Below the pieces are notes generated by a model. It was not told the origin of the DNA. It searched no databases and saw only the letters and a program-made list of their open reading frames with translations. A stretch of DNA of 64,000 nt from an uncultured Alphaproteobacteria bacterium. Its GTDB lineage: Bacteria > Pseudomonadota > Alphaproteobacteria > HIMB59. The position numbers and the translations under genes are program-made. The stretch spans positions 1 to 64,000 of the forward strand of contig CABXVZ010000003.1 of assembly GCA_902515765.1 (NCBI GenBank). The letters are read 5' to 3'. Shown here piece after piece: positions 1-64,000 of this stretch (positions are counted from its first letter, which is position 1; each line of letters opens with the position of its first letter).

Positions 1-953
1 GCTTTCCTCTCCCCCTTTAATGGATTTGATGCATTCATATTAGTTTCAGTCATTCCATAGCGCTCTAAAATTTTATGTCCTGTTATATTTTCAAATTGAT
101 TATGGGTTTTTTCAAGTAATGGGGCGCTTCCTGAGATAAATAATCTCATATTACTAGTTAAGGATTTAGTGAGTCTTTTATCTTTTAACAGCCTGGCATA
201 GAATGTAGGAACTCCCATCAAAAGTGTAGAATTTGGTATTGCTTCAATTATTAAATCTAAATTAAACCCTTTTATAAATCTAATTGATGCGCCAGCTATC
301 ATAGAAGTATTAATTGCCACAAATAGACCATGAGTATGATAAATAGGAAGAGAATGAATTAATTGATCTTTATTTGATATTTCCCATAAATCACCCAGTG
401 CTTTTGAATTGGAAACTAGGTTTTCTTGAGAAAGCATTGCTCCTTTGGGTTTACCTGTGGTTCCAGATGTGTATAAAAGAGCTGCTAAATCATTTAAATT
501 CCTTTCAATAGGTTCAAAGTAATTTGAATAAGTATCTAAAGACTCAGTTAATTTTCCGCTACCATCCTTGTTCAATGATAGAATTTTACAATTAATTTCA
601 TCACAAATTGGCTTTAATTCATTTATATTGTTTTCTTCACAGATAAAAAAAGAAGGACGGGCATCTTTTATAAAGTAAATAGTTTCATTGATTGTATAAC
701 TAGAATTTAAAGGTAAATAAACAGTGCCAGTAAGAATAGATGTTAGATATACAGATAAGGCCTCTTTGGACTTTGGAGATTTTACCAAAATAATATCTCC
801 TGTATTTAAGCCTAAGTTAGTTAACTTATGTGAAACTTTAGAGGCAAAAGCTATAAAATCTTTATATGTGATAGAACTTCCATCATCTTCAAATAAGAAG
901 TTTTTATCATTATCTAAATTAGGTTTAATTAAATTTAAATATAAGGAATTCAT
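1..953 (-). CDS. matB: Malonyl-CoA synthetase (MatB-like), N-terminal part, cut by window edge
   Basis: Missing from the ORF track because it runs off the left edge; I translated the minus strand from the ATG at 953. The 317 visible residues begin MNSLYLNLIKP and carry the AMP-binding P-loop motif YTSGTTGKPKG near residue 158, then LPIYHTHGLFVA and ERYGMTETNMN. The HTHGLFVA and TNMNxSNP stretches are characteristic of MatB, which makes malonyl-CoA from malonate, CoA and ATP in the cytoplasm. About 180 C-terminal residues lie outside the window. It could be a related acyl-CoA ligase, but the MatB-type acyl pocket motif favours malonate. Confidence 0.82.
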   Translation of the reverse strand, partial: MNSLYLNLIKPNLDNDKNFLFEDDGSSITYKDFIAFASKVSHKLTNLGLNTGDIILVKSPKSKEALSVYLTSILTGTVYLPLNSSYTINETIYFIKDARPSFFICEENNINELKPICDEINCKILSLNKDGSGKLTESLDTYSNYFEPIERNLNDLAALLYTSGTTGKPKGAMLSQENLVSNSKALGDLWEISNKDQLIHSLPIYHTHGLFVAINTSMIAGASIRFIKGFNLDLIIEAIPNSTLLMGVPTFYARLLKDKRLTKSLTSNMRLFISGSAPLLEKTHNQFENITGHKILERYGMTETNMNASNPLKGERK

Positions 954-1029
954 AATAAGTAACTATATTAGCTGAATACTAAAGTAATATTCATTATTAA
1001 AAATAACTTTGAAAAGGGATAATTTAGTA

Positions 1030-1054
1030 GGCTCTGCATTAAAATTGCAGAGCC
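1030..1054 (-). terminator. Stem-loop after the betaine-type binding-protein gene
   Basis: A perfect 9-bp inverted repeat (GGCTCTGCA / TGCAGAGCC, 7-nt AT loop) lies 18 bp beyond the stop of the minus-strand binding-protein gene. There is no strong U-tract, so it may act as an mRNA-stabilising hairpin as much as a terminator. It sits between this gene and matB on the same strand. Confidence 0.6.
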
Positions 1055-1072
1055 TTAAAATGATTTAATATT

Positions 1073-2074
1073 TTATGGAAGCCATGATTCCCAAGTGGAT
1101 TTATTATTAGCTTTCCACTCAGCAACTACATCATTGAGTTCCGCGCCTTCTCTAACTGCAACTAACATTGCTGCTTGATCTGCGTTAGATAATGCCATTT
1201 TGCCAAAAAATTCTAATGCTTTTTGGTTTTCTGGTTTTGCGAAAGTCTCTGGATTACCATAATTCATTGGGTAATCAACAGCCCAGCCTGTTCCAGGCCA
1301 CTTATCTGGTCCACATACTTCCCAATTATTAGCTTCGGTGAAAGTTTCACAAGGTGCATTAGGAGCTAACTTTACACCCACTAATTCATTAACACCAAAG
1401 AACCAATGAGGTTCCCAAAGATACATTAAGAATGGCTCACCTCTATCATACATACCTTGTGCTTCTGCTAGAGAGGCAGTTTCAGTACCTAATTCGTCAG
1501 CGATAAAGTCTAGACCAAGTACATCTAATCTTTTTTGATCATGGCAATTCCAACCAGCAACTGGACAACCAATTAATCTTCCTTTGTCACCAGTTTCCAT
1601 AGTAGCAAAATCAGATTTAAAGTCATTTAGATCAGTATAATCTTGGAAATCAGGATTAGCGTCTGCCCAATATTTTGGAACGTAGTAATCTGACATTCCA
1701 GTAATACCGACAGTTCCTAATATTGTAACACTTCCATCACCAGAGTAGGTCATCTTAACTTCTCCTCCATGAATCAGATCACCATTAAACATTATTTCAT
1801 CAGCTTCTGCGTAACTAGGCCAAGATTCACAAGCAAAATCAATATCTCCGGCAGCAATGGCTTCCCAGAGACCTGTTCCTGATGCAAATACTATTCTATC
1901 AATTTCATATCCTAGCTCATCTTCAAGTATACTTACGGCTACTTGACATGATATTTCTCCACCAGTCCAGTCAGCTATGGCTGCCAAAAGTTTTTCAGCA
2001 CTAGCCTTAGATGCCGTCATAGAAAAGAGCATAGAAGATAGAATAAAAGTAATAAGTAATTTAGATATTTTCAT
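1073..2074 (-). CDS. Glycine betaine/carnitine/proline-type ABC transporter substrate-binding protein (OpuAC family)
   Basis: Periplasmic receptor of a ProU/OpuA-type importer. Residues 1-26 form a signal peptide (charged MKISK, hydrophobic core, cleavage near ASA-EK). The mature part is an OpuAC-type domain with many conserved aromatic residues (ADWTGG, ESWPSY, YLWEPHWFF, WPGTGWAVDYP), the kind that form the aromatic box for quaternary ammonium groups. At 333 aa it has the usual length. A strong GGGAGGAA ribosome-binding site precedes the ATG. Permease and ATPase genes are not adjacent but lie 6-9 kb away (8364-11621). The divergent neighbours are carnitine-degradation genes, so carnitine or betaine is the likely ligand. 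Confidence 0.85.
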   Translation of the reverse strand: MKISKLLITFILSSMLFSMTASKASAEKLLAAIADWTGGEISCQVAVSILEDELGYEIDRIVFASGTGLWEAIAAGDIDFACESWPSYAEADEIMFNGDLIHGGEVKMTYSGDGSVTILGTVGITGMSDYYVPKYWADANPDFQDYTDLNDFKSDFATMETGDKGRLIGCPVAGWNCHDQKRLDVLGLDFIADELGTETASLAEAQGMYDRGEPFLMYLWEPHWFFGVNELVGVKLAPNAPCETFTEANNWEVCGPDKWPGTGWAVDYPMNYGNPETFAKPENQKALEFFGKMALSNADQAAMLVAVREGAELNDVVAEWKANNKSTWESWLP

Positions 2075-2209
2075 AAATTATTCCTCCCATTTAAAAGATT
2101 ATTTTAGCAAAAAAAAAACAAAAGTTAATATGCATTTTAAACATTAATGAATAGAAATTATAAAGATTTAATTTTTATTAATTAGGTAAGTATATTAATA
2201 TCTTTAATT

Positions 2210-3094
2210 ATGGCTAATAAAGTATTTTTAACATGTGCGATTAATGGATCTGGCGATACTGCTTCAAAACATCCTGATCTTCCAAAAACACCCAAACAAA
2301 TTGCTAAATCTGCAATAGAATCCGCTAATGCTGGTGCCGCTATAGTTCATATACACGTAAGAGAGGAAGATGGAAGACCAAGTAGAAAATTTGAATTCTA
2401 CGAAGAGGTTGTTGAGACAATTAGATCTAGTGATACTGATGTCATTTTAAATTTAACAACAGGTATGGGTGGTGACTTAGACATAGGAGAAAACGATCCA
2501 ATGAATTTTGGTCCATACACTGATATGGCCAATATTTCAGAAAGAATTTCTCACGTCGAAAAACTTCTACCAGAAATATGCACGCTAGATGCGGGCACAC
2601 TTAATTTTGGTGATAGTACAACAATAGCTATCAACACACCAAATGATCTTCGAAAAGCAGCTAAAAGATTGCAAGACTTAGGAGTCAAACCAGAAATAGA
2701 AGCTTTTGATTTAGGAAATATGTGGTTTGGTGCGCAACTTTATAAAGAAGGATTATTAAGTGATCCACCAATGTTTCAGATGTGTTTAGGTATACCATGG
2801 GGTGCTCCAGCAACAACATTAGCTATGCTTGCCATGAAAGATATTATGCCTCAAGAAGGTGTATGGTCAGCTTTTGCTATTTCAAAAAATGAAATGCCTT
2901 TTGTAGCACAAACAGTTTTAATGGGTGGTAATCCCAGAGTGGGTTTAGAAGATAATTTGTACTTATCTAAAGGTAAGCTTGCAACAAACCCCCAATTAGT
3001 TGAAAAGGCTTTAAGAATTGTAAATGAACTTGGTTTTTCAGCTATGACGCCCTCAGAGACAAGAGAAAAATTAAAACTTGTTAAACACAAGTAG
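2210..3094 (+). CDS. cdhC: BKACE-family (DUF849) beta-keto acid cleavage enzyme, probably 3-dehydrocarnitine cleavage
   Basis: TIM-barrel Zn enzyme of 294 aa. The family condenses a beta-keto acid with acetyl-CoA and releases acetoacetate plus a new CoA ester. The metal-binding HIH (residues 47-49) followed by VREEDGRPS, the start TCAINGSGD and the LNLTTGMGG strand are typical BKACE features. The directly following gene is a carnitine 3-dehydrogenase, matching the cdhC-cdhA pair known from Pseudomonas carnitine catabolism, so dehydrocarnitine is the inferred substrate and betainyl-CoA plus acetoacetate the products. No CdhB-type betainyl-CoA thioesterase is visible nearby. The specific substrate rests on context. 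Confidence 0.82.
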   Translation: MANKVFLTCAINGSGDTASKHPDLPKTPKQIAKSAIESANAGAAIVHIHVREEDGRPSRKFEFYEEVVETIRSSDTDVILNLTTGMGGDLDIGENDPMNFGPYTDMANISERISHVEKLLPEICTLDAGTLNFGDSTTIAINTPNDLRKAAKRLQDLGVKPEIEAFDLGNMWFGAQLYKEGLLSDPPMFQMCLGIPWGAPATTLAMLAMKDIMPQEGVWSAFAISKNEMPFVAQTVLMGGNPRVGLEDNLYLSKGKLATNPQLVEKALRIVNELGFSAMTPSETREKLKLVKHK

Positions 3095-4034
3095 TAAAAA
3101 TTTTAAAAAAGTTGCTGTTATAGGAACTGGTGTTATAGGAACTGGATGGATTATTCGTTTCTTAGCTCATAATAAAATTATCTATGCTTTTGATAAGGAT
3201 TTTGAGTTACATAAAAAATCAATTAAAGAAATCAAAAGAACATGGCCGCATGTAAGAAAATTTTATGGTAAAACAAGACTCAATCTTCAAAACCTCAAAT
3301 ATTGTCATTCAATTGAAGAAGCAACAAAAGAAGCTGATTTTATTCAGGAATGTGTAAGTGAAAACTATTTATTAAAAACAAATCTAATGAAAATAATTGG
3401 AGAAAAATCAAAAACTAATGCAATTATTTCATCCAGTTCTTCTGGTTTACTTCCAACGAGAATTTATTCAAAATGTAAAAATGCAGAACGTACTATTATA
3501 GGTCATCCATTTAATCCAGTTTATTTGCTTCCTGCTGTAGAAATTGTTTCTGGAAAAAAAACATCAAAATTAATAATCAATAAAACTTTTCAATTTTACA
3601 AATCTATATCTATGAATCCTATTATAGTCAAAAATGAACTACCAGGATATTTATCGGACAGATTACAAGAAGCATTGTGGAGAGAAGGACTACATATAAT
3701 TAGTGAAGGTTATGCAACAACACAAGATTTAGATAGAGCTATAGAAGATGGTCCGGGATTAAGATGGTCATTAATGGGTACTTTTTTAACTTTTCATCTG
3801 GCTGGAGGAAACTCTGGAATGAGTCATATGTTAGAACAATTTGGGCCTGCTTTAAAACTCCCATGGACGAAATTAAAAGCACCTAAGTTAACGAAAAAAT
3901 TAGTAAATAAATTAGTTGAGGGAACTAAGAGACAATCTAAAGGAAAATCAGTTACAGAAATTTCAAATATTAGAGATGAGTACTTAGTTGAACTCTTAAA
4001 GTTAAGAAAAAAATTCGAAAAGAAATTAAGATAA
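3078..4034 (+). CDS. cdhA: Carnitine 3-dehydrogenase (3-hydroxyacyl-CoA dehydrogenase family)
   Basis: Oxidises L-carnitine to 3-dehydrocarnitine with NAD. The N-terminus has the Rossmann motif GTGVIGTGW (about residues 16-24), then WPHVRKFY, the catalytic-domain motif GHPFNPVYLLPAVEI around residue 142, and GLRWSLMGTFLTFHLAGG and FGPALKLPWTKL in the helical C-terminus; these match carnitine dehydrogenases more closely than fatty-acid ones. The start is a TTG at 3078 that overlaps the preceding gene by 17 bp; there is no ATG before the Rossmann motif. It forms a two-gene unit with the BKACE gene. 318 aa is the normal length. Confidence 0.85.
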   Translation: MLNTSSKNFKKVAVIGTGVIGTGWIIRFLAHNKIIYAFDKDFELHKKSIKEIKRTWPHVRKFYGKTRLNLQNLKYCHSIEEATKEADFIQECVSENYLLKTNLMKIIGEKSKTNAIISSSSSGLLPTRIYSKCKNAERTIIGHPFNPVYLLPAVEIVSGKKTSKLIINKTFQFYKSISMNPIIVKNELPGYLSDRLQEALWREGLHIISEGYATTQDLDRAIEDGPGLRWSLMGTFLTFHLAGGNSGMSHMLEQFGPALKLPWTKLKAPKLTKKLVNKLVEGTKRQSKGKSVTEISNIRDEYLVELLKLRKKFEKKLR

Positions 4035-4035
4035 A

Positions 4036-4824
4036 TTAATCCATTCTTTCTGTATTACCATCTACTGAAATAATTTGACCTGAAACCTTGCTAGAGTCAT
4101 CTGAAATTAAGAAAGAACACATTTTTGCAATATCATCTTCGTATATCCACTGTTTCATTGAACTCATTGATACAAAGTCTTTTTCGATACTCTTAACAGA
4201 TTTATTAGTAACTTTTGATTTAGCTTTAATTACTCTATTCATTCTATCCCCTTTTACAGAACCAGGGCAAATAGCATTTGATCTAATATTAAATTTTCCA
4301 AGTTCCATTGCTAAAGTTTTGGTTATACCTATAACAGCCCATTTACTTGCAGCATAAGCAGATCTATTTGGAAAACCATAAATTCCTGCTGTTGAAGAAA
4401 TATTTATAATAGAGCCATTCTTAGATTTTTTTAAAAGAGATATAGCTGATTTGGTAAAATAGAAGTAACTATTAATATTTGTGTTAAGAGTTTTATCCCA
4501 TTCTGTTGAGACTATTTTTTCAAGTGAGGCCGTAGGACCAGATATTCCTATATTATTTATAAGTGCATCAATTTTTTTAGTTTGCTTTTTAATGTTATTA
4601 AAAAATCTTTTAACTTGATCTTCTTGTGAAGTATCACATTCAAAAATAAATAATTTTTTACCGTTTAAAGGATTTCGTTTTAGTTTTTCTATAAATTTTA
4701 AATTGATATCACAAACATATACATATGCACCTCGGGACAAACATAACTTTGTTGTTGCCAATCCAATACCTGAAGCACCAGCGGTAATAACAATTTTTTT
4801 ATTTTTGAGGGTATTATTTTCCAT
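4036..4824 (-). CDS. Short-chain dehydrogenase/reductase
   Basis: 262-aa classical SDR. It shows the cofactor motif TAGASGIG (residues 14-21), NNIG in place of NNAG after strand 4, catalytic Ser before the YAASK motif (Tyr and Lys), and the C-terminal ICPGSV loop. The Asp after strand 2 (VCDINL) favours NAD(H). It is the last gene of the minus-strand operon permease-molybdoenzyme-GcvT-SDR, and its ATG lies inside the end of the GcvT-like gene (11-bp overlap). The substrate cannot be read from sequence; the context suggests an alcohol or amine-derived intermediate of osmolyte breakdown. Confidence 0.8.
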   Translation of the reverse strand: MENNTLKNKKIVITAGASGIGLATTKLCLSRGAYVYVCDINLKFIEKLKRNPLNGKKLFIFECDTSQEDQVKRFFNNIKKQTKKIDALINNIGISGPTASLEKIVSTEWDKTLNTNINSYFYFTKSAISLLKKSKNGSIINISSTAGIYGFPNRSAYAASKWAVIGITKTLAMELGKFNIRSNAICPGSVKGDRMNRVIKAKSKVTNKSVKSIEKDFVSMSSMKQWIYEDDIAKMCSFLISDDSSKVSGQIISVDGNTERMD

Positions 4825-6013
4825 TAAATAATACCTCTTCTTTTTTTGAAGGAATTGAGCGATCTAGACCACGAACTATTTTTTTTTCTAGGTCAATAAA
4901 AGGGAGGTTAACTACTTTTGCTTCATAGAAATCCCCACCTGGAAGTTCTAACAACAGATCTTGTCCTATCCATGAGTCAGGTTCATAAAACCTTACATAT
5001 CCTATTCCTATTTGCAACGTAGGTGATGGAACACCAGCAGTTACGTAACCCACAATTTTATTTTTAAGTATCACTTTAGAACCTGCTGCAGGGACTGCTT
5101 TTTCACAGGTTAAGCCAAAAAGACAGGTTCTTTTATCTTTTTCTTTTAAAGAGTCTTTTCCAATGAAATCACTTTTATCCATATTTACAAAGAGACCAAG
5201 TCCAGCTTCAAAAGGTGTCATAGATGTATCTATATCTGTTAAATTACCAAATATTCCACCCTCAATACGTCTTATCGTCATTGCTCTTGAAGCTGAAAAT
5301 TCCATTCCAAATGGTTTACCACATTCCATTAAATGATCCCACAAAGCCAAATGATCAGTTTTTAGTCCATCTGAGAATATTTCAAAACCTAATTCATTAG
5401 TAAAGCCAGTCCTTGAAACATAAAGTTTTTGTCCTCCGATATCAAAAAAACCAGATCTAAAATATTTCATGTTTTCATCTATTATTCCTCTAGAGGCTTT
5501 TTTCATTATTTCTAAAGAAGCTGGTCCCTGTATTTGTAACACACGAGATTTAGGATCAGTAATTTTGATATTATAGTTTGAACTGTGTGCTATGAGCCAA
5601 TCTTCAAAAGGACCATCAGCTTGAACATACCAATACTTATTGTCATTAAATTTAAATATAACCCCATCCATAAAAATTCCACCTTGAGGTGTACAGGCAA
5701 GAGAGTAGTACCCCCTTCCTTCTTGAACGTTTTTAATATCTCTCGTTAATACTTTATTTAGGAATGAGTTGGCATCTGGTCCTGATATCTCTATTGGTTT
5801 TTCTGGAACATCAAAAATTACCGCTTTTTGCCTTAGTAGCCAATATTTTTCAATTGGATCCTCATCTATTTGCATTGGAAAATATCTTCCAGCATAAACA
5901 CCTCTTATCATATTGGGAGTATTTGTTCGTTCAATAAAAGGTGACTCTTCAAATCGACGAGCACTAATTGTTATAGTACTTTTTAAATCAGACTCTTCTT
6001 GAAGGTTACCCAT
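4814..6013 (-). CDS. GcvT/aminomethyltransferase-family protein (folate-dependent demethylase-like)
   Basis: 399-aa protein with the GcvT folate-binding domain. It shows GPDANSFLNKVLTRDI, then TPQGGIFMDGVIFK where the Asp after the GGI motif corresponds to the folate-contacting Asp of T-proteins, SRTGFTNELGFEIF and the C-terminal GCV_T_C barrel (IGYVRFYEPDSWIGQDL). There is no FAD domain, unlike dimethylglycine or sarcosine dehydrogenases, so it resembles stand-alone aminomethyltransferases or DmdA-type demethylases. It lies between a molybdoenzyme and an SDR in a betaine-transporter operon, which suggests transfer of a methyl or methylene group from an N- or S-methylated osmolyte to tetrahydrofolate. 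A true glycine-cleavage role is unlikely because gcvH and gcvP are absent here. Confidence 0.75.
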   Translation of the reverse strand: MGNLQEESDLKSTITISARRFEESPFIERTNTPNMIRGVYAGRYFPMQIDEDPIEKYWLLRQKAVIFDVPEKPIEISGPDANSFLNKVLTRDIKNVQEGRGYYSLACTPQGGIFMDGVIFKFNDNKYWYVQADGPFEDWLIAHSSNYNIKITDPKSRVLQIQGPASLEIMKKASRGIIDENMKYFRSGFFDIGGQKLYVSRTGFTNELGFEIFSDGLKTDHLALWDHLMECGKPFGMEFSASRAMTIRRIEGGIFGNLTDIDTSMTPFEAGLGLFVNMDKSDFIGKDSLKEKDKRTCLFGLTCEKAVPAAGSKVILKNKIVGYVTAGVPSPTLQIGIGYVRFYEPDSWIGQDLLLELPGGDFYEAKVVNLPFIDLEKKIVRGLDRSIPSKKEEVLFNGK

Positions 6014-6045
6014 TAATTATACTTTTAATTTTTATCATTAAATAT

Positions 6046-8364
6046 TTAATTTTCACGAATAATTATTGGAGGTACATGAGCAGTAACTATTGGTGCTTTA
6101 TTTTTACAAAGCTCTATATCAATGAGGCAAGAATGAGCAATAGGACCCTGTCCAAGTTTTGAGGTTCCTTTATCTCTAGTTAATACATTTGGATTTCCAT
6201 GCTTACAAAGGGTATTAATTTTTTTTGGATCTTCTGGATCATACCATGCACCTGTACTAATTTGAACAACACCTTTTCTTACTTTATTATTAATATTAAC
6301 TCCTGCTAAACAAGCTCCCCTATCGTTAAAAAGTTTAACAATATCTCCATTTTTAATTTTTCTATCCTCTGCATCTTTAGGGTTCATTTCAATTGGCTCT
6401 CTACCCTGAATTTTAAATGATTTACTAAAACTTCCATGATCCATTTGACTGTGTAGTTTGTCTTTAGGTTGATTAGAAATTAAATGGAGAGGGTAAGGTT
6501 TATTTTTCATTCCCAACCATTCACATGGCTCCATCCAGACAGGATGTCCAGGACAGTCATCGTATTTGAAACTATCTACAGTTCTTGAAAATATTTCGAT
6601 TTTACCACTAGGAGTATTTAAGGGATTATTTAAAGGATCTTTACGAAAATCTTTTAGCATGATTGTGTGTTCTTTTGGGGGTTTTACTTTAAACCATCCT
6701 TTTTTAAGAAACTCTTTATAGGATGGAATCTCAATATTTGAGTCAGAGCATTGTTTTAAGGTTTGTTCATATATCCATTCTTGCCATTGGTCTTGATTTT
6801 TTCCCTCTGTAAAATCTTGCTCTAAGCCCATAACCCGAGAAATACCTTTAAATATTTCAAAATCATTTTTAGCTTTACCGTGTGGTTCAATTAATTTAGA
6901 CATAGAAACTACATAAGGATCTCTAGGCGTCATCATGATATCTTTGCGTTCAAGAGGGGTCGTACAAGGCAAAACTATATCAGATCTTTTTGCTAGAGAG
7001 TTCCAACACCATTCGTTGCAAATAATAGTATCAGGTTTTTGCCAAGCTAAATTTAGTCTATTTAAATCTTGGTGATGATGGAATGGATTTCCACCTGCCC
7101 AATAAACTATCTTTATATTTGGATAGGTATAGGTAGATCCATCAAAATCAAATTTTTCTCCAGGTTTAAGCAACAGATCACTTATTCTTGCTACAGGAAT
7201 AAAATCATCAATCTTATTTTCAGTTTGGGGAAATGCCGCTCCAGGAATAATAGTAAATTGACCTCCAATATGATTTGTAGCACTATACCCAAAACCAAAA
7301 CCCCCACCTGGTAGACCAATTTGGCCAATCATAGAGGCTAGCATGATTGCAGCCCAAAAGGGCTGTTCCCCATGATCTTGACGAGTCAGTGACCAGCTAA
7401 CTGAAATCATTGTTCTTCTAGAAACCATAGTTCTCGCTAGTTGTTTAATTTTATCAGAAGAAATTTCACTTATTTCTGAAGCCCAATCTGCATCTTTTTC
7501 AACTCCATCATTTTTACCTAAAAGATATTCAAGGAACTGATCAAAACCTTCTGTGTGGCTCTGTAGAAATTCTTTATCACTTAACTTCTCTACATGGAGA
7601 GTATGGGCAATTCCTAACATAATTGCAGTATCGGTATTTGGGCGTAAGGCATACCATTCTCCGTTGACCTCATCTAATAGATCAGATTTTAAAGGACTAA
7701 AATTAATAAATTTAATTCCAGCTTCAGCTGTTTCGATTATATTTTTTTTTTGATTATGGCTGCCTGTTCCACCTTGAGAAATCTGACCATTTTTTAGAGG
7801 AACACCTCCAAAACAAACAAATAATTCGGTGTTTTCTTTAATTGAATCCCAACTAGTGCACGTATCAAGATAAGTTCTATAGCTCCCTAATATATGTGGG
7901 ACCATTGCTTCTGCTGCCGCAAAACTATATGTAAATTTTGATCTGGTATAACCTCCTATGCAATTCAAAAATCGATGGAGCTGACTTTGTGCGTGATGAA
8001 ATCTTCCAGCGCTAGCCCAACCATAAGAGCCTCCGAATATTGAAGAGTTACCAAAATTATTTCTTACCCTATTTAATTCATCTGCTATTATTTTTTCAGC
8101 TTCATCCCAAGAAACTGCAATATATGAGTCGACACCTCTTAAGTTATTTTTAGATCCTGGTCCACTTTCTAACCAACTTTTTCTTACCATTGGTGCATCA
8201 ATACGAGTTGAATTATTATGAATATCTAAGATACCGGAACCAATAGGAGAAGGATCAGTATCATGCTCCCACCCTAAAAGTTTTTCTATTTTACCGTTTT
8301 TTATCTTGGCACGATAAGTTCCCCAATGTGATCCTGTTAATGGAAGATCATTCTCATGATCCAT
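6046..8364 (-). CDS. Molybdopterin oxidoreductase of the DMSO/TMAO/biotin-sulfoxide reductase family
   Basis: 772-aa bis-MGD molybdoenzyme. The start LTGSHWGTYRAK resembles BisC/TorZ, and there is no N-terminal Cys cluster for Fe-S and no twin-arginine signal, so it should be cytoplasmic. SYGWASAG carries the candidate Mo-ligand serine (about Ser118). Later motifs include SWSLTRQDHGEQPFWA, GLPGGGFGFGYS, CNEWCWNSLAKRSDIVLPCTTPLER and the C-terminal molydopterin-binding domain from about residue 630. Family members reduce S- or N-oxides such as TMAO, DMSO or biotin sulfoxide. The start ATG overlaps the stop of the permease gene (TAATG), indicating translational coupling with betaine-type uptake. 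Confidence 0.82.
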   Translation of the reverse strand: MDHENDLPLTGSHWGTYRAKIKNGKIEKLLGWEHDTDPSPIGSGILDIHNNSTRIDAPMVRKSWLESGPGSKNNLRGVDSYIAVSWDEAEKIIADELNRVRNNFGNSSIFGGSYGWASAGRFHHAQSQLHRFLNCIGGYTRSKFTYSFAAAEAMVPHILGSYRTYLDTCTSWDSIKENTELFVCFGGVPLKNGQISQGGTGSHNQKKNIIETAEAGIKFINFSPLKSDLLDEVNGEWYALRPNTDTAIMLGIAHTLHVEKLSDKEFLQSHTEGFDQFLEYLLGKNDGVEKDADWASEISEISSDKIKQLARTMVSRRTMISVSWSLTRQDHGEQPFWAAIMLASMIGQIGLPGGGFGFGYSATNHIGGQFTIIPGAAFPQTENKIDDFIPVARISDLLLKPGEKFDFDGSTYTYPNIKIVYWAGGNPFHHHQDLNRLNLAWQKPDTIICNEWCWNSLAKRSDIVLPCTTPLERKDIMMTPRDPYVVSMSKLIEPHGKAKNDFEIFKGISRVMGLEQDFTEGKNQDQWQEWIYEQTLKQCSDSNIEIPSYKEFLKKGWFKVKPPKEHTIMLKDFRKDPLNNPLNTPSGKIEIFSRTVDSFKYDDCPGHPVWMEPCEWLGMKNKPYPLHLISNQPKDKLHSQMDHGSFSKSFKIQGREPIEMNPKDAEDRKIKNGDIVKLFNDRGACLAGVNINNKVRKGVVQISTGAWYDPEDPKKINTLCKHGNPNVLTRDKGTSKLGQGPIAHSCLIDIELCKNKAPIVTAHVPPIIIREN

Positions 8365-10487
8365 TAAGATTTATCTAATCCTAAAGCTATTCTTTGTTTC
8401 TTTGTCCAGGCATGGGATATTCTATCTATAATAATTGCTAGTAGCACTATTGCCAAACCAGCAGACAACCCTCTTCCGGTATCTGATCTTTGAAGAGCAT
8501 TAAAAACTTGAAGGCCTAAGCCTTTTCCTCCAATCAAAGGTGTAACTATCTGCATTGCAAATGCCATAATTACAGTTTGATTGAAGCCCATCACAAGACT
8601 GGGAACTGCTAGTGGAAATTTAACTTTGTTTAAGGTTTGAATACCCGTTCCACCAAATGACCTTGAAACCTCTGAGTAGGATCCAGATACTTGGGATAAA
8701 CCAAGTGCGGTCAATCTTATAATAGGAGGTACAGCATAAATAACGGTGGCAATTACAGCTGATACTATATTTCCACCAAAAAACATTAAAACTGGGATGA
8801 GATAGCAAAAATAAGGAAGAGTTTGCATAGCATCTAAGACAACGTTTTGTATATCTCTATACCACTTATTATAAGAAGCTATAATTCCAAGAGGTACTCC
8901 GATTACAAAACAAATTAAAACGGAAACCAAGACAGATGATAAAGTAATCATTGAATGCATCCACATACCGCTAGCGCCTATGAAAGCTAATAATAATGCT
9001 GTGATTGTTGCAAATCTTATACCAACAGTGAAATAACCTATGATAATAAAAACTGTCATTGTGTACCACCAGGGTGTGTGAGTAAGAAATAAATTTAATG
9101 GATTGAGTAAATACAAATATACAAATGCCCTCATTCCTTTAGCAAAAGCAATAAAACCAGGATCTAGTGTCATAGCTTTAACTGCATTCTCGATAGGTTT
9201 TTCTATGTCTATAGTCCAAGTTTCAGGGAATGAGCCAATTGTGTAAAAGTATGCATCAAATAAAAATATTAGAATGAATATTAATACTGATGAGAATAAA
9301 AAAAATCTTTGAATTATAAAATCTCTAACTAGTCCACTATAAGATTTTTTAAATATAGATATAAATTTATCAACTGTAATAGCAAAAAGATTAATGATAT
9401 TAGAAAAAATTATATAAGTTAATTTGACAATTAATCTAAAGGGTAATTCAATTAAATTTGCAATTGGGTACCTTTGCCAATTTTGAGGAAGTATATAAAA
9501 TTTTTGAACATCCTCTGGCAAAGTCTGTCTATCTTTAGTGATGGCACTACTTATTCTGTCAAACATTATTGCCATAAATAAGATACATAGTCCTGCCTCC
9601 ATTGCGTAACCCACATCTAATTTTCTAATTGCTTGCCATACTTGACCACCCAAACCCTCTGCACCTATAAAAGTAGCTAAAACAACTAAGGCCAAAGCCA
9701 TCATGATAGTTTGATTAACACCCATCATAATACTAGGTAATGCCATTGGAATTTTGATTTTAAATAAAAGTTGTATTTTGTTTGAACCAAAAGACTCTGC
9801 GGACTCAATAGTTTCTTTTGAAACTTGTCTGATTCCTAAATTAGTTAATCTTATTATAGGAGGCATAGCATAAATCAGAGTTGCTATAATAGCCGGAGCT
9901 CCACCAATGCCAAAAAAAAACATGGCAGGAAATAGATAAACAAAGGCTGGCATAACCTGCATAGTATCAAGAATAGGTTTTAAGAAATTTTCAAATCTAT
10001 CACTTTGTGAACTAAATATTCCAAGAATTACACCAAAGATTATTGATAAAATTACAGATAAACCCATTAAAGATAAAGTTTGCATGGACACATCCCACAT
10101 ATCTACTGCTCCCCAAAAATAAACTGTGAAAATACAAAATAAAGAGAGCTTTATACCGCCATATGCTAAGGCTGGAAGAGCAACTAAAGACATTACTAAT
10201 ATCCATGGGGAAGTGACAAAGAAATTTTCTAATGCCGTATAACCAGCTTTAAGAAAAGAAGCAAACAATCTAGTAATCCATCTATAGTTCTCTTTCAAAT
10301 AATCTTCTCCCGCATTAATCCATGCAGTAAATTTGAATTCATCCGTAATAGATTTGGGGAATACAGAGGGATCCTCATTAATTATTGAGAGATAATAAGC
10401 AATAGCACCTAATACAAATATACTTAAGTAAACTATTAAATTTTTATTAAATTTATACTTATCCTCAATGTTTTGCATAACAGCCAT
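8364..10487 (-). CDS. Fused two-domain glycine betaine/proline-type ABC transporter permease
   Basis: 707 aa, about twice the length of ProW/OpuAB, with two BPD_transp_1 permease domains in tandem. The first (roughly residues 130-310) has ESFGSNKIQLLFKIKIPMALPSI as its EAA loop and the second (roughly 500-690) has SRSFGGTGIQTLNKVKFPLAVPSL. Both end in a GAEGLGGQVW / GGKGLGLQVF element followed by DRIS. Extra hydrophobic segments precede each domain. It is probably a single-chain replacement for the permease dimer of the importer whose binding protein is at 1073-2074 and whose ATPase is at 10587. The molybdoenzyme gene is translationally coupled downstream. Confidence 0.85.
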   Translation of the reverse strand: MAVMQNIEDKYKFNKNLIVYLSIFVLGAIAYYLSIINEDPSVFPKSITDEFKFTAWINAGEDYLKENYRWITRLFASFLKAGYTALENFFVTSPWILVMSLVALPALAYGGIKLSLFCIFTVYFWGAVDMWDVSMQTLSLMGLSVILSIIFGVILGIFSSQSDRFENFLKPILDTMQVMPAFVYLFPAMFFFGIGGAPAIIATLIYAMPPIIRLTNLGIRQVSKETIESAESFGSNKIQLLFKIKIPMALPSIMMGVNQTIMMALALVVLATFIGAEGLGGQVWQAIRKLDVGYAMEAGLCILFMAIMFDRISSAITKDRQTLPEDVQKFYILPQNWQRYPIANLIELPFRLIVKLTYIIFSNIINLFAITVDKFISIFKKSYSGLVRDFIIQRFFLFSSVLIFILIFLFDAYFYTIGSFPETWTIDIEKPIENAVKAMTLDPGFIAFAKGMRAFVYLYLLNPLNLFLTHTPWWYTMTVFIIIGYFTVGIRFATITALLLAFIGASGMWMHSMITLSSVLVSVLICFVIGVPLGIIASYNKWYRDIQNVVLDAMQTLPYFCYLIPVLMFFGGNIVSAVIATVIYAVPPIIRLTALGLSQVSGSYSEVSRSFGGTGIQTLNKVKFPLAVPSLVMGFNQTVIMAFAMQIVTPLIGGKGLGLQVFNALQRSDTGRGLSAGLAIVLLAIIIDRISHAWTKKQRIALGLDKS

Positions 10488-10586
10488 AATTTAAAAATAT
10501 AATTCCTTGATATATGAATTTATAAAAATTCTTGTATTTTAAAAGTATTAATTCACAATTATAGTGATTTAGTGGTTATATAGGTT

Positions 10587-11621
10587 ATGGATAAAATAGT
10601 TTGTAAAAATATATGGAAGATATTTGGAAATAACGAAAAAAATATATTAAAAAATCTCGACCTTAAACTATCAAGAGACGAGGTTCAGGAAAAAACAGGT
10701 CATGTGGTAGCTGTAAAAGATGTTAGCTTCTCTATCCAAAAAGGTGAAACTTTCGTTGTTATGGGTCTTTCAGGAAGTGGAAAATCTACTTTAGTAAGAT
10801 GTCTTACAAGATTAATTGAGCCTACATCAGGTTCTGTAATAATAGATGATACTGATGTAACTAAAATAAGTAGAAATAAATTATTAGATCTGAGAAGAAA
10901 TAAAATGAGCATGGTGTTTCAGCACTTTGGACTTTTTCCGCATAGAACTGTTCTTGAAAATATATCTTATGGTTTGGAAATAAGAGGAGAAAGAAAACAA
11001 GATAGATTAGACAAAGCCATGGAGTCTTTAAATTTAGTAGGCTTAAAAGGATGGCATAATAATTACCCAAGAGAATTATCTGGAGGTATGCAGCAAAGAG
11101 TTGGTTTAGCTCGGGCTATGGCAGTGGAACCTGAAATTTTAATATTCGACGAACCATTTTCAGCTTTAGATCCTCTCATTAGAAGAGAAATGCAAGATGA
11201 ATTACTAGATATTCAAAGAAAACTACAACGCACTATGGTTTTTATTACTCATGATTTTCTAGAAGCTATAAAAATGGGAGATCACATTGCTATTATGAAA
11301 GATGGTGAAATTTCTCAAGTTGGAACACCAGAAGAAATTGTCGCAAATCCAATCGATCAATACGTTAAAGATTTTTGTGAAGATGTTCCAAAATATAAAG
11401 TTTTAAGTGCGGGTAAAGTTATGAGAAAAGATTGTTCAGAAAAAGCAAAGAGTCTTTTTTTAGATAAAACAAAATGTATTAATGATAATGCTAAAATTGA
11501 AACATTGATTGATCAAATCTGCGAGAATGATACCCCCTATCCTATAATTGACTCTCAATCAGGTGAGTTAATTGGTGAAATAGATCGCACTATTGTTATG
11601 AAATCTATGAAATCAAACTAA
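10587..11621 (+). CDS. Glycine betaine/proline-type ABC transporter ATP-binding protein (ProV/OpuAA-like)
   Basis: 344 aa. Walker A GLSGSGKST at about residues 60-68, Q-loop FQHFGLFPHRT, signature LSGGMQQRVGLARA, Walker B ILIFDEPFSALDP and switch His in FITHDF. The N-terminal spacer KNIWKIFG and the separated GHVVAVKDVSFSI segment are typical of ProV-type ATPases. Residues 270-344 form a short degenerate CBS-like tail ending in the IDRTIVMKSM element, in line with the regulatory CBS region of OpuA ATPases. It is divergent from the fused permease with a 99-bp shared intergenic region and should energise that permease. Confidence 0.87.
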   Translation: MDKIVCKNIWKIFGNNEKNILKNLDLKLSRDEVQEKTGHVVAVKDVSFSIQKGETFVVMGLSGSGKSTLVRCLTRLIEPTSGSVIIDDTDVTKISRNKLLDLRRNKMSMVFQHFGLFPHRTVLENISYGLEIRGERKQDRLDKAMESLNLVGLKGWHNNYPRELSGGMQQRVGLARAMAVEPEILIFDEPFSALDPLIRREMQDELLDIQRKLQRTMVFITHDFLEAIKMGDHIAIMKDGEISQVGTPEEIVANPIDQYVKDFCEDVPKYKVLSAGKVMRKDCSEKAKSLFLDKTKCINDNAKIETLIDQICENDTPYPIIDSQSGELIGEIDRTIVMKSMKSN

Positions 11622-11629
11622 TAAAAAAT

Positions 11630-12541
11630 TTATGTTTTCTTATTAGCCTTTTTATTTTTATCTCTCCAGATAATTATTAAACCTGCAAATACAATCAAAA
11701 GAACACCAGGAAATAATTGATCAAATGGTGCTTCGCCAAAAAATATCCAAGCTAAAATAAAAGATGAAGGTATAGCCAAATATTCAAATACAGCAATTTT
11801 ACTTGCAGCAATTAATCGATATGAATAAATAAAAAGAATAGCTGCGGTTCCTCCAAAAATTCCAATTAAAGATAATATGAAAAAATCACCTTGCCCTTCT
11901 ATATTAGTATGACCCGTGGTAAGAAAAATTAAGAGCAAAGATCCAAGGAAGGATGAGGAAAGTGAATAAAATTGAATTTTACCTGTTGAGTAATTATTTG
12001 GTATAAATTTTAAAACAATAACCTGTACAGCCCATAAAAAAGCTACAAGTATTGGTAATATTGAGTAATAAGAAAATATACTACTATTTGGTTTCATTAT
12101 CATGACAACACCAACAAATCCTATTATTACTGCTGACCACCTATATATCCCCACTTTATCGCCTAAAAAAAAGATAGATAAAATGACTATAAAAAAAGTT
12201 GAAGAAAATGTCAGTGTTGAAGCTGTTGCAAACTCCATATTATTTATTGCAATATAATAAAGAACATTAATTAATAAAAAACAGGAACCTCTAATAAAAC
12301 AAAATAAAATAAATTTCTTATTTAAGTTATTAAAAAGAGATGAGCTTTCCTTATTATAAATTAATAATAATATTAAAGGTATAATTGCAAAAGTATTTCT
12401 AAAAAGAGCTAATTGAATTGTAGAATATTCACCTCCCAAGAATTTAACAATGAGTCCATGAATATCTATAAATATAACTCCTATTACCATTGCTATAATT
12501 GCAAGGAATGTATTTTTTTGATTACTTAAAAAATTAATCAT
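11630..12541 (-). CDS. EamA/DMT-family transporter
   Basis: 303-aa integral membrane protein with about ten predicted helices and two EamA repeats; the second starts near residue 150 (ILPILVAFLWAVQVIVLKF). PxSF ILAWIFFGEAP near the C-terminus is the usual second-repeat motif. The family exports or exchanges metabolites such as amino acids and nucleotide sugars; the substrate cannot be predicted. It converges on the ATPase gene with an 8-bp gap and is divergent from the Fe-ADH operon, a common position for an efflux partner of a catabolic operon. Confidence 0.8.
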   Translation of the reverse strand: MINFLSNQKNTFLAIIAMVIGVIFIDIHGLIVKFLGGEYSTIQLALFRNTFAIIPLILLLIYNKESSSLFNNLNKKFILFCFIRGSCFLLINVLYYIAINNMEFATASTLTFSSTFFIVILSIFFLGDKVGIYRWSAVIIGFVGVVMIMKPNSSIFSYYSILPILVAFLWAVQVIVLKFIPNNYSTGKIQFYSLSSSFLGSLLLIFLTTGHTNIEGQGDFFILSLIGIFGGTAAILFIYSYRLIAASKIAVFEYLAIPSSFILAWIFFGEAPFDQLFPGVLLIVFAGLIIIWRDKNKKANKKT

Positions 12542-12578
12542 GTATTTTCATTTTTAAATTGTTATAAAATTAGATCAA

Positions 12579-13769
12579 ATGAAAAACTTTAAGCTCAATG
12601 AATCAGACATCCTCTCTAATCAGGATTGGACTTTTCCTACAGATACTATTTACGGGCCTGGTAGATTTAAAGAAATTGGACAATTATGTCAAAATAACGA
12701 TATTAAAAATCCCTTAATTGTTTCAGATAGTGGAAGTAAAAATTTATCATTCATTAAAAATCTAAAAACATTACTTTCAGAAAAGGATATAAAATGTTCC
12801 TTTTATTTTGAAATCTCACCTAATCCTCGAGATAATGAAATAGCTAAAGGTTGCGCAGAGTTCAAGAATGGTCAACATGATGCCATTATAGCGATTGGTG
12901 GTGGTAGTGCCATGGATGGGGGAAAAGCTATTTGTTTAACTGTAAATAGTGAAATTCCTTTATGGGACTTAGAATTTGAGCAAACTCCAAAGGTAATAAC
13001 GAAAGAAAATGCTTTTCCTAAGATCATAACAATTCCTACAACTGCAGGTACGGGCGCTGAAACTGAAATAACGGCTATGGTAACTCATCTTGAAAAAGGT
13101 ATGAAATTTTGTATTTGGCATCCGGACGTCAGACCTCTTTTCACACTAGTTGATCCAGAATTAACTTTGGAATTACCATCTAATTTAACTGCTTGGACAG
13201 GTGTAGATGCATTAGTTCATAGCATTGAGGGATATTGTGTTCCAGTTTTCCATCCACTTTGCGATGGAGCTGCAATAGAAAGTCTAAATTTAATATCAAA
13301 ATCACTAGTTCTAGCAGTGGAAGAACCCCAAAACCTTTTAGCTAGAGGTGGAATGATAGTGGGCTCCTATTTGGGAGGTATTTCATTTTTAAAAGGCCTT
13401 GGAAATGTTCACTCTATTTCTCATATGATTGGTGCAGAGTTTAATACTCATCACGGATTAACTAACGCAATCGTTTTACCAGTTGTGCTTCGTTACAACT
13501 TAATAGGAATGGAAGAAAAAGTACAAAGAATGTCGGAAGCAATGCAATTTGAAGATCATTCGGTAGATTCATTCATTAAAAATATTGAAGATATTCTTGA
13601 TAGAGTAAATATTCCAAAAAGTTTAAGTGAAATAAATGTTCCAGAAGATTGTGCTAAAAGAATTGCTGAAAAGGCTATGCTAGATCAAGCGTATGCTACT
13701 AATCCTAAAAAAGCATCTTTAGAAGAATTAGAAGAAATTGTTCTCCAAAGCATTAAAAAAGCTCGTTAG
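12579..13769 (+). CDS. Iron-containing alcohol dehydrogenase
   Basis: 396 aa, group III Fe-ADH. The NAD-binding motif GGGSAMDGGKAI lies near residue 107, followed by TIPTTAGTGAE(T), the metal-site segment DALVHSIEGY, and the ligands in GNVHSISHMIGAEFNTHHGLTNAI. Oxidises an alcohol or reduces an aldehyde with NAD(P). First gene of a tightly packed plus operon (amidase, DMT exporter, homocysteine methyltransferase, enolase-superfamily enzyme) with gaps or overlaps of 11 bp or less. The substrate is unknown; similar enzymes act on maleylacetate, lactaldehyde or short alcohols. Confidence 0.85.
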   Translation: MKNFKLNESDILSNQDWTFPTDTIYGPGRFKEIGQLCQNNDIKNPLIVSDSGSKNLSFIKNLKTLLSEKDIKCSFYFEISPNPRDNEIAKGCAEFKNGQHDAIIAIGGGSAMDGGKAICLTVNSEIPLWDLEFEQTPKVITKENAFPKIITIPTTAGTGAETEITAMVTHLEKGMKFCIWHPDVRPLFTLVDPELTLELPSNLTAWTGVDALVHSIEGYCVPVFHPLCDGAAIESLNLISKSLVLAVEEPQNLLARGGMIVGSYLGGISFLKGLGNVHSISHMIGAEFNTHHGLTNAIVLPVVLRYNLIGMEEKVQRMSEAMQFEDHSVDSFIKNIEDILDRVNIPKSLSEINVPEDCAKRIAEKAMLDQAYATNPKKASLEELEEIVLQSIKKAR

Positions 13770-13775
13770 GCTTTG

Positions 13776-15191
13776 ATGCTTGAAGACCTATCAGTCCAAG
13801 AAATTTTAAATAATATAAAAGATCGAACAGTTTCCATGAAGGAAGTTGCTGAGTATTATCTCGATAGAATTGATAAATATAATCCTCAATTAAATGCAAT
13901 AGTTTTACAAAAAGATAGAGAATTAATAATAAAAGAAGCGATATCAAAAGATAATTTAAAAGAAAAGAATAAACCATTAAATGGATTACCAATTGCTATA
14001 AAAGATTTAACTGATGTTGTTGGATTCAAAACAACCTATGGTTTTCCAGGATCTAAAAATAATACTCCTTTAAAAAATACTTTATTTGTTAATCGTTTGA
14101 TTAAAAGTGGAGCATTAATAATTGGTAAAACCAATACTGCTGAATTGGGAGTTGGCGGACACACTATAAATAGACTCTATGGCCCTACTTCTAATATATA
14201 CGATTTCTCAAAATCAGCAGCTGGTTCAAGCGGTGGAGCCAGTACCGCTGTTGCAGCAGGTTTATTGCCGTTTGCCGATGGAACGGATCAAATGGGATCA
14301 TGTAGAGGGCCCGCAGCTTTTGCAAATATTTATGGATTTAGACCAACACCAGGATTAATTTCAGTTGAAAGAGGAAATCCAAAAAAAAAATCACCAATAC
14401 TCACTACACCAGGTTGTTTTGCTAAGACTCCAGACGATATGGCATTTCTCTTAGATGTAATGATAGGTAGCGATAATCTTGATAAACAATCTTTTGACTT
14501 AAATGATTTTTTTAAAAACATAAATATTAATCAGAATATTTTTTCTTCTTATAAATTAGGATGGCTTTCTGATATGAATGGAAATTACAAATATGAAGAT
14601 GGCATCTTAGATTTATGTGAAAATGCATTAGTTAATTTAGAAACATTGAACTTAAAAGTTGAATTTTTAAATCCTGATCTTGACAATGAAGCCTTATGGA
14701 AAAGCTGGGTTACTTTTAGATCAAAAAGTATTTATGAAGATACAATAGCAATGAATTTAGAGAATATAGACTCAATGACATTCCAAGCAATTTGGGAATA
14801 TAATTTAGGAAAAAAAATTAGTGATAATGACTTAAATATTGCTTTGGAACAAAAAAATAAATGTGTTCAACAAGTAGAAAGTATTTTTAATAATTTTGAT
14901 TTTTTAGCTCTCCCTTCTGCTCAGGTTTTTCCTTTTGATAAGAACAAGCAATTTCCAGAAAATATTAATAACATGAAATTAGACACATATCACCGATGGT
15001 TAGAAATTTTTATTTTATCAAGTCTTTTAGGACTACCTACAATAACAGTTCCTGTTGGTTTCAGTAAAAAAGGTTTTCCAATGGGTATGCAAATCATAGC
15101 CAGAAAAAAAGATGATTTAAAATTATTTGCCTTTGCAAAAAAATATGAACAAGTATTTAATTATAGTAAAAATAAACCTTTATTAAATTAA
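13776..15191 (+). CDS. Amidase signature family hydrolase
   Basis: The Ser-cisSer-Lys triad is visible: Lys in PIAIKDLTDV (about residue 76), Ser in the Gly/Ser-rich AAGSSGGAS (about 152) and the nucleophile in GTDQMGSCRGPAAF (about 175), where Cys replaces the usual Ile after GGS-type Ser. The length of about 471 aa is normal. The track starts at the TTG at 13773; the next codon, ATG at 13776, is preferred. It lies 6 bp after the Fe-ADH stop. It hydrolyses a carboxamide or aryl amide. GatA is unlikely because gatB and gatC are absent, and the operon is catabolic. Confidence 0.82.
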   Translation: MLEDLSVQEILNNIKDRTVSMKEVAEYYLDRIDKYNPQLNAIVLQKDRELIIKEAISKDNLKEKNKPLNGLPIAIKDLTDVVGFKTTYGFPGSKNNTPLKNTLFVNRLIKSGALIIGKTNTAELGVGGHTINRLYGPTSNIYDFSKSAAGSSGGASTAVAAGLLPFADGTDQMGSCRGPAAFANIYGFRPTPGLISVERGNPKKKSPILTTPGCFAKTPDDMAFLLDVMIGSDNLDKQSFDLNDFFKNININQNIFSSYKLGWLSDMNGNYKYEDGILDLCENALVNLETLNLKVEFLNPDLDNEALWKSWVTFRSKSIYEDTIAMNLENIDSMTFQAIWEYNLGKKISDNDLNIALEQKNKCVQQVESIFNNFDFLALPSAQVFPFDKNKQFPENINNMKLDTYHRWLEIFILSSLLGLPTITVPVGFSKKGFPMGMQIIARKKDDLKLFAFAKKYEQVFNYSKNKPLLN

Positions 15192-15197
15192 GAAGCC

Positions 15198-16097
15198 ATG
15201 AGACACCCACATCATTATAAAATAGCATTTGCATTAGCAATTTCTGCAGGAGCTTGGGGAATTTACTGGCTACCTCAAAGGATATTAGAAGATGGTGGTC
15301 TCACTGGTGGCTGGGGTACAATTGCACAAATGATAATAGGTGTTTTAATATTGTCTCCTATTTCTATTTGGCGAAAGATCAAAGGAAGAACCAGTGGATT
15401 AGAATTGCCAATTACAGGCTTATTGGCTGGAGGGGGTTTTATTTGTTATGCATTAAGCTTTCTTTTAACTGATGTAGTTCGTGCATTAATACTTTTTTAT
15501 ATGACCCCTATTTGGACAACAATCTTTGAAATGATGTTTTTAAAAAAAAAACCAGGTCTAGAAAGAGCATTAACATTAGGGCTTGCACTTGGAGGTTTAT
15601 GGATAGTTTTTAGCAAACAAACAATTGTCCCCCTTCCTGAGAATATGGGAGATTGGTTAGCACTTGCAGGTGGAGCTTTATTTGCAGCTGGAATGATACG
15701 TTTGGAAATAGTTAAAACAGATGGAGTATTCCCATTGATTTATTCATTCTTTTTTTACGGTGCCTTATTTAATATAGCTTCGGGTTTCATACTTTCTAAT
15801 TATCTTGGTCCTATGCCGGGAATAGAAGCATTTACTTCTATGTTTACATTCCTATTTGTTATCTCTGTCTTTTATTTTATCCCAACAGGTATAGTTATTT
15901 TTTGGTCGCCCAGTAAACTAGGTGCTGGTTTGTGCTCTATTCTTTTTCTGTCAGAAATAGTAGTTGGCGTTACAAGTTCTAGCATTCTTACAAATGAACC
16001 CTTTGGTTGGCGTGAAATAATTGGAAGTTCAATGATAGTATTCGGGGGAATCTTAGCCGTTGTTTTAGTGCCTAATCCCAAAAATAATGATATTTAA
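15198..16097 (+). CDS. EamA/DMT-family transporter
   Basis: 299 aa with about ten hydrophobic helices arranged as two repeats (first from ALAISAGAWGIYWLPQRIL, second from MGDWLALAGGALFAAGMIRLE). It ends in a short basic/polar tail after VLVPNPK. It lies 6 bp after the amidase stop and overlaps the homocysteine methyltransferase start by 11 bp, so it belongs to the operon. It presumably moves a substrate or product of the amidase pathway across the inner membrane; direction and ligand are not readable. Confidence 0.8.
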   Translation: MRHPHHYKIAFALAISAGAWGIYWLPQRILEDGGLTGGWGTIAQMIIGVLILSPISIWRKIKGRTSGLELPITGLLAGGGFICYALSFLLTDVVRALILFYMTPIWTTIFEMMFLKKKPGLERALTLGLALGGLWIVFSKQTIVPLPENMGDWLALAGGALFAAGMIRLEIVKTDGVFPLIYSFFFYGALFNIASGFILSNYLGPMPGIEAFTSMFTFLFVISVFYFIPTGIVIFWSPSKLGAGLCSILFLSEIVVGVTSSSILTNEPFGWREIIGSSMIVFGGILAVVLVPNPKNNDI

Positions 16098-17076
16098 AGA
16101 AAAATTAAAAACTAAAAATAAAATTTTTTTGGATGGGGGTAACGGATCTGAAATAGAAAAACTCGGGGGAGAAATGAGTCCAGCTTTTGCCGCCCTAACA
16201 ACAAAGACATCTCCAGAAATTGTAATACAAGTTCATGAAAATTTTATTGAAGCTGGATGTGATATTATCACTGCCAATACTTTTGCAACTAATAGGCATG
16301 TTTTAAGTAGTTTAAAATGCGATAATGAAACAGTAAAATTTCTATCTGAGTCTGTTGGATTAGCAAAAAAAGCTATTAAAAATTCTAATAAAGAAAATAA
16401 AGTAGCTGTAGCTGGCAGTCTATCTAATTTCTTTGCATTAAAAGAAAATGAATTTGTTCCAAACCCAAAATTTGTTCCTTCATATAGTCAGGAGGAAAAA
16501 AACTATATAGAAGCAGCTAATGTATTAAAAGACTCCGGTGCTGACATTCTATTATTGGAAATGTTGTTAGACATTGATCATTCAAAAATGCTATTAAATG
16601 CAGCTTTAAAAACAGGACTCCCAGTTTGGGTGGGTTTGAGTTGTTGTATTAATAAGTTTGATAATACCGTAATAGGTAGGAACTTTAGAGCAGAAAAAGA
16701 AAAATCCTTAATCTACGATGAAAACAAATATAAAGAACAACCTAGTTTCTTACCCGAAGATAAAATTATTTTATTGGAGGATATAGTTAAATCTTTAACT
16801 AGGATTGGAGGGGATGTTTATGGAATAATGCATACATGGTTTCAGGATAGCTCTGAAGGTTTGAGGGTTTTAAAAGAAAATTGGAATGGACCCATAATGT
16901 TTTATCCTGAGATTCATAAATTTGATACCAGTACTCATAAGGCAATTATCACTTCTACGGAAGAAGAGTTTGCTAATTCATGTATAGATTTAATTGATGA
17001 CAGTATTCAAATTATTGGTGGATGTTGTGGTGTAACACATAATCATTTAAAAAATCTTATTGAAAGATTTAGTTAA
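16087..17076 (+). CDS. Homocysteine S-methyltransferase family protein (first copy)
   Basis: 329-aa TIM barrel. LDGGNGSEIEKLG at the N-terminus, NTFATNRHVL, and the three Zn ligands: Cys in WVGLSCCIN and the Cys pair in IIGGCCGVTHNHLKNL. The family transfers methyl from S-methylmethionine, betaine or another donor to homocysteine. In this catabolic operon the donor may be the substrate handled by the amidase and the enolase-superfamily enzyme. Its start lies inside the DMT gene (11-bp overlap). It is distinct from the shorter paralogue at 18223-19140, which has the same motif set in the opposing operon. Confidence 0.83.
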   Translation: MIFKEKLKTKNKIFLDGGNGSEIEKLGGEMSPAFAALTTKTSPEIVIQVHENFIEAGCDIITANTFATNRHVLSSLKCDNETVKFLSESVGLAKKAIKNSNKENKVAVAGSLSNFFALKENEFVPNPKFVPSYSQEEKNYIEAANVLKDSGADILLLEMLLDIDHSKMLLNAALKTGLPVWVGLSCCINKFDNTVIGRNFRAEKEKSLIYDENKYKEQPSFLPEDKIILLEDIVKSLTRIGGDVYGIMHTWFQDSSEGLRVLKENWNGPIMFYPEIHKFDTSTHKAIITSTEEEFANSCIDLIDDSIQIIGGCCGVTHNHLKNLIERFS

Positions 17077-17081
17077 TAATA

Positions 17082-18215
17082 ATGATGATTAATATATCAA
17101 AAGTAGAAACATGGATAACAAAGTCTGAACTTAGTGATGATGGCTGGTCGCAAATAAAAAATTTTTTATTTGTAAAACTCACTACTACTGATGGCTATGA
17201 AGGATGGGGAGAAGCATTTACTTTACCTACTAGAGAAAAAGGTGTTGTTCAAATAATACATGATTTAATTACATCATTATCAAACATAGATGACCTAAAC
17301 CCTGAAATCTTTCATAAGGAGGTTAAAATAATCGCAGATGGTCACCGCGGTATAGATTTTTCTGCTGCTACTAGCGCATTAGAAATGAGCATATGGGACA
17401 TCAAAGGAAAACAAGAAAATAAACCCCTTTATAAAGTTTTATCAAATAATTCTAAAAAAGAGATACCAGTCTATGCAACGATATGGAGTGATAAGTATAA
17501 AAACAATGAAGAACTTTCTTCTAGAGCTATTGAATTACTAAATCAAGGTTATGGTGGGATTAAAATATATCCATTACAGAATAGAACTATTGAGGAAGCA
17601 AAAATATGTGTTTCTAAAATTAGAGATGAAATAGGACCAAAAACTCCTCTCATGCTAGATCTTGCTTGTCCAAAAGATCCAAATATTTCACTTAAATTTG
17701 CCCCTCTTATTAAGGAATTTAATCCTTATTGGTATGAAGAACCCTTTGAAGGTGAAGCTACAAGCATGCTTAAAAAAATAAAAAATGAAACAGGTTTAAA
17801 AATTGTAACAGGAGAAAGACAATTTGGATTATATCACTATATAGAAACGTTGATTGCAGAAGCTGTAGATATATTTAATCCAGATATTGCAGGTGTTGGA
17901 GGAATTATAGATTTTTTAAAAATTGCAGAATTATCTAATAAAAAAGGAGTAAAAGTTACACCTCATTGTTGGAATTCAATGTCTATAGCTGCGTCTGCTA
18001 TGCTTCATGTTTGTAAAAGTTCTCCTAATACAGAAATGGCAGAATTTTTTCCTGAATATATTCCTCATGCATTAAAATTTAGTAATACTAATTTTACCAT
18101 AAGCAATGGTATTATTGAGTTAGATGATAAACCAGGTCTTGGAATAGATATCAATATTGAAAGTCTAATGAATATCTCTTCAAACTACAAAGAGACATTA
18201 ATAAATAAAAATTAA
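17082..18215 (+). CDS. Mandelate racemase/muconate lactonizing enzyme family protein (enolase superfamily)
   Basis: 377 aa. N-terminal capping domain (residues 1-125, EGWGEAF) and C-terminal barrel. Metal ligands are Asp in LMLDLAC, Glu in WYEEPFEG and Glu in VTGERQFG; the general base pair is Asp in FNPDIAGVGG with His in VTPHCWNS. The usual KxK on strand 2 reads K-I-Y (GIKIYP), so the second lysine is missing. That points to a dehydratase or racemase relying on the His-Asp dyad, probably of an acid sugar or related carboxylate. Last gene of the plus operon; it converges with the next gene 7 bp away. Confidence 0.83.
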   Translation: MMINISKVETWITKSELSDDGWSQIKNFLFVKLTTTDGYEGWGEAFTLPTREKGVVQIIHDLITSLSNIDDLNPEIFHKEVKIIADGHRGIDFSAATSALEMSIWDIKGKQENKPLYKVLSNNSKKEIPVYATIWSDKYKNNEELSSRAIELLNQGYGGIKIYPLQNRTIEEAKICVSKIRDEIGPKTPLMLDLACPKDPNISLKFAPLIKEFNPYWYEEPFEGEATSMLKKIKNETGLKIVTGERQFGLYHYIETLIAEAVDIFNPDIAGVGGIIDFLKIAELSNKKGVKVTPHCWNSMSIAASAMLHVCKSSPNTEMAEFFPEYIPHALKFSNTNFTISNGIIELDDKPGLGIDINIESLMNISSNYKETLINKN

Positions 18216-18222
18216 TATTTTC

Positions 18223-19140
18223 TTACCCAAGATCAGATAAGGCCTTTATATGGTTTGGTCCAATACCACAACAACCACCAATTATTTGAGCACCGCTTTC
18301 AATCCACAGCTTAGCCTCTTGGTGGTAATTATCTGTTGAAATATCTTCTGTTGTGTTCCAGTGTGGTTTTTCAAAAAATCCATTATTTGGATAAGCACCA
18401 ATAATTCCTTTGTGATTTTTTCTTATCTCTTTAACTGCTTGATTTGTTATTTTAAAGTCAGTATGAGCAATAAGTATAGGACCATCATAAATGCTAATAA
18501 ATTTATTAAGAGCTATTTCAAAATCTTCATAAAAAAAGGCTTTTGAATGATTTATGCTCTCTTGATAGCCAAGCATTAATTTATTCTGTTCTCTGTCCAA
18601 AGCACATGAAATTGAAAGCCAAACTGGTAGGTTAGTTTTATTAGAGCATTCGAGTATTGTCTCGATTGTTCTAGAGGATGAAGTCATAGCTTCAAGAATA
18701 ATTAGATCCACACCAGCGTCAGATAAAATACCTATTTGCTGATCATAACCAGGTTTTAAATATTCTGATTCAATTCTATCCCAACTTCCGCACGTAGATA
18801 CAGACCCTGCTACTGCTATTTCATGATCAGATATATCAGCAACTTCTCTAGCAATCTTTACACTAGCATTATTCCAATCATCTACATAATCGCCATATCC
18901 ATACTCTTTCATAGAAATGGGAGTGCTTGCATAGGTATTGGTTGTTATGACATCTGCACCAGAGTTGACAAAATTTTGATGAACTTCATGAACTATTTCT
19001 GGACTATCTATTGAGCATCTTCCCGACCAAAGATCTTTATCAATAGAGGCACCAAGTTTTTCTAATTCAGCACCCATGCCCCCATCTAGTATGACTACTT
19101 CGTTAGAACTAAATTTATTCTCTATTTTGGAGTAAGACAT
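18223..19140 (-). CDS. Homocysteine S-methyltransferase family protein (second copy)
   Basis: 305-aa TIM barrel with LDGGMGAELEKLGA, NTYASTPISM, the Zn-ligand Cys in WLSISCAL and the C-terminal pair GGCCGIGPNHI. Same family as the 16087-17076 protein but clearly diverged and shorter. It is the last gene of the long minus operon that begins with the NMT1-type binding protein. The two paralogues end 1.1 kb apart at the tips of converging operons, so both pathways seem to release a methyl group. Donor unknown. Confidence 0.82.
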   Translation of the reverse strand: MSYSKIENKFSSNEVVILDGGMGAELEKLGASIDKDLWSGRCSIDSPEIVHEVHQNFVNSGADVITTNTYASTPISMKEYGYGDYVDDWNNASVKIAREVADISDHEIAVAGSVSTCGSWDRIESEYLKPGYDQQIGILSDAGVDLIILEAMTSSSRTIETILECSNKTNLPVWLSISCALDREQNKLMLGYQESINHSKAFFYEDFEIALNKFISIYDGPILIAHTDFKITNQAVKEIRKNHKGIIGAYPNNGFFEKPHWNTTEDISTDNYHQEAKLWIESGAQIIGGCCGIGPNHIKALSDLG

Positions 19141-19170
19141 AATAGTTAAATTTTATTTTTGTTAGTGAAA

Positions 19171-19557
19171 TTAATTTTTATTTTTAAAGAAAGTGTATCC
19201 ACAAATTTTATTACCATCTAAATCTCTTAAATATGAATAATATTCGCCCTCATATCTCTCTCCTGGAGCTCCCTCGTCTTGAGCGCCCAAACTTAATGCT
19301 GACGAGTGAAAAGAGTCTACTTTTTCTTTTGAGTCGATATAAAATGAAATTTGAGTTCCATTACCTATGGTTGCTTTTTCATTATTGAACGGAGTGGTCA
19401 CATAAAATTCTATAGCTTCTAAATTATTGTTTGGGGCATAGGATGCATAGGTATCAGTTTTTCCTACCCTCTTTAAGTCAATTACATCTAAAATAGAGTC
19501 ATAAAAATTAATTGCTTTATCCAAATCGTTAGTACCCACCATTACAAAACCAATCAT
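19171..19557 (-). CDS. VOC/glyoxalase-family protein
   Basis: 128 aa with two beta-alpha-beta-beta-beta modules: FVMVGTNDLDKAINFYDSILDV at the N-terminus and SFYIDSKEKVDSFHSSALSLGA in the middle, then YLRDLDGNKICGYTF, where the acidic pre-Gly strand end is the usual metal region. Members include glyoxalase I, dioxygenases and resistance proteins; this one cannot be assigned a reaction. It abuts the ALDH gene directly (no gap), inside a dioxygenase/ALDH operon, so it may process a reactive carbonyl intermediate. Confidence 0.75.
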   Translation of the reverse strand: MIGFVMVGTNDLDKAINFYDSILDVIDLKRVGKTDTYASYAPNNNLEAIEFYVTTPFNNEKATIGNGTQISFYIDSKEKVDSFHSSALSLGAQDEGAPGERYEGEYYSYLRDLDGNKICGYTFFKNKN

Positions 19558-20988
19558 CTATTTCCACCCACTAATAGTTTTAACTTCAAGATATTCATGT
19601 AAGCCCCAAGTACCACCTTCTCTTCCATTACCCGATTGATTATAACCTCCAAATGGAGTACCTGAGTCAGGAGCATTACCATTAATTTGAACTACCCCTG
19701 CCCTTAATTGCTTAGATACTCTGCGAGCTCTTTCTTTATCTTCAGTTTGTAGAAAGTTTCCAAGACCGTAGGGAGTGTCATTAGTAATCGCTATTGCTTC
19801 TTCCTCAGTTTCAAAAGGTATAATAGATAAAACTGGTCCAAAGATTTCTTCTTTTGCTATCCTCATTTTATTTTCAACATTAGTAAATACAGTAGGTTTC
19901 ACATAATAACCCCTATCAAAATTTGAAGGTCTGCCGGCACCACCAGCAACTAATGTTGCTCCTTCATCAATGCCACTTTGAATTAAAGATTGTATTTTTT
20001 CAAATTGAGTTTTGTTTATTACTGGGCCTATGTGATCACCCGATTTAGAGGGTAAATCCACACCTATTTTATTTGCTTCATCAGCTGCTTCTTGGACGGC
20101 CCTCTCATAAATTGATTTTTCAACTAACATACGAGTGGGAGCATCACAGGATTGACCTGAGTTGCTCATTATGTTCCTTACACCATCTCTTACTGCTTCG
20201 GGATAAGCATCTGAAAATACTATATTTCCTCCCTTACCACCAAGCTCTAAACAAACTCTTTTAATAGTGTCAGCCGCATTTTTAGAGATTAATTTCCCAG
20301 CTCTAGTTGATCCTGTAAATGAAACCATATCTATGTCGGGGTGACTCGAAATTTGAGTTCCCACACCTGCCCCATCGCCGTTAACTAAATTAAAAACACC
20401 AGGAGGAAATCCCGCATCATGAATCATTTCGGCAAATAACATAGCCGATAATGGAGCCATTTCAGATGGTTTTAAAATCATTGTACAACCCGTGACAAAA
20501 GCTGGTATTACTTTTAGAGCTATTTGATTAATTGGCCAATTCCATGGAGTAATTAAGCCACAAACACCAATTGGCTCATAAACGATATGATTGTTAGATC
20601 CATCTTCAAATTTTGACTCAAACTCAAATTCCTTGAGTCTTTTAATGAAATCTTCTATATGCGACTGTCCTGAAGCCATTTGAGCAGATGAAGCCCAATC
20701 CATAGGTGCGCCTAACTCAATAGATATGGCTTTAGTCATTTCATCTGAACGTGAAATATAAATTTTTAGTAATTTCTCAAGAAGTGTTAATCTTTCTTCT
20801 TTAGAAGAATTCTTCCAAGTATTAAATGAATTTTTAGCAGCTGAAACAGCTTTATTTGTATCTTCTGTACCACCTAAAGAGATTGTTACGTATGGTTCCT
20901 CGTTAGAAGGATCTATAACTTTATGATCATTTGGTTTTTGTGGCTCTACCCATTCACCATTTATGTAAAATTTTTTTTTATCAATCAT
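19558..20988 (-). CDS. Aldehyde dehydrogenase family protein
   Basis: 476 aa, full length. Motifs in order: ITPWNWPINQIALKVIPAFVTGC with the catalytic Asn, FTGSTRAGK (NAD), LELGGKGGNIVFSD with the general-base Glu, SGQSCDAPTRM with the nucleophile Cys, EEIFGPVL and the C-terminal PFGGYNQSGNGREGG. NAD(P)-dependent oxidation of an aldehyde to an acid. It follows a TauD-type dioxygenase, which often produces an aldehyde when it cleaves a C-S, C-N or C-O bond, so the two enzymes may act in sequence. The specific substrate is unknown. Confidence 0.88.
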   Translation of the reverse strand: MIDKKKFYINGEWVEPQKPNDHKVIDPSNEEPYVTISLGGTEDTNKAVSAAKNSFNTWKNSSKEERLTLLEKLLKIYISRSDEMTKAISIELGAPMDWASSAQMASGQSHIEDFIKRLKEFEFESKFEDGSNNHIVYEPIGVCGLITPWNWPINQIALKVIPAFVTGCTMILKPSEMAPLSAMLFAEMIHDAGFPPGVFNLVNGDGAGVGTQISSHPDIDMVSFTGSTRAGKLISKNAADTIKRVCLELGGKGGNIVFSDAYPEAVRDGVRNIMSNSGQSCDAPTRMLVEKSIYERAVQEAADEANKIGVDLPSKSGDHIGPVINKTQFEKIQSLIQSGIDEGATLVAGGAGRPSNFDRGYYVKPTVFTNVENKMRIAKEEIFGPVLSIIPFETEEEAIAITNDTPYGLGNFLQTEDKERARRVSKQLRAGVVQINGNAPDSGTPFGGYNQSGNGREGGTWGLHEYLEVKTISGWK

Positions 20989-21038
20989 AAAAATAATTTT
21001 ATCATATAAAATTAGAAGTTAGAAATATTAAAAGGTAT

Positions 21039-21884
21039 TTAAGAAATATCTCTTTTATCATTTAAAACAGTAATTCTATTCATTACTCTTCGATGAGGCA
21101 TGTAATCTCCAATCGCATAATGCATCGTACACCTATTATCCCAAAGAGCTAGAGTGTGAGGTGTCCACTTAAATCTTACTTGATACTGAGGCTTAGTCAT
21201 AAAACTAAAAAGATAGGATAATAAATTATTAGAGTCAGTCATATCCATACCAATAATATGGCGTGTAAAACTTGGATTAATATATAGAAACTTTTTATTT
21301 AAAATTGGGTGTACTTTTACAACAGGGTGAACCGCATTACCAAATTTTTCAAAACCAGCATTTAATTTTTTAGAATATTCTTCATTATCTTCGCTGCTAA
21401 AATTATTTCTAAAAGCTCCCATATCATGAATTGCTCTCTTTGACTCTAGCTCTATTTTAATATTTTTAGGTAATGCATCATAAATCGCAATTAAAGAACA
21501 CCATAAAGTGTCGCCACCAGAAGGGGGTATTTCTTTACTATATAGAATAGAAGTAAAAGGAGGCTCTGTTTTAAAAGTCACATCAGTATGCCATTCATCT
21601 GTATCAGGTGGGTTAGTTGGATCATTTTCTAGTAAAGTAATTTCAGGAAAATTTTCTACATGTGGATAGATTGGATGAGGGGGCTCAATATCTCCAAAAC
21701 TTTTAGCAAAGGCAATATGGTCCTCTGGTTTTAAATTCTGATTGCGAAAAAAAATAACCTTATGATCTATTAAGTTTTTATAAATATTATCTAAGTCCTG
21801 TGAGTTAAGATTGTTAGATAGATCTATACCTGATATTTCAGCGCCTATAGTTGGGGTTAGGCTATTAATTTCATAATTGGTCAT
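21039..21884 (-). CDS. TauD/TfdA-family Fe(II)/2-oxoglutarate-dependent dioxygenase
   Basis: 281 aa. The facial triad is visible: H99 and D101 in EWHTDVTF and the distal His in TMHYAIGDYMPHRRVMNR, with the 2OG-binding Arg in that last element and a Thr/His-rich LALWDNRCTMHY strand. The N-terminus LTPTIGAEISGIDLS is typical for TauD. The family hydroxylates next to sulfonate, ether, amine or other groups so that the product breaks down to an aldehyde. With a TauABC/NMT1-type transporter upstream and an ALDH downstream, oxidative cleavage of an imported organic compound is likely; taurine is one candidate but not proven. Confidence 0.85.
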   Translation of the reverse strand: MTNYEINSLTPTIGAEISGIDLSNNLNSQDLDNIYKNLIDHKVIFFRNQNLKPEDHIAFAKSFGDIEPPHPIYPHVENFPEITLLENDPTNPPDTDEWHTDVTFKTEPPFTSILYSKEIPPSGGDTLWCSLIAIYDALPKNIKIELESKRAIHDMGAFRNNFSSEDNEEYSKKLNAGFEKFGNAVHPVVKVHPILNKKFLYINPSFTRHIIGMDMTDSNNLLSYLFSFMTKPQYQVRFKWTPHTLALWDNRCTMHYAIGDYMPHRRVMNRITVLNDKRDIS

Positions 21885-21929
21885 TTTAACTATCCCTTAA
21901 AACAGTAAGATAAAATTAAATTGTATTAT

Positions 21930-22616
21930 TTAAATTACAACTATTTCAAGTGTCTCTAAGTTATCAATGGTTCCAATTAGTTTATCTCCTTTAACTATAG
22001 GTCCCACTCCAGCTGGTGTACCTGTCATAATTAAATCACCTGCGCTGATATCATAATATTTAGATAAATGAGCTATCTGTTCTGGGATTTTCCAGATCAT
22101 CATATTCAAATCACCATCTTGGCGTGTTTCACCATTGACAGATAGTTTGATACTTCCTTTTTCCATATTACCAACTTCAATAATTGGTGTAATTTTTCCC
22201 ATTGGAGCAGATCTTTCAAATGCTTTTCCTATTTCCCACGGTCGACCCATCTTCTTACAAACACCTTGTAAGTCTCTTCTTGTCATATCAAATCCTATTC
22301 CAAAACCATATATATGATCGTATGCATTTTCTTCAGTAATATTTGAACCACCACTTTTAAGAGCTACTATTAATTCTAATTCATAATGAACATCACTAGA
22401 CTCGGGTGGATAGGGAAATTCACCAGAGGTATCGATATTATCTGTATTCTTTTGGAAGAAAAAAGGAGGTTCCTTATCAGGATCAAAACCCATTTCTATA
22501 GTGTGTGCTGCATAATTTCTACCTATGCAATAAACTCTCCTCACAGGAAATTCTTGATCACTACCCTGAATCGGTATTGTTATCTGTTTAGGCGCAGGTA
22601 TTACTAAATTAGACAT
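21930..22616 (-). CDS. Fumarylacetoacetate hydrolase (FAH) family protein
   Basis: 228 aa. VYCIGRNYAAHTIEMGFDPDKEPPFFFQKNTDNID matches the fumarylpyruvate-hydrolase/acylpyruvase subgroup; metal-binding acids appear in VHYELELIVAL and GFGIGFDMTRRDLQ, followed by DLIMTGTPAGVGP. Cleaves C-C bonds in acylpyruvates or decarboxylates oxaloacetate-like acids. An AAGGAGAAG ribosome-binding site precedes the ATG. It lies between the ABC permease and the dioxygenase in the minus operon, consistent with late steps in degrading a ring-derived or diketo acid. Confidence 0.84.
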   Translation of the reverse strand: MSNLVIPAPKQITIPIQGSDQEFPVRRVYCIGRNYAAHTIEMGFDPDKEPPFFFQKNTDNIDTSGEFPYPPESSDVHYELELIVALKSGGSNITEENAYDHIYGFGIGFDMTRRDLQGVCKKMGRPWEIGKAFERSAPMGKITPIIEVGNMEKGSIKLSVNGETRQDGDLNMMIWKIPEQIAHLSKYYDISAGDLIMTGTPAGVGPIVKGDKLIGTIDNLETLEIVVI

Positions 22617-22638
22617 TTTTTACTTCTCCTTATTTTAA

Positions 22639-23394
22639 TTAATTACGTTTTGATGCATAGTAATCAACTTTTCTTGCCAGCATTCCTAAAAGCTCTGACA
22701 AAGTGAATGCTAATGCAAACAAAACAATGATAACGGCCCAAAAGTGAGTCATTAAAAACCTAGATGAATAAAGCTCAAATAGAGCGCCAAATCCTACTAT
22801 AGATATTAAAAGCTGAGCAATAATAACTCCTTTGACAGCTCTAATAAATCCAATGCGAACTCCACCTAATATCTCTGGTAAAGCAGCCCAAAAATAAATC
22901 TTAATAAATGCATCTATAGGAGATGCACCAAAAGAATTAGCCATATCAACTAATGAGCGGTTAATTTGCATTACACCTGCTCTTGAGTTTAAAATTATAA
23001 TCCAGATAGCAAATAGTGTAGTTGTAATAATAATAGATTTAAGTCCAAAACCAAAAAGAACCATTAAAACTGGAACTAAAGCAGTCAAAGGTGCACTCAT
23101 AAAAGTATTAACCCAAGGAAGAAGAAGTTCATCTAATAATTTATTTTTTCCCATTAGGATACCAGTAGGAATTCCAATTATTACAGCAAAAAAAACACCA
23201 GCTAAAAATGAGTAACCTGTCTCGTACAGGGCTCTTATAAAAGCTTTAGAATTATAAATTTCTCCCAGTGTACTAAATATTGCAGTTAATGGTGGAAGAA
23301 AAAAAGAAACTTCCATTTGACCTAAAATTTCCCATAACAATCCCCATAGAATTAAAGAGGACATGCCAGGCAGTCTATAACCAAACAAATACAT
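22639..23394 (-). CDS. ABC transporter permease (nitrate/taurine/thiamine-precursor type), second permease
   Basis: 251 aa with about six helices and a BPD_transp_1 domain; the EAA loop reads MANSFGASPIDAFIKIYFWAALPEILGG. Homologous in layout to the permease at 24199-24957, so the importer probably uses a heterodimeric channel. It lies 9 bp after the ATPase gene and just before the FAH gene in the same operon. The family includes SsuC, TauC and HMP-precursor permeases; the ligand cannot be set from this subunit. Confidence 0.84.
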   Translation of the reverse strand: MYLFGYRLPGMSSLILWGLLWEILGQMEVSFFLPPLTAIFSTLGEIYNSKAFIRALYETGYSFLAGVFFAVIIGIPTGILMGKNKLLDELLLPWVNTFMSAPLTALVPVLMVLFGFGLKSIIITTTLFAIWIIILNSRAGVMQINRSLVDMANSFGASPIDAFIKIYFWAALPEILGGVRIGFIRAVKGVIIAQLLISIVGFGALFELYSSRFLMTHFWAVIIVLFALAFTLSELLGMLARKVDYYASKRN

Positions 23395-23403
23395 TATAAA
23401 ATT

Positions 23404-24174
23404 TTACTCAACATATGATCTCAATGATTTCCAAATTCTCTCTACTGTATCTAAATATTCACTATCTTTTCTAATACTATTAATATCTTTATTTTTAAAA
23501 CTGCTTGGCTTTATAATTTCTGACACCCTACTAGGACGAGGTAATAATAATGCTACTTGGTCAGATACGTAAACAGCTTCCTCAATAGAATGTGTAACAA
23601 ATATAAATGTTTTATTTTCATTTTTGACAAGATTAAGTAAATCTTCTTGGAATTTTCTTCTTGTTTGCTCATCGACTGCAGAAAAAGGTTCATCCATTAA
23701 AAGCACTGGTGAGTCAACACTTAATGCTCTTGCTAAACCTACCCTTTGTCTCATACCACCAGATAATTCATGGGGATAACTATGTTCAAAACCAGTAAGA
23801 CCTACATCTTTTATATATTTAATAGCAATACTTTCTCTTTCAGATTTGTTTACACCCCTAAGCTCTAATCCAAAAGCTACATTTCTGATTACACTAGCCC
23901 ATGGCATTAATGCAAAATCCTGAAAAACGAATGCTCTATCCGGTCCAGGTTTGTTTACTTGTTGTCCATTAACTAATACCTCTCCTTGAGTAGCGGGAAG
24001 AAGACCAGCTATTATTTTTAAAAGAGTTGTTTTACCACAACCAGATGGGCCTAACAAAGAAGTTAGTTGGCCTTTTGGAAACTCTAATGATAAGTCTCTT
24101 AGGGCTTCTACATCACCATAGTTTTTGTAAACATTTTTAACTGTTACAGCGTTTTCAACTTGATCATTAGACAT
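23404..24174 (-). CDS. ABC transporter ATP-binding protein (TauB/SsuB type)
   Basis: 256 aa. Walker A GPSGCGKTT, Q-loop FQDFALMPW, signature LSGGMRQRVGLARAL, Walker B VLLMDEPFSAVD and the switch His in FVTHSIEEAVYVSD; the C-terminal LLLPRPSRVSEII is typical of the nitrate/taurine/aliphatic-sulfonate subfamily. It sits between two permease genes. An AAGGAG site precedes the start. It powers uptake of the compound bound by the receptor at 25015-25974. Confidence 0.88.
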   Translation of the reverse strand: MSNDQVENAVTVKNVYKNYGDVEALRDLSLEFPKGQLTSLLGPSGCGKTTLLKIIAGLLPATQGEVLVNGQQVNKPGPDRAFVFQDFALMPWASVIRNVAFGLELRGVNKSERESIAIKYIKDVGLTGFEHSYPHELSGGMRQRVGLARALSVDSPVLLMDEPFSAVDEQTRRKFQEDLLNLVKNENKTFIFVTHSIEEAVYVSDQVALLLPRPSRVSEIIKPSSFKNKDINSIRKDSEYLDTVERIWKSLRSYVE

Positions 24175-24198
24175 AAACTTTATTCTCCTTTTTGTTAA

Positions 24199-24957
24199 TC
24201 AAGATATATAACCTTGATTATTCCCTTTAAATAAAACATCTTCAATTTTCTCTAAAATATTTAAAAATATAACTGCTAAAAGAATTATAGAAAATATAGC
24301 AGCATACATACTTGGGTAATCCGCTGTCATTCGACTGTAGGATATTATATCTCCTACACCAGTTGGTGTAATTTTTAATTCAGCTAAAATAGCGCCAATA
24401 AAACCAGCGGAAACTCCTAACCTTAATCCAGCAAAAATTACCGGAGAAGCTGATGGAATAATAATTTTTAAAATAACATCCTTTCTACTTCCAAGAAAAG
24501 AACGAGCCATTTCTTTGACAGAGGAAGGTGTATTTTTAACAGCTACACTTGTATTAAGAACAATTACAGGCATTGCCATGATACAAACAACAAACACTTT
24601 TGAAGTGAGACCAATACCATAAGCCATTATTAGAAGTGGTATTAGTGCTGCTAGTGGTGCCGCCTGCATAATTATAAATATAGGTGAGATTAACCAATCA
24701 AATTTCTCACTTAAGCCTACCCATACTCCAATACCTATTCCAATAAAAGCTGATATGAGAACGCCTACAACCAATGGTCTTAATGTATCTGCGTAGGCTT
24801 TAAAAATTAAGCCACTTATAGTCATGTCTATTAATGCTTTCATAGACTCTAGGAAAGTTGGTAGTGCATAATTTACTCCTGTTCTACCAGCAAATTCCCA
24901 GGCACCAAATATTAGAGCTCCTGATAAAATTTTAAGAAAAAAAGATCTAGATAGCAT
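24199..24957 (-). CDS. ABC transporter permease (nitrate/taurine/thiamine-precursor type), first permease
   Basis: 252 aa, about six helices, with the EAA loop MARSFLGSRKDVILKIIIPSASPVIFAG followed by GVGDIISYSRM. It follows the binding-protein gene after a gap that holds a strong hairpin. It presumably dimerises with the permease at 22639-23394. Confidence 0.84.
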   Translation of the reverse strand: MLSRSFFLKILSGALIFGAWEFAGRTGVNYALPTFLESMKALIDMTISGLIFKAYADTLRPLVVGVLISAFIGIGIGVWVGLSEKFDWLISPIFIIMQAAPLAALIPLLIMAYGIGLTSKVFVVCIMAMPVIVLNTSVAVKNTPSSVKEMARSFLGSRKDVILKIIIPSASPVIFAGLRLGVSAGFIGAILAELKITPTGVGDIISYSRMTADYPSMYAAIFSIILLAVIFLNILEKIEDVLFKGNNQGYIS

Positions 24958-24968
24958 TTTTATAAATA

Positions 24969-24995
24969 AGTTAGCTGCAAATTTTGCAGCTAACT
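24969..24995 (-). terminator. Intercistronic stem-loop after the binding-protein gene
   Basis: A perfect 12-bp inverted repeat (AGTTAGCTGCAA / TTGCAGCTAACT) with a 3-nt loop lies between the binding-protein stop and the first permease start. Without a long U-tract it is best read as a partial terminator or 3'-stabilising hairpin, keeping receptor mRNA in excess over the membrane subunits. Confidence 0.65.
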
Positions 24996-25014
24996 CTTAA
25001 ATACATATTTTTTA

Positions 25015-25974
25015 TTAATTAGCGTCTTGAAGTGGCTTAAGATACCAGAAATCATTAATATCTAGGTCACCAAAGTCACCAGTTAGTTGACCAGCTTTGT
25101 GATACCATTCCATGTCAGCATTAGCCGCAACTGCGCCACCACCATTTACATCGTAGAGCCCGCCAGCGACTGCATCAGCATAAAAACCATCTAACTCACC
25201 TAAAACTTCTTCAGGTAATTCACCAATAGGTCCATCTGGATTAGTTTCTCTTCTAATAATAGTTGGGTCACTAGCCATATCTCTATAAACGCTCAAAAGA
25301 GCTTTCACGAAAATATCTACATCTGCAGAATTTGACTTTATCCAATCTAAATTTGCAAATAGAGCTTCATCACTAGCATCTACATCAAACATTGGTAGAG
25401 CGTGAAACTGATCTCCATGTGAAGCTGTAATTTTATTTTTGTTAGATAAGTCAATAATAGTTGCTTTTGCCTGATTAGCTAGCAAAGCAGCAACTCTATT
25501 TGAAGAACCAGAAATATATGATCTATCACCAAATTTTATTCCAAGCTTATCTTCAATAACATTAGCTATAGAGTCAGTACCGCCACCACGTGAGTGAAGG
25601 AGAATTGGCTCTCCATTAAGGTCTTCTAACTTATTGTAGTCATAAGTAGTTACAGGAAAAAACTTCAACTTAGATAATTGAAATATAATTCTAATTGGAG
25701 CTTTAGATTTTTGCATGGCAGAATAAGGTGTTCCAAAACCAATATCCATTTGGCCACTTAAAATTGACTGAATAGCTAATTCTTCATCTGCAAAAGCTGT
25801 CCATTCATAATCTAATCCATTAGCCTTTGCGCGATCAAGAGCAACAAAAAATGCTGCTAATTCATCTGATGGTGTTTCAGCTAAAGCTATACGAATTTTA
25901 TCAGCAAATGAATTAGTCGAAGCAAATACTGAAAGAAAAATTATAGCAATTATTTTTGAAAATAGTGTTTTCAT
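25015..25974 (-). CDS. ABC transporter substrate-binding protein (NMT1/SsuA/TauA-like)
   Basis: 319 aa. Signal peptide residues 1-24 (MKTLFSKIIAIIFLSVFASTNSFA-DK), then a type II periplasmic-binding fold: IRIALAETPSDELAAFFVALDRAKANGL, ADEELAIQSILSGQMDIGFGTPYSAMQ, and LHSRGGGTDSIANVIEDKLG, the usual ligand-hinge segment. The start is supported by AAAAGGAGGATTTT before the ATG. First gene of a nine-gene minus operon (receptor, permease, ATPase, permease, FAH, dioxygenase, ALDH, VOC, homocysteine methyltransferase). The ligand is unknown; sulfonates, aromatic acids and pyrimidine precursors are all used by relatives. Confidence 0.83.
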   Translation of the reverse strand: MKTLFSKIIAIIFLSVFASTNSFADKIRIALAETPSDELAAFFVALDRAKANGLDYEWTAFADEELAIQSILSGQMDIGFGTPYSAMQKSKAPIRIIFQLSKLKFFPVTTYDYNKLEDLNGEPILLHSRGGGTDSIANVIEDKLGIKFGDRSYISGSSNRVAALLANQAKATIIDLSNKNKITASHGDQFHALPMFDVDASDEALFANLDWIKSNSADVDIFVKALLSVYRDMASDPTIIRRETNPDGPIGELPEEVLGELDGFYADAVAGGLYDVNGGGAVAANADMEWYHKAGQLTGDFGDLDINDFWYLKPLQDAN

Positions 25975-26096
25975 AAAATCCTCCTTTTTATGATAATTTA
26001 TATAAATTTATATTATTATTGATTGTTATAAAATCGTTTAATTATAATTAAAGATATGTATTAAATGCATCGAGATAGTAATAAAAAAATAGCAAA

Positions 26097-26978
26097 TTAT
26101 CCCTTTACAGCACCAGCAGTCAGACCGCTGATTAGCTGACGTTGAAAGAACCATATAATCATAAATAAAGGAGCAGTTGCTGAAACAACACTTGATACAG
26201 CCCACATGTAATTACCTCCATATTCAACTGTTCCTAGATAAGCATTTATCTTTGGAACCATTGTATAGTTTTCTTGATTAAGCAATAAAGCAGTCACAGT
26301 AAAATCATTATAGGCTAACATCATGCTAAATAAACCAGCAGTCACAACTCCAGGCCACATGACTGGCATAATTATAAAACGAAATGCTTGAAAGTATGAA
26401 CATCCATCAATTAATGCACTTTCATCAAGTTCTTTTGGAACAGTTTTAAAAAATGAATAAAGCAACCAGAGAGTAAAAGGTTGGTTAATAGCTACCAAAA
26501 CAATAATAGTTGTTGGAAGTATACCCCAAATATTTAATTGAAAAAATGGGAATAGATAACCTGAGACTAAAGTTATGTGAGGCATAGCTCTAAATATCAA
26601 TGCAGCAATTAAAATATAAAAAGTATATTTAAATGTCGATCTTGAAAGAGCATAAGCACCCAGAGTTCCAAGAAATAATGAAATTGTGACAACTGAAACA
26701 GTCACAATCATTGTATTCATCGTAGCTCTCCAAAACTCACCTTCTATCCAAGATTCAAAGTAAGCTTTTACAGTAGCTGTAGCTCCAGTTTCTATCAAAG
26801 TATTGAAGCCATTTAATGCATAAGTCCAATCAGATCTTGTGAAGAAGTCTGCCTTCACTTTAAATGAGCCCCATAGAGTCCACAGAAAAGGAAAAATTGA
26901 AATTGATAACCAAATTAATATAAAAATACTATTGAAGATAATAAGTTGTTTTGAATATCTGTTTATTTGTGATTCCAT
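26097..26978 (-). CDS. CUT1-type carbohydrate ABC transporter permease (MalG-like)
   Basis: 293 aa with six predicted helices and the EAA loop DESALIDGCSYFQAFRFIIMPVMWPGVVTAG; it ends in the GAVKG tail characteristic of MalG/UgpE-type subunits (LISGLTAGAVKG). It directly abuts the partner permease (stop and start adjacent, TAAATG). Translocates a sugar, polyol or related ligand. No ATPase gene accompanies the cluster. Confidence 0.87.
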   Translation of the reverse strand: MESQINRYSKQLIIFNSIFILIWLSISIFPFLWTLWGSFKVKADFFTRSDWTYALNGFNTLIETGATATVKAYFESWIEGEFWRATMNTMIVTVSVVTISLFLGTLGAYALSRSTFKYTFYILIAALIFRAMPHITLVSGYLFPFFQLNIWGILPTTIIVLVAINQPFTLWLLYSFFKTVPKELDESALIDGCSYFQAFRFIIMPVMWPGVVTAGLFSMMLAYNDFTVTALLLNQENYTMVPKINAYLGTVEYGGNYMWAVSSVVSATAPLFMIIWFFQRQLISGLTAGAVKG

Positions 26979-28007
26979 TTATCTCTCAGTTCTAAACTCT
27001 CTCCAAGTTCTTAATAGTACCGGTGTAAGTAAAATTGCTATTCCTATGATAGTTAGCATGGAAGTAGCTCCCGCAGATCCAAAGAGCATTTTATTTTCAT
27101 TTCTTAAATCTTGATAGATCATCCATGATAAAGATTGGGCAACTCCTTCAGCGGAGAAGCCAATAATTGGTTCAAATACTCTAAAATTATCCATCAGGCA
27201 AATTAACATTATAAAAGTTGCAACAGGATAAAGATGAGGAATTACGATGTAACGTACTCGCTGAAATCTAGAAGCTCCATCTATAAGAGCTGCTTCAATT
27301 GGATCCTGGGGCACAGTTTGTAATGCTGCATAGAAAACAATAAATGCAAAAGGTGTGTTATGCCATATACCATAAATAATTAGGGTAATCCAAGTTAAAG
27401 TACTTGAGGATTTTAAAGAAAGGTTTGGATCGTTAAAAAGAATTTTAATCGTAGCTCCAATAATACCTTGTGAGTCGATCATCCAAAATAATACTAGAGA
27501 TCCTATTAGTGGTGTAACAATCATAGGTAAAATTGAACCAAATATTGCGAGACCCTTTAAACTTTTTGCCAATGTATTAATACTTAAAGCTACAATAAAA
27601 CCTAAGATTATTACAGGTGGAGTGACTGCAAAACAAAAAGTTAATGTAAATAACATAGCTTTATAAAAAGGAAGATTCAAAACAATGTCTTTGAACTCAC
27701 TAGTAGATGATGAAGTATTCCAAGCTTCTCCAATTTCATCAAAAGCCAAATGATTTCTATCAGCGTACGTACCAAATCCGTTAAACCTGCCTAAGGGATT
27801 TTGTTCTTTTAATTTTTCAGTAGCTTCTACATCTACACGGACGTTTGTGGTACATCCGAATGGATCACAATTCTCCACTTCCATTAAAATCTGCTGATTT
27901 TCAATATGAAGAGATTGAAAAAAACTCGAAACAATGGGTAAGCCAATAAATAATATCATTGCAAGACCAGTTGGAAAAAAGAACCAAAAAAAGGTTTTAT
28001 GAGGCAT
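26979..28007 (-). CDS. CUT1-type carbohydrate ABC transporter permease (MalF-like)
   Basis: 342 aa. A first helix at residues 8-30 is followed by an unusually long periplasmic loop of about 85 residues containing a CDPFGC pair, then the permease core with the EAA loop IEAALIDGASRFQRVRYIVIPHLYPVATF. The loop resembles an abbreviated MalF P2 region and may contact the binding protein. Partner of the downstream MalG-like subunit. A strong hairpin with a U-tract separates it from the binding-protein gene. Confidence 0.86.
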   Translation of the reverse strand: MPHKTFFWFFFPTGLAMILFIGLPIVSSFFQSLHIENQQILMEVENCDPFGCTTNVRVDVEATEKLKEQNPLGRFNGFGTYADRNHLAFDEIGEAWNTSSSTSEFKDIVLNLPFYKAMLFTLTFCFAVTPPVIILGFIVALSINTLAKSLKGLAIFGSILPMIVTPLIGSLVLFWMIDSQGIIGATIKILFNDPNLSLKSSSTLTWITLIIYGIWHNTPFAFIVFYAALQTVPQDPIEAALIDGASRFQRVRYIVIPHLYPVATFIMLICLMDNFRVFEPIIGFSAEGVAQSLSWMIYQDLRNENKMLFGSAGATSMLTIIGIAILLTPVLLRTWREFRTER

Positions 28008-28018
28008 TATATTTATCT

Positions 28019-28053
28019 AAAAAAAAAGAGTGGACCATATAATGGCCCACTCT
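28019..28053 (-). terminator. Intrinsic terminator between binding-protein and permease genes
   Basis: On the minus strand AGAGTGGGCCAT-TAT-ATGGTCCACTCT forms a 12-bp stem with one G-U pair and is followed by a run of eight or more T. It lies 24 bp past the binding-protein stop and just before the permease start, so most transcripts should end here and a fraction read through into the permeases. Confidence 0.8.
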
Positions 28054-28076
28054 AACAAAAATAATTTATTTTTGGT

Positions 28077-29312
28077 TTATAAAAAACCCTGCTCAGTAGC
28101 TTTTGCTATATAAGCAGCTTCAACGTCGGCTAAAGCTTTTTCAGCAGACTCATTACCCTGAAGAAATTCCACTAATTCAGTGCTTAGTGCACCGTGCATT
28201 AAGCTCATATGTGGAAAGCTTGGATATGGTGAAGCGCCTCTACTAGCTGCATCAACAACAGGTCCAGCAGTATTACCACCTTTATAGTCTTTGATTAACC
28301 ATACTGTTGCATCAGCGTTACTGTTTGCTAACTCAGATGATGATGCCGCACCAACTAAAGCTCTAAAAGAAGCTTCTGCATTTTCATCAGAAGTGTTGGT
28401 AGCAATAGCAATACCATCCCACCAAAGTGTAGTAGCAGGCATACTTCCGCCACCTACGCTAGGGGAAGGAGCTAATCTTGTGTCAGCTCTAACTGCTTGA
28501 TCACCTTCGTCATCAAGTAAAGAGGAAGCTCCAGAGTTCCAAACGTGCATTAGTGCAAGGTTACCTGACTCCCACTCTTCTTTAACTGCGTTTGTATCTT
28601 GAGTTAAAAAATCGGGATTACTGACTTCTGTTAGTTTTTTCATAACATTAAGAGCTGCAACACCATTTTCATTATTTACGTTTGGTTGAGCTGATCCTGA
28701 TTTAAAAAATTCACCGCCATGACCGAGATACATGTTTACAAACTCTTGAGCTAGGTTCCATCCTGATTTAAATGCGCCTCCATAAGGGTTGGCCATTTTT
28801 CCAGAGTCTTTAATTTTTTGAGCAGCTGCAATAACTTCTTCATAAGTAGAAGGAACAGCTATTCCTAATTCATTAAGAATGCTTTCTCTGTACCAAAGAT
28901 GTTGTGCATTCGCCATAAAAGCTACTGCATAGATTTTTCCATCAATAGTAATTTTTTGATTATCATTTAAGTTAACACCATATTTTGCAACTAAGTCATC
29001 TAGTGGACGTAATAGACCGTCATTCATCAAAGGTGTTATTGAACCATTTGTAACTAATTTAGCTGAAAATTCTGATGGGTTTGCTGACAGTGCTGCTACT
29101 TGCAATTTGTTGTGATCAACAGAGTGCGTAACACTAAAATCTACTTCAGATCCTGCACAGCTTTTTACTTCATCCATAAAAATTCTGTATGTATTAAATT
29201 CATTAGCTAGAATGTTAATTGAACCTTCAGTAGGTCCACAAGGTGAATGACTACCTGCATAAGCACCTGAAGTCATAAAAGATAGCAATAAAGCTATTAT
29301 TAGTTTTTTCAT
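28077..29312 (-). CDS. CUT1-type carbohydrate ABC transporter substrate-binding protein
   Basis: Extracellular solute-binding protein family 1. The track begins at a TTG at 29333, but the ATG at 29312 has an AAAGGAAA site immediately upstream and begins the signal peptide MKKLIIALLLSFMTSGAYA-GSH, so I use it (411 aa). The mature part shows NEFNTYRIFMDEVK, the QHLWYRESILNELGIAVPSTYEEV segment typical of UgpB/MalE relatives, and WWDGIAIATNTSDENAEASF. Ligand is probably a sugar or polyol. Divergent from the LacI regulator gene, which likely controls it. Confidence 0.86.
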   Translation of the reverse strand: MKKLIIALLLSFMTSGAYAGSHSPCGPTEGSINILANEFNTYRIFMDEVKSCAGSEVDFSVTHSVDHNKLQVAALSANPSEFSAKLVTNGSITPLMNDGLLRPLDDLVAKYGVNLNDNQKITIDGKIYAVAFMANAQHLWYRESILNELGIAVPSTYEEVIAAAQKIKDSGKMANPYGGAFKSGWNLAQEFVNMYLGHGGEFFKSGSAQPNVNNENGVAALNVMKKLTEVSNPDFLTQDTNAVKEEWESGNLALMHVWNSGASSLLDDEGDQAVRADTRLAPSPSVGGGSMPATTLWWDGIAIATNTSDENAEASFRALVGAASSSELANSNADATVWLIKDYKGGNTAGPVVDAASRGASPYPSFPHMSLMHGALSTELVEFLQGNESAEKALADVEAAYIAKATEQGFL

Positions 29313-29335
29313 ATATTTCCTTTTCTTATTCAAAA

Positions 29336-29410
29336 TGTGAAATTCACAATTGAGTATATATCCTTTATATTAATATAACTAAATATTGCAATAATATGAA
29401 TATATATTCA
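29336..29410. promoter_or_regulatory. Divergent promoter region with palindromic operator candidates (transporter / LacI regulator)
   Basis: Between the binding-protein and LacI start codons lie two perfect palindromes: TGTGAAATTCACA at 29336-29348 and TGAATATATATTCA at 29397-29410, followed by a further TTGAATAA half-site at about 29415. LacI-family proteins bind such inverted repeats and commonly regulate the adjacent transporter and their own gene. Assignment as operators is inference. Confidence 0.5.
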
Positions 29411-29442
29411 ATAGTTTGAATAATGAAACAGGGGATAAAATT

Positions 29443-30444
29443 ATGAATTTTAATAAGACTGCGACATCACAGGACGTCGCTAAACTGGCTGGAGTATCAC
29501 AATCTGCTGTTTCCCGCTGTTTTACTAAAGGAGCAAGTATTTCAAGTAGAACGAAACTAAGAGTTTTAGAAGCAGCTAGAAAATTAAAATACAAAGCACC
29601 AAATATTTCGCAGAGCACAATTTCCAATGAAGATATTGGATTGGTTGGTGTTATACTTCCTTACGTAACAAGTAGATATTACCCAGAAGTATTAACAGAG
29701 TTACACGAAGCTCTTAAGTTAGGTGGTTTTAGAATTCTACTAATAACTACTGATGACGGTGAAGAGTTAGATGAAAAATTAGTTCAACCCTATTTAAAAG
29801 AAAAATTAATAGCTATCATTTCAGCGACGAAACCAACAGAAAGTTTTGTTGAGAGTTGTAATGCAAAAAGAATTCAATTTATTGCATATAATAGATCATG
29901 GAACATCCCCACTCTAAGTTCAGTAGCTTGTGATCACAAAAATGGTGGAGAAATGGTTGCAGAATATTTTATTAAAAATAATCATCAAAAAATTGGGTTA
30001 ATTGAGGGACCTAAGGGTTCATTTGTCAGTGATCAGAGAATAAAAGGCTTCAAACAATTTTTAAAAAATAATAAAAGAATTAAAATTTTTAACGAGAAAG
30101 GTTTTTTTACTTATGATGGTGGTTATCAATCTTGTCAAAAAATTTTAAAAAATAAAGGTGTTAGTGCTATATTTTGTGCAGATGATACAATGGCATTTGG
30201 CTGCCTCGATTACATAAAAAAAAATACAAAAATAAAAATTCCTAAAGATTTAGAATTAATTGGCTATGATGATATTTCAATGTCAAATTGGAAGTCATAT
30301 GATTTAACAACAGTCAAACAACCCATTAGACAAATGTCTAAGTTAGTCACTCAATTAATAGATGACTATATTAGAGATCCCGATTATGAAACCATAAATC
30401 ATATTGTTCGTGGTAGTCTAATTAAAAGAAAAACAACAAGATAA
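29443..30444 (+). CDS. LacI-family transcriptional regulator
   Basis: N-terminal LacI helix-turn-helix TSQDVAKLAGVSQSAVSRCF and hinge helix region KLRVLEAARKLKYKAP, then a periplasmic-binding-like effector domain from about residue 60 (IGLVGVILPYVTSRYYPEVL) to FCADDTMAFGCLDYIKKN and IGYDDISMSNWKSYDLTTVKQP. The track's TTG start at 29416 is replaced by the ATG at 29443, which has AGGGGAT upstream and leaves the HTH near the N-terminus (333 aa). Likely senses the imported compound or a metabolite and controls the divergent CUT1 transporter and perhaps the SnoaL-like locus downstream. Confidence 0.87.
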   Translation: MNFNKTATSQDVAKLAGVSQSAVSRCFTKGASISSRTKLRVLEAARKLKYKAPNISQSTISNEDIGLVGVILPYVTSRYYPEVLTELHEALKLGGFRILLITTDDGEELDEKLVQPYLKEKLIAIISATKPTESFVESCNAKRIQFIAYNRSWNIPTLSSVACDHKNGGEMVAEYFIKNNHQKIGLIEGPKGSFVSDQRIKGFKQFLKNNKRIKIFNEKGFFTYDGGYQSCQKILKNKGVSAIFCADDTMAFGCLDYIKKNTKIKIPKDLELIGYDDISMSNWKSYDLTTVKQPIRQMSKLVTQLIDDYIRDPDYETINHIVRGSLIKRKTTR

Positions 30445-30457
30445 ATTTAAAATTTTA

Positions 30458-30877
30458 CTATTTAAATTTAAGTCCCATTTGTTCAAAAACACCATGATTA
30501 TCAACCATGACGTAATTATCTAAAAATTTATCCTCTTTGATTGTCCAAAAATCTGAAAACTGCATCTTAATTGATTTACCTGTAGGTTCCACACCTAGAT
30601 AAGTTCCACTATGAGTTCCAGTTAAAAAACCTGTTGCACTAATCCATTCACCTTCTGCAACAACAATATCATTTTTTACATGATAGTCTGGAAATGCATC
30701 ATAAAAAGGTTTTAAAACCTTATATTTAAAATTCTCTATACCATGAATATCCCCAAAACCTGGAGGTCCATGCCAAACCATATCGTCGTGCCAATATTTA
30801 TGATGAGCCTCTAAGTCTTGTGCATTTAAAGCTTCATACATGTCTTCTAGTAATTTTTTACTTTCGTTTATATTCAT
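30458..30877 (-). CDS. SnoaL-like (NTF2-fold) protein, single domain
   Basis: 139 aa, one NTF2/SnoaL-like domain: MYEALNAQDLEAHHKYWHDDMVWHGPPGFGDIHGIENF, then FPDYHVKNDIVVAEGEWISATGFLTGTHSGTYLGVEPTGKSIKMQFSDFW, the typical pattern of the SnoaL polyketide-cyclase group. The YWHDDMVWHGPPG segment closely resembles the second domain of the proteins at 32175 and 37818, so it looks like a free-standing relative. It follows the two-domain paralogue 2 bp away. Catalytic role unknown; family members do aldol-type cyclisation, isomerisation, dehydration or hydrolysis. Confidence 0.75.
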   Translation of the reverse strand: MNINESKKLLEDMYEALNAQDLEAHHKYWHDDMVWHGPPGFGDIHGIENFKYKVLKPFYDAFPDYHVKNDIVVAEGEWISATGFLTGTHSGTYLGVEPTGKSIKMQFSDFWTIKEDKFLDNYVMVDNHGVFEQMGLKFK

Positions 30878-30879
30878 TT

Positions 30880-32061
30880 TTATCCCCTATTATTAATTTT
30901 ATCAAAATTGAGAGAACTTTTTTTATCAGCTAACAATTGAATCAATATTGCAAGTTCATTAAAGCCCGTCCATTCTTTGATAATTTTATTATTTTTGATT
31001 TCCCATTGAGTGATACCCCAAAGATAGCACTCTCTATTAGTAGGTGCTCCATAAATGCCATTTCCTTTGTGGGTTCCAACTGCACCCCATCGAATTGATA
31101 CTAAATAGCCATCTTGAGCATTGCCCATCCAATAGAGATCTTCAATACTAAGTGCAAGGTCTGGAAAGCAAGCAACCATTGAAATAATAAAATTTCTAAG
31201 ATTGTCTATTCCTTTAAACTTTCTTCCTGTTGATCCCTCAAATTCTACGTTATTAGCATAGGCATTATTTAGAGCTGAAAAATTTCTTCTATTCCAAATG
31301 GTATCATAAACTGCATGGACAAACTCTCTGAGATTTTTAATATTGTTAGGAATTTCATAACTAATTGGTTTTAGTTTTGATATTTTTCTTTTGGGTTTTG
31401 TTTTTTTAAAATCAGGTGCAAAGGGACCCCTAACTCCTTCATTGGCAATTTGTTTTGCAACTTCATGTAAATCTAGACCTAACTGTTTTATTAAACCTGC
31501 TGTATCATAGACAACATTTTCATAATAAATTTCATTATTTTTAGCTACACAATTTGCGATACAAAATAATCTGACAGTTTTACCTGTTGGTTTTGAAAAC
31601 TTACTAAAACCTGTGTTGGTTCCTGTAATTATAGTTCTATGAGAGGTATGGAAACTAGTCTTTTCATCTCCAGCCCAAATCACTTCATCTGCAAATAATC
31701 TAATATCAGGGAATGCATTATTTGTATGAATAGTATCAGAAACTATTTTTTCTGATCCAGATTGTAGTCCAAATTCATCCCACACAAGGCAATCAGGGCT
31801 ATATGTGTCATAAATATAACCAATATTCTTTTCTTCCCAAATAGTGTGCGTAATTCTTACAATATAGTCGATTATATTTTTATATTGTGTTTCAAAACCC
31901 TTCATTGATTGAGGATTTAATTTTTTTGGAGAAGGGTTTAGTGATTTTGAAGTGCCTCCTCCTCCATAGGCTTTTAGTGAAATATCAAAATTTTGAGGCA
32001 TATGATGATCTTTTAAATCATCAGGTCTTTTATTTTTTAATTTATTTAATTTATTATTCAT
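30880..32061 (-). CDS. Two-domain SnoaL-like protein (paralogue group A)
   Basis: 393 aa. A basic, glycine-rich N-terminal segment (1-50, including YGGGGTSK) precedes two NTF2-fold domains: residues about 55-195 (GFETQYKNIIDYIVRITHTIWEEKNIGYIYDTY, HTSHRTIITGTNTG) and about 232-385 (LREFVHAVYDTIWNRRNFSALNNAY, FPDLALSIEDLYW, IRWGAVGTHKGNGIYGAPT). The same architecture and the ITxxIWEEK motif recur at 35764-36735. No signal peptide. Divergent from the group B gene at 32175 across 113 bp containing TGAAT/ATTCA repeats. Function unknown; the family suggests a small-molecule lyase, isomerase or hydrolase. Confidence 0.72.
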   Translation of the reverse strand: MNNKLNKLKNKRPDDLKDHHMPQNFDISLKAYGGGGTSKSLNPSPKKLNPQSMKGFETQYKNIIDYIVRITHTIWEEKNIGYIYDTYSPDCLVWDEFGLQSGSEKIVSDTIHTNNAFPDIRLFADEVIWAGDEKTSFHTSHRTIITGTNTGFSKFSKPTGKTVRLFCIANCVAKNNEIYYENVVYDTAGLIKQLGLDLHEVAKQIANEGVRGPFAPDFKKTKPKRKISKLKPISYEIPNNIKNLREFVHAVYDTIWNRRNFSALNNAYANNVEFEGSTGRKFKGIDNLRNFIISMVACFPDLALSIEDLYWMGNAQDGYLVSIRWGAVGTHKGNGIYGAPTNRECYLWGITQWEIKNNKIIKEWTGFNELAILIQLLADKKSSLNFDKINNRG

Positions 32062-32110
32062 AATAGATGAAGATAAAAATAATATTTATTTTAACAGATA
32101 CAATTAAAAT

Positions 32111-32150
32111 AATTCAATTTAATGAATTAATATTCAAATAAATGAATATT
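32111..32150. promoter_or_regulatory. Divergent promoter with TGAAT/ATTCA inverted repeats
   Basis: AATTCAATTTAATGAATT (32111-32128) is an inverted repeat, overlapped by TGAATTAATATTCA (32123-32136), followed by another TGAATA half-site at 32143. The 14-bp TGAAT-N4-ATTCA form equals that at 29397-29410 beside the LacI gene. The site lies between two divergent SnoaL-like genes. Proposed as a LacI-family operator; AT-richness makes chance matches possible. Confidence 0.42.
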
Positions 32151-32174
32151 GTTATTTAAAAATTAATATAAGTT

Positions 32175-33188
32175 ATGGCTGTGCAGAATTTACAAAATGA
32201 AAAAAAAATAGTTTTAGATTATTTCAATAATCTTGATAATTGCAAAAATGAAGATTTAGCAGAGATAATATCTAATCATACATCAAAGAATTTTCATATG
32301 AGATGCACTCATCCTTTTAATGAAATAAAGGGGCCAGAAAATGTAGCAAATCAATTATGGTTACCAATTAGAGACTCCTTTAAACCAATTCAAAGAAGAT
32401 TAGATATTTTCTATGCTGGAATAAACTCATTAGAAGAAAATCCAGGTGTATGGATTTCATCTATGGGTCATCTAATGGGTGTTTTTAATAAAAGTTTTTT
32501 TGGTTTACAACCTAATTACAAATCATCACTTTTAAGATTTGCTGAATTTTACAAAGTTGAAGATAATAAAATTACTGAAGGAGCTATTTTTTTAGACATT
32601 TTCAATTTCATGCAACAATTAGGTCTTTCCTTTATTCCAGAATCAACTGGTTTAGTTTGTGTAACTCCTGGTCCAATGAATCATAAAGGATTAAAATTTG
32701 AATTATCTGAAAATGGTGAAAGTATTAAAACTCTTGAAGTTATTCATAGAATGCGTGACCGATTGGTCAAAGGATCTAAAATGAAATCATTTAAGGAAGA
32801 ATTAGAACTGGATTGGAAAAAAGATATGATTTGGTGGGGACCTGGTGGAATTGGTGCTTCATATACAATAGATGGTTATACCAGAGGTCATACAAAACCT
32901 TTTGAAGAGGGTTTGGAGTTTGTTAAATTTAATGGACATATTTTAAGCAGTGCTGAAGATGATTTAGGTGGTTGGTTTGGCTGGCCAAACCTTATTATGA
33001 AATCAAAAGGAGGCTATCTTGGTTTAACTAGCCCTAGCAATATTGAGTCAGAAATGCGTGTAGTGGATTTATATAGAAGAGATGGGGATAAAATTGCTGA
33101 AAATTGGATTTTTATTGATCATCTTCATTTTTTAAAACTACTTGGAATAGATCTCTTAGAGAAAAATAAATCAATCTCTAGAACATAA
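32175..33188 (+). CDS. Two-domain SnoaL-like protein (paralogue group B)
   Basis: 337 aa with two NTF2-fold domains: residues about 8-160 (NFHMRCTHPFNEIKGPENVANQLWLPIRDSF, WISSMGHLMGVF) and about 190-330 (WKKDMIWWGPGGIGASYTIDGYTRGHTKPFEEGL, WIFIDHLHFLKLLGIDLL). It aligns along its length with the protein at 37818-38912 and its second domain with the single-domain protein at 30458. The DMxWxGPxGIG motif in place of a typical catalytic acid patch is a group signature here. It probably forms an operon with the alpha/beta hydrolase 26 bp downstream. Function not known. Confidence 0.72.
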   Translation: MAVQNLQNEKKIVLDYFNNLDNCKNEDLAEIISNHTSKNFHMRCTHPFNEIKGPENVANQLWLPIRDSFKPIQRRLDIFYAGINSLEENPGVWISSMGHLMGVFNKSFFGLQPNYKSSLLRFAEFYKVEDNKITEGAIFLDIFNFMQQLGLSFIPESTGLVCVTPGPMNHKGLKFELSENGESIKTLEVIHRMRDRLVKGSKMKSFKEELELDWKKDMIWWGPGGIGASYTIDGYTRGHTKPFEEGLEFVKFNGHILSSAEDDLGGWFGWPNLIMKSKGGYLGLTSPSNIESEMRVVDLYRRDGDKIAENWIFIDHLHFLKLLGIDLLEKNKSISRT

Positions 33189-33214
33189 AATTTTAAAAGC
33201 AATAAAAGAAAAAT

Positions 33215-33907
33215 ATGCCCAAAATAATTTTGATTTCAGGTTATATGTGTGATGAAACAATATGGCAATCTACTATAAAAACATTCAAAAATAATTATGA
33301 ACTAATAATTCCCTCTTTAAAGAATTACAAAACAGTTGAAGAAGCAGCAAAAAGTATTGGTCGACACATAGATATTGATACTTCAATAATTGGTTTTTCA
33401 ATGGGAGGATTTATTTCACTGCAGTTAGCTATAAAACATCCAGAATTTATCAAAAAATTAGTCATAGTTTCCTCTAATGGAAGAGGTATTTCCAAAATAA
33501 GAGAGAAAAAACTCAATAAATATTTAAAAGAGTCTAATCAAAATAATTTTGCAGATTTGTTTTATAAACTTCACTTCGATATTTCATTTTCAAAAAATTA
33601 TTTAGATAATAAAAAATATCAAAATGAATATTATGAAATGACTAAAAATTTAGGATATCAAACATTTAAAAATCAAACTAATTTAATACTTAATAGGCCA
33701 AATCAATTACAAAATTTAAAACAAATAAAATCTAAGACTTTAATAATAAATAGCTCGGAGGATAAGCTTTCTCTTTTAAGTATGAGTAAAGAATTAAAAG
33801 AAAAAATTAAAAATTCTAGACTAAAGATGATAAAAAATAGTTCTCATTTTGTAATGATAGAAAAACCAAAGATATTTAATAAATCTTTAATAGATTTTCT
33901 GAAATGA
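33215..33907 (+). CDS. Alpha/beta hydrolase fold protein
   Basis: 230 aa. Nucleophile elbow GFSMGGFISLQLAIKHPE with Ser at about residue 63, late acidic residue in NSSEDKLSLLSM and the catalytic His in IKNSSHFVMIEKP, so a complete Ser-Asp-His triad can be read. The oxyanion strand LISGYMCDETIWQ is early, as in MenH/BioH-like small hydrolases. No signal peptide. It follows the group B SnoaL-like gene. Likely hydrolyses an ester, thioester or lactone made in that pathway. Confidence 0.8.
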   Translation: MPKIILISGYMCDETIWQSTIKTFKNNYELIIPSLKNYKTVEEAAKSIGRHIDIDTSIIGFSMGGFISLQLAIKHPEFIKKLVIVSSNGRGISKIREKKLNKYLKESNQNNFADLFYKLHFDISFSKNYLDNKKYQNEYYEMTKNLGYQTFKNQTNLILNRPNQLQNLKQIKSKTLIINSSEDKLSLLSMSKELKEKIKNSRLKMIKNSSHFVMIEKPKIFNKSLIDFLK

Positions 33908-33908
33908 A

Positions 33909-35039
33909 TTAAATTTTTTTTGATGCTATCATTGTTCCCTCTACTAGGGATTTTAACTTTTCATAACAAATTTTTTCATCAACTTTACCAAAACCAGCAA
34001 AAGTACTAAAACCACAATCTGCACCAGCCATAATTTGTTCTTTTGAAACAACTTTTGAAAATTGAATAAGCCTATCTGAGACAAGATCAGGATGTTCAAC
34101 AAAATTTGAAGTAGAATCAATTACACCAGGTACAACAATTTTTTCTGAGGGTAATTTTATATTTTCAAAGACTTTCCATTCATGAGCATGCCTAGGATTA
34201 GAGGACTCAATTAACAAGTATTTAACATTAGCTTTTAAAATAATCGGCAGTATTTTCTCAAGAGGAATATCAAAAGTATGAGGTCCTTCATAATTACCCC
34301 AACAAATATGCATTCTTATTTGATCTGAAGGAATGCCTTTTAAGGAATAGTTTAGTGCCTCAACCTGTCTTTCAGCTCTCTTTAAAAACTCATTATCAGA
34401 TAGATGTTTGTAATTCATATGTCTAGCAAGTGCTAAATCTGGACAATCTAATTGGAGGTGCAAATTACTTTTGATAATGGCTTGGTATTCAAGAGACATC
34501 ATATTAGATAATTTCTCTAAATATTCGTCATCGTCTTTATAAAATTTGTTTGGCATGAAAATATTTATGACCCCAGGTGATGCTGAATTCATGAAACCAT
34601 TAGAATGATTAAATTTTTTTAGAACATCAGTGAAGTTTTTAATATCAGATTTAAGGGAGTCTTCATCTTGAATTTCTAATTCGCTCGTACAACAAGGTCT
34701 TACATAGGTAGGTGTACCTCCACTTTTTGCAATTTTTATTTTATATTCACCAAAGGCATCAAGATCTGCTGGAGCTTTTCTTTCGCTCTCCCCTGAGAAG
34801 CCTTTAAGACGATCTTTGATATAAGTTGCATAACTAATTTTGCTCATTTCACCATCACTAATAATATCTATACCTACTTCTAATTGTTGCTTAACAACAT
34901 TTTCGACATTTTTTTTAACTTCAAAATCAAATATTTTTTTGTCAAAGGTTTCTTTTTTATCTTTTGCAAAAAGTAATTCAGATAATTCTTTAGAACGAGG
35001 TAGACTTCCAACATGAGTAGTGAGTATGGATGAGGTCAT
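33909..35039 (-). CDS. Cobalamin-independent methionine synthase-like (MetE C-terminal) protein
   Basis: 376 aa, only the catalytic half of MetE. THVGSLPR at the N-terminus, ISDGEMSKISYATYI, and Zn-site residues in RMHICWGNYEG (His, Cys) and IMAGADCGFSTFAG (Cys). Stand-alone proteins of this kind transfer a methyl group to a thiol and are often found in catabolic or methylated-compound clusters rather than in methionine synthesis. The gene is last in the minus operon cupin - SnoaL - RraA - MetE-like, 11 bp after the RraA-like gene. The methyl donor is not identifiable. Confidence 0.82.
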   Translation of the reverse strand: MTSSILTTHVGSLPRSKELSELLFAKDKKETFDKKIFDFEVKKNVENVVKQQLEVGIDIISDGEMSKISYATYIKDRLKGFSGESERKAPADLDAFGEYKIKIAKSGGTPTYVRPCCTSELEIQDEDSLKSDIKNFTDVLKKFNHSNGFMNSASPGVINIFMPNKFYKDDDEYLEKLSNMMSLEYQAIIKSNLHLQLDCPDLALARHMNYKHLSDNEFLKRAERQVEALNYSLKGIPSDQIRMHICWGNYEGPHTFDIPLEKILPIILKANVKYLLIESSNPRHAHEWKVFENIKLPSEKIVVPGVIDSTSNFVEHPDLVSDRLIQFSKVVSKEQIMAGADCGFSTFAGFGKVDEKICYEKLKSLVEGTMIASKKI

Positions 35040-35050
35040 ATTTAAGAAGT

Positions 35051-35764
35051 TTATTTTTTACCCATAAAATTTCTATATTTCTCTTTAAATTTTTTTATAG
35101 AGATTTTCTTATTCATACTTAAATAATCAAAAATGATATTTTCTTTTTTTATTAATTTAGAAATAGCATCAGGTAGTTTTTCTAAGTTTTCTCTTTTAAT
35201 GACAACAGCACCGTGAAGGTCTGCGTGAATTAGATCATTAGGTGAGACTTCCATATCGAAAATATTGACTTTACAATTTATTTTATGGATTTGATTATAT
35301 CCATGACCTACTCTAATTTCTCCACTTAAAATTTGAAATTTTTTATCAATTGAACCTAAATCTCTAACAGCTCCATTGGTTACAGCACCCTCAAAGCCAA
35401 AACGGTGGTGAATTGTTGCATTAACCTCCCCCCACCAGGCACCAATAGTGTTGGTTTTATCTTTATCTTCTATTACACAAATTTTTGGATCTGTGCCTTC
35501 ATGCATGTATTCATAATAATTTTCTCTATTTTTATTAATATTAGTATTCTTCTTCTTTCTAGAGGTAATGATAGCTGTTTTAGCAAAACCAATTATAGGT
35601 CTATGTATGGGGTTAGAACTAATCATTGTTTTATTTGTAAAACCTTCTTGACGAAGTAAGGGGTCAATTATTTCAAGAGAGTTAGAAACAGTTGGAGTAT
35701 CGAACTTTCTTATAAAATTAATAATTTTTTTTTCTTTAGAAGAAAGTTTAATGGGGTTATTCAT
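35051..35764 (-). CDS. RraA/HMG-aldolase-family protein
   Basis: About 237 aa from the ATG at 35764, which overlaps the preceding stop (TAATG); the track's longer form begins at a TTG inside the upstream gene. It shows TPTVSNSLEIID, IGFAKTAIITS, GWWGEV-type AWWGEVNATIHHRFGFEGAVTNGAVRDLGSI, with the Arg-Asp that binds substrate and metal in 4-hydroxy-4-methyl-2-oxoglutarate aldolases, and DLIHADLHGAVVI. Such enzymes carry out retro-aldol cleavage or oxaloacetate decarboxylation. In this locus it is a good candidate for the carbon-chain-cleaving step. A role in RNase E control is unlikely in this context. Confidence 0.78.
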   Translation of the reverse strand: MNNPIKLSSKEKKIINFIRKFDTPTVSNSLEIIDPLLRQEGFTNKTMISSNPIHRPIIGFAKTAIITSRKKKNTNINKNRENYYEYMHEGTDPKICVIEDKDKTNTIGAWWGEVNATIHHRFGFEGAVTNGAVRDLGSIDKKFQILSGEIRVGHGYNQIHKINCKVNIFDMEVSPNDLIHADLHGAVVIKRENLEKLPDAISKLIKKENIIFDYLSMNKKISIKKFKEKYRNFMGKK

Positions 35765-36735
35765 TAACCAGTTTTTAACAAAATTTGTTTCCAAATACTA
35801 GTTTCATCAAATAATACCCATTCATTTTTAATACCCCGCGGACCGAATTCAGCATGAGAAATACCCATTACATATACATCAGCATGACTTGGTTCACCAA
35901 AATTACCAGAACCAGAGTGTATCCCACTCAAGGACCATCTTACAGCAGCTTTAGCATATTCGTTAGGTTCATTAAGAAAACTTACATGTTCTATTTTGAA
36001 ACTTGCATCTGGAAATGCGGATAAAAGAGATGACCAAAAAGTTTTGACATCCTGCCATCCATAACCTGTAAAACCACCAGGTTGTTCCTGATTAATAGCT
36101 CTATCGTAACAATTTTCAATTGTATCTAAATTTTTACTAAAAATATTTTTTAAAATATCAGCATATTCATAGCCAATATTTTGATCAGGTAATTTTATTT
36201 GAGTATATTTTAAATCTGGATCTGTATTTTTATTAAAAGGAATTGGACAATTATCTAACCCCCCTTGATTTTCAATTAATTGAGTTGCATAGGTTTTAGG
36301 GTCTAAGTTTAATTGTCGAATTATTGAACCTTGGTCTCTTACAAGCCACTCGTCATAAACTTGGTTATTTTTACAAGCACAATCAGCTATTACTCTGTAA
36401 GTAAGTTTTTTACCTGTAGCTTCACCATATACACCATTATTTGCATGTGTAGCTCTAGATAAAATTCTATGAGAGGAAAGATAGCCTTCGGTATCATTGC
36501 CGATCCAAATAACATCTTCACCCAATAATTGACGATCTGGGAATTCTTTTAAAGTTGCATAGGTAGCTTTAACAACAGTTTCTGGACCGTAGATTATACC
36601 ATCTGGAAATCTTACAGGTATTCCTTCAGCATAATATTGCATGATTGACTCCACATCTTTTTCTTCCCAGATTTGGTAGGTTATCTTCAGGATATAATCA
36701 GGGAAATCTTTAAACTTCTTGTCAAAACCTTCCAT
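35764..36735 (-). CDS. Two-domain SnoaL-like protein (paralogue group A)
   Basis: 323 aa. Domain 1 at about residues 3-160 (GFDKKFKDFPDYILKITYQIWEEKDVESIMQYY, FPDRQLLGEDVIWIGNDTEGYLSSHRILSRAT, DCACKNNQVYDEWLVRDQGSIIRQLNLD), domain 2 at about 190-320 (ILKNIFSKNLDTIENCYDRA, FPDASFKIEHVSF, VRWSLSGIHSGSGNFGEPS). It matches the 30880-32061 protein domain by domain but lacks its N-terminal extension. The stop overlaps the RraA-like start, implying coupled expression. Function unknown. Confidence 0.72.
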   Translation of the reverse strand: MEGFDKKFKDFPDYILKITYQIWEEKDVESIMQYYAEGIPVRFPDGIIYGPETVVKATYATLKEFPDRQLLGEDVIWIGNDTEGYLSSHRILSRATHANNGVYGEATGKKLTYRVIADCACKNNQVYDEWLVRDQGSIIRQLNLDPKTYATQLIENQGGLDNCPIPFNKNTDPDLKYTQIKLPDQNIGYEYADILKNIFSKNLDTIENCYDRAINQEQPGGFTGYGWQDVKTFWSSLLSAFPDASFKIEHVSFLNEPNEYAKAAVRWSLSGIHSGSGNFGEPSHADVYVMGISHAEFGPRGIKNEWVLFDETSIWKQILLKTG

Positions 36736-36742
36736 AATAAAA

Positions 36743-37714
36743 TTAGTTTTTTTGGCGAACTATAAAGACACTTCCATCTTTACCACTGATATTTTTTATA
36801 CTTCGAGTTGAATTTTTAGGAGAAGAAAAGGTATCTTTAGATCCAATAATAACTTTTTGATCATCGCAGGTAATTTCCCACTCTCCTTCTAAACATAGAA
36901 ATATTTCAGACTCAGCTAATGTATATGGGTGAATATGAGAATTTTCGCCTTTTAATAAAGTTAGTCCAAATCCAGTGTTATGTTCAATTAAAGGGCTTAG
37001 ATCTTTTTCATGAATTTTGAAATTATCAATATAATTTAAAATTGTATTAGAATTAAAATGTCCATCGTCTTGAAGGTATTTATCATGATCTTTTGCACGG
37101 ATTACAAACTTTTCTATTTCCTCAGAAGTATAATTATCAAATTTATCTAATTCGTTATCTTGAATTGGTTTTATAGCACTCTTACCCTCTGGAATATTAT
37201 TTTTATCTAAATCTATTAAGGAATTATCATCTAAAAGAACCATTCCTGAATCTTTTGCTTTTTTTAGTAATGATGGTGTCCATGTAATTACACCTGGGTC
37301 GTTCTCACCTAAAACCACAAATAAGTGGGCGTCTTGATCGCTGACATTTTGAAAACCTCTAAACATATTAGTTGGGAAAGAAGCCACATCCCCTGCGTTA
37401 CAGACAACCTCGCCTTCTTTACCTTCGGTACCCCAATAAAATCGCCAGGATCCAGAAAAAATTAAAAAAACCTCAGCTGTAGTATGACTATGAAGACCTG
37501 AGCCATTCATGGGAGCTGCTCTTACAGCACCAATATTAAAACCATGTTCTTCTGCTATTTTGACACTTTGTTTAGTATCTTCACTTACGCCTGGGCCAAC
37601 TATAGAATAATTAGACCTATCTTGATGACCTTTTAATTTACCTTCAACAAAAGGAACTTCACTGGGAATAAGATCTTTAAATTTTACTAAACGATTTTGG
37701 ATATCTGCTGTCAT
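36743..37714 (-). CDS. Bicupin (two cupin domains)
   Basis: 323 aa with two cupin barrels: first near residues 60-150 (NGSGLHSHTTAEVFLIFSGSWRFYWG, AGDVASFPTNMFRGFQNV) and second near 240-320 (GENSHIHPYTLAESEIFLCLEGEWEI, KDTFSSPKNSTRSIKNI). Each has the HxH-x-E metal-binding pattern. Bicupins include gentisate dioxygenases, oxalate decarboxylases and isomerases; no closer match is apparent. First gene of the minus operon, divergent from the group B SnoaL-like gene, so probably a core enzyme of the pathway. Confidence 0.78.
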   Translation of the reverse strand: MTADIQNRLVKFKDLIPSEVPFVEGKLKGHQDRSNYSIVGPGVSEDTKQSVKIAEEHGFNIGAVRAAPMNGSGLHSHTTAEVFLIFSGSWRFYWGTEGKEGEVVCNAGDVASFPTNMFRGFQNVSDQDAHLFVVLGENDPGVITWTPSLLKKAKDSGMVLLDDNSLIDLDKNNIPEGKSAIKPIQDNELDKFDNYTSEEIEKFVIRAKDHDKYLQDDGHFNSNTILNYIDNFKIHEKDLSPLIEHNTGFGLTLLKGENSHIHPYTLAESEIFLCLEGEWEITCDDQKVIIGSKDTFSSPKNSTRSIKNISGKDGSVFIVRQKN

Positions 37715-37730
37715 TTTTTAAAATATTTTT

Positions 37731-37770
37731 TTATTCATTTTTTATGAATATTATTCATAATATTGAATAA
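37731..37770. promoter_or_regulatory. Divergent promoter with repeated TGAATA/TATTCA half-sites
   Basis: The 103-bp gap between the bicupin and SnoaL-like genes contains TTATTCAT (37731), the palindrome TGAATATTATTCA (37745-37757) and an adjoining TTGAATAA, giving four half-sites in about 40 bp. The same half-site occurs at the other two divergent promoters of the locus, suggesting a shared regulator. The central spacing is N3 rather than N4. Confidence 0.42.
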
Positions 37771-37817
37771 ATCAATTTAATATTATATTAATTGTGAATA
37801 AATAAAGGAAATATTCT

Positions 37818-38912
37818 ATGAGCAAAATTGAAAATTTTACAACGGGAATTCCAATGGATAGTAATGCAAAAATTATAAATTTGGACCCTCAAACAAACAT
37901 ATTAAATAAAAAAAAGATAAGAAATTTATTAAAAAATATAGTTGAGTCCAATGATCAAAGTTTAAGTGAAAATATCAATAATGCATATCATGAGAATGCT
38001 ACAATTAATGCCTTTCATCCCATTAATGATTTAGAGGGAATTTCAGATATTACAAATAAACTTTGGAAGCCTCTCTTGCATTCTTTTCCAGATCTGGAAA
38101 GAAGGGATAATTTAGTTATTGGAGGAAGTTTTCAAAATAGAGTTTATGTTGCAACAGTTGGACATTTAACGGGTACTTATACTAACCCTTGGTTAAATGT
38201 GCCTACTAGTGGCAAAACAATTCATTTAAGAATTTGTGAAGTACATCAAATAGAAAACGAAAAAATTATTAATTCTCATATCTTAATTGATATCATGGAC
38301 TTTATTCGTCAGGCTGGATTTTGGACCGTTAACCCCTCATTAGGTATTGAAGAAATGTGGCCAGGTCCCATTACTGGTGAAGGAACAACATTTGAAAACT
38401 TAGATTTAAATCTGTCAGCTGCCTCTCTAGACCAAGGTTTAACAATGCAAAGAAGTCTTAATATTAAACCAGAAACCGATCCTGATGCTACTAAGGATTA
38501 TGTGAGAGAAAAATTAATTGACCACCCTCAAAAAGATTACTGGCACCCAAAAATGATGTGGTACGGTCCTTGCGGTATAGGAACAGCCAGGGGATTAAAA
38601 GGTTTTGTTGAACATCATCAATTGCCATTTAGATTAACTTTTAAAGAAAGAGATTACTGGAAAATTGGGCATTATATAGAAATAGGTGATGGTAATTTTT
38701 CTATGACTGGTGGATGGCATAGCATTCAATGTGTTCATGGATCAAGTGATTGGCTTGGATATGAAGCAACAAAAAAAACAGTAACAATGAGAGTGATGGA
38801 TTTTTATTTACACCATGAAGGGTTAATAAGAGAAAATTGGGTACCAATTGATATAGCTCATATTTTGTATCAGTTGGATGTGGATGTTTTAAATTTGATA
38901 CATAAAAAATAA
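37818..38912 (+). CDS. Two-domain SnoaL-like protein (paralogue group B)
   Basis: 364 aa. Domain 1 at about residues 30-170 (INAFHPINDLEGISDITNKLWKPLLHSFPDLERRD, VATVGHLTGTY), domain 2 at about 220-360 (YWHPKMMWYGPCGIGTARGLKGFVEHHQLPFRLTF, NWVPIDIAHILYQLDVDVL). Paralogue of the 32175-33188 protein, sharing the MxWxGPxGIG motif and the C-terminal WxxIDxxHxLxxLxxD. An AAAGGAAA-type site precedes the ATG. It is followed 2 bp later by the HisD-like gene, so it belongs to a SnoaL-dehydrogenase-SDR operon. Confidence 0.72.
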   Translation: MSKIENFTTGIPMDSNAKIINLDPQTNILNKKKIRNLLKNIVESNDQSLSENINNAYHENATINAFHPINDLEGISDITNKLWKPLLHSFPDLERRDNLVIGGSFQNRVYVATVGHLTGTYTNPWLNVPTSGKTIHLRICEVHQIENEKIINSHILIDIMDFIRQAGFWTVNPSLGIEEMWPGPITGEGTTFENLDLNLSAASLDQGLTMQRSLNIKPETDPDATKDYVREKLIDHPQKDYWHPKMMWYGPCGIGTARGLKGFVEHHQLPFRLTFKERDYWKIGHYIEIGDGNFSMTGGWHSIQCVHGSSDWLGYEATKKTVTMRVMDFYLHHEGLIRENWVPIDIAHILYQLDVDVLNLIHKK

Positions 38913-38914
38913 AT

Positions 38915-40237
38915 ATGGCAATTGAATATATTAAAAAAAGCACCAATGAAAAACAAAGGTCTGATGATAATGAAAAAGTCAAAGAGATTGTTGAAAATAC
39001 TTTAAAAGAAATTGAGCTAAGAGGTGACAACTACATAAGAGAACTCTCAGAGAAATTTGATAACTACTCCCCTTCTCACTTTAAGCTATCAGAAGAAGAG
39101 ATTAATGAATTAGTTAATGAAGTATCTGATGACGATATTGATGATATCCAATTTGCTCAAGAACAAGTTAGGTCATTCGCAATAGCACAATTAAAAACAT
39201 TAAATGAAATAGAACTACAAACTCAACCAGGAGTTATACTTGGTCACAAGAATATTCCAGTTCAAGCTGTAGGGTGCTATGTGCCTGCTGGGAAATTTCC
39301 AATGGTAGCCTCCGCTCATATGTCAGTCGTTACTGCATCAGTTGCTGGTGTACCAAGAATTATTGCTACCACTCCCCCTTTTCAAGGAAGACCAAATCCT
39401 GCAGTAGTTGCAGCAATGAAAATGGGAGGGGCACATGAAATTTATGTTCTTGGAGGCATGCAAGGAGTTGGTGCTATGGCTATTGGAACAGAAACTATAA
39501 AACCCGTAGATATGCTCGTTGGACCGGGAAATGCCTATGTTGCTGAAGCTAAAAGACAGTTGTATGGAAGAGTTGGTATTGACTTATTTGCAGGACCCAC
39601 AGAAACGATGGTTATTTGTGATGACACAGTGGATGCAGAAATATGTGCTACAGATTTACTCGGCCAAGCAGAGCATGGCTATAATTCCCCTGCAATAATG
39701 ATAACTAATTCTAAAAAATTGGCTCAAGAAACTCTTAAAGAAATAGATAGGCTTTTAGAAATTCTACCTACAAAGGATACAGCAAGTATAAGCTGGAGCG
39801 ATTATGGTGAGGTTATTTATTGTGAAACATATGAAGAAATGTTGTCTAAAGCTAATGAAATTGCTTCTGAACATGTTCAAGTGATGACTGATAGAGATGA
39901 TTGGTTTTTAGAAAATATGACTTCTTATGGGGCTTTATTCTTAGGTGCGAGGACTAATGTTGCTAACGGCGATAAAGTAATAGGAACAAATCATACTTTA
40001 CCTACTAAAAAAGCAGGAAGATACACTGGTGGATTATGGGTTGGAAAATTTATTAAAACACATACTTATCAAAAAATTACAACAGATGAAGCGGCAACAA
40101 AAATAGCAGAATATGGCTCAAGACTATCTCACTTAGAGGGCTTTATAGGTCACGCGGAACAATGTAATGTTCGTGCAAGAAGATACGGTGGTATTAATGT
40201 TGGATACGGAAAACCTGTATCTAAAATTAAAAAATAA
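38915..40237 (+). CDS. Histidinol dehydrogenase-family protein, sulfopropanediol dehydrogenase (HpsN)-like
   Basis: 440 aa. PVQAVGCYVPAGKFPMVASAHMSVVTASVAGVPRI is the NAD-binding core, then LVGPGNAYVAEAKRQLYG, IDLFAGPTETM, LLGQAEHGYNSPA and ASEHVQVMT with Zn-ligand Gln/His positions, and YTGGLWVGKFIKTHTYQK near the C-terminus. The last segment and the HGYNSPA sequence differ from true HisD and match the HpsN-type branch, which oxidises a vicinal diol to a hydroxy acid in two NAD-dependent steps. Located in a catabolic operon with no other his genes, so histidine synthesis is unlikely. The exact diol is unknown. Confidence 0.82.
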   Translation: MAIEYIKKSTNEKQRSDDNEKVKEIVENTLKEIELRGDNYIRELSEKFDNYSPSHFKLSEEEINELVNEVSDDDIDDIQFAQEQVRSFAIAQLKTLNEIELQTQPGVILGHKNIPVQAVGCYVPAGKFPMVASAHMSVVTASVAGVPRIIATTPPFQGRPNPAVVAAMKMGGAHEIYVLGGMQGVGAMAIGTETIKPVDMLVGPGNAYVAEAKRQLYGRVGIDLFAGPTETMVICDDTVDAEICATDLLGQAEHGYNSPAIMITNSKKLAQETLKEIDRLLEILPTKDTASISWSDYGEVIYCETYEEMLSKANEIASEHVQVMTDRDDWFLENMTSYGALFLGARTNVANGDKVIGTNHTLPTKKAGRYTGGLWVGKFIKTHTYQKITTDEAATKIAEYGSRLSHLEGFIGHAEQCNVRARRYGGINVGYGKPVSKIKK

Positions 40238-40249
40238 GTAAAATAAAGA

Positions 40250-41017
40250 ATGTATTTAAAAAGTTTTGATTTAAAAAATAAAATGGCACTAGTTACTGGT
40301 GCAGGAAAAGGCATTGGAAGAGCATCAGCGATAGCTCTAGCTGAAGCTGGTGCAGATTTAATTATTTTAAGTAGAACTGAGTCAGAACTTAAAAAAGTAG
40401 AAAAAGAAATAACAAAATTAAAAAGGAAATGTAAATTTTTTGTGTGTGATTTATTTGATGATAATCAAATAATTGATATTTTCAGTAAAATTAAGAAACT
40501 TGATATTTTAGTAAATAATGCTGGAACGAATATACCTGCACACTTTACAAAAATTAAAAAGAAAGATATGGATTATATGGTTGATTTAAATATCAAAGCA
40601 GCTTTTCAAGTAGCTCAATTAGCATCTAATGTAATGTTAAAATCCAAAAATAGAAAATTTATCGGAGGAAGTATTATTAATATGTCTTCTCAATTAGGCA
40701 AGGTAGGAGCTCCTAATAGAAGCACCTATAACATGACGAAGTTTGGAATTGAGGGATTAACTAAGGGCATGGCCATAGATTTAGCTTCTAATAACATTAG
40801 AGTAAACTCTATATGTCCTACTTTTGTTGAGACACCTATGGTTAAAAAGTTTTTTCTAGATAAAAGTTTTAAAAAGAAAACTTTAGAAAACATTCCTCTT
40901 GGTAGATTTGCCACTGAAAGTGATATCGCCACAGCTGTTGTATATTTGGCCTCTAATGGTTCGTCAATGATGACAGGATCATCTCTAGTTATAGATGGTG
41001 GATGGACAGCAAAATAA
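40250..41017 (+). CDS. Short-chain dehydrogenase/reductase (gluconate 5-dehydrogenase-like)
   Basis: 255 aa. TGAGKGIG at residues 17-24, NNAGTN after strand 4, SSQLGKVGAPNRSTYNMTKFGIEGLT with catalytic Ser, Tyr and Lys, and C-terminal GSSLVIDGGWTAK. Arg after strand 2 (LSRTES) suggests NADP. It lies 12 bp after the HpsN-like gene, in the same operon. Likely oxidises or reduces a sugar-acid or diol intermediate; the product name is tentative. Confidence 0.83.
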   Translation: MYLKSFDLKNKMALVTGAGKGIGRASAIALAEAGADLIILSRTESELKKVEKEITKLKRKCKFFVCDLFDDNQIIDIFSKIKKLDILVNNAGTNIPAHFTKIKKKDMDYMVDLNIKAAFQVAQLASNVMLKSKNRKFIGGSIINMSSQLGKVGAPNRSTYNMTKFGIEGLTKGMAIDLASNNIRVNSICPTFVETPMVKKFFLDKSFKKKTLENIPLGRFATESDIATAVVYLASNGSSMMTGSSLVIDGGWTAK

Positions 41018-41023
41018 ATTTTT

Positions 41024-41575
41024 ATGACAAATAAACTTATTTCTGATGAAATTTTTGGTAAACAATTTTTTGCAAAGTACTATCTAGTAATACTTGGCGT
41101 TATTCTACTAACTGTAACATCAAAAATATCTATACCTTTCTTTCCAATAGCTATGACCTTGCAAACACTAATTGTATATTTTATCTCTTCTTTCATGGGT
41201 ATCTTTGGTTTTTACTCAGTTTTAATTTATTTAATATTAGGGACTCTAGGTTTGCCTTTATTTACTAATGGCGGAGGTTTGGAATATTTAGCATCTCCGA
41301 TGTATGGTTTTTTATATGGTATGGTTTTGGCTTCTTTTGTTATTTCTTATATTCTTAAAAAGAGTTTGATGATTAATCTTACTAAAATTAGTGTAGCTAT
41401 TTTATCTGGTACTTTTACTATTTATTTTTTTGGTGTATGCCATCTCTCTTTTTTTATAGGATTTAAAGAAGCATTTATGATTGGTTTTTTGCCACTAATA
41501 TATAGTGAGTTATTCAAAGCTATATTAGCTATAGTAATGATTTATGGACTATTATTAAAAGTTAATAAGAAATAA
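41024..41575 (+). CDS. bioY: Biotin transporter BioY (ECF S-component)
   Basis: 183-aa membrane protein with about five to six helices. TLQTLIVYFISSFMGIFGFYSVLIYLILGTLGLPLFTNGGG and SPMYGFLYGMVLASFVISY match the BioY family, which binds biotin and works alone or with shared ECF energising subunits. It sits 6 bp after the SDR gene but is functionally unrelated to it. Biotin uptake fits an organism that may lack biotin synthesis. No biotin operator is visible. Confidence 0.82.
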   Translation: MTNKLISDEIFGKQFFAKYYLVILGVILLTVTSKISIPFFPIAMTLQTLIVYFISSFMGIFGFYSVLIYLILGTLGLPLFTNGGGLEYLASPMYGFLYGMVLASFVISYILKKSLMINLTKISVAILSGTFTIYFFGVCHLSFFIGFKEAFMIGFLPLIYSELFKAILAIVMIYGLLLKVNKK

Positions 41576-41619
41576 ATTTATAAAGAGCTACATACTAATG
41601 CTGTTTTATTCGTATTACA

Positions 41620-42285
41620 TTATTTACTCATATGACTCTTAACAATAGATAAGCCCAAAGATACAGCAGGACCTATTCCAAAAGCAAATATTAAAGTTCC
41701 CAAGCCCACAGTCCCTCCAAGATACCACCCTACAAATACAACTGTAATTTCAAGAGAGGCGCGAACAAAAGAAATAGGATAGTTAGTAATTCTTGTTAAG
41801 CCTGACATTAAACCGTCTCTAGGACCTGGGCCTAAATTTGCTACTAAATAAATACCACTTCCAAAGCCAACTAGAAGAACTGCAACAATAGTCAATAAAT
41901 ATTGGTGATAAACTGATGTGGGAGGATCAAAGTAAAAAGAGGTTACATCTATGACAATAGCTATGATAAAAACATTTAAAATAGTTCCTATCCCTGGTTT
42001 TTGTTTTAGAAATATCCATAGAAATAAAACAATCAGACTGATTATAAAGGTTGTACTTCCTACAGAAAGGCCTGTTATAATTGACATTCCCTCAGATAAA
42101 ACAAGCCATGGTGAATTTCCGGTAGATGAAATCAAAATTAAAGCCTCGCCTAAACCAAAACAAAAAAGGCCCAATAATAGAAAAAATAAAGTTTGAATTT
42201 TAGGCTTAAAATTTAAAGGGCTATCTGAGCTCCATGATTTTTTAGGTATATCTTTGATCTTCAAAAAATTAAAAAAAGAAAACAT
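41620..42285 (-). CDS. YczE/YyaS/YitT-family membrane protein
   Basis: 221 aa with about five hydrophobic helices starting at residue 33. LGEALILISSTGNSPWLVLSEGMSIITGLSVGSTTFI and the loop NLGPGPRDGLMSGLTRIT are signatures of the YczE-type integral membrane family, whose role is unknown. The 32-residue N-terminus is cytoplasmic and polar. It stands alone between bioY, with which it converges, and the aldo/keto reductase gene. Confidence 0.75.
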   Translation of the reverse strand: MFSFFNFLKIKDIPKKSWSSDSPLNFKPKIQTLFFLLLGLFCFGLGEALILISSTGNSPWLVLSEGMSIITGLSVGSTTFIISLIVLFLWIFLKQKPGIGTILNVFIIAIVIDVTSFYFDPPTSVYHQYLLTIVAVLLVGFGSGIYLVANLGPGPRDGLMSGLTRITNYPISFVRASLEITVVFVGWYLGGTVGLGTLIFAFGIGPAVSLGLSIVKSHMSK

Positions 42286-42316
42286 AAAAATTATTTTTAA
42301 AATAAATTATTTTTAA

Positions 42317-43297
42317 TTACCAACGGTGATGAATGTCTTCTTTTAGATATTGGCTATAAACATCTTTTATTAAGGGCATGAGAGAGGAAATATCATCTAA
42401 ATGAACAGCATTAACATTCTTAGATAATTGATAATTTTTTTTTGCGCCAGGTATAGCAACAGTAATTTCTTGATGCATCAATATCCACTTGAGAGCCAAG
42501 TCTGTTAATGAAAAATTATTAGGTATTAGTTTCTTTATTTCCTCAACAGCTTGAAGACCTTTATCAAAATTTACGCCAGAAAAAGTTTCACCTACATCAA
42601 AGGCCTCACCCTTAATATTATAATTACGATGATCATTAGCAGGAAAAGATGAGCTTTCACTCATTTTACCAGTTAATAAACCACTCGCCAAGGGAACTCT
42701 GGCAATTATCGCAACATTTTTTTTAGCAGCTTCTTGAAAAAATTCTTCAGCAGGCTTTTGACGAAACATATTAAAGATGATTTGAATGCTTTTGACATTT
42801 GAGAACTGAATTGCATCCATGGCTTCAGAAACTTTTTCAACACTCACTCCGTAATAAGAAATCTTTCCTTTTTTTACTATTTCATCCATCATTTCATAAG
42901 TTTCTTTTTTTGAACAAACATCAGAAGGGGGACAGTGAAGTTGTAATAAATCAATACAATCCACCCCAAGATTTATTAAAGATCGATCAATAAAACTCTC
43001 TATATTGTTTAAATTATATCCCTTAGATGTATGTGGGTTTAATCTCCTACCTGATTTTGTAGCAACATAAATTTTTTCATTTGTTGATTTTAATAACTCA
43101 CCTACAAACCTTTCACTTCTGCCATCACCGTAAACATCAGCAGTGTCAAAAAAATTTATTCCATGATCTAAAGATGATTTTAAAACTTCAGTGGCATCCT
43201 CTTTTGATACATCACCCCACTCTGAACCAATAGCCCAACATCCAAGACCAACCTCAGATACCTTCCATCCAACATCAGAAAAATCTCTAAATTTCAA
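42317..43297 (-). CDS. Aldo/keto reductase
   Basis: 326 aa, (beta/alpha)8 barrel. FFDTADVYGDGRSE contains the catalytic Asp and Tyr, VATKSGRR the Lys and LLQLHCPP the His position; C-terminal TVAIPGAKKNYQLSKN binds NADPH. GLGCWAIGSEWGDVS at the N-terminus is typical of the oxidoreductase/Tas-like branch. Its start lies 2 bp from the end of the YtoQ-like gene, so the two are probably co-transcribed. Physiological substrate unknown. Confidence 0.87.
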   Translation of the reverse strand: MKFRDFSDVGWKVSEVGLGCWAIGSEWGDVSKEDATEVLKSSLDHGINFFDTADVYGDGRSERFVGELLKSTNEKIYVATKSGRRLNPHTSKGYNLNNIESFIDRSLINLGVDCIDLLQLHCPPSDVCSKKETYEMMDEIVKKGKISYYGVSVEKVSEAMDAIQFSNVKSIQIIFNMFRQKPAEEFFQEAAKKNVAIIARVPLASGLLTGKMSESSSFPANDHRNYNIKGEAFDVGETFSGVNFDKGLQAVEEIKKLIPNNFSLTDLALKWILMHQEITVAIPGAKKNYQLSKNVNAVHLDDISSLMPLIKDVYSQYLKEDIHHRW

Positions 43298-43299
43298 TT

Positions 43300-43746
43300 T
43301 TATAACTCTCCTTGAATTATATATTTAAGAATTCGAACCACTTGTTTTGTGTTTGATGCAACTGCAGAAGCAGCGGCATCTATTTCTTTTAATGCATGCT
43401 GTTGATCTTCATTATGTATGACAATTATTGATTTATTAAGAGCTGCTGCATATCCTGCATCAAAGGCAGCGTTCCATTGCTTATATTTTTCTCCAAACTT
43501 AACAATTACAACGTCACAATCTTGAATGTGCTTTTTAGTTCTAATAGAATTAATATTAGCTCCTTTTTGATCTTTCCAAAAATTTTTTTCTTCAGCACCT
43601 AATATCTCTACACCACAATTATCAGAGTTTTTGTGATTGGTTACAGGAGAGGTAAATTGAATATCTAGTTTATCTACTTCGCAAAGATCAATAACTTCTT
43701 GGCGCCAATTACTATGAATTTCGCCAGCTAAATATACTGTGATCAT
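43300..43746 (-). CDS. YtoQ-family protein
   Basis: 148 aa. MITVYLAGEIHSNWRQEVIDLC, FTSPVTNHKNSDNCGVEILG and DCDVVIVKFGEKYKQWNAAFDAGYAAALNKSIIVIH match the YtoQ group, related in fold to nucleoside 2-deoxyribosyltransferases (an AGEIHS start and a KQWNAAFDAG helix). Enzymatic role not established. It is the last chromosomal gene before the tRNA-Lys-derived repeat that marks the left edge of the island. Confidence 0.78.
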   Translation of the reverse strand: MITVYLAGEIHSNWRQEVIDLCEVDKLDIQFTSPVTNHKNSDNCGVEILGAEEKNFWKDQKGANINSIRTKKHIQDCDVVIVKFGEKYKQWNAAFDAGYAAALNKSIIVIHNEDQQHALKEIDAAASAVASNTKQVVRILKYIIQGEL

Positions 43747-43774
43747 TTTATAATCTCAAAACTTTTAATAAAAG

Positions 43775-43823
43775 AAGTGGTGAGCCCAACAGGATTCGAA
43801 CCTGTGACACCCTGATTAAAAGT
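43775..43823 (-). repeat. Left attachment repeat: 49-bp copy of the tRNA-Lys 3' part
   Basis: Exact direct copy of 51296-51344. It reproduces the 3' 46 nt of the tRNA-Lys gene, from the anticodon loop through the T-arm to CCA, plus 3 flanking bases, then diverges abruptly (TTAGTGTG against TCAGGTGC). A partial tRNA copy 7.5 kb from the intact gene is the classic footprint of integration by a tyrosine recombinase, so this is the distal att site. Confidence 0.9.
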
Positions 43824-43881
43824 TAGTGTGTCTTGGTTCTCAAACCCAACAAGATAAACCTTTTCTAAGCATTGATTTAAT

Positions 43882-43904
43882 CTGTCCACCTTCAGTCCAC
43901 CTTT
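43882..43904 (+). repeat. Candidate integrase arm-type sites, left end
   Basis: CTGTCCACCTTCAGTCCACCTTT holds two GTCCACCTT direct repeats 11 bp apart, and TCAGTCCACCTTT recurs exactly at 51209-51221 near the other end of the island. Short repeats just inside both att sites are typical arm-binding sites for P4-type integrases. An inverted GGTGGAC lies at about 43960. Function inferred. Confidence 0.5.
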
Positions 43905-44041
43905 CTTAATCTACCTTAATCATTTTAACCTAAATATGAATCAATTTTTTTAAACTTGGGTGGACTACACCGAACCCCATGACGCGTGTGCGAGAACCTA
44001 CTGTTTCTGAATCATACAGGGGTTATTTATTCATAAATGAT

Positions 44042-44107
44042 AAAAGATACGCTCGTAATGTTTTAAGCGTACCTGTGAATCTTAAAACGCGTTTATCATA
44101 GGTTTAT
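44042..44107 (+). repeat. Inverted-repeat arm, left (pairs with 44471-44536)
   Basis: 66 nt; 57 match the reverse complement of 44471-44536. It includes an internal hairpin, GTTTTAAG-N13-CTTAAAAC. Read on the minus strand it encodes KPMINAF-stop, the same ending as the truncated cytidylyltransferase (KPLINAF-stop), with mainly silent changes. It is therefore the 3' end of a second, inverted gene copy rather than a transposon terminus. Confidence 0.8.
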
Positions 44108-44148
44108 ATCTTACCTTTGGTTAAGTTTTTAACCCCCCCTACTCGTAG

Positions 44149-44496
44149 CGTGTTGCTTCTGATGAAGTAGTAAATATGTACAAACCTAATATTCCAATAG
44201 TGCCATTAGAGCAGCGGATTGAAATGTTGAAGGCATTATCTTGTGTCGATATTGTTAGACCTTACCACAACCTTGAATATGTTTCAGGTTGTAAAGAGTT
44301 AAATGTTGATATTTTTGTCGTTGGGGAAGACTGGGGAAAAAAACCATATAATCTTGACGTTGATAATTTCATAATAAGTATGGGAAAAAAAATTCAAAAA
44401 GTTAAATATAATTCAATAACGTCATCTACTAAAATAAAAGAAATTGTTTTGGAACAGTATTTATCAAGGAATAAACCTCTGATAAATGCGTTTTAA
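44149..44496 (+). pseudogene. N-terminally truncated TagD-like cytidylyl/adenylyltransferase remnant
   Basis: The ORF track starts at ATG 44176, but family-like sequence continues upstream in frame (RVASDEVVNMYKPNIPIVPLEQRIEML) until a TAG at 44146. The protein matches the C-terminal two thirds of glycerol-3-phosphate cytidylyltransferase-type enzymes: EQRIEMLKALSCVDIV, LNVDIFVVGEDWGKK and ITSSTKIKE. The essential N-terminal GTFDLxHxGH motif is absent, so it cannot be active. Its last residues lie in the right arm of the inverted repeat. Interpreted as a decayed cargo gene of the island. Confidence 0.78.
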
Positions 44497-44536
44497 GATA
44501 CATAGGTTCGCTTAAAACATTGCGAGCATAGTTTTT
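44471..44536 (-). repeat. Inverted-repeat arm, right (pairs with 44042-44107)
   Basis: Contains the end of the truncated cytidylyltransferase (KPLINAF-stop, plus strand) and, on the minus strand, the end of a 46-codon ORF (KEEKLCSQCFKRTYVS-stop). In the left arm that second frame is broken by an early stop (KIRS-stop-CFKRT). The repeat thus spans a gene end plus downstream DNA, duplicated in inverted orientation. Confidence 0.8.
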
Positions 44537-44633
44537 CCTCTTTTACCCATTGAGTAATTCTTCGAATGTTGCCCCATGATCCATGGTATGTATCTTCATC
44601 TATTTCATACATCCATCCGTAAAAATCGATCAT
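44493..44633 (-). CDS. Small uncharacterised ORF (46 aa) with a CxxC motif
   Basis: Below the ORF-track cutoff; read by hand as MIDFYGWMYEIDEDTYHGSWGNIR... ending KLCSQCFKRTYVS. No ribosome-binding site is evident. It converges on the truncated cytidylyltransferase with a 4-bp overlap. The stretch GNIRRITQWVKEEKL resembles DNIGRITQWIKEDRL in the ferredoxin-NADP reductase of the same island, at DNA level too, which may be chance or a recombination trace. It may be a small zinc-binding protein or a non-coding remnant. Confidence 0.3.
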   Translation of the reverse strand: MIDFYGWMYEIDEDTYHGSWGNIRRITQWVKEEKLCSQCFKRTYVS

Positions 44634-44645
44634 AAGAGGTTACAT

Positions 44646-45068
44646 ATGAAATATATTACAATTATTTTTTTAGCATTTTTTACAACACAATCACTAGCAG
44701 ACAGCTTTGTTTTAGAAATGCTTAACAAAAGAACAGATGGACAAAGGATGGTATTCTCTGAAGATATCAAACATGTGGAGGTTGGCGACACAATCACATG
44801 GTTACCAACTACAAAAAACCATAATGTCCATTTCCTAGCAGGTCCAGAAAGTTGGGACATGCCTAAGCCTAGTCGAATAAACAAAGAATATTCATACACA
44901 TTTGAGATCCCAGGAATCTATTACTATCAATGTACTCCACATGATTCAGTAGGCATGATAGCACTAGTGGTTGTGGGTGGAGATACTTCTAATATAGATG
45001 TTATTGCTGAAGCAAAAGCAGTTGGCAAGGGTAAAAAGAAACTGAAACAATTGCTAGAACAATTATAA
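44646..45068 (+). CDS. Pseudoazurin-like cupredoxin (periplasmic type 1 copper protein)
   Basis: 140 aa from the ATG at 44646, chosen over the track's 44583 because AAGAGG lies upstream and a signal peptide starts there (MKYITIIFLAFFTTQSLA-DS). Type 1 copper ligands are visible: H59 (NHNVHF), C96 and H99 (YYYQCTPHDSVGM) and M104. The order and the CTPHxxxGMIALVVVG end match pseudoazurin. Small periplasmic electron carrier, usually for copper nitrite or N2O reductase or another redox partner; no such reductase is in the window. A basic C-terminal helix (KAVGKGKKKLKQLLEQL) resembles the pseudoazurin tail. Confidence 0.85.
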   Translation: MKYITIIFLAFFTTQSLADSFVLEMLNKRTDGQRMVFSEDIKHVEVGDTITWLPTTKNHNVHFLAGPESWDMPKPSRINKEYSYTFEIPGIYYYQCTPHDSVGMIALVVVGGDTSNIDVIAEAKAVGKGKKKLKQLLEQL

Positions 45069-45071
45069 TTT

Positions 45072-45479
45072 ATGAAATTTATATCATACGTCAGAAAGAT
45101 TCCTGAGTTCAAAGGAGCAAATTGGTTAATACGTACTCCAATTGGCATTGTGTTTATACTTCAGGGGTTGTCTAAGTTTCCATTGAGTATCGATGATGCA
45201 CAAGCATTTGGCCTGCCAATGACAGTATGGTTCTCTGCAGCTTGGGGTGAATTGATGAGTGGTATAGGTTTGCTGTTAGGAGGAACTTTTATATCTGGTG
45301 ATCGTGTTGGAGATCTATTAACACGTTTTAGTGGCATTGTAATTTGTTGCATAATGACTGGAGTAATACTGATAGGTGAACCTGAAAGCATTTGGTATGT
45401 ATTGCTTTATGATCATTTACATCTAATGCTGTTCTGTGGTGGTTTGTTTTTCGTTTTAAGAGGAAATAGAGTAAAGTGA
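45072..45479 (+). CDS. DoxX-family membrane protein
   Basis: 135 aa with four hydrophobic helices. LIRTPIGIVFILQGLSKFPLSIDDAQAFGLP and WGELMSGIGLLLGGTF fit the DoxX family, named for a thiosulfate:quinone oxidoreductase subunit but now covering many quinone- or redox-linked membrane proteins. It starts 3 bp after the cupredoxin stop, so the two are probably one transcript and might act together in membrane-linked electron transfer. Confidence 0.75.
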   Translation: MKFISYVRKIPEFKGANWLIRTPIGIVFILQGLSKFPLSIDDAQAFGLPMTVWFSAAWGELMSGIGLLLGGTFISGDRVGDLLTRFSGIVICCIMTGVILIGEPESIWYVLLYDHLHLMLFCGGLFFVLRGNRVK

Positions 45480-45567
45480 AAGATAAGTTCGAAATTAAAT
45501 TTTTATAAGATAGGCTATCGAATAAGAATTAAGTAATTTTATTAATCAAATAATAAGGAGATTATAA

Positions 45568-45876
45568 ATGTTAGTACTAGGACAAATTAAGTTGATTAAA
45601 GATTTTCAAGAATGGAAAAAAATGGTTCAAGAAAATGGCGATAAATTAAAAGAATATGGAATGACTTTTATATTTGCGGGAACTCAAGCAAACGATAACA
45701 CCATATTAAATACAGTTATGCACTTTCAATCTAAGGAGCACTTACAAAAATTTCAATCAGATGAAGAGTTAACCAAGCGTAGAGCAGAGGTTGTAGATGT
45801 TAATTCAGCTGTAATGACTCCAATTTCTGATACTGCTTTTACCAACTTCCCTGAGCCTTTGACCATAGAGGGGTAA
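45568..45876 (+). CDS. Small protein, probably dimeric alpha/beta-barrel fold
   Basis: 102 aa, preceded by a strong AAGGAG site 8 nt before the ATG. The pattern LGQIKLIKDFQEWKKMVQENGDKLKEYGMTFIFAGTQANDNTILNTVMHFQSKEHLQKFQSDEELTKRRAEV alternates strand-helix-strand as in antibiotic-monooxygenase/EthD-like ferredoxin-fold dimers. No catalytic residue is recognisable and I cannot name a reaction. It lies downstream of the cupredoxin-DoxX pair by 88 bp. Confidence 0.65.
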   Translation: MLVLGQIKLIKDFQEWKKMVQENGDKLKEYGMTFIFAGTQANDNTILNTVMHFQSKEHLQKFQSDEELTKRRAEVVDVNSAVMTPISDTAFTNFPEPLTIEG

Positions 45877-45990
45877 TTGTGATTAACTAAATGTTAGTGA
45901 AAATCATACAAATATAGTTATTATTTAATAAGAAAGGTATACATAGGTTAAACAGAATAGGGAACAACTCTATTAGTTTAGACTTTATTG

Positions 45991-46059
45991 GGTTAGATAA
46001 TTTAGCACTTCTTCCTGTCACGCAGGAGGTCGCGGGCTCGAGTCCCCTTGGCTCCACCA
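45991..46059 (+). pseudogene. Decayed tRNA-Asp-like 3' part (tRNA remnant)
   Basis: CTTCCTGTCACGCAGGAGGTCGCGGGCTCGAGTCCCCTTGGCTCCACCA carries an Asp-type anticodon loop (CTGTCAC), variable region, T-arm and CCA. The T-loop has CTCGAGT for TTCGAGT and the T-stem a mismatch, the 5' acceptor strand is missing and the D-arm is broken, so it cannot fold as a working tRNA. Probably a leftover att sequence from another integration. The ORF track entry at 46002-46265 only crosses this remnant. The rest of 45877-46229 is AT-rich without recognisable genes. Confidence 0.7.
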
Positions 46060-46229
46060 TTTACCTTAATAAAAAATAATAAACTGCTGATATCATAATA
46101 ATTATAACCCCATATCAAAAACAATCTTAAATAATTCGAAATACAGTTCAAAAAATTAGTAAAATTATTTATAGGAGTTACTTTATTTTTTTTTATTTTA
46201 TTAAATTTGAAATTTATTATTTTTCCTCT

Positions 46230-46988
46230 GTGATATACAAAGAGGTAGTTACTAAAGTTAAACATTGGAGTACAAGAACTTTTAGTTTTACGACTACAAG
46301 AAATTATCCAAATAAATTTAACAATGGAGAATTCACAATGATAGGTTTAGAAGATGAGGGAAAGAGTATAATGAGAGCATACTCTATTGCTTCTGCAAAT
46401 CATGAGGATTTTCTAGAATTTTTATCGATTAAATTAGATAAAGGCCCTCTTACATCAAAATTACGAAATATAAAAATAGGTGATGAAGTATTAATTCAGA
46501 ATAAATCTACAGGTACTCTTGTAATAGATTATCTTAAACCAGGAAGAAATTTGTACTTGTTATCTACAGGAACAGGGCTTGCACCATTTATGTCAATCAT
46601 AAAAGACCCTATGACATATGAAAGATTTGAAAAAGTTGTATTAACGCATACTGTCCCAGATCCTACACAACTAGCTTATTTAGAGGAGCTGACATTGTTT
46701 AATAATAGATGGAATATAATCACTAATAATAAATTTAATTATTTCAGCACACTTACAAGAGCTCCATGGGACAATATTGGTAGAATTACCCAATGGATAA
46801 AAGAAGATAGATTGCATAAAGCTATTAAATTTGAGCCTATTAGTTCAGAATTAGATAGGTTTATGGTCTGTGGTTCTTTAAATTTTAATAGAGAATTAAT
46901 TGAATATTTTAAAAATCTTGGACTTTCTGAGGGCAATACTTCAGTTCAAGGAGAATATTTAGTTGAAAAAGCGTTTGTTGAGAAGTAA
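46230..46988 (+). CDS. fpr: Ferredoxin--NADP(+) reductase (Fpr type)
   Basis: 252 aa. FAD-binding RAYSIASANHEDFLEFLSIKLDKGPLTSKL, nucleotide-binding LYLLSTGTGLAPFMSIIKD, then VLTHTVPDPTQLAYLEEL, GRITQWI and RFMVCGSLNFNRELIEYF, ending in a GEYLVEKAFVEK C-terminus typical of bacterial subclass Fprs. Moves electrons between NADPH and ferredoxin or flavodoxin. The start is a GTG at 46230; there is no in-frame ATG before the FAD motif. Lies in the island and converges with the formate dehydrogenase gene. Clearly a full-length enzyme. Confidence 0.88.
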   Translation: MIYKEVVTKVKHWSTRTFSFTTTRNYPNKFNNGEFTMIGLEDEGKSIMRAYSIASANHEDFLEFLSIKLDKGPLTSKLRNIKIGDEVLIQNKSTGTLVIDYLKPGRNLYLLSTGTGLAPFMSIIKDPMTYERFEKVVLTHTVPDPTQLAYLEELTLFNNRWNIITNNKFNYFSTLTRAPWDNIGRITQWIKEDRLHKAIKFEPISSELDRFMVCGSLNFNRELIEYFKNLGLSEGNTSVQGEYLVEKAFVEK

Positions 46989-47012
46989 TTGCCCTCAAGT
47001 CAGTAGATATAT

Positions 47013-48209
47013 TTATTTAGTATAATTTTTTGCTTCCTCAGACCCTCCTGTTGCATCACCTTTACTATAAGAGTGTTTACCTGTACCAGCTAATTCGCCT
47101 TCTGAAATAATTGTATACTCTGTTCTTTGTGGTTTTCCATCAAAGAGACACTCTAATATTTCTCTTACACCTGCAGCATATCTTGCTTGAGCAGAAAGAG
47201 AAGTGCCAGATGTATGAGGAGTCATACCTTGATTTGGCATCGTTCTCCAAATATGATCGTTCGGTGCTGGTTGAGGAAACCACACATCACCTGCGTAGCC
47301 CGATAATTGTCCTGACTTTAATGCATCTGCAATGGCATCTTTATCACAAATTTTTCCTCTTGCCGTATTTACTATATATGCACCTTTTTTCATTTTACTG
47401 ATTAACTCTGCATTAAACATATGCTCAGTTTCTGGGTGCAAAGGGCAATTAATTGTAACTACATCACAAACGGATACAAGTGACTCAACGCTCTCATGAA
47501 AAGTTAAGTTTAGTTCACTTTCGACACTTTCTGGCAATCGATGTCTGTCAAAATAATGTAAATGTGTATCAAATGGTTTCATTTTTCTTAATGCATCTAA
47601 ACCTATTCTACCAGCAGCAACAGTTCCAATATGCATACCCTCAACATCATAAGATCTTTTAACAGCATCAGCTATATTCCATCCACCAGCTTTCACTATG
47701 GCATGCTGATTATGATAATCTCTTACCATTGATATGATCATCATAACGATATGCTCAGCAACTGATCTTGAATTACAAAAGGTAACTTCCATGACATCAA
47801 TTTTGTGGTCCATTGCAGCTTGTAAGTCTACATGATCAGAGCCAATTCCCGCAGTTATGGCCATTTTCAAGTTAGGTGCTGTTTCCATTTTTGTTCTAGT
47901 TAAATAATATGGCCAAAACGGTTGAGATATAACAATATCAGCATCTTTTAGCTCTTTGTCAGCTTGACAGTCCTCACCGTCTTTATCACTAGTTACAACT
48001 AACTCATGGCCCAAATCCTCTAAAAATTTTCTAAGACCAAGCTCACCTGACACACACCCAAGTAATTGGCCGGGGTTAAAGTCTATAGATTTTGGTGTTG
48101 GAAGAGTCTGGCCATCTGGATATTTTTCAATTTTGGGGATTGTAGTCAGCGGATAACTTTCGGGCATTCCTTCAGTTGGGTCGTCGTATAAAACACATAA
48201 TATTTTCAT
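47013..48209 (-). CDS. fdh: NAD-dependent formate dehydrogenase (soluble, metal-free)
   Basis: 398 aa from the ATG at 48209, which has AAAGGA upstream; the track's 420-aa form adds a low-complexity Lys/Asn-rich leader. MKILCVLYDDPTEGMP, TLPTPKSIDFNPGQLLG, AITAGIGSDHVDL, CNSRSVAEH, GTVAAGRIGL, NCPLHPETEHM, NTARGK, DVWFPQPAPNDHIWRTMPNQGMTPHTSGTSL (catalytic Gln and His) and GTGKHSYSKGDATGGSEEA match Pseudomonas-type FDH throughout. Oxidises formate to CO2, making NADH, at the end of methyl-group oxidation pathways. Located in the island, divergent from the flavodoxin-fold gene. Confidence 0.95.
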   Translation of the reverse strand: MKILCVLYDDPTEGMPESYPLTTIPKIEKYPDGQTLPTPKSIDFNPGQLLGCVSGELGLRKFLEDLGHELVVTSDKDGEDCQADKELKDADIVISQPFWPYYLTRTKMETAPNLKMAITAGIGSDHVDLQAAMDHKIDVMEVTFCNSRSVAEHIVMMIISMVRDYHNQHAIVKAGGWNIADAVKRSYDVEGMHIGTVAAGRIGLDALRKMKPFDTHLHYFDRHRLPESVESELNLTFHESVESLVSVCDVVTINCPLHPETEHMFNAELISKMKKGAYIVNTARGKICDKDAIADALKSGQLSGYAGDVWFPQPAPNDHIWRTMPNQGMTPHTSGTSLSAQARYAAGVREILECLFDGKPQRTEYTIISEGELAGTGKHSYSKGDATGGSEEAKNYTK

Positions 48210-48582
48210 TTTTTTTTCCTTTTTAATTTCACCTGAATTATTTTTTTTAAAAAAATTATTAAAAAAATTTTTCACATAATTAAATTAATAAATTTAATAG
48301 TGAAAAAATATGTAAAAAAAAAATAAATAATAAAATCAATATCAAGAATTGTTTTAACTAATAAGTTACAAATAATCTAATACTCAATATTTTTTTATAG
48401 CAAAACTATTATTAATATAACTACTAAATAGGTTTATTTAGTAAATGATTTCAATAAAGTTCTAATAGTTATTAAAATAGTAATAAAGATAATTATTCTG
48501 AACTGTATTACAAATAACACGTCTCTAAAATATTTATAAAATTAGGTGAAAAGTAATTAAAAGTTATCTATTATCGTATTAA
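48210..48582. other. AT-rich intergenic region, 373 bp
   Basis: Very AT-rich divergent gap between the formate dehydrogenase and oxidoreductase genes. It contains one perfect hairpin, TACTAAATA-GGTT-TATTTAGTA (48423-48444), of unknown role. It must hold both promoters. I see no coding sequence or RNA gene in it. Confidence 0.6.
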
Positions 48583-49191
48583 TTGAAAAAGATATTTATT
48601 ATTTATGGTCATCATAATACTAAAGACTCTTTTAATGCTGAAATAAGGAACACTTTTATTAAAGAAGCAAAATTAAACGGCCATTATATTGATTTAGTTA
48701 ATTTATTTGATGAAGAGACTCAATTACCTTTTTATGATCAAAATATAAACCCTCCACCAAAATTAGTATTAGATTATAGAAAAAGACTGGAAAAATCTGA
48801 TGTAATGTTTTTAATTGGTGCTTGTCATAATTTAAGACTTAATAGCATATTAGAGAATTGGATAGATTGGGTGCTTCACCCTAAATGGTTCTTTTCTTAC
48901 AGATCAATGTTTCAAAGTAGTAAATTTTTTAAAAATTATGGTTACCTCGTACCTGGAGCAATGAAAGGAAAACTGGGAATTGTTTCCATAACTTATGGTG
49001 GGCCCATGATTAGTTATTGGAATTTTAGTTTTTTTGATAACATACCTTTTAGAAGAATTAAGAAATCTGTATTTAAACTAGGGGGTTTAAGGACAAAATA
49101 TATTAGATTTTATTCTATCTTACCCAATTTAGACAAAAAGACTTTTAATAAGCATATGACAAGAGTGAAAAAGCTTGCAAAATCAATATAA
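48583..49191 (+). CDS. NAD(P)H-dependent oxidoreductase, flavodoxin-like fold
   Basis: 202 aa starting at a TTG (no ATG is available before the first strand). KKIFIIYGHHNTKDSFNAEIRNTFIKEAKLNGHYIDLVNLFDE is the FMN-binding start of NQO1/MdaB/KefF-like proteins, followed by DVMFLIGACHNLRLNSILENWIDWVLHPKWFFSYRS, where the W and P loop shapes the flavin pocket. The C-terminal half is basic and less conserved. Likely a quinone or nitro-compound reductase. It stands in the redox-rich island. Confidence 0.75.
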   Translation: MKKIFIIYGHHNTKDSFNAEIRNTFIKEAKLNGHYIDLVNLFDEETQLPFYDQNINPPPKLVLDYRKRLEKSDVMFLIGACHNLRLNSILENWIDWVLHPKWFFSYRSMFQSSKFFKNYGYLVPGAMKGKLGIVSITYGGPMISYWNFSFFDNIPFRRIKKSVFKLGGLRTKYIRFYSILPNLDKKTFNKHMTRVKKLAKSI

Positions 49192-49231
49192 ATAATGACA
49201 TTTTCAATTAACTTAAAATTTATTTCCTTAA

Positions 49232-49705
49232 ATGTTGAATAAGAAAATACTTTTTAACGCTTTAGTTTCAAGTCTTGGGGCATTTTTATGTATAACATTT
49301 TTAGCTTTTTTAAATGGCATAGACGAGTCAACATTGTGGTTAATACCTCCTTTTGGTGCCTCTATGGTTTTAGTTATGTCTGCCCATGAAAGTCCTTTAG
49401 CTCAGCCTAAAAATATTTTTTTTGGCCACACTTTGTCTGCTTTGTCTGGAGTGGCTGTAAATACTTTCATGAGTTCAAGTTTTTTGACAATCGGTATCGC
49501 AATCGGTCTGGCAATTTTTATTATGATTATAACAAAAACAGTTCATCCACCAGCTGGTGGAAACCCAATAATAGCAGTAATGGCTTCAAAATCTTTTGAA
49601 TTTATATTTATACCAGTCGCTTTAGGAGCGTTGATAATAATAATTTTTTCTTTGATATATAATAAATCTATTAAAAGAGTGTATCCTTCAAAAGAAAAAA
49701 TATAG
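49232..49705 (+). CDS. HPP-family membrane protein
   Basis: 157 aa with four to five hydrophobic helices. LWLIPPFGASMVLVMSAHESPLAQPKNIFFGHTLSALSGV and ITKTVHPPAGGNPIIAVMAS carry the HPP motif that names the family, some members of which are nitrite transporters of plastids and cyanobacteria. No CBS domain follows. It lies 40 bp after the oxidoreductase gene. Role here unknown; with pseudoazurin nearby, a link to nitrogen oxides is possible but not shown. Confidence 0.8.
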   Translation: MLNKKILFNALVSSLGAFLCITFLAFLNGIDESTLWLIPPFGASMVLVMSAHESPLAQPKNIFFGHTLSALSGVAVNTFMSSSFLTIGIAIGLAIFIMIITKTVHPPAGGNPIIAVMASKSFEFIFIPVALGALIIIIFSLIYNKSIKRVYPSKEKI

Positions 49706-49717
49706 TGAAGAAAATTT

Positions 49718-50344
49718 TTAGATTTTTTTGAATTTTTTCTCGTTTAGAATGTCAGCAAAATTGTGATTTACATCTCTATGGCCAGCTTCATCATCTCTAA
49801 TAACTTGAACGACATCTTTTAATTTAGAATTAAGAGGCAAGTTCCAATAATTTACAGCTATTTCAGGAGCTTTTGTGTTTTCTATTTTACCGTCTTCAAT
49901 TTCCTTTAGATATTCAGTATAGCTTATTACAGCCTCTTCCTCAAAATACCCGACTATTCTATGAGCTGTTCTTTGCGAAACGATATATATTATTAAATAC
50001 ATGATTATGAATATGAATTGTGCAAATAAAATGATCAAGCGTTCAATAAAAGTAGGTTTGGCTATTTCAATAAATGTCATTAAATGCATCCTTTCATTCT
50101 CAGCCTCGTCTAAGAGAGTTTTTATCCAACCTTTATCGTCTTGCATTTTCCTTAATGATTTTAAATGAATTAACATACCTGCCACCATCCCTGGAACTGC
50201 TGCGACAGTCTCTAGAACTACAGCCCTATGTCCATATTTTTTTTTAAAAAAAGTATCGGCTAAAAATCTAAGAAACTTAGTAAAAATTAATGCTGTACGA
50301 TCACTCAAATTTTTTGGAGTATAGTGTTTTGTTGTATAACTCAT
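49718..50344 (-). CDS. aox: Alternative oxidase (cyanide-insensitive ubiquinol oxidase)
   Basis: 208 aa. The diiron ligands and surrounding motifs can be read: LETVAAVPGMVAGM (E45), EAENERMHLMTF (E84, H87), YFEEEAVISYTEYL (E135/E136) and RDDEAGHRDVNHNFAD (E186, H189). A hydrophobic stretch at about 98-122 is the membrane-binding region. Oxidises ubiquinol with O2 without pumping protons, so it can drain excess reductant. Complete catalytic set; the length fits bacterial AOX. Unusual cargo for an integrated island in a small genome. Confidence 0.92.
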   Translation of the reverse strand: MSYTTKHYTPKNLSDRTALIFTKFLRFLADTFFKKKYGHRAVVLETVAAVPGMVAGMLIHLKSLRKMQDDKGWIKTLLDEAENERMHLMTFIEIAKPTFIERLIILFAQFIFIIMYLIIYIVSQRTAHRIVGYFEEEAVISYTEYLKEIEDGKIENTKAPEIAVNYWNLPLNSKLKDVVQVIRDDEAGHRDVNHNFADILNEKKFKKI

Positions 50345-50401
50345 GAAAATTTATTTTTTTGTGTTTATAATGTTCAAATTAACTACTGTTCAATAATTAA
50401 T

Positions 50402-50797
50402 TTAGATTAGAATAAAAACTAAGCAAAACATTTGAATAAAATTTAAAATAACTGACAAAAGATGAGAATTCTTGAATTTTTTGTGTAAATTTTGATCACT
50501 AAACTTATTTATTAGAGGCATCAATAAAAAATTTGATATAAGAAAAAGTATCGCTGTAAGGGAAATGAGGTAAAATTTAATTCCAAACATATTCAGATAA
50601 ATAAAAAAAAGAAAAACAACCAAACTTAAAAAAAAATTTATAAGATAGTAATATGGAAATATTTTCCTAATAAAAACACTATAGTTTTCTTTATTTAATG
50701 AGGAAAAAGCTACAGGTGCAACTACAAAAGAAAAGAAAATCATTATACCGAGGATAATACTTGTCAGAAAAAGACTAATATTTAAAATCACGATCAA
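50402..50797 (-). CDS. DUF4149-like membrane protein
   Basis: 131 aa with four hydrophobic helices and the family-like sequence MIFFSFVVAPVAFSSLNKENYSVFIRKIFPYYYLINFF, where the P-x-x-F after helix 1 is typical. No ATG is present; the track start is TTG, with a GTG two codons later as an alternative. Function of the family is unknown (TMEM205-like). It lies between alternative oxidase and the integrase remnant. Confidence 0.6.
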   Translation of the reverse strand: MIVILNISLFLTSIILGIMIFFSFVVAPVAFSSLNKENYSVFIRKIFPYYYLINFFLSLVVFLFFIYLNMFGIKFYLISLTAILFLISNFLLMPLINKFSDQNLHKKFKNSHLLSVILNFIQMFCLVFILI

Positions 50798-50827
50798 TAA
50801 AAATAAACCAAATTTTAAAATTTACAT

Positions 50828-51097
50828 TTAAATAATTAAATATTTTGTCACGGCTAAAGATACTTTCAATTCCCTACATCTATCTAATGCTATAGCAGGG
50901 GTGATTTGGGGGTATACCCCTATCCTATAATTGTAATTGTAGCCATTTTCCTTGTAGTTAAAGTAAAATGTTTTAACGCCTGTAGATCTAACATCAATGT
51001 TAAGACCTTTTAGCTCTTTGTGATAATACCTAATTCTTTTTTCAGGTTTAGGTATCTTGTTAATACTTCCCTTGTTGAACTCAATATATTTAGTCAT
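50828..51097 (-). pseudogene. Truncated P4-type tyrosine integrase (arm-binding domain only)
   Basis: 89 aa where about 400 are expected. MTKYIEFNKGSINKIPKPEKRIRYYHKELKGLNIDVRSTGVKTFYFNYKENG..RIGVYPQITPAIALDRCREL matches the N-terminal DUF4102 arm-DNA-binding domain of tRNA-associated integrases; the core-binding and catalytic RHRHY parts are absent and the next gene follows immediately. It lies about 200 bp from the tRNA-Lys 3' end, the normal place for the island's own integrase. The element is therefore stuck in place. Confidence 0.85.
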
Positions 51098-51208
51098 AGC
51101 TTCTACCTTTCTTTAAAGGCTTATGGGAAATTCTGTTCTGACTTAAAATCACTTCCATAGTTATTGTCATAAAAGCGTTGGGGGTGTGCTTAGAATCTCA
51201 GTACACCC

Positions 51209-51221
51209 TCAGTCCACCTTT
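51209..51221 (+). repeat. Candidate integrase arm-type site, right end
   Basis: TCAGTCCACCTTT, identical to 43892-43904 near the opposite end, with a degenerate second copy just before it (AGTACACCC). It sits between the integrase remnant and the tRNA-Lys gene. The surrounding 51098-51298 region has no genes. Confidence 0.5.
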
Positions 51222-51295
51222 GTAGAGAACAGTCATTCTTTTGGGGGATAAGATCTCAATACTTTGTGCAAGTTTCTCACCACTTTCTAATCAGA

Positions 51296-51344
51296 AAGTG
51301 GTGAGCCCAACAGGATTCGAACCTGTGACACCCTGATTAAAAGT
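51296..51344 (-). repeat. Right attachment repeat inside tRNA-Lys
   Basis: The tRNA-proximal member of the exact 49-bp direct repeat (other copy 43775-43823). It runs from just outside the CCA end into the anticodon loop of the intact tRNA-Lys gene, which the integrated element therefore leaves functional. Confidence 0.9.
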
Positions 51345-51374
51345 CAGGTGCTCTACCAGCTGAGCTATGGGCCC
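51299..51374 (-). tRNA. tRNA-Lys (anticodon TTT)
   Basis: 76 nt with a complete cloverleaf on the minus strand: acceptor GGGCCCA / TGGGCTC (one G-T pair), D-arm GCTCAGCTGGTAGAGC, anticodon stem CCTGA/TCAGG around CTTTTAA, T-arm ACAGG-TTCGAAT-CCTGT, and encoded CCA. It serves as the integration site of the 43.8-51.3 kb island. Confidence 0.97.
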
Positions 51375-51393
51375 GTATAGAAATGTGAACATT

Positions 51394-51882
51394 TCAAATT
51401 TTTGATAAGAAATCAAGAACTGGTTTAGGAACACTTTTTGAAATATCACCACCCAGTTTATGAATCTCTTTGATAAACCTAGAGGAAATAAAATGATATT
51501 TTTCAGCTGACATTAGAAAAATAGTTTCTATTTCATTGTCTATTGTTCTGTTCATACCTGTCATTAAAAATTCATATTCAAAGTCTGAGACAGCTCTCAA
51601 ACCTCTGATTATTAGAGATGCTTTCTTTGATTTAACATAATGTACCAATAAATTATCAAATTTTTCTATTTCAATTTTTTTTTGAAAATCATCAGGAAGT
51701 GATTGGATTGTTTTTTTGATTAAATCCAATCGGTCATTGATAGAGATCATATGATCTTTAGATTTATTATCTGATACAGCAATTATTAGTTTATCAACAA
51801 CATTCAGGCTTCTTTGAATGATATCAACGTGCCCCAAAGTTATCGGGTCAAAAGAACCAGGATAAATTCCAATTTTTGACAT
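51394..51882 (-). CDS. coaD: Phosphopantetheine adenylyltransferase
   Basis: 162 aa. GIYPGSFDPITLGHVDIIQRS contains the nucleotidyltransferase TxGH motif (here TLGH), RGLRAVSDFEYEFLMTGMNR is the substrate loop, and FISSRFIKEIHKLGGDISKSVP the C-terminal ISSTxVRE-like motif. Catalyses the fourth step of CoA synthesis, forming dephospho-CoA from 4'-phosphopantetheine and ATP. It follows gyrA after 2 bp, a gene order seen in Alphaproteobacteria. Full length. Confidence 0.95.
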   Translation of the reverse strand: MSKIGIYPGSFDPITLGHVDIIQRSLNVVDKLIIAVSDNKSKDHMISINDRLDLIKKTIQSLPDDFQKKIEIEKFDNLLVHYVKSKKASLIIRGLRAVSDFEYEFLMTGMNRTIDNEIETIFLMSAEKYHFISSRFIKEIHKLGGDISKSVPKPVLDFLSKI

Positions 51883-51884
51883 TT

Positions 51885-54551
51885 TTAATCTTCTAATCTA
51901 GCAACTGATACGATTTTTTCTTTAGAGTCAACTTTAAACACGGATACTCCTTGAGAGACTCGACCAACTACTCTTATATTTTCTCCCACATTACACCTTA
52001 ATAATTTACCAGTATCTGAAATCAAAGCTATATTATCTTCTAAATTAACTTTAAGAGATTGAATAACTCTGCCATTTTTTGGGGTTATTGTAATATTAGT
52101 AACTCCAGAACCCCCTCTATTAGTAATACGATATTCATATGCAGAACTTAATTTACCATAGCCATTTTCTGTAATAGATAAGAGAAACTCTTCTGTATCA
52201 GCTAATTCCTTAAATTTTTTGTTAATTTTTGATGGATCTTTTTTTGCTTCACTCTTAGCTTTTAAATAAGACTCTCTAACATCAATGGAAATTTTGTTAT
52301 GAAGTAAACTTGAGATGGACACAACTTTGTCATCTTTGGCTAACTTAATTCCTCTTACACCCGCAGAACCCAAACCAGAGAACTCTCTTAAATCTTTAGT
52401 TGCAAAACGAATAGATTTTCCATTTGTGGTTGCTAACTGCACATCATCATTTTCTATAACTGAAATTACGCCAATTAAACGATCTCCAGTTTTAAGTTTA
52501 ATAGCTGTTTTACCAGATCTAGATAATTTACGTGTACCACTCATCGCTACATCTTTTAATTTATTTTTTCGAATATTTCCCAAGCTAGTGGCAAAAACCA
52601 AATTATAGTTTTCAAAGTCACCTATGTCTTTTGGAAGTGTTAAAATAGATGAAAGTTTTTCATTTTTGGAAATAGGTATTAAATTAACTATAGCTTTACC
52701 TCTAGATGTAGGGGTGCCAGCAGGTAATTCATATGCCTTCATTGAATAAACTTTACCAACAGAAGTGAAGAATAATATCGTGTCTCTTGTTGTAGCCGCA
52801 AAAACCTGTTCTAGAAAATCTTCATCTCTAGTAGTCATAGCATTTTTACCTTTACCGCCTCTTTTTTGGACTTTGTAAGAGGATTTAAGTACGCGTTTAA
52901 TATAACCCTGATGAGAAACTGTAACTACAACATCTTCCTCAACTATTAAATCTTCCGTATCAACTTCTTCTAAGTCATGCTTTTGAATTTCAGTTTTTCT
53001 AGGTGTTGCAAAATTATTTTTAATTTCTATCAGTTCATCTTTTAAAACTTTTAATAATTGTTTATTAGAATTTAGAATTTTTAAGTAGCCATTAATATCA
53101 TCAATCAAAGATTTTAAGTTATTAAAGAGATCGTCTCTTTCTAGAGCTGTAAGTTTTTGTAATCTTAATTCCAGAATAGCTTTTGCCTGGTCTTCGTCTA
53201 AAGAAATCTTTGATGAAGAAGATTTAAAACTAGGATTAATTAACTTTATATATTGCGTAATATTAGATTTTGCAGTCCATTTAGTAGAAAGTAATTTTGT
53301 TTTAGCTTCAGCTGGATTTTTAGACTTTTTAATTAAATTAATAATTGTGTCAATGTTATTAACCGCAATTGATAATCCTATTAGGATGTTGGCCTTTTCT
53401 CTTGCCTTATTAAGTTTAAATACCGTTCTTTTAGTAATGACATCTTTTCTAAAATCTATGAAATAAGATAAACCATCTTGTAATGTAATAGTTACAGGTT
53501 TGGTTTCTTTTAAAGCTAGCATGTTACTACTAAAAGAAGATTTTAATGGAGTATATTGAAATAGTTGATTTTTAATAATTTCTGGGACAGCTGAAGATTT
53601 TAATTCTACAACAATTCTCACACCTTCTTTGTTAGACTCATCACGGATATCACTAATCCCTTCAATAGTTTTATTATTAACCACATCAGCAATTCTTTCT
53701 AAAAGCTTTGATTTATTTTGTAGATAAGGAATTTCAGTAATTACTATTGCATTTCTAGTTTTAATTTTTTCTTCATGAAGTTTTGATAATACTGTAACGC
53801 TCCCTCTACCTGTTTCATACATTGAATTTAGTCCAGCAGTGCCAGAGATAATAGCACCAGTAGGAAAATCAGGGCCTTTAACTATCTTATGAAGTTGCTT
53901 TGATGTCGTATCTGGTTCATCAACTAAAAGAAGAGTTGCATCAATAATTTCACCTAAATTATGAGGTGGAATGTTTGTAGCCATACCAACAGCAATACCA
54001 CTCGCTCCATTAACGAAAATATTTGGAAATCTTGATGGAAGAAATTTTGGTTCTGTTAACGTCTCGTCGTAATTGGGGCGAAGTTGAACAGTTTCATATT
54101 CTAACTCCTCTAACATAAATGAAGATACTTTATCGAGTCTAGCTTCTGTATATCTCATAGCTGCTGCTGGGTCACCGTCCATAGAGCCATAATTGCCCTG
54201 ACCATCAATTAATGGAAGTCGCATAGTAAAATCTTGAGCCATACGAACCATAGCCTCATAAATCGAAGAATCACCATGTGGATGATACTTTCCCATAACG
54301 TCTCCAACTATTCTTGCAGATTTTTTGTAGGGTTTATTATGATGATAGGAAGCCTCATACATAGAATAAAGAATTCTTCTATGCACTGGCTTTAATCCAT
54401 CTCTCATATCTGGTAAAGCCCGAGATACAATTACACTCATGGCGTAATCTAAATAACTTTTTTCTAATTCATCGGTAATACTAATATTAGGATAAACGTT
54501 GGTGTCCAATACATCTAACTGCTTTGAAATTGTTTTTTTCTTCTTTGCCAA
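51885..54551 (-). CDS. gyrA: DNA gyrase subunit A
   Basis: 888 aa. The breakage-reunion domain has the active-site Tyr134 in AMRYTEARL and the helix [21 protein letters not shown], in which Ser95 and Glu99 align with E. coli Ser83 and Asp87 (Glu replaces Asp). The C-terminal beta-pinwheel begins after about residue 520 and contains the GyrA box QKRGGKG, which separates it from ParC. Introduces negative supercoils with GyrB. Co-directional with ssb upstream and coaD downstream. Confidence 0.96.
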
Positions 54552-54560
54552 TGATTTTAT

Positions 54561-55028
54561 TTAAAAAGGAATATCATCATCAAGTTGTTCAGCTGTAGAG
54601 TTATCTGAACCACCTAAAGCTTCATCAGCTGCAGATTCTAACTGATTAGTATTTTCTTCGGTGACTGGAGATTGAGAACGTGAATCTAGCATCGTCATTA
54701 CACCAGAATAATTTGGGACTACTACCTCTGTGGTGTATTTATCAATGCCGTTATTATCTGTCCATTTACGAGTTTGTAATTGTCCTTCAATATAAACTTT
54801 GGAGCCTTTTTTTAGATATTTCTCACAAATATCAGCTAGTTTATCGTTAAAAACAACTACCCTATGCCATTCAGTCTTGTCTTCTAACTGTTGTGTCTCT
54901 TTATTCCTATATTTTGTTGATGTAGCAATAGAGAAACTAGCAAGTCGAGAACCTGCCGACGTAGCTCTAATGTCGGGATCTTTACCCAGGTTACCAAGAA
55001 GAATTACTTTATTTACTGATCCAGCCAT
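54561..55028 (-). CDS. ssb: Single-stranded DNA-binding protein
   Basis: 155 aa. OB-fold domain at residues 1-112 (MAGSVNKVILLGNLGKDPDIR, FSIATSTKYRNKETQQLEDKTEWHRVVVF, LKKGSKVYIEGQLQTRKWTDNNGIDKYTTEVV), an acidic/polar linker and the conserved C-terminal tip DDDIPF used to recruit repair and replication proteins. Divergent from uvrA across 56 bp, the usual ssb-uvrA arrangement. Confidence 0.96.
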   Translation of the reverse strand: MAGSVNKVILLGNLGKDPDIRATSAGSRLASFSIATSTKYRNKETQQLEDKTEWHRVVVFNDKLADICEKYLKKGSKVYIEGQLQTRKWTDNNGIDKYTTEVVVPNYSGVMTMLDSRSQSPVTEENTNQLESAADEALGGSDNSTAEQLDDDIPF

Positions 55029-55084
55029 GATTTTTTTAATAAAAATATAATATATATTAATTCAACATTTTTGAAACTTAATTA

Positions 55085-57886
55085 ATGAAAAATCAGTCAC
55101 CTCTTACTCACATTATTGTTCATAATGCTCATGAACATAATCTTAAAAATATAAATCTTAGTTTACCAAAAAATAAATTAGTTGTGATTACTGGTGTAAG
55201 TGGATCAGGAAAGTCAACTTTAGCTTTCGATACAATCTACGCAGAAGGCCAAAGAAAATATATCGAATCACTTAGTGCCTATGCGAGACAGTTCTTAGAT
55301 ATGATGGATAAACCCAAGGTTGATAAAATTGAAGGATTATCTCCAGCTATTTCTATAGATCAAAAAACAACTTCAAAAAATCCTCGATCCACTGTTGGAA
55401 CAGTAACAGAAATATATGATTACCTGAGAGTGCTCTATGCAAGAGTGGGAATACCCTACTCACCTGCAACTGGAAAACCTATTAGAGGTCTAACGAGCTC
55501 TGAAATAATAGATGAAATTGAAAGTAAATTTTTAGAACAAAAAATAATGATTATGTCTCCTTTAATAAAAGGAAGAAAAGGGGAATATAAAAAATTATTT
55601 GATGAATATTTTAAAAAAGGATATGAAAGATTTTTTATAAATCAAAAAGTTTATCAAAAAAATGAAATTCCAGAGTTAAGTAAAAATTATAAACATAGTA
55701 TTAGTGTTATAATTGACAGAATTATACCTTCTCTAGAGAATAGAGATAGATTGGCTAATAGTATTGAAATTAGCTTAAGTGAAAGTAATGGTAGTGTTGA
55801 AGTCTATAGTGTTGAAACTGAGGATTTAATAAATTTTTCAAATAAATTTATGTGCCCTGTTAGTGGTTTTAGTATTGATGAAATTGAACCAAGATTATTT
55901 AGCTTTAATAATCCTTATGGTGCTTGTAAAAAATGTGATGGTCTAGGTGAGGTTGATGCATTTGATGAAGACATTCTAATACCTGATAAAAATTTAAGTT
56001 TTAATGATAACGCTGTAAATTTTTGGTCAGAAAAAGCTAAATCAAGAATAAATCCAAAATTAAAAAAACTATTTCAATCCAAGAAATATGAAAAAATAAT
56101 ATGGTCAAAGTTACCAAAAGTATTTCAAAATGAAGTACTCTTTGGAGGTAAAGATTTTGAAGGATTAATAAATATTATGGATAATATTTATGATGGAACA
56201 TCCAGTTGGTGGAGGCAATGGGAACTAGAAAAATTTAGAAATTCTAAAATTTGTAAAGAGTGCCTGGGCAAAAGATTAAATGAAAAGGCACTATGCGTAA
56301 AAGTTAACGAATTAAATATCAGTGATTTTACTTCACTGAGTATTAATGAGTCACTTAATTGGATAAATAAATTTGAAAATAATTTATCCGAACAAAAAAA
56401 AATGATTGCAGCACCACTCAAGAAAGAAATATATTCTAGATTAAATTTTTTAAATGAAGTGGGATTAAACTATTTAAGCCTATCAAGAAAAAGCTCTACA
56501 CTTTCAGGTGGAGAGTCGCAAAGAATAAGACTAGCAAGTCAGATTGGTTCGGGATTAACTGGAGTAACTTATGTTCTTGATGAGCCTTCTATAGGCTTAC
56601 ATCAAAGAGATAACCAAAAATTAATAAATACTCTAAAAAACTTAAGAGATTTAGGAAATTCAATAATTGTTGTTGAGCACGATGAAGACATAATTAAGGA
56701 AGCAGACTATGTAGTTGATATTGGAAGGTACGCAGGTATTAATGGAGGAAGTATAGTTGCAGAAGGTAGCTTTGATATGGTCTTAAGAAGTTCGAACAGC
56801 TTAACCGGAGACTATATAAAAGGATTAAATACAAGATATCCAAGCTCCATTAACAAAAAAATATCTCAAGATTTTATTGAAATTAAAAAAGCTCATGGAA
56901 ATAATTTAAAAGAAGTAGATGTAAAATTTCCACTAGGAAAATTTATTGCAGTAACTGGTGTTTCAGGAAGTGGAAAATCTACTTTGATTAACGAAACATT
57001 ATATGGAGCAACAAATAATAGGATTTACGAAAAAATAATTAAAACACTTCCTTATAAAGACATCAAAGGTATTGAGAATATAGATAAGGTGATAAATATT
57101 GACCAATCGCCTATTGGAAGAACGCCACGCTCAAATCCGGCCACCTATGTAGGATTATTTACTCCTATTAGAGAATGGTTTGCAAACTTACCAGAAGCCA
57201 AGGTAAAAGGGTTTAAACCAGGAAGATTTTCTTTTAATGTGAAAGGTGGAAGATGTGAAAGTTGTGAAGGAGATGGTCTTAAAAAAATTGAAATGCACTT
57301 CTTGGCTCCAGTATACGTAAAATGTGAAGTCTGTGATGGAAAAAGATACAATAAAGAAACTTTAGCAGTTCAGTATAAATCAAAAAATATAAGTGATATA
57401 CTTAATATGACAGTTGATGACGCATGTGAATTTTTCTCATCTAATCCTCAAGTATTTTCTAAGTTAAAAACACTTAATGATGTTGGGCTAGGTTATATCT
57501 CTATAGGTCAAGCCGCTACTACATTATCTGGAGGTGAAGCTCAAAGAATTAAACTTTCCAAGGAGTTGTCAAAAAGACAAACAGGTAAAACACTTTATAT
57601 TTTAGATGAACCCACTACTGGTTTACACTTTGATGATATTAAGAAACTTTTAGAAATTCTTCACAAACTAGTCTCTTATGGAAATACTGTTATTGTAATC
57701 GAACACAACTTAGATGTCGTGAACACCAGTGATTGGATAATTGATTTAGGTCCAGAAGGTGGAGAAAAAGGTGGTCAAATACTCTTTGAAGGTCTTCCTA
57801 AAGACATAATTAAAAGAAAAGAAAATCAAACAGGTATTTATTTAAAAAAATATCAGGAATCTCTTGCTTTAAGTACAGCCTCGTAA
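55085..57886 (+). CDS. uvrA: Excinuclease ABC subunit A
   Basis: 933 aa. Two ABC ATPase modules, each with Walker A GVSGSGKST (near residues 36 and 635), LSGGE signatures (LSGGESQRIRLA and LSGGEAQRIKLS) and Walker B VLDEPSIGLHQRD / ILDEPTTGLHFDD. Zinc modules include CKKCDGLG and CESCEGDG...CEVCDGKRYN. Damage-recognition subunit of nucleotide excision repair. Its 3' end overlaps the convergent secF gene by 34 bp. Confidence 0.97.
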   Translation: MKNQSPLTHIIVHNAHEHNLKNINLSLPKNKLVVITGVSGSGKSTLAFDTIYAEGQRKYIESLSAYARQFLDMMDKPKVDKIEGLSPAISIDQKTTSKNPRSTVGTVTEIYDYLRVLYARVGIPYSPATGKPIRGLTSSEIIDEIESKFLEQKIMIMSPLIKGRKGEYKKLFDEYFKKGYERFFINQKVYQKNEIPELSKNYKHSISVIIDRIIPSLENRDRLANSIEISLSESNGSVEVYSVETEDLINFSNKFMCPVSGFSIDEIEPRLFSFNNPYGACKKCDGLGEVDAFDEDILIPDKNLSFNDNAVNFWSEKAKSRINPKLKKLFQSKKYEKIIWSKLPKVFQNEVLFGGKDFEGLINIMDNIYDGTSSWWRQWELEKFRNSKICKECLGKRLNEKALCVKVNELNISDFTSLSINESLNWINKFENNLSEQKKMIAAPLKKEIYSRLNFLNEVGLNYLSLSRKSSTLSGGESQRIRLASQIGSGLTGVTYVLDEPSIGLHQRDNQKLINTLKNLRDLGNSIIVVEHDEDIIKEADYVVDIGRYAGINGGSIVAEGSFDMVLRSSNSLTGDYIKGLNTRYPSSINKKISQDFIEIKKAHGNNLKEVDVKFPLGKFIAVTGVSGSGKSTLINETLYGATNNRIYEKIIKTLPYKDIKGIENIDKVINIDQSPIGRTPRSNPATYVGLFTPIREWFANLPEAKVKGFKPGRFSFNVKGGRCESCEGDGLKKIEMHFLAPVYVKCEVCDGKRYNKETLAVQYKSKNISDILNMTVDDACEFFSSNPQVFSKLKTLNDVGLGYISIGQAATTLSGGEAQRIKLSKELSKRQTGKTLYILDEPTTGLHFDDIKKLLEILHKLVSYGNTVIVIEHNLDVVNTSDWIIDLGPEGGEKGGQILFEGLPKDIIKRKENQTGIYLKKYQESLALSTAS

Positions 57887-58725
57887 TTAAGATCCCCTAC
57901 TATACCCAATACAAGAAATAACGAAGAATAGGTTCCTATTAAAACACCAAATATAAAAACAATAGGCATTTCTGTTAAATTTACAGGAGCTAAGATTACT
58001 AAACAAATTAATGCAAGAATTGTTGTGAAACTCGTTAAGATAGTTCTTCTTAAATTAAGTTTAATTGAATTATTCACATTTAATTCAAAACTATTCTTAT
58101 TATTTTCATCAGAGGTGATAGTTCTCAATCTATCAAATAAAACTATTGTATCATTGATACTATAGCCTGCTATTAAAAGTAAGGCTGCGATCATGGTTAA
58201 ATTGAATTCAATATTGAAAAGAGACATAAATCCAATAGCTATAAAAACATCATGAATTAAAGCAAAAATACCTGAAGCTGCAAATTGCCAATCAAATCTA
58301 ATCCATATATAAAATGCTATTACTAATAAAGATGAAGCAAGCGCATATATAGAATTTTTAATAAGTTCATTACTGAATGTTGGTTCCATATATTCAGATA
58401 AGAGAATTTTCATATCAGGATTTTCATTAATAACTTTATTAATTTCTTCAATAAATGTTGGATTATTCGGACCAGTCTCAATTCTAATAGTGTAGACATC
58501 ACTACCTATTTCCTTTTTGATTAAAATTTCTCTATCAGAATCAAGAATATCAAAAATTTGAGATATTTGGTTACTTTCTAATTGAGTTTTAACTTCAAAG
58601 TTTAGTCCTCCCTTAAAATCTATACCTAAATTTAAACCCTTAAAAAATATAACTATTATTGTGAATAATAGCAGTAGTGTAGAAATGATATAAGATTTAT
58701 TTTTAAATAAGTAAAAATTTATCAT
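57853..58725 (-). CDS. secF: Protein translocase subunit SecF
   Basis: 290 aa. First helix followed by the GLNLGIDFKGGLNFEV motif, a periplasmic P1-like domain, then five helices with IHDVFIAIGFMSLF and LLIAGYSINDTIVLFDRLR. Works with SecD and YajC to use proton-motive force in late protein export. The start overlaps the secD stop by 4 bp, so the two are translationally coupled. Short, as usual for alphaproteobacterial SecF. Confidence 0.95.
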   Translation of the reverse strand: MINFYLFKNKSYIISTLLLLFTIIVIFFKGLNLGIDFKGGLNFEVKTQLESNQISQIFDILDSDREILIKKEIGSDVYTIRIETGPNNPTFIEEINKVINENPDMKILLSEYMEPTFSNELIKNSIYALASSLLVIAFYIWIRFDWQFAASGIFALIHDVFIAIGFMSLFNIEFNLTMIAALLLIAGYSINDTIVLFDRLRTITSDENNKNSFELNVNNSIKLNLRRTILTSFTTILALICLVILAPVNLTEMPIVFIFGVLIGTYSSLFLVLGIVGDLNYEAVLKARDS

Positions 58726-60179
58726 TTTTGAAGTCCTAGATATTTTTCAGGGGTTGCGTTTAAAAAGAATTTTAAAATAATGTAGGTAACAATTAAGGAA
58801 GATATAATTCCAATTATTAATGAAATTGAGAAACCTCTAATCGGCCCAAAACCGAAAGCAAAAAGAAATATAGCAGCAAAAAGGGTTGTAAAATTTGAGT
58901 CTAGAATAGTTATATATGCAGCATTAAAACCATCGCTCTTTGGATTATCTGATTTTAATTTGAAGTTTTCTCTTATTCTTTCAAAAATTAATACATTAGC
59001 ATCTACACACATACCAATTGTTAAAACAATTCCTATTACACCTGGTAGCGTCAAAGTGGTTTTTAATAATGACATGAGTGCAAATAAAAGACCTAAACAG
59101 CTTATGATCGTGATCACTGTAAAGAGACCTGATATCTTGTAATAGATGATCATGAAAAGTGTGATGGCTATCAAAGCAATTACAGATGCATAAACACCTT
59201 TTCTAACTCCCTCTTTGCCAAGAGTTGGTCCAATTTGCTTTTCTTGTATAATAGTAATGTCTGTTGGCAGAGAGCCAGACTTTAAGATAATAGCTAAATT
59301 GTTAGCAGATTCATTAGAAAATCCACCAGATATTTGACCACTGCCGCCAGTAATAGCTTCTCTAATTACAGGAGCAGTAATCAAAGCACCATCTAAAACA
59401 ATAGCAAATCGAGTGCCAACATTTTCAGAGGTCATTTGAGCAAATAAATTAGAGCCTTCTTTGTTGAAAGAGAAAGCTACAACAGGTTCGTTTTGATTAT
59501 ACTGCAAAGATGCATCTTGAAGATAATCACCAGTTAAATTTGGTATTTCTTGAACTCTTATTTCTTCACCTGTGTCCTCATTTATAAAAATTTTTGAACT
59601 TACAAGGGATTTTTTTTGTAAATGAAAGGTTAACTTAGCAGTTTTTGAAATCACTTCCTTAACATTGTTATCTAAATTTCCAGGGATTTCTAAAAGTATT
59701 TTATTCAAACCTACTTTTTGAATAGATAATTCCTTATTTCCAAGAAAATCGACTCTAGATCTAACTACTTCTACAGCATTTAAAGTCATATCTGAAAGAG
59801 ATTGATTAAAACTTTTTTTAGATATCTTGTAAGTTATTCCCTCGGGAGATTTATCTTCTACCTCAAGACCAATGTTTTGAAGTAGTATATTATTAATTTT
59901 TTCTAAATCTTGGTTAGATGGAATAAACAAAGTACCTTGATCAATAAATGACTCAACATTGTAGTCATTTTCAAATGCTTGAGAGGTTTTAGTCAGTAAA
60001 TTATCTAGATATTCATCTTCATTTAGTTCTAAGAGATAAGAGTAACCACCTTGTATATCTAATCCAAAATTAATTTTATTGCTATCTTGGTTATCTATAA
60101 AATTTGGCTTTATAAAATAGAAACAAAAAAATACAAGCAATAAAGAAAGCCAAAATCTCCATTCCTTGAGCACTAACAT
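58722..60179 (-). CDS. secD: Protein translocase subunit SecD
   Basis: 485 aa. N-terminal helix, NFGLDIQGGYSYLLEL, a periplasmic domain of about 250 residues (VEVVRSRVDFLGNKELSIQKVG, FAIVLDGALITAPVIREAITGGSGQISGGF) and six C-terminal helices with GMCVDANVLIFERIRE, the conserved Asp-containing segment used in proton coupling. Located between yajC and secF, as in many bacteria. Confidence 0.96.
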   Translation of the reverse strand: MLVLKEWRFWLSLLLVFFCFYFIKPNFIDNQDSNKINFGLDIQGGYSYLLELNEDEYLDNLLTKTSQAFENDYNVESFIDQGTLFIPSNQDLEKINNILLQNIGLEVEDKSPEGITYKISKKSFNQSLSDMTLNAVEVVRSRVDFLGNKELSIQKVGLNKILLEIPGNLDNNVKEVISKTAKLTFHLQKKSLVSSKIFINEDTGEEIRVQEIPNLTGDYLQDASLQYNQNEPVVAFSFNKEGSNLFAQMTSENVGTRFAIVLDGALITAPVIREAITGGSGQISGGFSNESANNLAIILKSGSLPTDITIIQEKQIGPTLGKEGVRKGVYASVIALIAITLFMIIYYKISGLFTVITIISCLGLLFALMSLLKTTLTLPGVIGIVLTIGMCVDANVLIFERIRENFKLKSDNPKSDGFNAAYITILDSNFTTLFAAIFLFAFGFGPIRGFSISLIIGIISSLIVTYIILKFFLNATPEKYLGLQK

Positions 60180-60198
60180 TTAATTGACTGTATGGGTA

Positions 60199-60462
60199 TT
60201 ACTTTGCAGCTATATCAGCAATCATACCTTTAGCTACTTTGACATTAACATTATCTGCAATTTCAACAGATAGAGTGCCGTCATCATTTACGTAGTGAAT
60301 ACTACCTATAATGCCACCTTGAGTGACAACACGGTCACCTTTTTTTAAGTCAGATATCATTTTTTTATGATCTTTAAGCTTTTTTTGTTGGGGTCTAATA
60401 AGTAAAAAATAAAATACTATAAATATTAGTATTAAGGGTAAAATGCCTGCAAGTTGTTCCAT
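60199..60462 (-). CDS. yajC: Sec translocase accessory protein YajC
   Basis: 87 aa: one N-terminal helix (LAGILPLILIFIVFYFLLIRPQQKKLKDHKKM) ending in the signature RPQQK, then a small soluble domain LKKGDRVVTQGGIIGSIHYV. Accessory subunit of the SecDF complex; first gene of the yajC-secD-secF operon, 19 bp before secD. Confidence 0.95.
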   Translation of the reverse strand: MEQLAGILPLILIFIVFYFLLIRPQQKKLKDHKKMISDLKKGDRVVTQGGIIGSIHYVNDDGTLSVEIADNVNVKVAKGMIADIAAK

Positions 60463-60531
60463 GATTAAAATCCTTTAAAATAATAAAATTAGCATTAAAA
60501 TCTCACAATCATCAATGAAGTCAATAAAAAA

Positions 60532-61290
60532 TTGAACAATAGAAGTCTACTTTGCTGGAATGGATCTAAGAAAAAATTAGAAGAAATCCCTTATAATAAC
60601 GTATTGGATCTTAAACTCCTCTACGGTGTCGACAGCCAAATATCTAAAATTTCTCTAAATACTGAAAACTTTCTCAATGATCTTTCATTTAATCATGCTC
60701 TTTTATGGGGAGTAAGAGGAAGTGGCAAAAGCAGTATTGTTAGAGGAGTAGTAAGTGAATTTGCTGATAAGTATGACAATTTCATCGTATTAGAAATAAA
60801 TAGTGAGGATCTATCTGATTTACCAAGCATATTTCTAAACTTTAAATTTGAAAAGAAAATAATTATTTTTATTGATGATTTATCATTTGAACAAAACGAT
60901 AGAAGATATATTCAATTTAAATCTTTCATTGAGGGATCCTTTTATAATTCCAAAAATAAATTTTTAATTTATATAACAACAAATAGAAGGCATTTAATGA
61001 AACGTGATATGATAGACAATGAAAGATCATCAGCTATTTCACATGATGAAGGAATAGAGGAGAAGTTATCCTTATCTGATCGTTTTGGATTATGGATTAG
61101 TTTTCATAATCTATCGAAAGAGGATTTTCTTTTAATCATCAAGAATTATTGTGAATATTACAATATTAGTTTTAACAATGAGATTAGTGAATTAGCTCTT
61201 AAATGGATATTTGCTAGAGGTAATAGAACTGGAAGATCTGCTTATCAATTTTTTAAAGAATATTGTTCAAAAAAAAAAATTAAGATTTAG
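60532..61290 (+). CDS. DUF815-family AAA ATPase
   Basis: 252 aa from a TTG at 60532, after an in-frame stop at 60496 with no ATG between. NHALLWGVRGSGKSSIVRGVVSEF is the Walker A region, IIIFIDDLSFEQNDRRYIQFKSFIEGS the Walker B region, and YITTNRRHLMKRDMIDNE...EEKLSLSDRFGLWISFHNLSKEDFLLII matches the DUF815 family often found beside yajC in Alphaproteobacteria. Biological role unknown. It is divergent from yajC and its 3' end overlaps serS by 11 bp. Confidence 0.85.
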   Translation: MNNRSLLCWNGSKKKLEEIPYNNVLDLKLLYGVDSQISKISLNTENFLNDLSFNHALLWGVRGSGKSSIVRGVVSEFADKYDNFIVLEINSEDLSDLPSIFLNFKFEKKIIIFIDDLSFEQNDRRYIQFKSFIEGSFYNSKNKFLIYITTNRRHLMKRDMIDNERSSAISHDEGIEEKLSLSDRFGLWISFHNLSKEDFLLIIKNYCEYYNISFNNEISELALKWIFARGNRTGRSAYQFFKEYCSKKKIKI

Positions 61291-62542
61291 AAATTTTAGT
61301 AATATTTCCCATATAAGGAATCAAAACCTTAGGTATCGTAATACTTCCATCTTCGTTTTGATAATTTTCTATTATAGCTATTAAGGTCCTACCTACCGCT
61401 AAACCAGACCCATTTAATGTATGGACAAATTTATTTTTATCAGAAGTTTTATATCTAGCATTCATTCTTCTAGCCTGAAAAGAACGACAGTTACTACAGG
61501 AAGATATTTCACGGTATTTTCCTTCACCAGGTAACCATACTTCAATATCATAGGTTTTAACTGCAGAAAATCCCATATCACCAGATGAAAGCAACATCAC
61601 TTGATAGGAAATTTCTAAATCATCTAAAATTGAAGTAGCACAATTTAACATTCTCTCTAATTCTTCCTCTGAGTCTTCGTCTTTGGTAATACTTACAAGT
61701 TCAACTTTAGAGAATTGGTGTTGTCGGATCATACCTCGAGTATCTCTTCCAGCAGCACCAGCTTCGGATCTATAACAAGGTGTCCAGGCTGTTAATCGTT
61801 GAGGTAGATCTTTTTCTAAAAGAATTGTATCTAAAACTAAGTTAGTTAAGGGAACTTCTGCTGTAGGAATTAACCAGTGATCTGTATTTGTTTTAAATAG
61901 ATCTTCAGAAAATTTAGGTAGTTGACCAGTTCCAAATACTGCTGCATCTCTAACCATGTTAGGAGGTATGATTTCATTATATCCGTAAGAATTAGTGTGT
62001 TTATCTAACATATAGTTAGCAATAGCCCTTTCTAATTTAGCTAATTGGCTTTTTAAATAAACAAATCTAGTTCCTGAAACTTTGCTAGCTTGTTCAAAAT
62101 CTAACATTTTAAGATTTTCACCAAGTTCATAATGAGGTAATGGCTTAAATGAATAAGATGGAATATCTCCAACTTTCTTGATCAATTTATTGGAAGTTTC
62201 ATCCTTCCCTATTGGTACATCTTCATGTGGTAAATTTGGTAATGAAGAAAGTATATTTTTTAATTGAGTTTCTAGATTATTAATCTCATTTTCCATTTTA
62301 TCTATATTGGTCTTAATTTCTTGAACTTTAATTTGTAAATTTGATTTTTCTTTATCATTTAATTTGGAAAAGGAAGATGAAAGTATTTTTCTTTCAGATC
62401 TTAAATCTTGGGATTTAGTTAAAAGATCTCTTTTTTTTAAGTCTAACACTAGGATTTTATTAGACTGAGGTTCAATAAATCTTTTTTTTAAAGATTCATC
62501 AAAAGCTTTAGGTTTCTCTCTAATAAAGTTTAAATCATGCAT
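61280..62542 (-). CDS. serS: Seryl-tRNA synthetase
   Basis: 420 aa, class II. N-terminal long antiparallel coiled coil (about residues 30-105) for tRNA-Ser binding; motif 2 [28 protein letters not shown] and motif 3 [19 protein letters not shown] are intact, as are [11 protein letters not shown] and [21 protein letters not shown]. Charges tRNA-Ser. It follows tatC after 6 bp, the tatABC-serS order common in Alphaproteobacteria. Confidence 0.96.
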   Translation of the reverse strand: [420 protein letters not shown]

Positions 62543-62548
62543 AATGAA

Positions 62549-63325
62549 TTACTCGTCTTCCCTTTTATCTTTTTTCTTATCTTTTTTTGATAAAAATCTA
62601 GATATTAGAATAGATACTTCATATAAAATTATTACAGGCAAGGCCAGAGAAATTTGAGAAAATGGATCGGGCGGAGTTATAATTGCTGCAAATATAAAAG
62701 CTAAAACAATTGCATATTTTCTAAAGGAAACTAATTGCTGAATGGTTAAAACACCAACTCTCACCAAAAGTAGCAATACAACTGGTAATTGAAATGCTAG
62801 CCCAAATGCAAAAATAAAAGTCATCATTAAAGAAAGGTACTCATTCATTTTTGCTTGAAGTGTGATATTTATGGAGTCAGCCTGAGAAGTCTGAAAACTC
62901 AAGAAAAATTTCCATGCAATAGGAGAAATCAAGTAATAAACAACGGCTGCCCCTAATAAAAATAGAAAAGGTATAGCTATCAAAGAAGGTAAAGAAATTT
63001 TCTTTTCTTTTTTTAACAATCCAGGGGAAATAAAAGACCATATTTGAAAAGAAAGAAACGGAAAAGAAATAAATGCAGCAGTGAAAAATGCAACTTTGAC
63101 ATTTGTTAAAAAGGCTTCTTGTAATGCTGTATATATCAAACCATTTCCATCTTGGAGTATAGATGTCAATGGCTTTGCTAAAAATTCAAAAATAGATTGA
63201 GAAAAATAAAAAGAGATAATAAATGAAAATATAAAAAAAATAATTGAATAAATTAATTTTTGTCTTAGCTCTTTGAGGTGATCTAAGAAATTCATTGATG
63301 TTTCATCTCCATTTTCAGCTATCAT
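62549..63325 (-). CDS. tatC: Sec-independent protein translocase subunit TatC
   Basis: 258 aa, six transmembrane helices. FLDHLKELRQKLIYSI contains the signal-peptide-recognition glutamate motif (HLxELRxRL), and SFPFLSFQIWSFISPGLLKKEKK and FGLAFQLPVVL are conserved loops and helices. Receptor for twin-arginine signal peptides in the inner membrane. Overlaps tatB by 11 bp. The tail is highly charged (SKKDKKKDKREDE). Confidence 0.95.
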   Translation of the reverse strand: MIAENGDETSMNFLDHLKELRQKLIYSIIFFIFSFIISFYFSQSIFEFLAKPLTSILQDGNGLIYTALQEAFLTNVKVAFFTAAFISFPFLSFQIWSFISPGLLKKEKKISLPSLIAIPFLFLLGAAVVYYLISPIAWKFFLSFQTSQADSINITLQAKMNEYLSLMMTFIFAFGLAFQLPVVLLLLVRVGVLTIQQLVSFRKYAIVLAFIFAAIITPPDPFSQISLALPVIILYEVSILISRFLSKKDKKKDKREDE

Positions 63326-63611
63326 TTTTTTCTTTCATTATTTCATTGTTGTTTTTTTCAATAAATTCATCTAATTCTTTGCCCTCTTTTAGAACAGCTT
63401 CCTTAGTATCAAGTATTTCTTTTTTAATGTCTTTGACTTCTTGAATATGAGTTATTTCATCTACAGTTGAATTGAACTCTTTAGACAACTTTCTTAAATT
63501 AGATGTTATAGATTTAATAAATTTTATTACTGTAGGTATTTCTTTAGGACCTACAATAATAATTGTAATAATTAGGATGATGGAAATTTCCATCCAACCT
63601 AAAGAAAACAT
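63315..63611 (-). CDS. tatB: Sec-independent protein translocase subunit TatB
   Basis: 98 aa. N-terminal helix [26 protein letters not shown] with the GPKE hinge, then the amphipathic helix PTVIKFIKSITSNLRKLSKEFN and an acidic tail. Partners TatC in substrate recognition. Its start shares one base with the tatA stop. Confidence 0.93.
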   Translation of the reverse strand: MFSLGWMEISIILIITIIIVGPKEIPTVIKFIKSITSNLRKLSKEFNSTVDEITHIQEVKDIKKEILDTKEAVLKEGKELDEFIEKNNNEIMKEKNDS

Positions 63612-63796
63612 TACTGGTCCTTATTTTGATTATCTTGACTAGAACTGTCAGAGTTATCATCATCTGACATATTTTTTTTAAAGGATTTAATTCCTTTGGC
63701 CATATCAGCCATCAAAGAGGGAATTTTTCCCTTTCCAAATAATAAAAGAACAATGATTAATACTATAATCCAATGCCAAATACTAAAAGCGCCCAT
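63611..63796 (-). CDS. tatA: Sec-independent protein translocase subunit TatA
   Basis: 61 aa. [43 protein letters not shown] shows the short helix, the FGxGKIP hinge and the amphipathic helix of TatA, then an acidic low-complexity tail ([17 protein letters not shown]). Pore-forming component of twin-arginine export and first gene of tatABC. Confidence 0.94.
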
Positions 63797-63824
63797 AACT
63801 AAATATTACTCTAATATTAATTAA

Positions 63825-64000
63825 TTATCTAGGGAAAATAAATATTTGAGATTGATCTAAGGTTATTGAAAGTGAAGAGGCTAGAGGTGGTAGAAAATTA
63901 CCATTTACCTTACTATGAATGTGATGTTTGAAATTTTGATCATCATTTACAGTCATGTGAACAATAGTATTATTACCTAAAAATTTTGAGTCGACAACAA
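63825..64000 (-). CDS. ABC transporter ATP-binding protein, C-terminal TOBE domain only (cut by window edge)
   Basis: Not in the ORF track. The minus strand reads VVDSKFLGNNTIVHMTVNDDQNFKHHIHS, then LASSLSITLDQSQIFIFPR and a stop at 63825. This is the pattern of a TOBE_2 domain at the end of MalK/PotA/FbpC-type ATPases (strand VVDSKFLGNNTIVH, final strand ITLDxSxIFIF). The nucleotide-binding domain lies beyond the window. The ligand class is unknown. Confidence 0.65.
   Translation of the reverse strand, partial: VVDSKFLGNNTIVHMTVNDDQNFKHHIHSKVNGNFLPPLASSLSITLDQSQIFIFPR

Follow-up and report, generated by a model that had tools for sequence, protein, structure and literature searches.

Inverted gene ends within a tRNA-Lys island of a marine alphaproteobacterium, probably of the genus HIMB59

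Two 66-nt stretches in the genome of an uncultured marine alphaproteobacterium, probably of the genus HIMB59, at positions 44042-44107 and 44471-44536, are identical at 57 of 66 nucleotides in inverted orientation. A cytidylyltransferase gene that has lost its beginning lies between them. How did two copies of one gene end come to lie back to back in this way? The window, the whole stretch of 64,000 nucleotides that was analysed, was compared with related genomes including a genus set that has one complete member (G030, 1,410,127 bases). An earlier sequence-only reading had proposed either a pair of head-to-head genes collapsed by deletion or an active palindromic element that moves fragments of genes. 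The explanation preferred here, at a probability of about 0.8, is that the inverted duplication is the decayed scar of successive integration, cargo exchange and deletion in an island at a tRNA-Lys gene. The mechanism is ordinary, and the repeat itself is of little importance; the locus is the more informative part. The features of the locus are collected in Table 1.

Table 1. Features of the tRNA-Lys island and of the inverted gene ends (window coordinates)
Feature	Position	Strand	Evidence
attR, displaced 3' part of tRNA-Lys (tRNA positions 28-76)	43778..43826	-	tRNA copy alignment
7.5-kb island in the tRNA-Lys 3' end	43827..51298	.	missing from empty-site relatives
CAGTCCACCTTT motif near attR, putative integrase arm-binding site	43893..43904	+	motif scan
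Left relic: last 7 codons (KPMINAF), stop, 3' flank, ~25 nt unrelated	44042..44132	-	G002 and G038 matches
Joint (C7 run) of left relic and beheaded gene	44133..44144	.	last G002-shared base (44132) to first intact-gene homology
Beheaded cytidylyltransferase, codons about 35-149, ends KPLINAF-stop	44145..44496	+	93% nt, 91% aa vs G038; PF01467
Right arm: gene 3' end, stop, 3' flank	44466..44536	+	arm alignment
Ferredoxin-NADP reductase-like internal fragment, abuts right arm	44530..44583	-	nt similarity
Plastocyanin/azurin-like and DoxX-like genes, island cargo	44646..45479	+	PF00127, PF07681
Hybrid tRNA 3' half: tRNA-Asp anticodon/T-arm fused to tRNA-Ala acceptor end	46002..46058	+	
4.8-kb block	46059..50865	.	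follows tRNA-Ala in G021/G042 (97-98%) and G003 (84%)
Tyrosine integrase remnant, N-terminal arm-DNA-binding domain	50866..51097	-	PF13356, E 5.1e-9
Second CAGTCCACCTTT motif, near attL, putative integrase arm-binding site	51210..51221	+	motif scan
Intact tRNA-Lys (TTT), attL	51299..51374	-	tRNA annotation

The arms and the beheaded gene

The match between the arms is real and well beyond chance, as had been claimed. The top inverted 66-mer in the 42-47 kb region scores 57 and eight shuffles of this 5-kb region gave 38-44; a BLAST search within the window finds the pair at E = 2.6e-16, and a longer alignment (44042-44112 with 44466-44536) covers 71 nt at 85% identity. Both arms encode the same C-terminal peptide and stop, KPMINAF-stop on the left and KPLINAF-stop on the right, again as first read. 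The accompanying statement that their differences are mainly silent was too strong: seven of the nine mismatches are located 3' of the stop, and the two in shared codons are one silent change (AAC/AAT) and one M/L replacement. With only these two in shared codons, coding constraint cannot be judged from the arm pair by itself. The repeat is nonetheless of coding origin, as proposed, and it is an intact homologue in the related genome G038 that demonstrates it.

The G038 gene lies in a tRNA-Lys insert, has 149 codons and an HVGH motif, ends in KPMINAF-stop and is divergent from a CDP-alcohol phosphotransferase gene. The ORF of the window gene (44176-44496) matches PF01467 over positions 42-132 of 133 (E 2.6e-5). 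As had been suspected, its homology reaches upstream of the ATG, to about 44150 by DNA alignment and to 44143 by tblastn with one TAG, and the start of homology aligns to codons 33-36 of the intact gene. The first ~34 codons are gone and with them the HxGH catalytic motif of PF01467 cytidylyltransferases, which belongs to the lost N-terminus and was not found in the window gene; the partner gene is absent too. Loss of the catalytic N-terminus by a beheading deletion, both part of the sequence-only reading, is thereby supported, and neither copy of the gene in the window would be expected to be catalytically functional. Between the window fragment and G038, dN is 0.030 and dS 0.236. The ratio of about 0.13 indicates that the gene was constrained until recently and that its loss is recent relative to the divergence of the two.

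In its native head-to-head arrangement the gene is paired with a CDP-alcohol phosphotransferase, not with a second cytidylyltransferase. The phosphotransferase motif, sought in the fetched neighbourhood of 80 homologue loci from alphaproteobacteria, gammaproteobacteria and a few other groups, was present at 78 of them. A plausible role of the pair would be to activate a phospholipid head group and transfer it. The label "TagD-like" given to the gene holds approximately only, since the intact relative does not reach the curated cut-off of either the glycerol-3-phosphate cytidylyltransferase or the heptose-1-phosphate adenylyltransferase model; among the specific named NCBIfam enzyme models there is none whose cut-off the cytidylyltransferase reaches. 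The last ~12 C-terminal residues differ between lineages. Every phage homologue of the gene is <60% identical and the arm and joint patterns have no match in viral contigs; a phage origin was rejected on these grounds.

The left relic and the joint

The left arm can be followed separately. Window positions 44044-44132 match G002 (C10:11312-11400) at 92% over 89 nt, at the same tRNA-Lys locus, and 41 nt of the relic align at 93% identity with the end of the intact gene in G038. In G002 it sits between a DUF1330 gene and YtoQ with no cytidylyltransferase gene, following the DUF1330 gene after a 25-nt spacer. The inner 25 nt of the relic, 24 of which are identical in G002, align to the cytidylyltransferase gene no better than shuffles do (p 0.3-0.9). 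Being non-homologous to the gene and common with G002, they indicate that the left tail was truncated earlier than, and independently of, the beheading on the right. The left arm thus appears to be an older relic, independently inherited.

The same observations bear on the proposal that a head-to-head pair of cytidylyltransferase genes was collapsed by a single deletion taking both 5' ends. The geometry is what such a collapse would leave, a minus-strand tail and a plus-strand headless gene 12 nt apart. Against it, the inner 25 nt are not cytidylyltransferase sequence, the relic stands alone in G002 and the native partner is the phosphotransferase; the collapse is highly improbable.

The intact gene of G038 has the 3' flank in common with the arms only for about 10 nt past the stop, so that assigning the flank to the gene depends on the two arms and on G002. 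The arm was found four times in 52 genus genomes, always at the tRNA-Lys locus and nowhere beyond it. This distribution is difficult to reconcile with an active element, palindromic or cassette-like (IS, MITE or attC-like), that captures gene ends and has the arms as its termini or recombination sites. Such an element would account for the arm standing behind two different genes, the window cytidylyltransferase and the DUF1330 gene of G002, and an inner 8-bp palindrome (GTTTTAAG/CTTAAAAC) is retained in three copies. Against it, there is no transposase, no target duplication or shared direct repeat >4 nt and no attC core pair, and the viral contigs hold no match. IS and MITE identities were therefore rejected, in line with the earlier remark that the repeat is not an IS terminus, and an active shuttling element is very improbable. 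Folding of the arm RNAs is no better than that of shuffles, the hairpin is weak, and a scan of the arms for an intrinsic terminator (a G+C-rich stem followed by a T run) found none, so a conserved RNA or terminator was also discarded. The palindrome itself is incidental, without demonstrated function.

The joint between the two copies is 12 nt long and includes a run of seven C. It is known from one assembly only, that of the window, which is 64% complete in 43 contigs; no second copy was found in 120 related genomes, 52 genus genomes or viral contigs. Multiple displacement amplification is known to create inverted joints as an artefact. An assembly or amplification chimera that fused two real sequences would fit an incomplete, fragmented genome and a joint seen once. 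Against this, the arms share only 86% identity, too little for a self-copy or a collapsed repeat; each half is found naturally at tRNA-Lys in another assembly (G002 and G038), and the outer flanks on both sides run collinear with G031. A chimera is thus highly improbable, and the joint is probably real rather than an assembly error.

The tRNA-Lys island

The relatives define the insert. YtoQ lies 9-32 nt from tRNA-Lys in G047, G021, G030 and about 20 others, and because the two are directly adjacent in these roughly 24 empty congeners, positions 43827-51298 are an insert. The displaced tRNA-Lys copy at its far boundary, 49 bp long, is identical at 46/46 nt to 51299-51344 and 98% identical over the whole copy. 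CAGTCCACCTTT has just two exact copies in the window, one per island end, where a mean of 0.16 is expected with one mismatch allowed. The integrase remnant adjoins tRNA-Lys and is broken at the block joint near 50865. No displaced tRNA copy was found in G002, and the boundaries of its insert are not sharp for that reason.

An integrase N-terminal domain alone beside tRNA-Lys occurs in two genomes, here and at L187 2307-2540 (ORFs of 89 and 77 aa). The lone domain could be a stand-alone arm-binding protein instead of a product of decay.

The island interior consists of genes and scraps. The plastocyanin/azurin-like gene matches PF00127 at E 4.5e-12 and the DoxX-like gene PF07681 at E 1.2e-4, slightly under the curated cut-off. 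The reductase fragment shows 84-88% identity over 43-51 nt with G003, G021, G042 and the window's own intact gene (46230-46988); it is inverted relative to the intact copy. A minus-strand ORF over the right arm (44493-44633) has no Pfam or PHROG match and its core is this fragment, and it was dismissed as a gene. In the hybrid tRNA half, positions 46002-46046 are 89% identical to the genome's own tRNA-Asp, and from 46026 on the sequence matches the tRNA-Ala of G021 and its flank. In G011 and G005 (L198, L199) the same stretch that precedes 46002 ends at a different 3' half, apparently of tRNA-Arg type. This suggests elements recombining across different tRNA genes. The 4.8-kb block is missing from most congeners. 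It is 97% identical to G021, whereas in the flanks towards coaD and YtoQ the identity to that genome is only about 81-88%; the block is probably a recent transfer. The island is a composite, with pieces from several tRNA-linked sites.

At the same tRNA-Lys, unrelated inserts are found in other relatives. G023 and G009 have an autotransporter gene there, G006 one large gene and G038 four genes; G031 has six genes, mostly of unknown function, and its insert is entirely different although its flanks are 94-97% identical. Inserts of 2.4-6.3 kb with displaced tRNA copies are also present at L045 6654-9603, L046 5104-7508 and L183 8685-15057, and none of the three holds a recognisable recombinase gene. 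GTGAACC-type repeats lie near both ends of the L045 and L046 inserts, a pattern that suggests mobilisation in trans. One tRNA-Lys gene in a streamlined marine genome is thus an insertion hotspot, its contents swapped wholesale between close relatives, and most of the replacing inserts are small and lack a recombinase gene.

The scar reading places the inverted gene ends in this turnover, in an order of events that we infer. A tyrosine-integrase element would have inserted at the tRNA-Lys 3' end, duplicating that end, and further rounds of integration, recombination and deletion would then have changed the cargo. A divergent CDP-alcohol phosphotransferase/cytidylyltransferase pair was presumably among the former cargo. 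One copy would have decayed to its last seven codons and 3' flank on the minus strand, leaving the relic that G002 also inherited. A second copy, in opposite orientation, would have been stripped of its partner and of codons 1 to about 34, and joined to that relic. In a different conception, which has very little probability, the arm of 66-91 nt is a portable gene-end module, a C-terminal tag plus 3' flank, serving as an exchange point at the island; if true, island cargo genes would swap bodies and keep the tail.

Comparison with known systems

Integron cassettes likewise have a short, partly palindromic sequence at the gene 3' end. The arms differ from attC sites in their opposite orientation and lack of dispersal, and the core pair RYYYAAC / GTTRRRY occurs in none of three arm copies, so a cassette was rejected. 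Exchange of content at a fixed position is known from the same clade in the phosphate and phosphonate flexible islands of HIMB59, which are reported to have no tRNA at their boundaries (PMC10734472), unlike the tRNA-bounded island described here. Tycheposons have been described as elements of 4-200 kb that carry a tyrosine recombinase, alongside the flexible genomic islands found in streamlined bacteria of aquatic habitats (PMC10872708). The tRNA borders, variable cargo and small streamlined genome are alike; the inserts here are 2-7.5 kb, and with a truncated recombinase in place of a full one the island was not classed as a tycheposon.

The closest likeness is to tRNA-targeted islands with P4-type arm-DNA-binding integrases. 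Shared features are insertion at a tRNA 3' end, a displaced tRNA 3' copy at the far boundary, an empty site in relatives, an integrase beside the tRNA, a motif repeated near both ends and variable cargo. The differences are that the integrase is truncated, the island holding its N-terminal arm-binding domain and no functional integrase, and that most inserts at the site show no recombinase gene. Since a remnant is all that is left of the integrase, the island is claimed as a decayed member of the tRNA-targeted integrative islands, one that bears on accessory gene exchange among the tiny genomes of the ocean.
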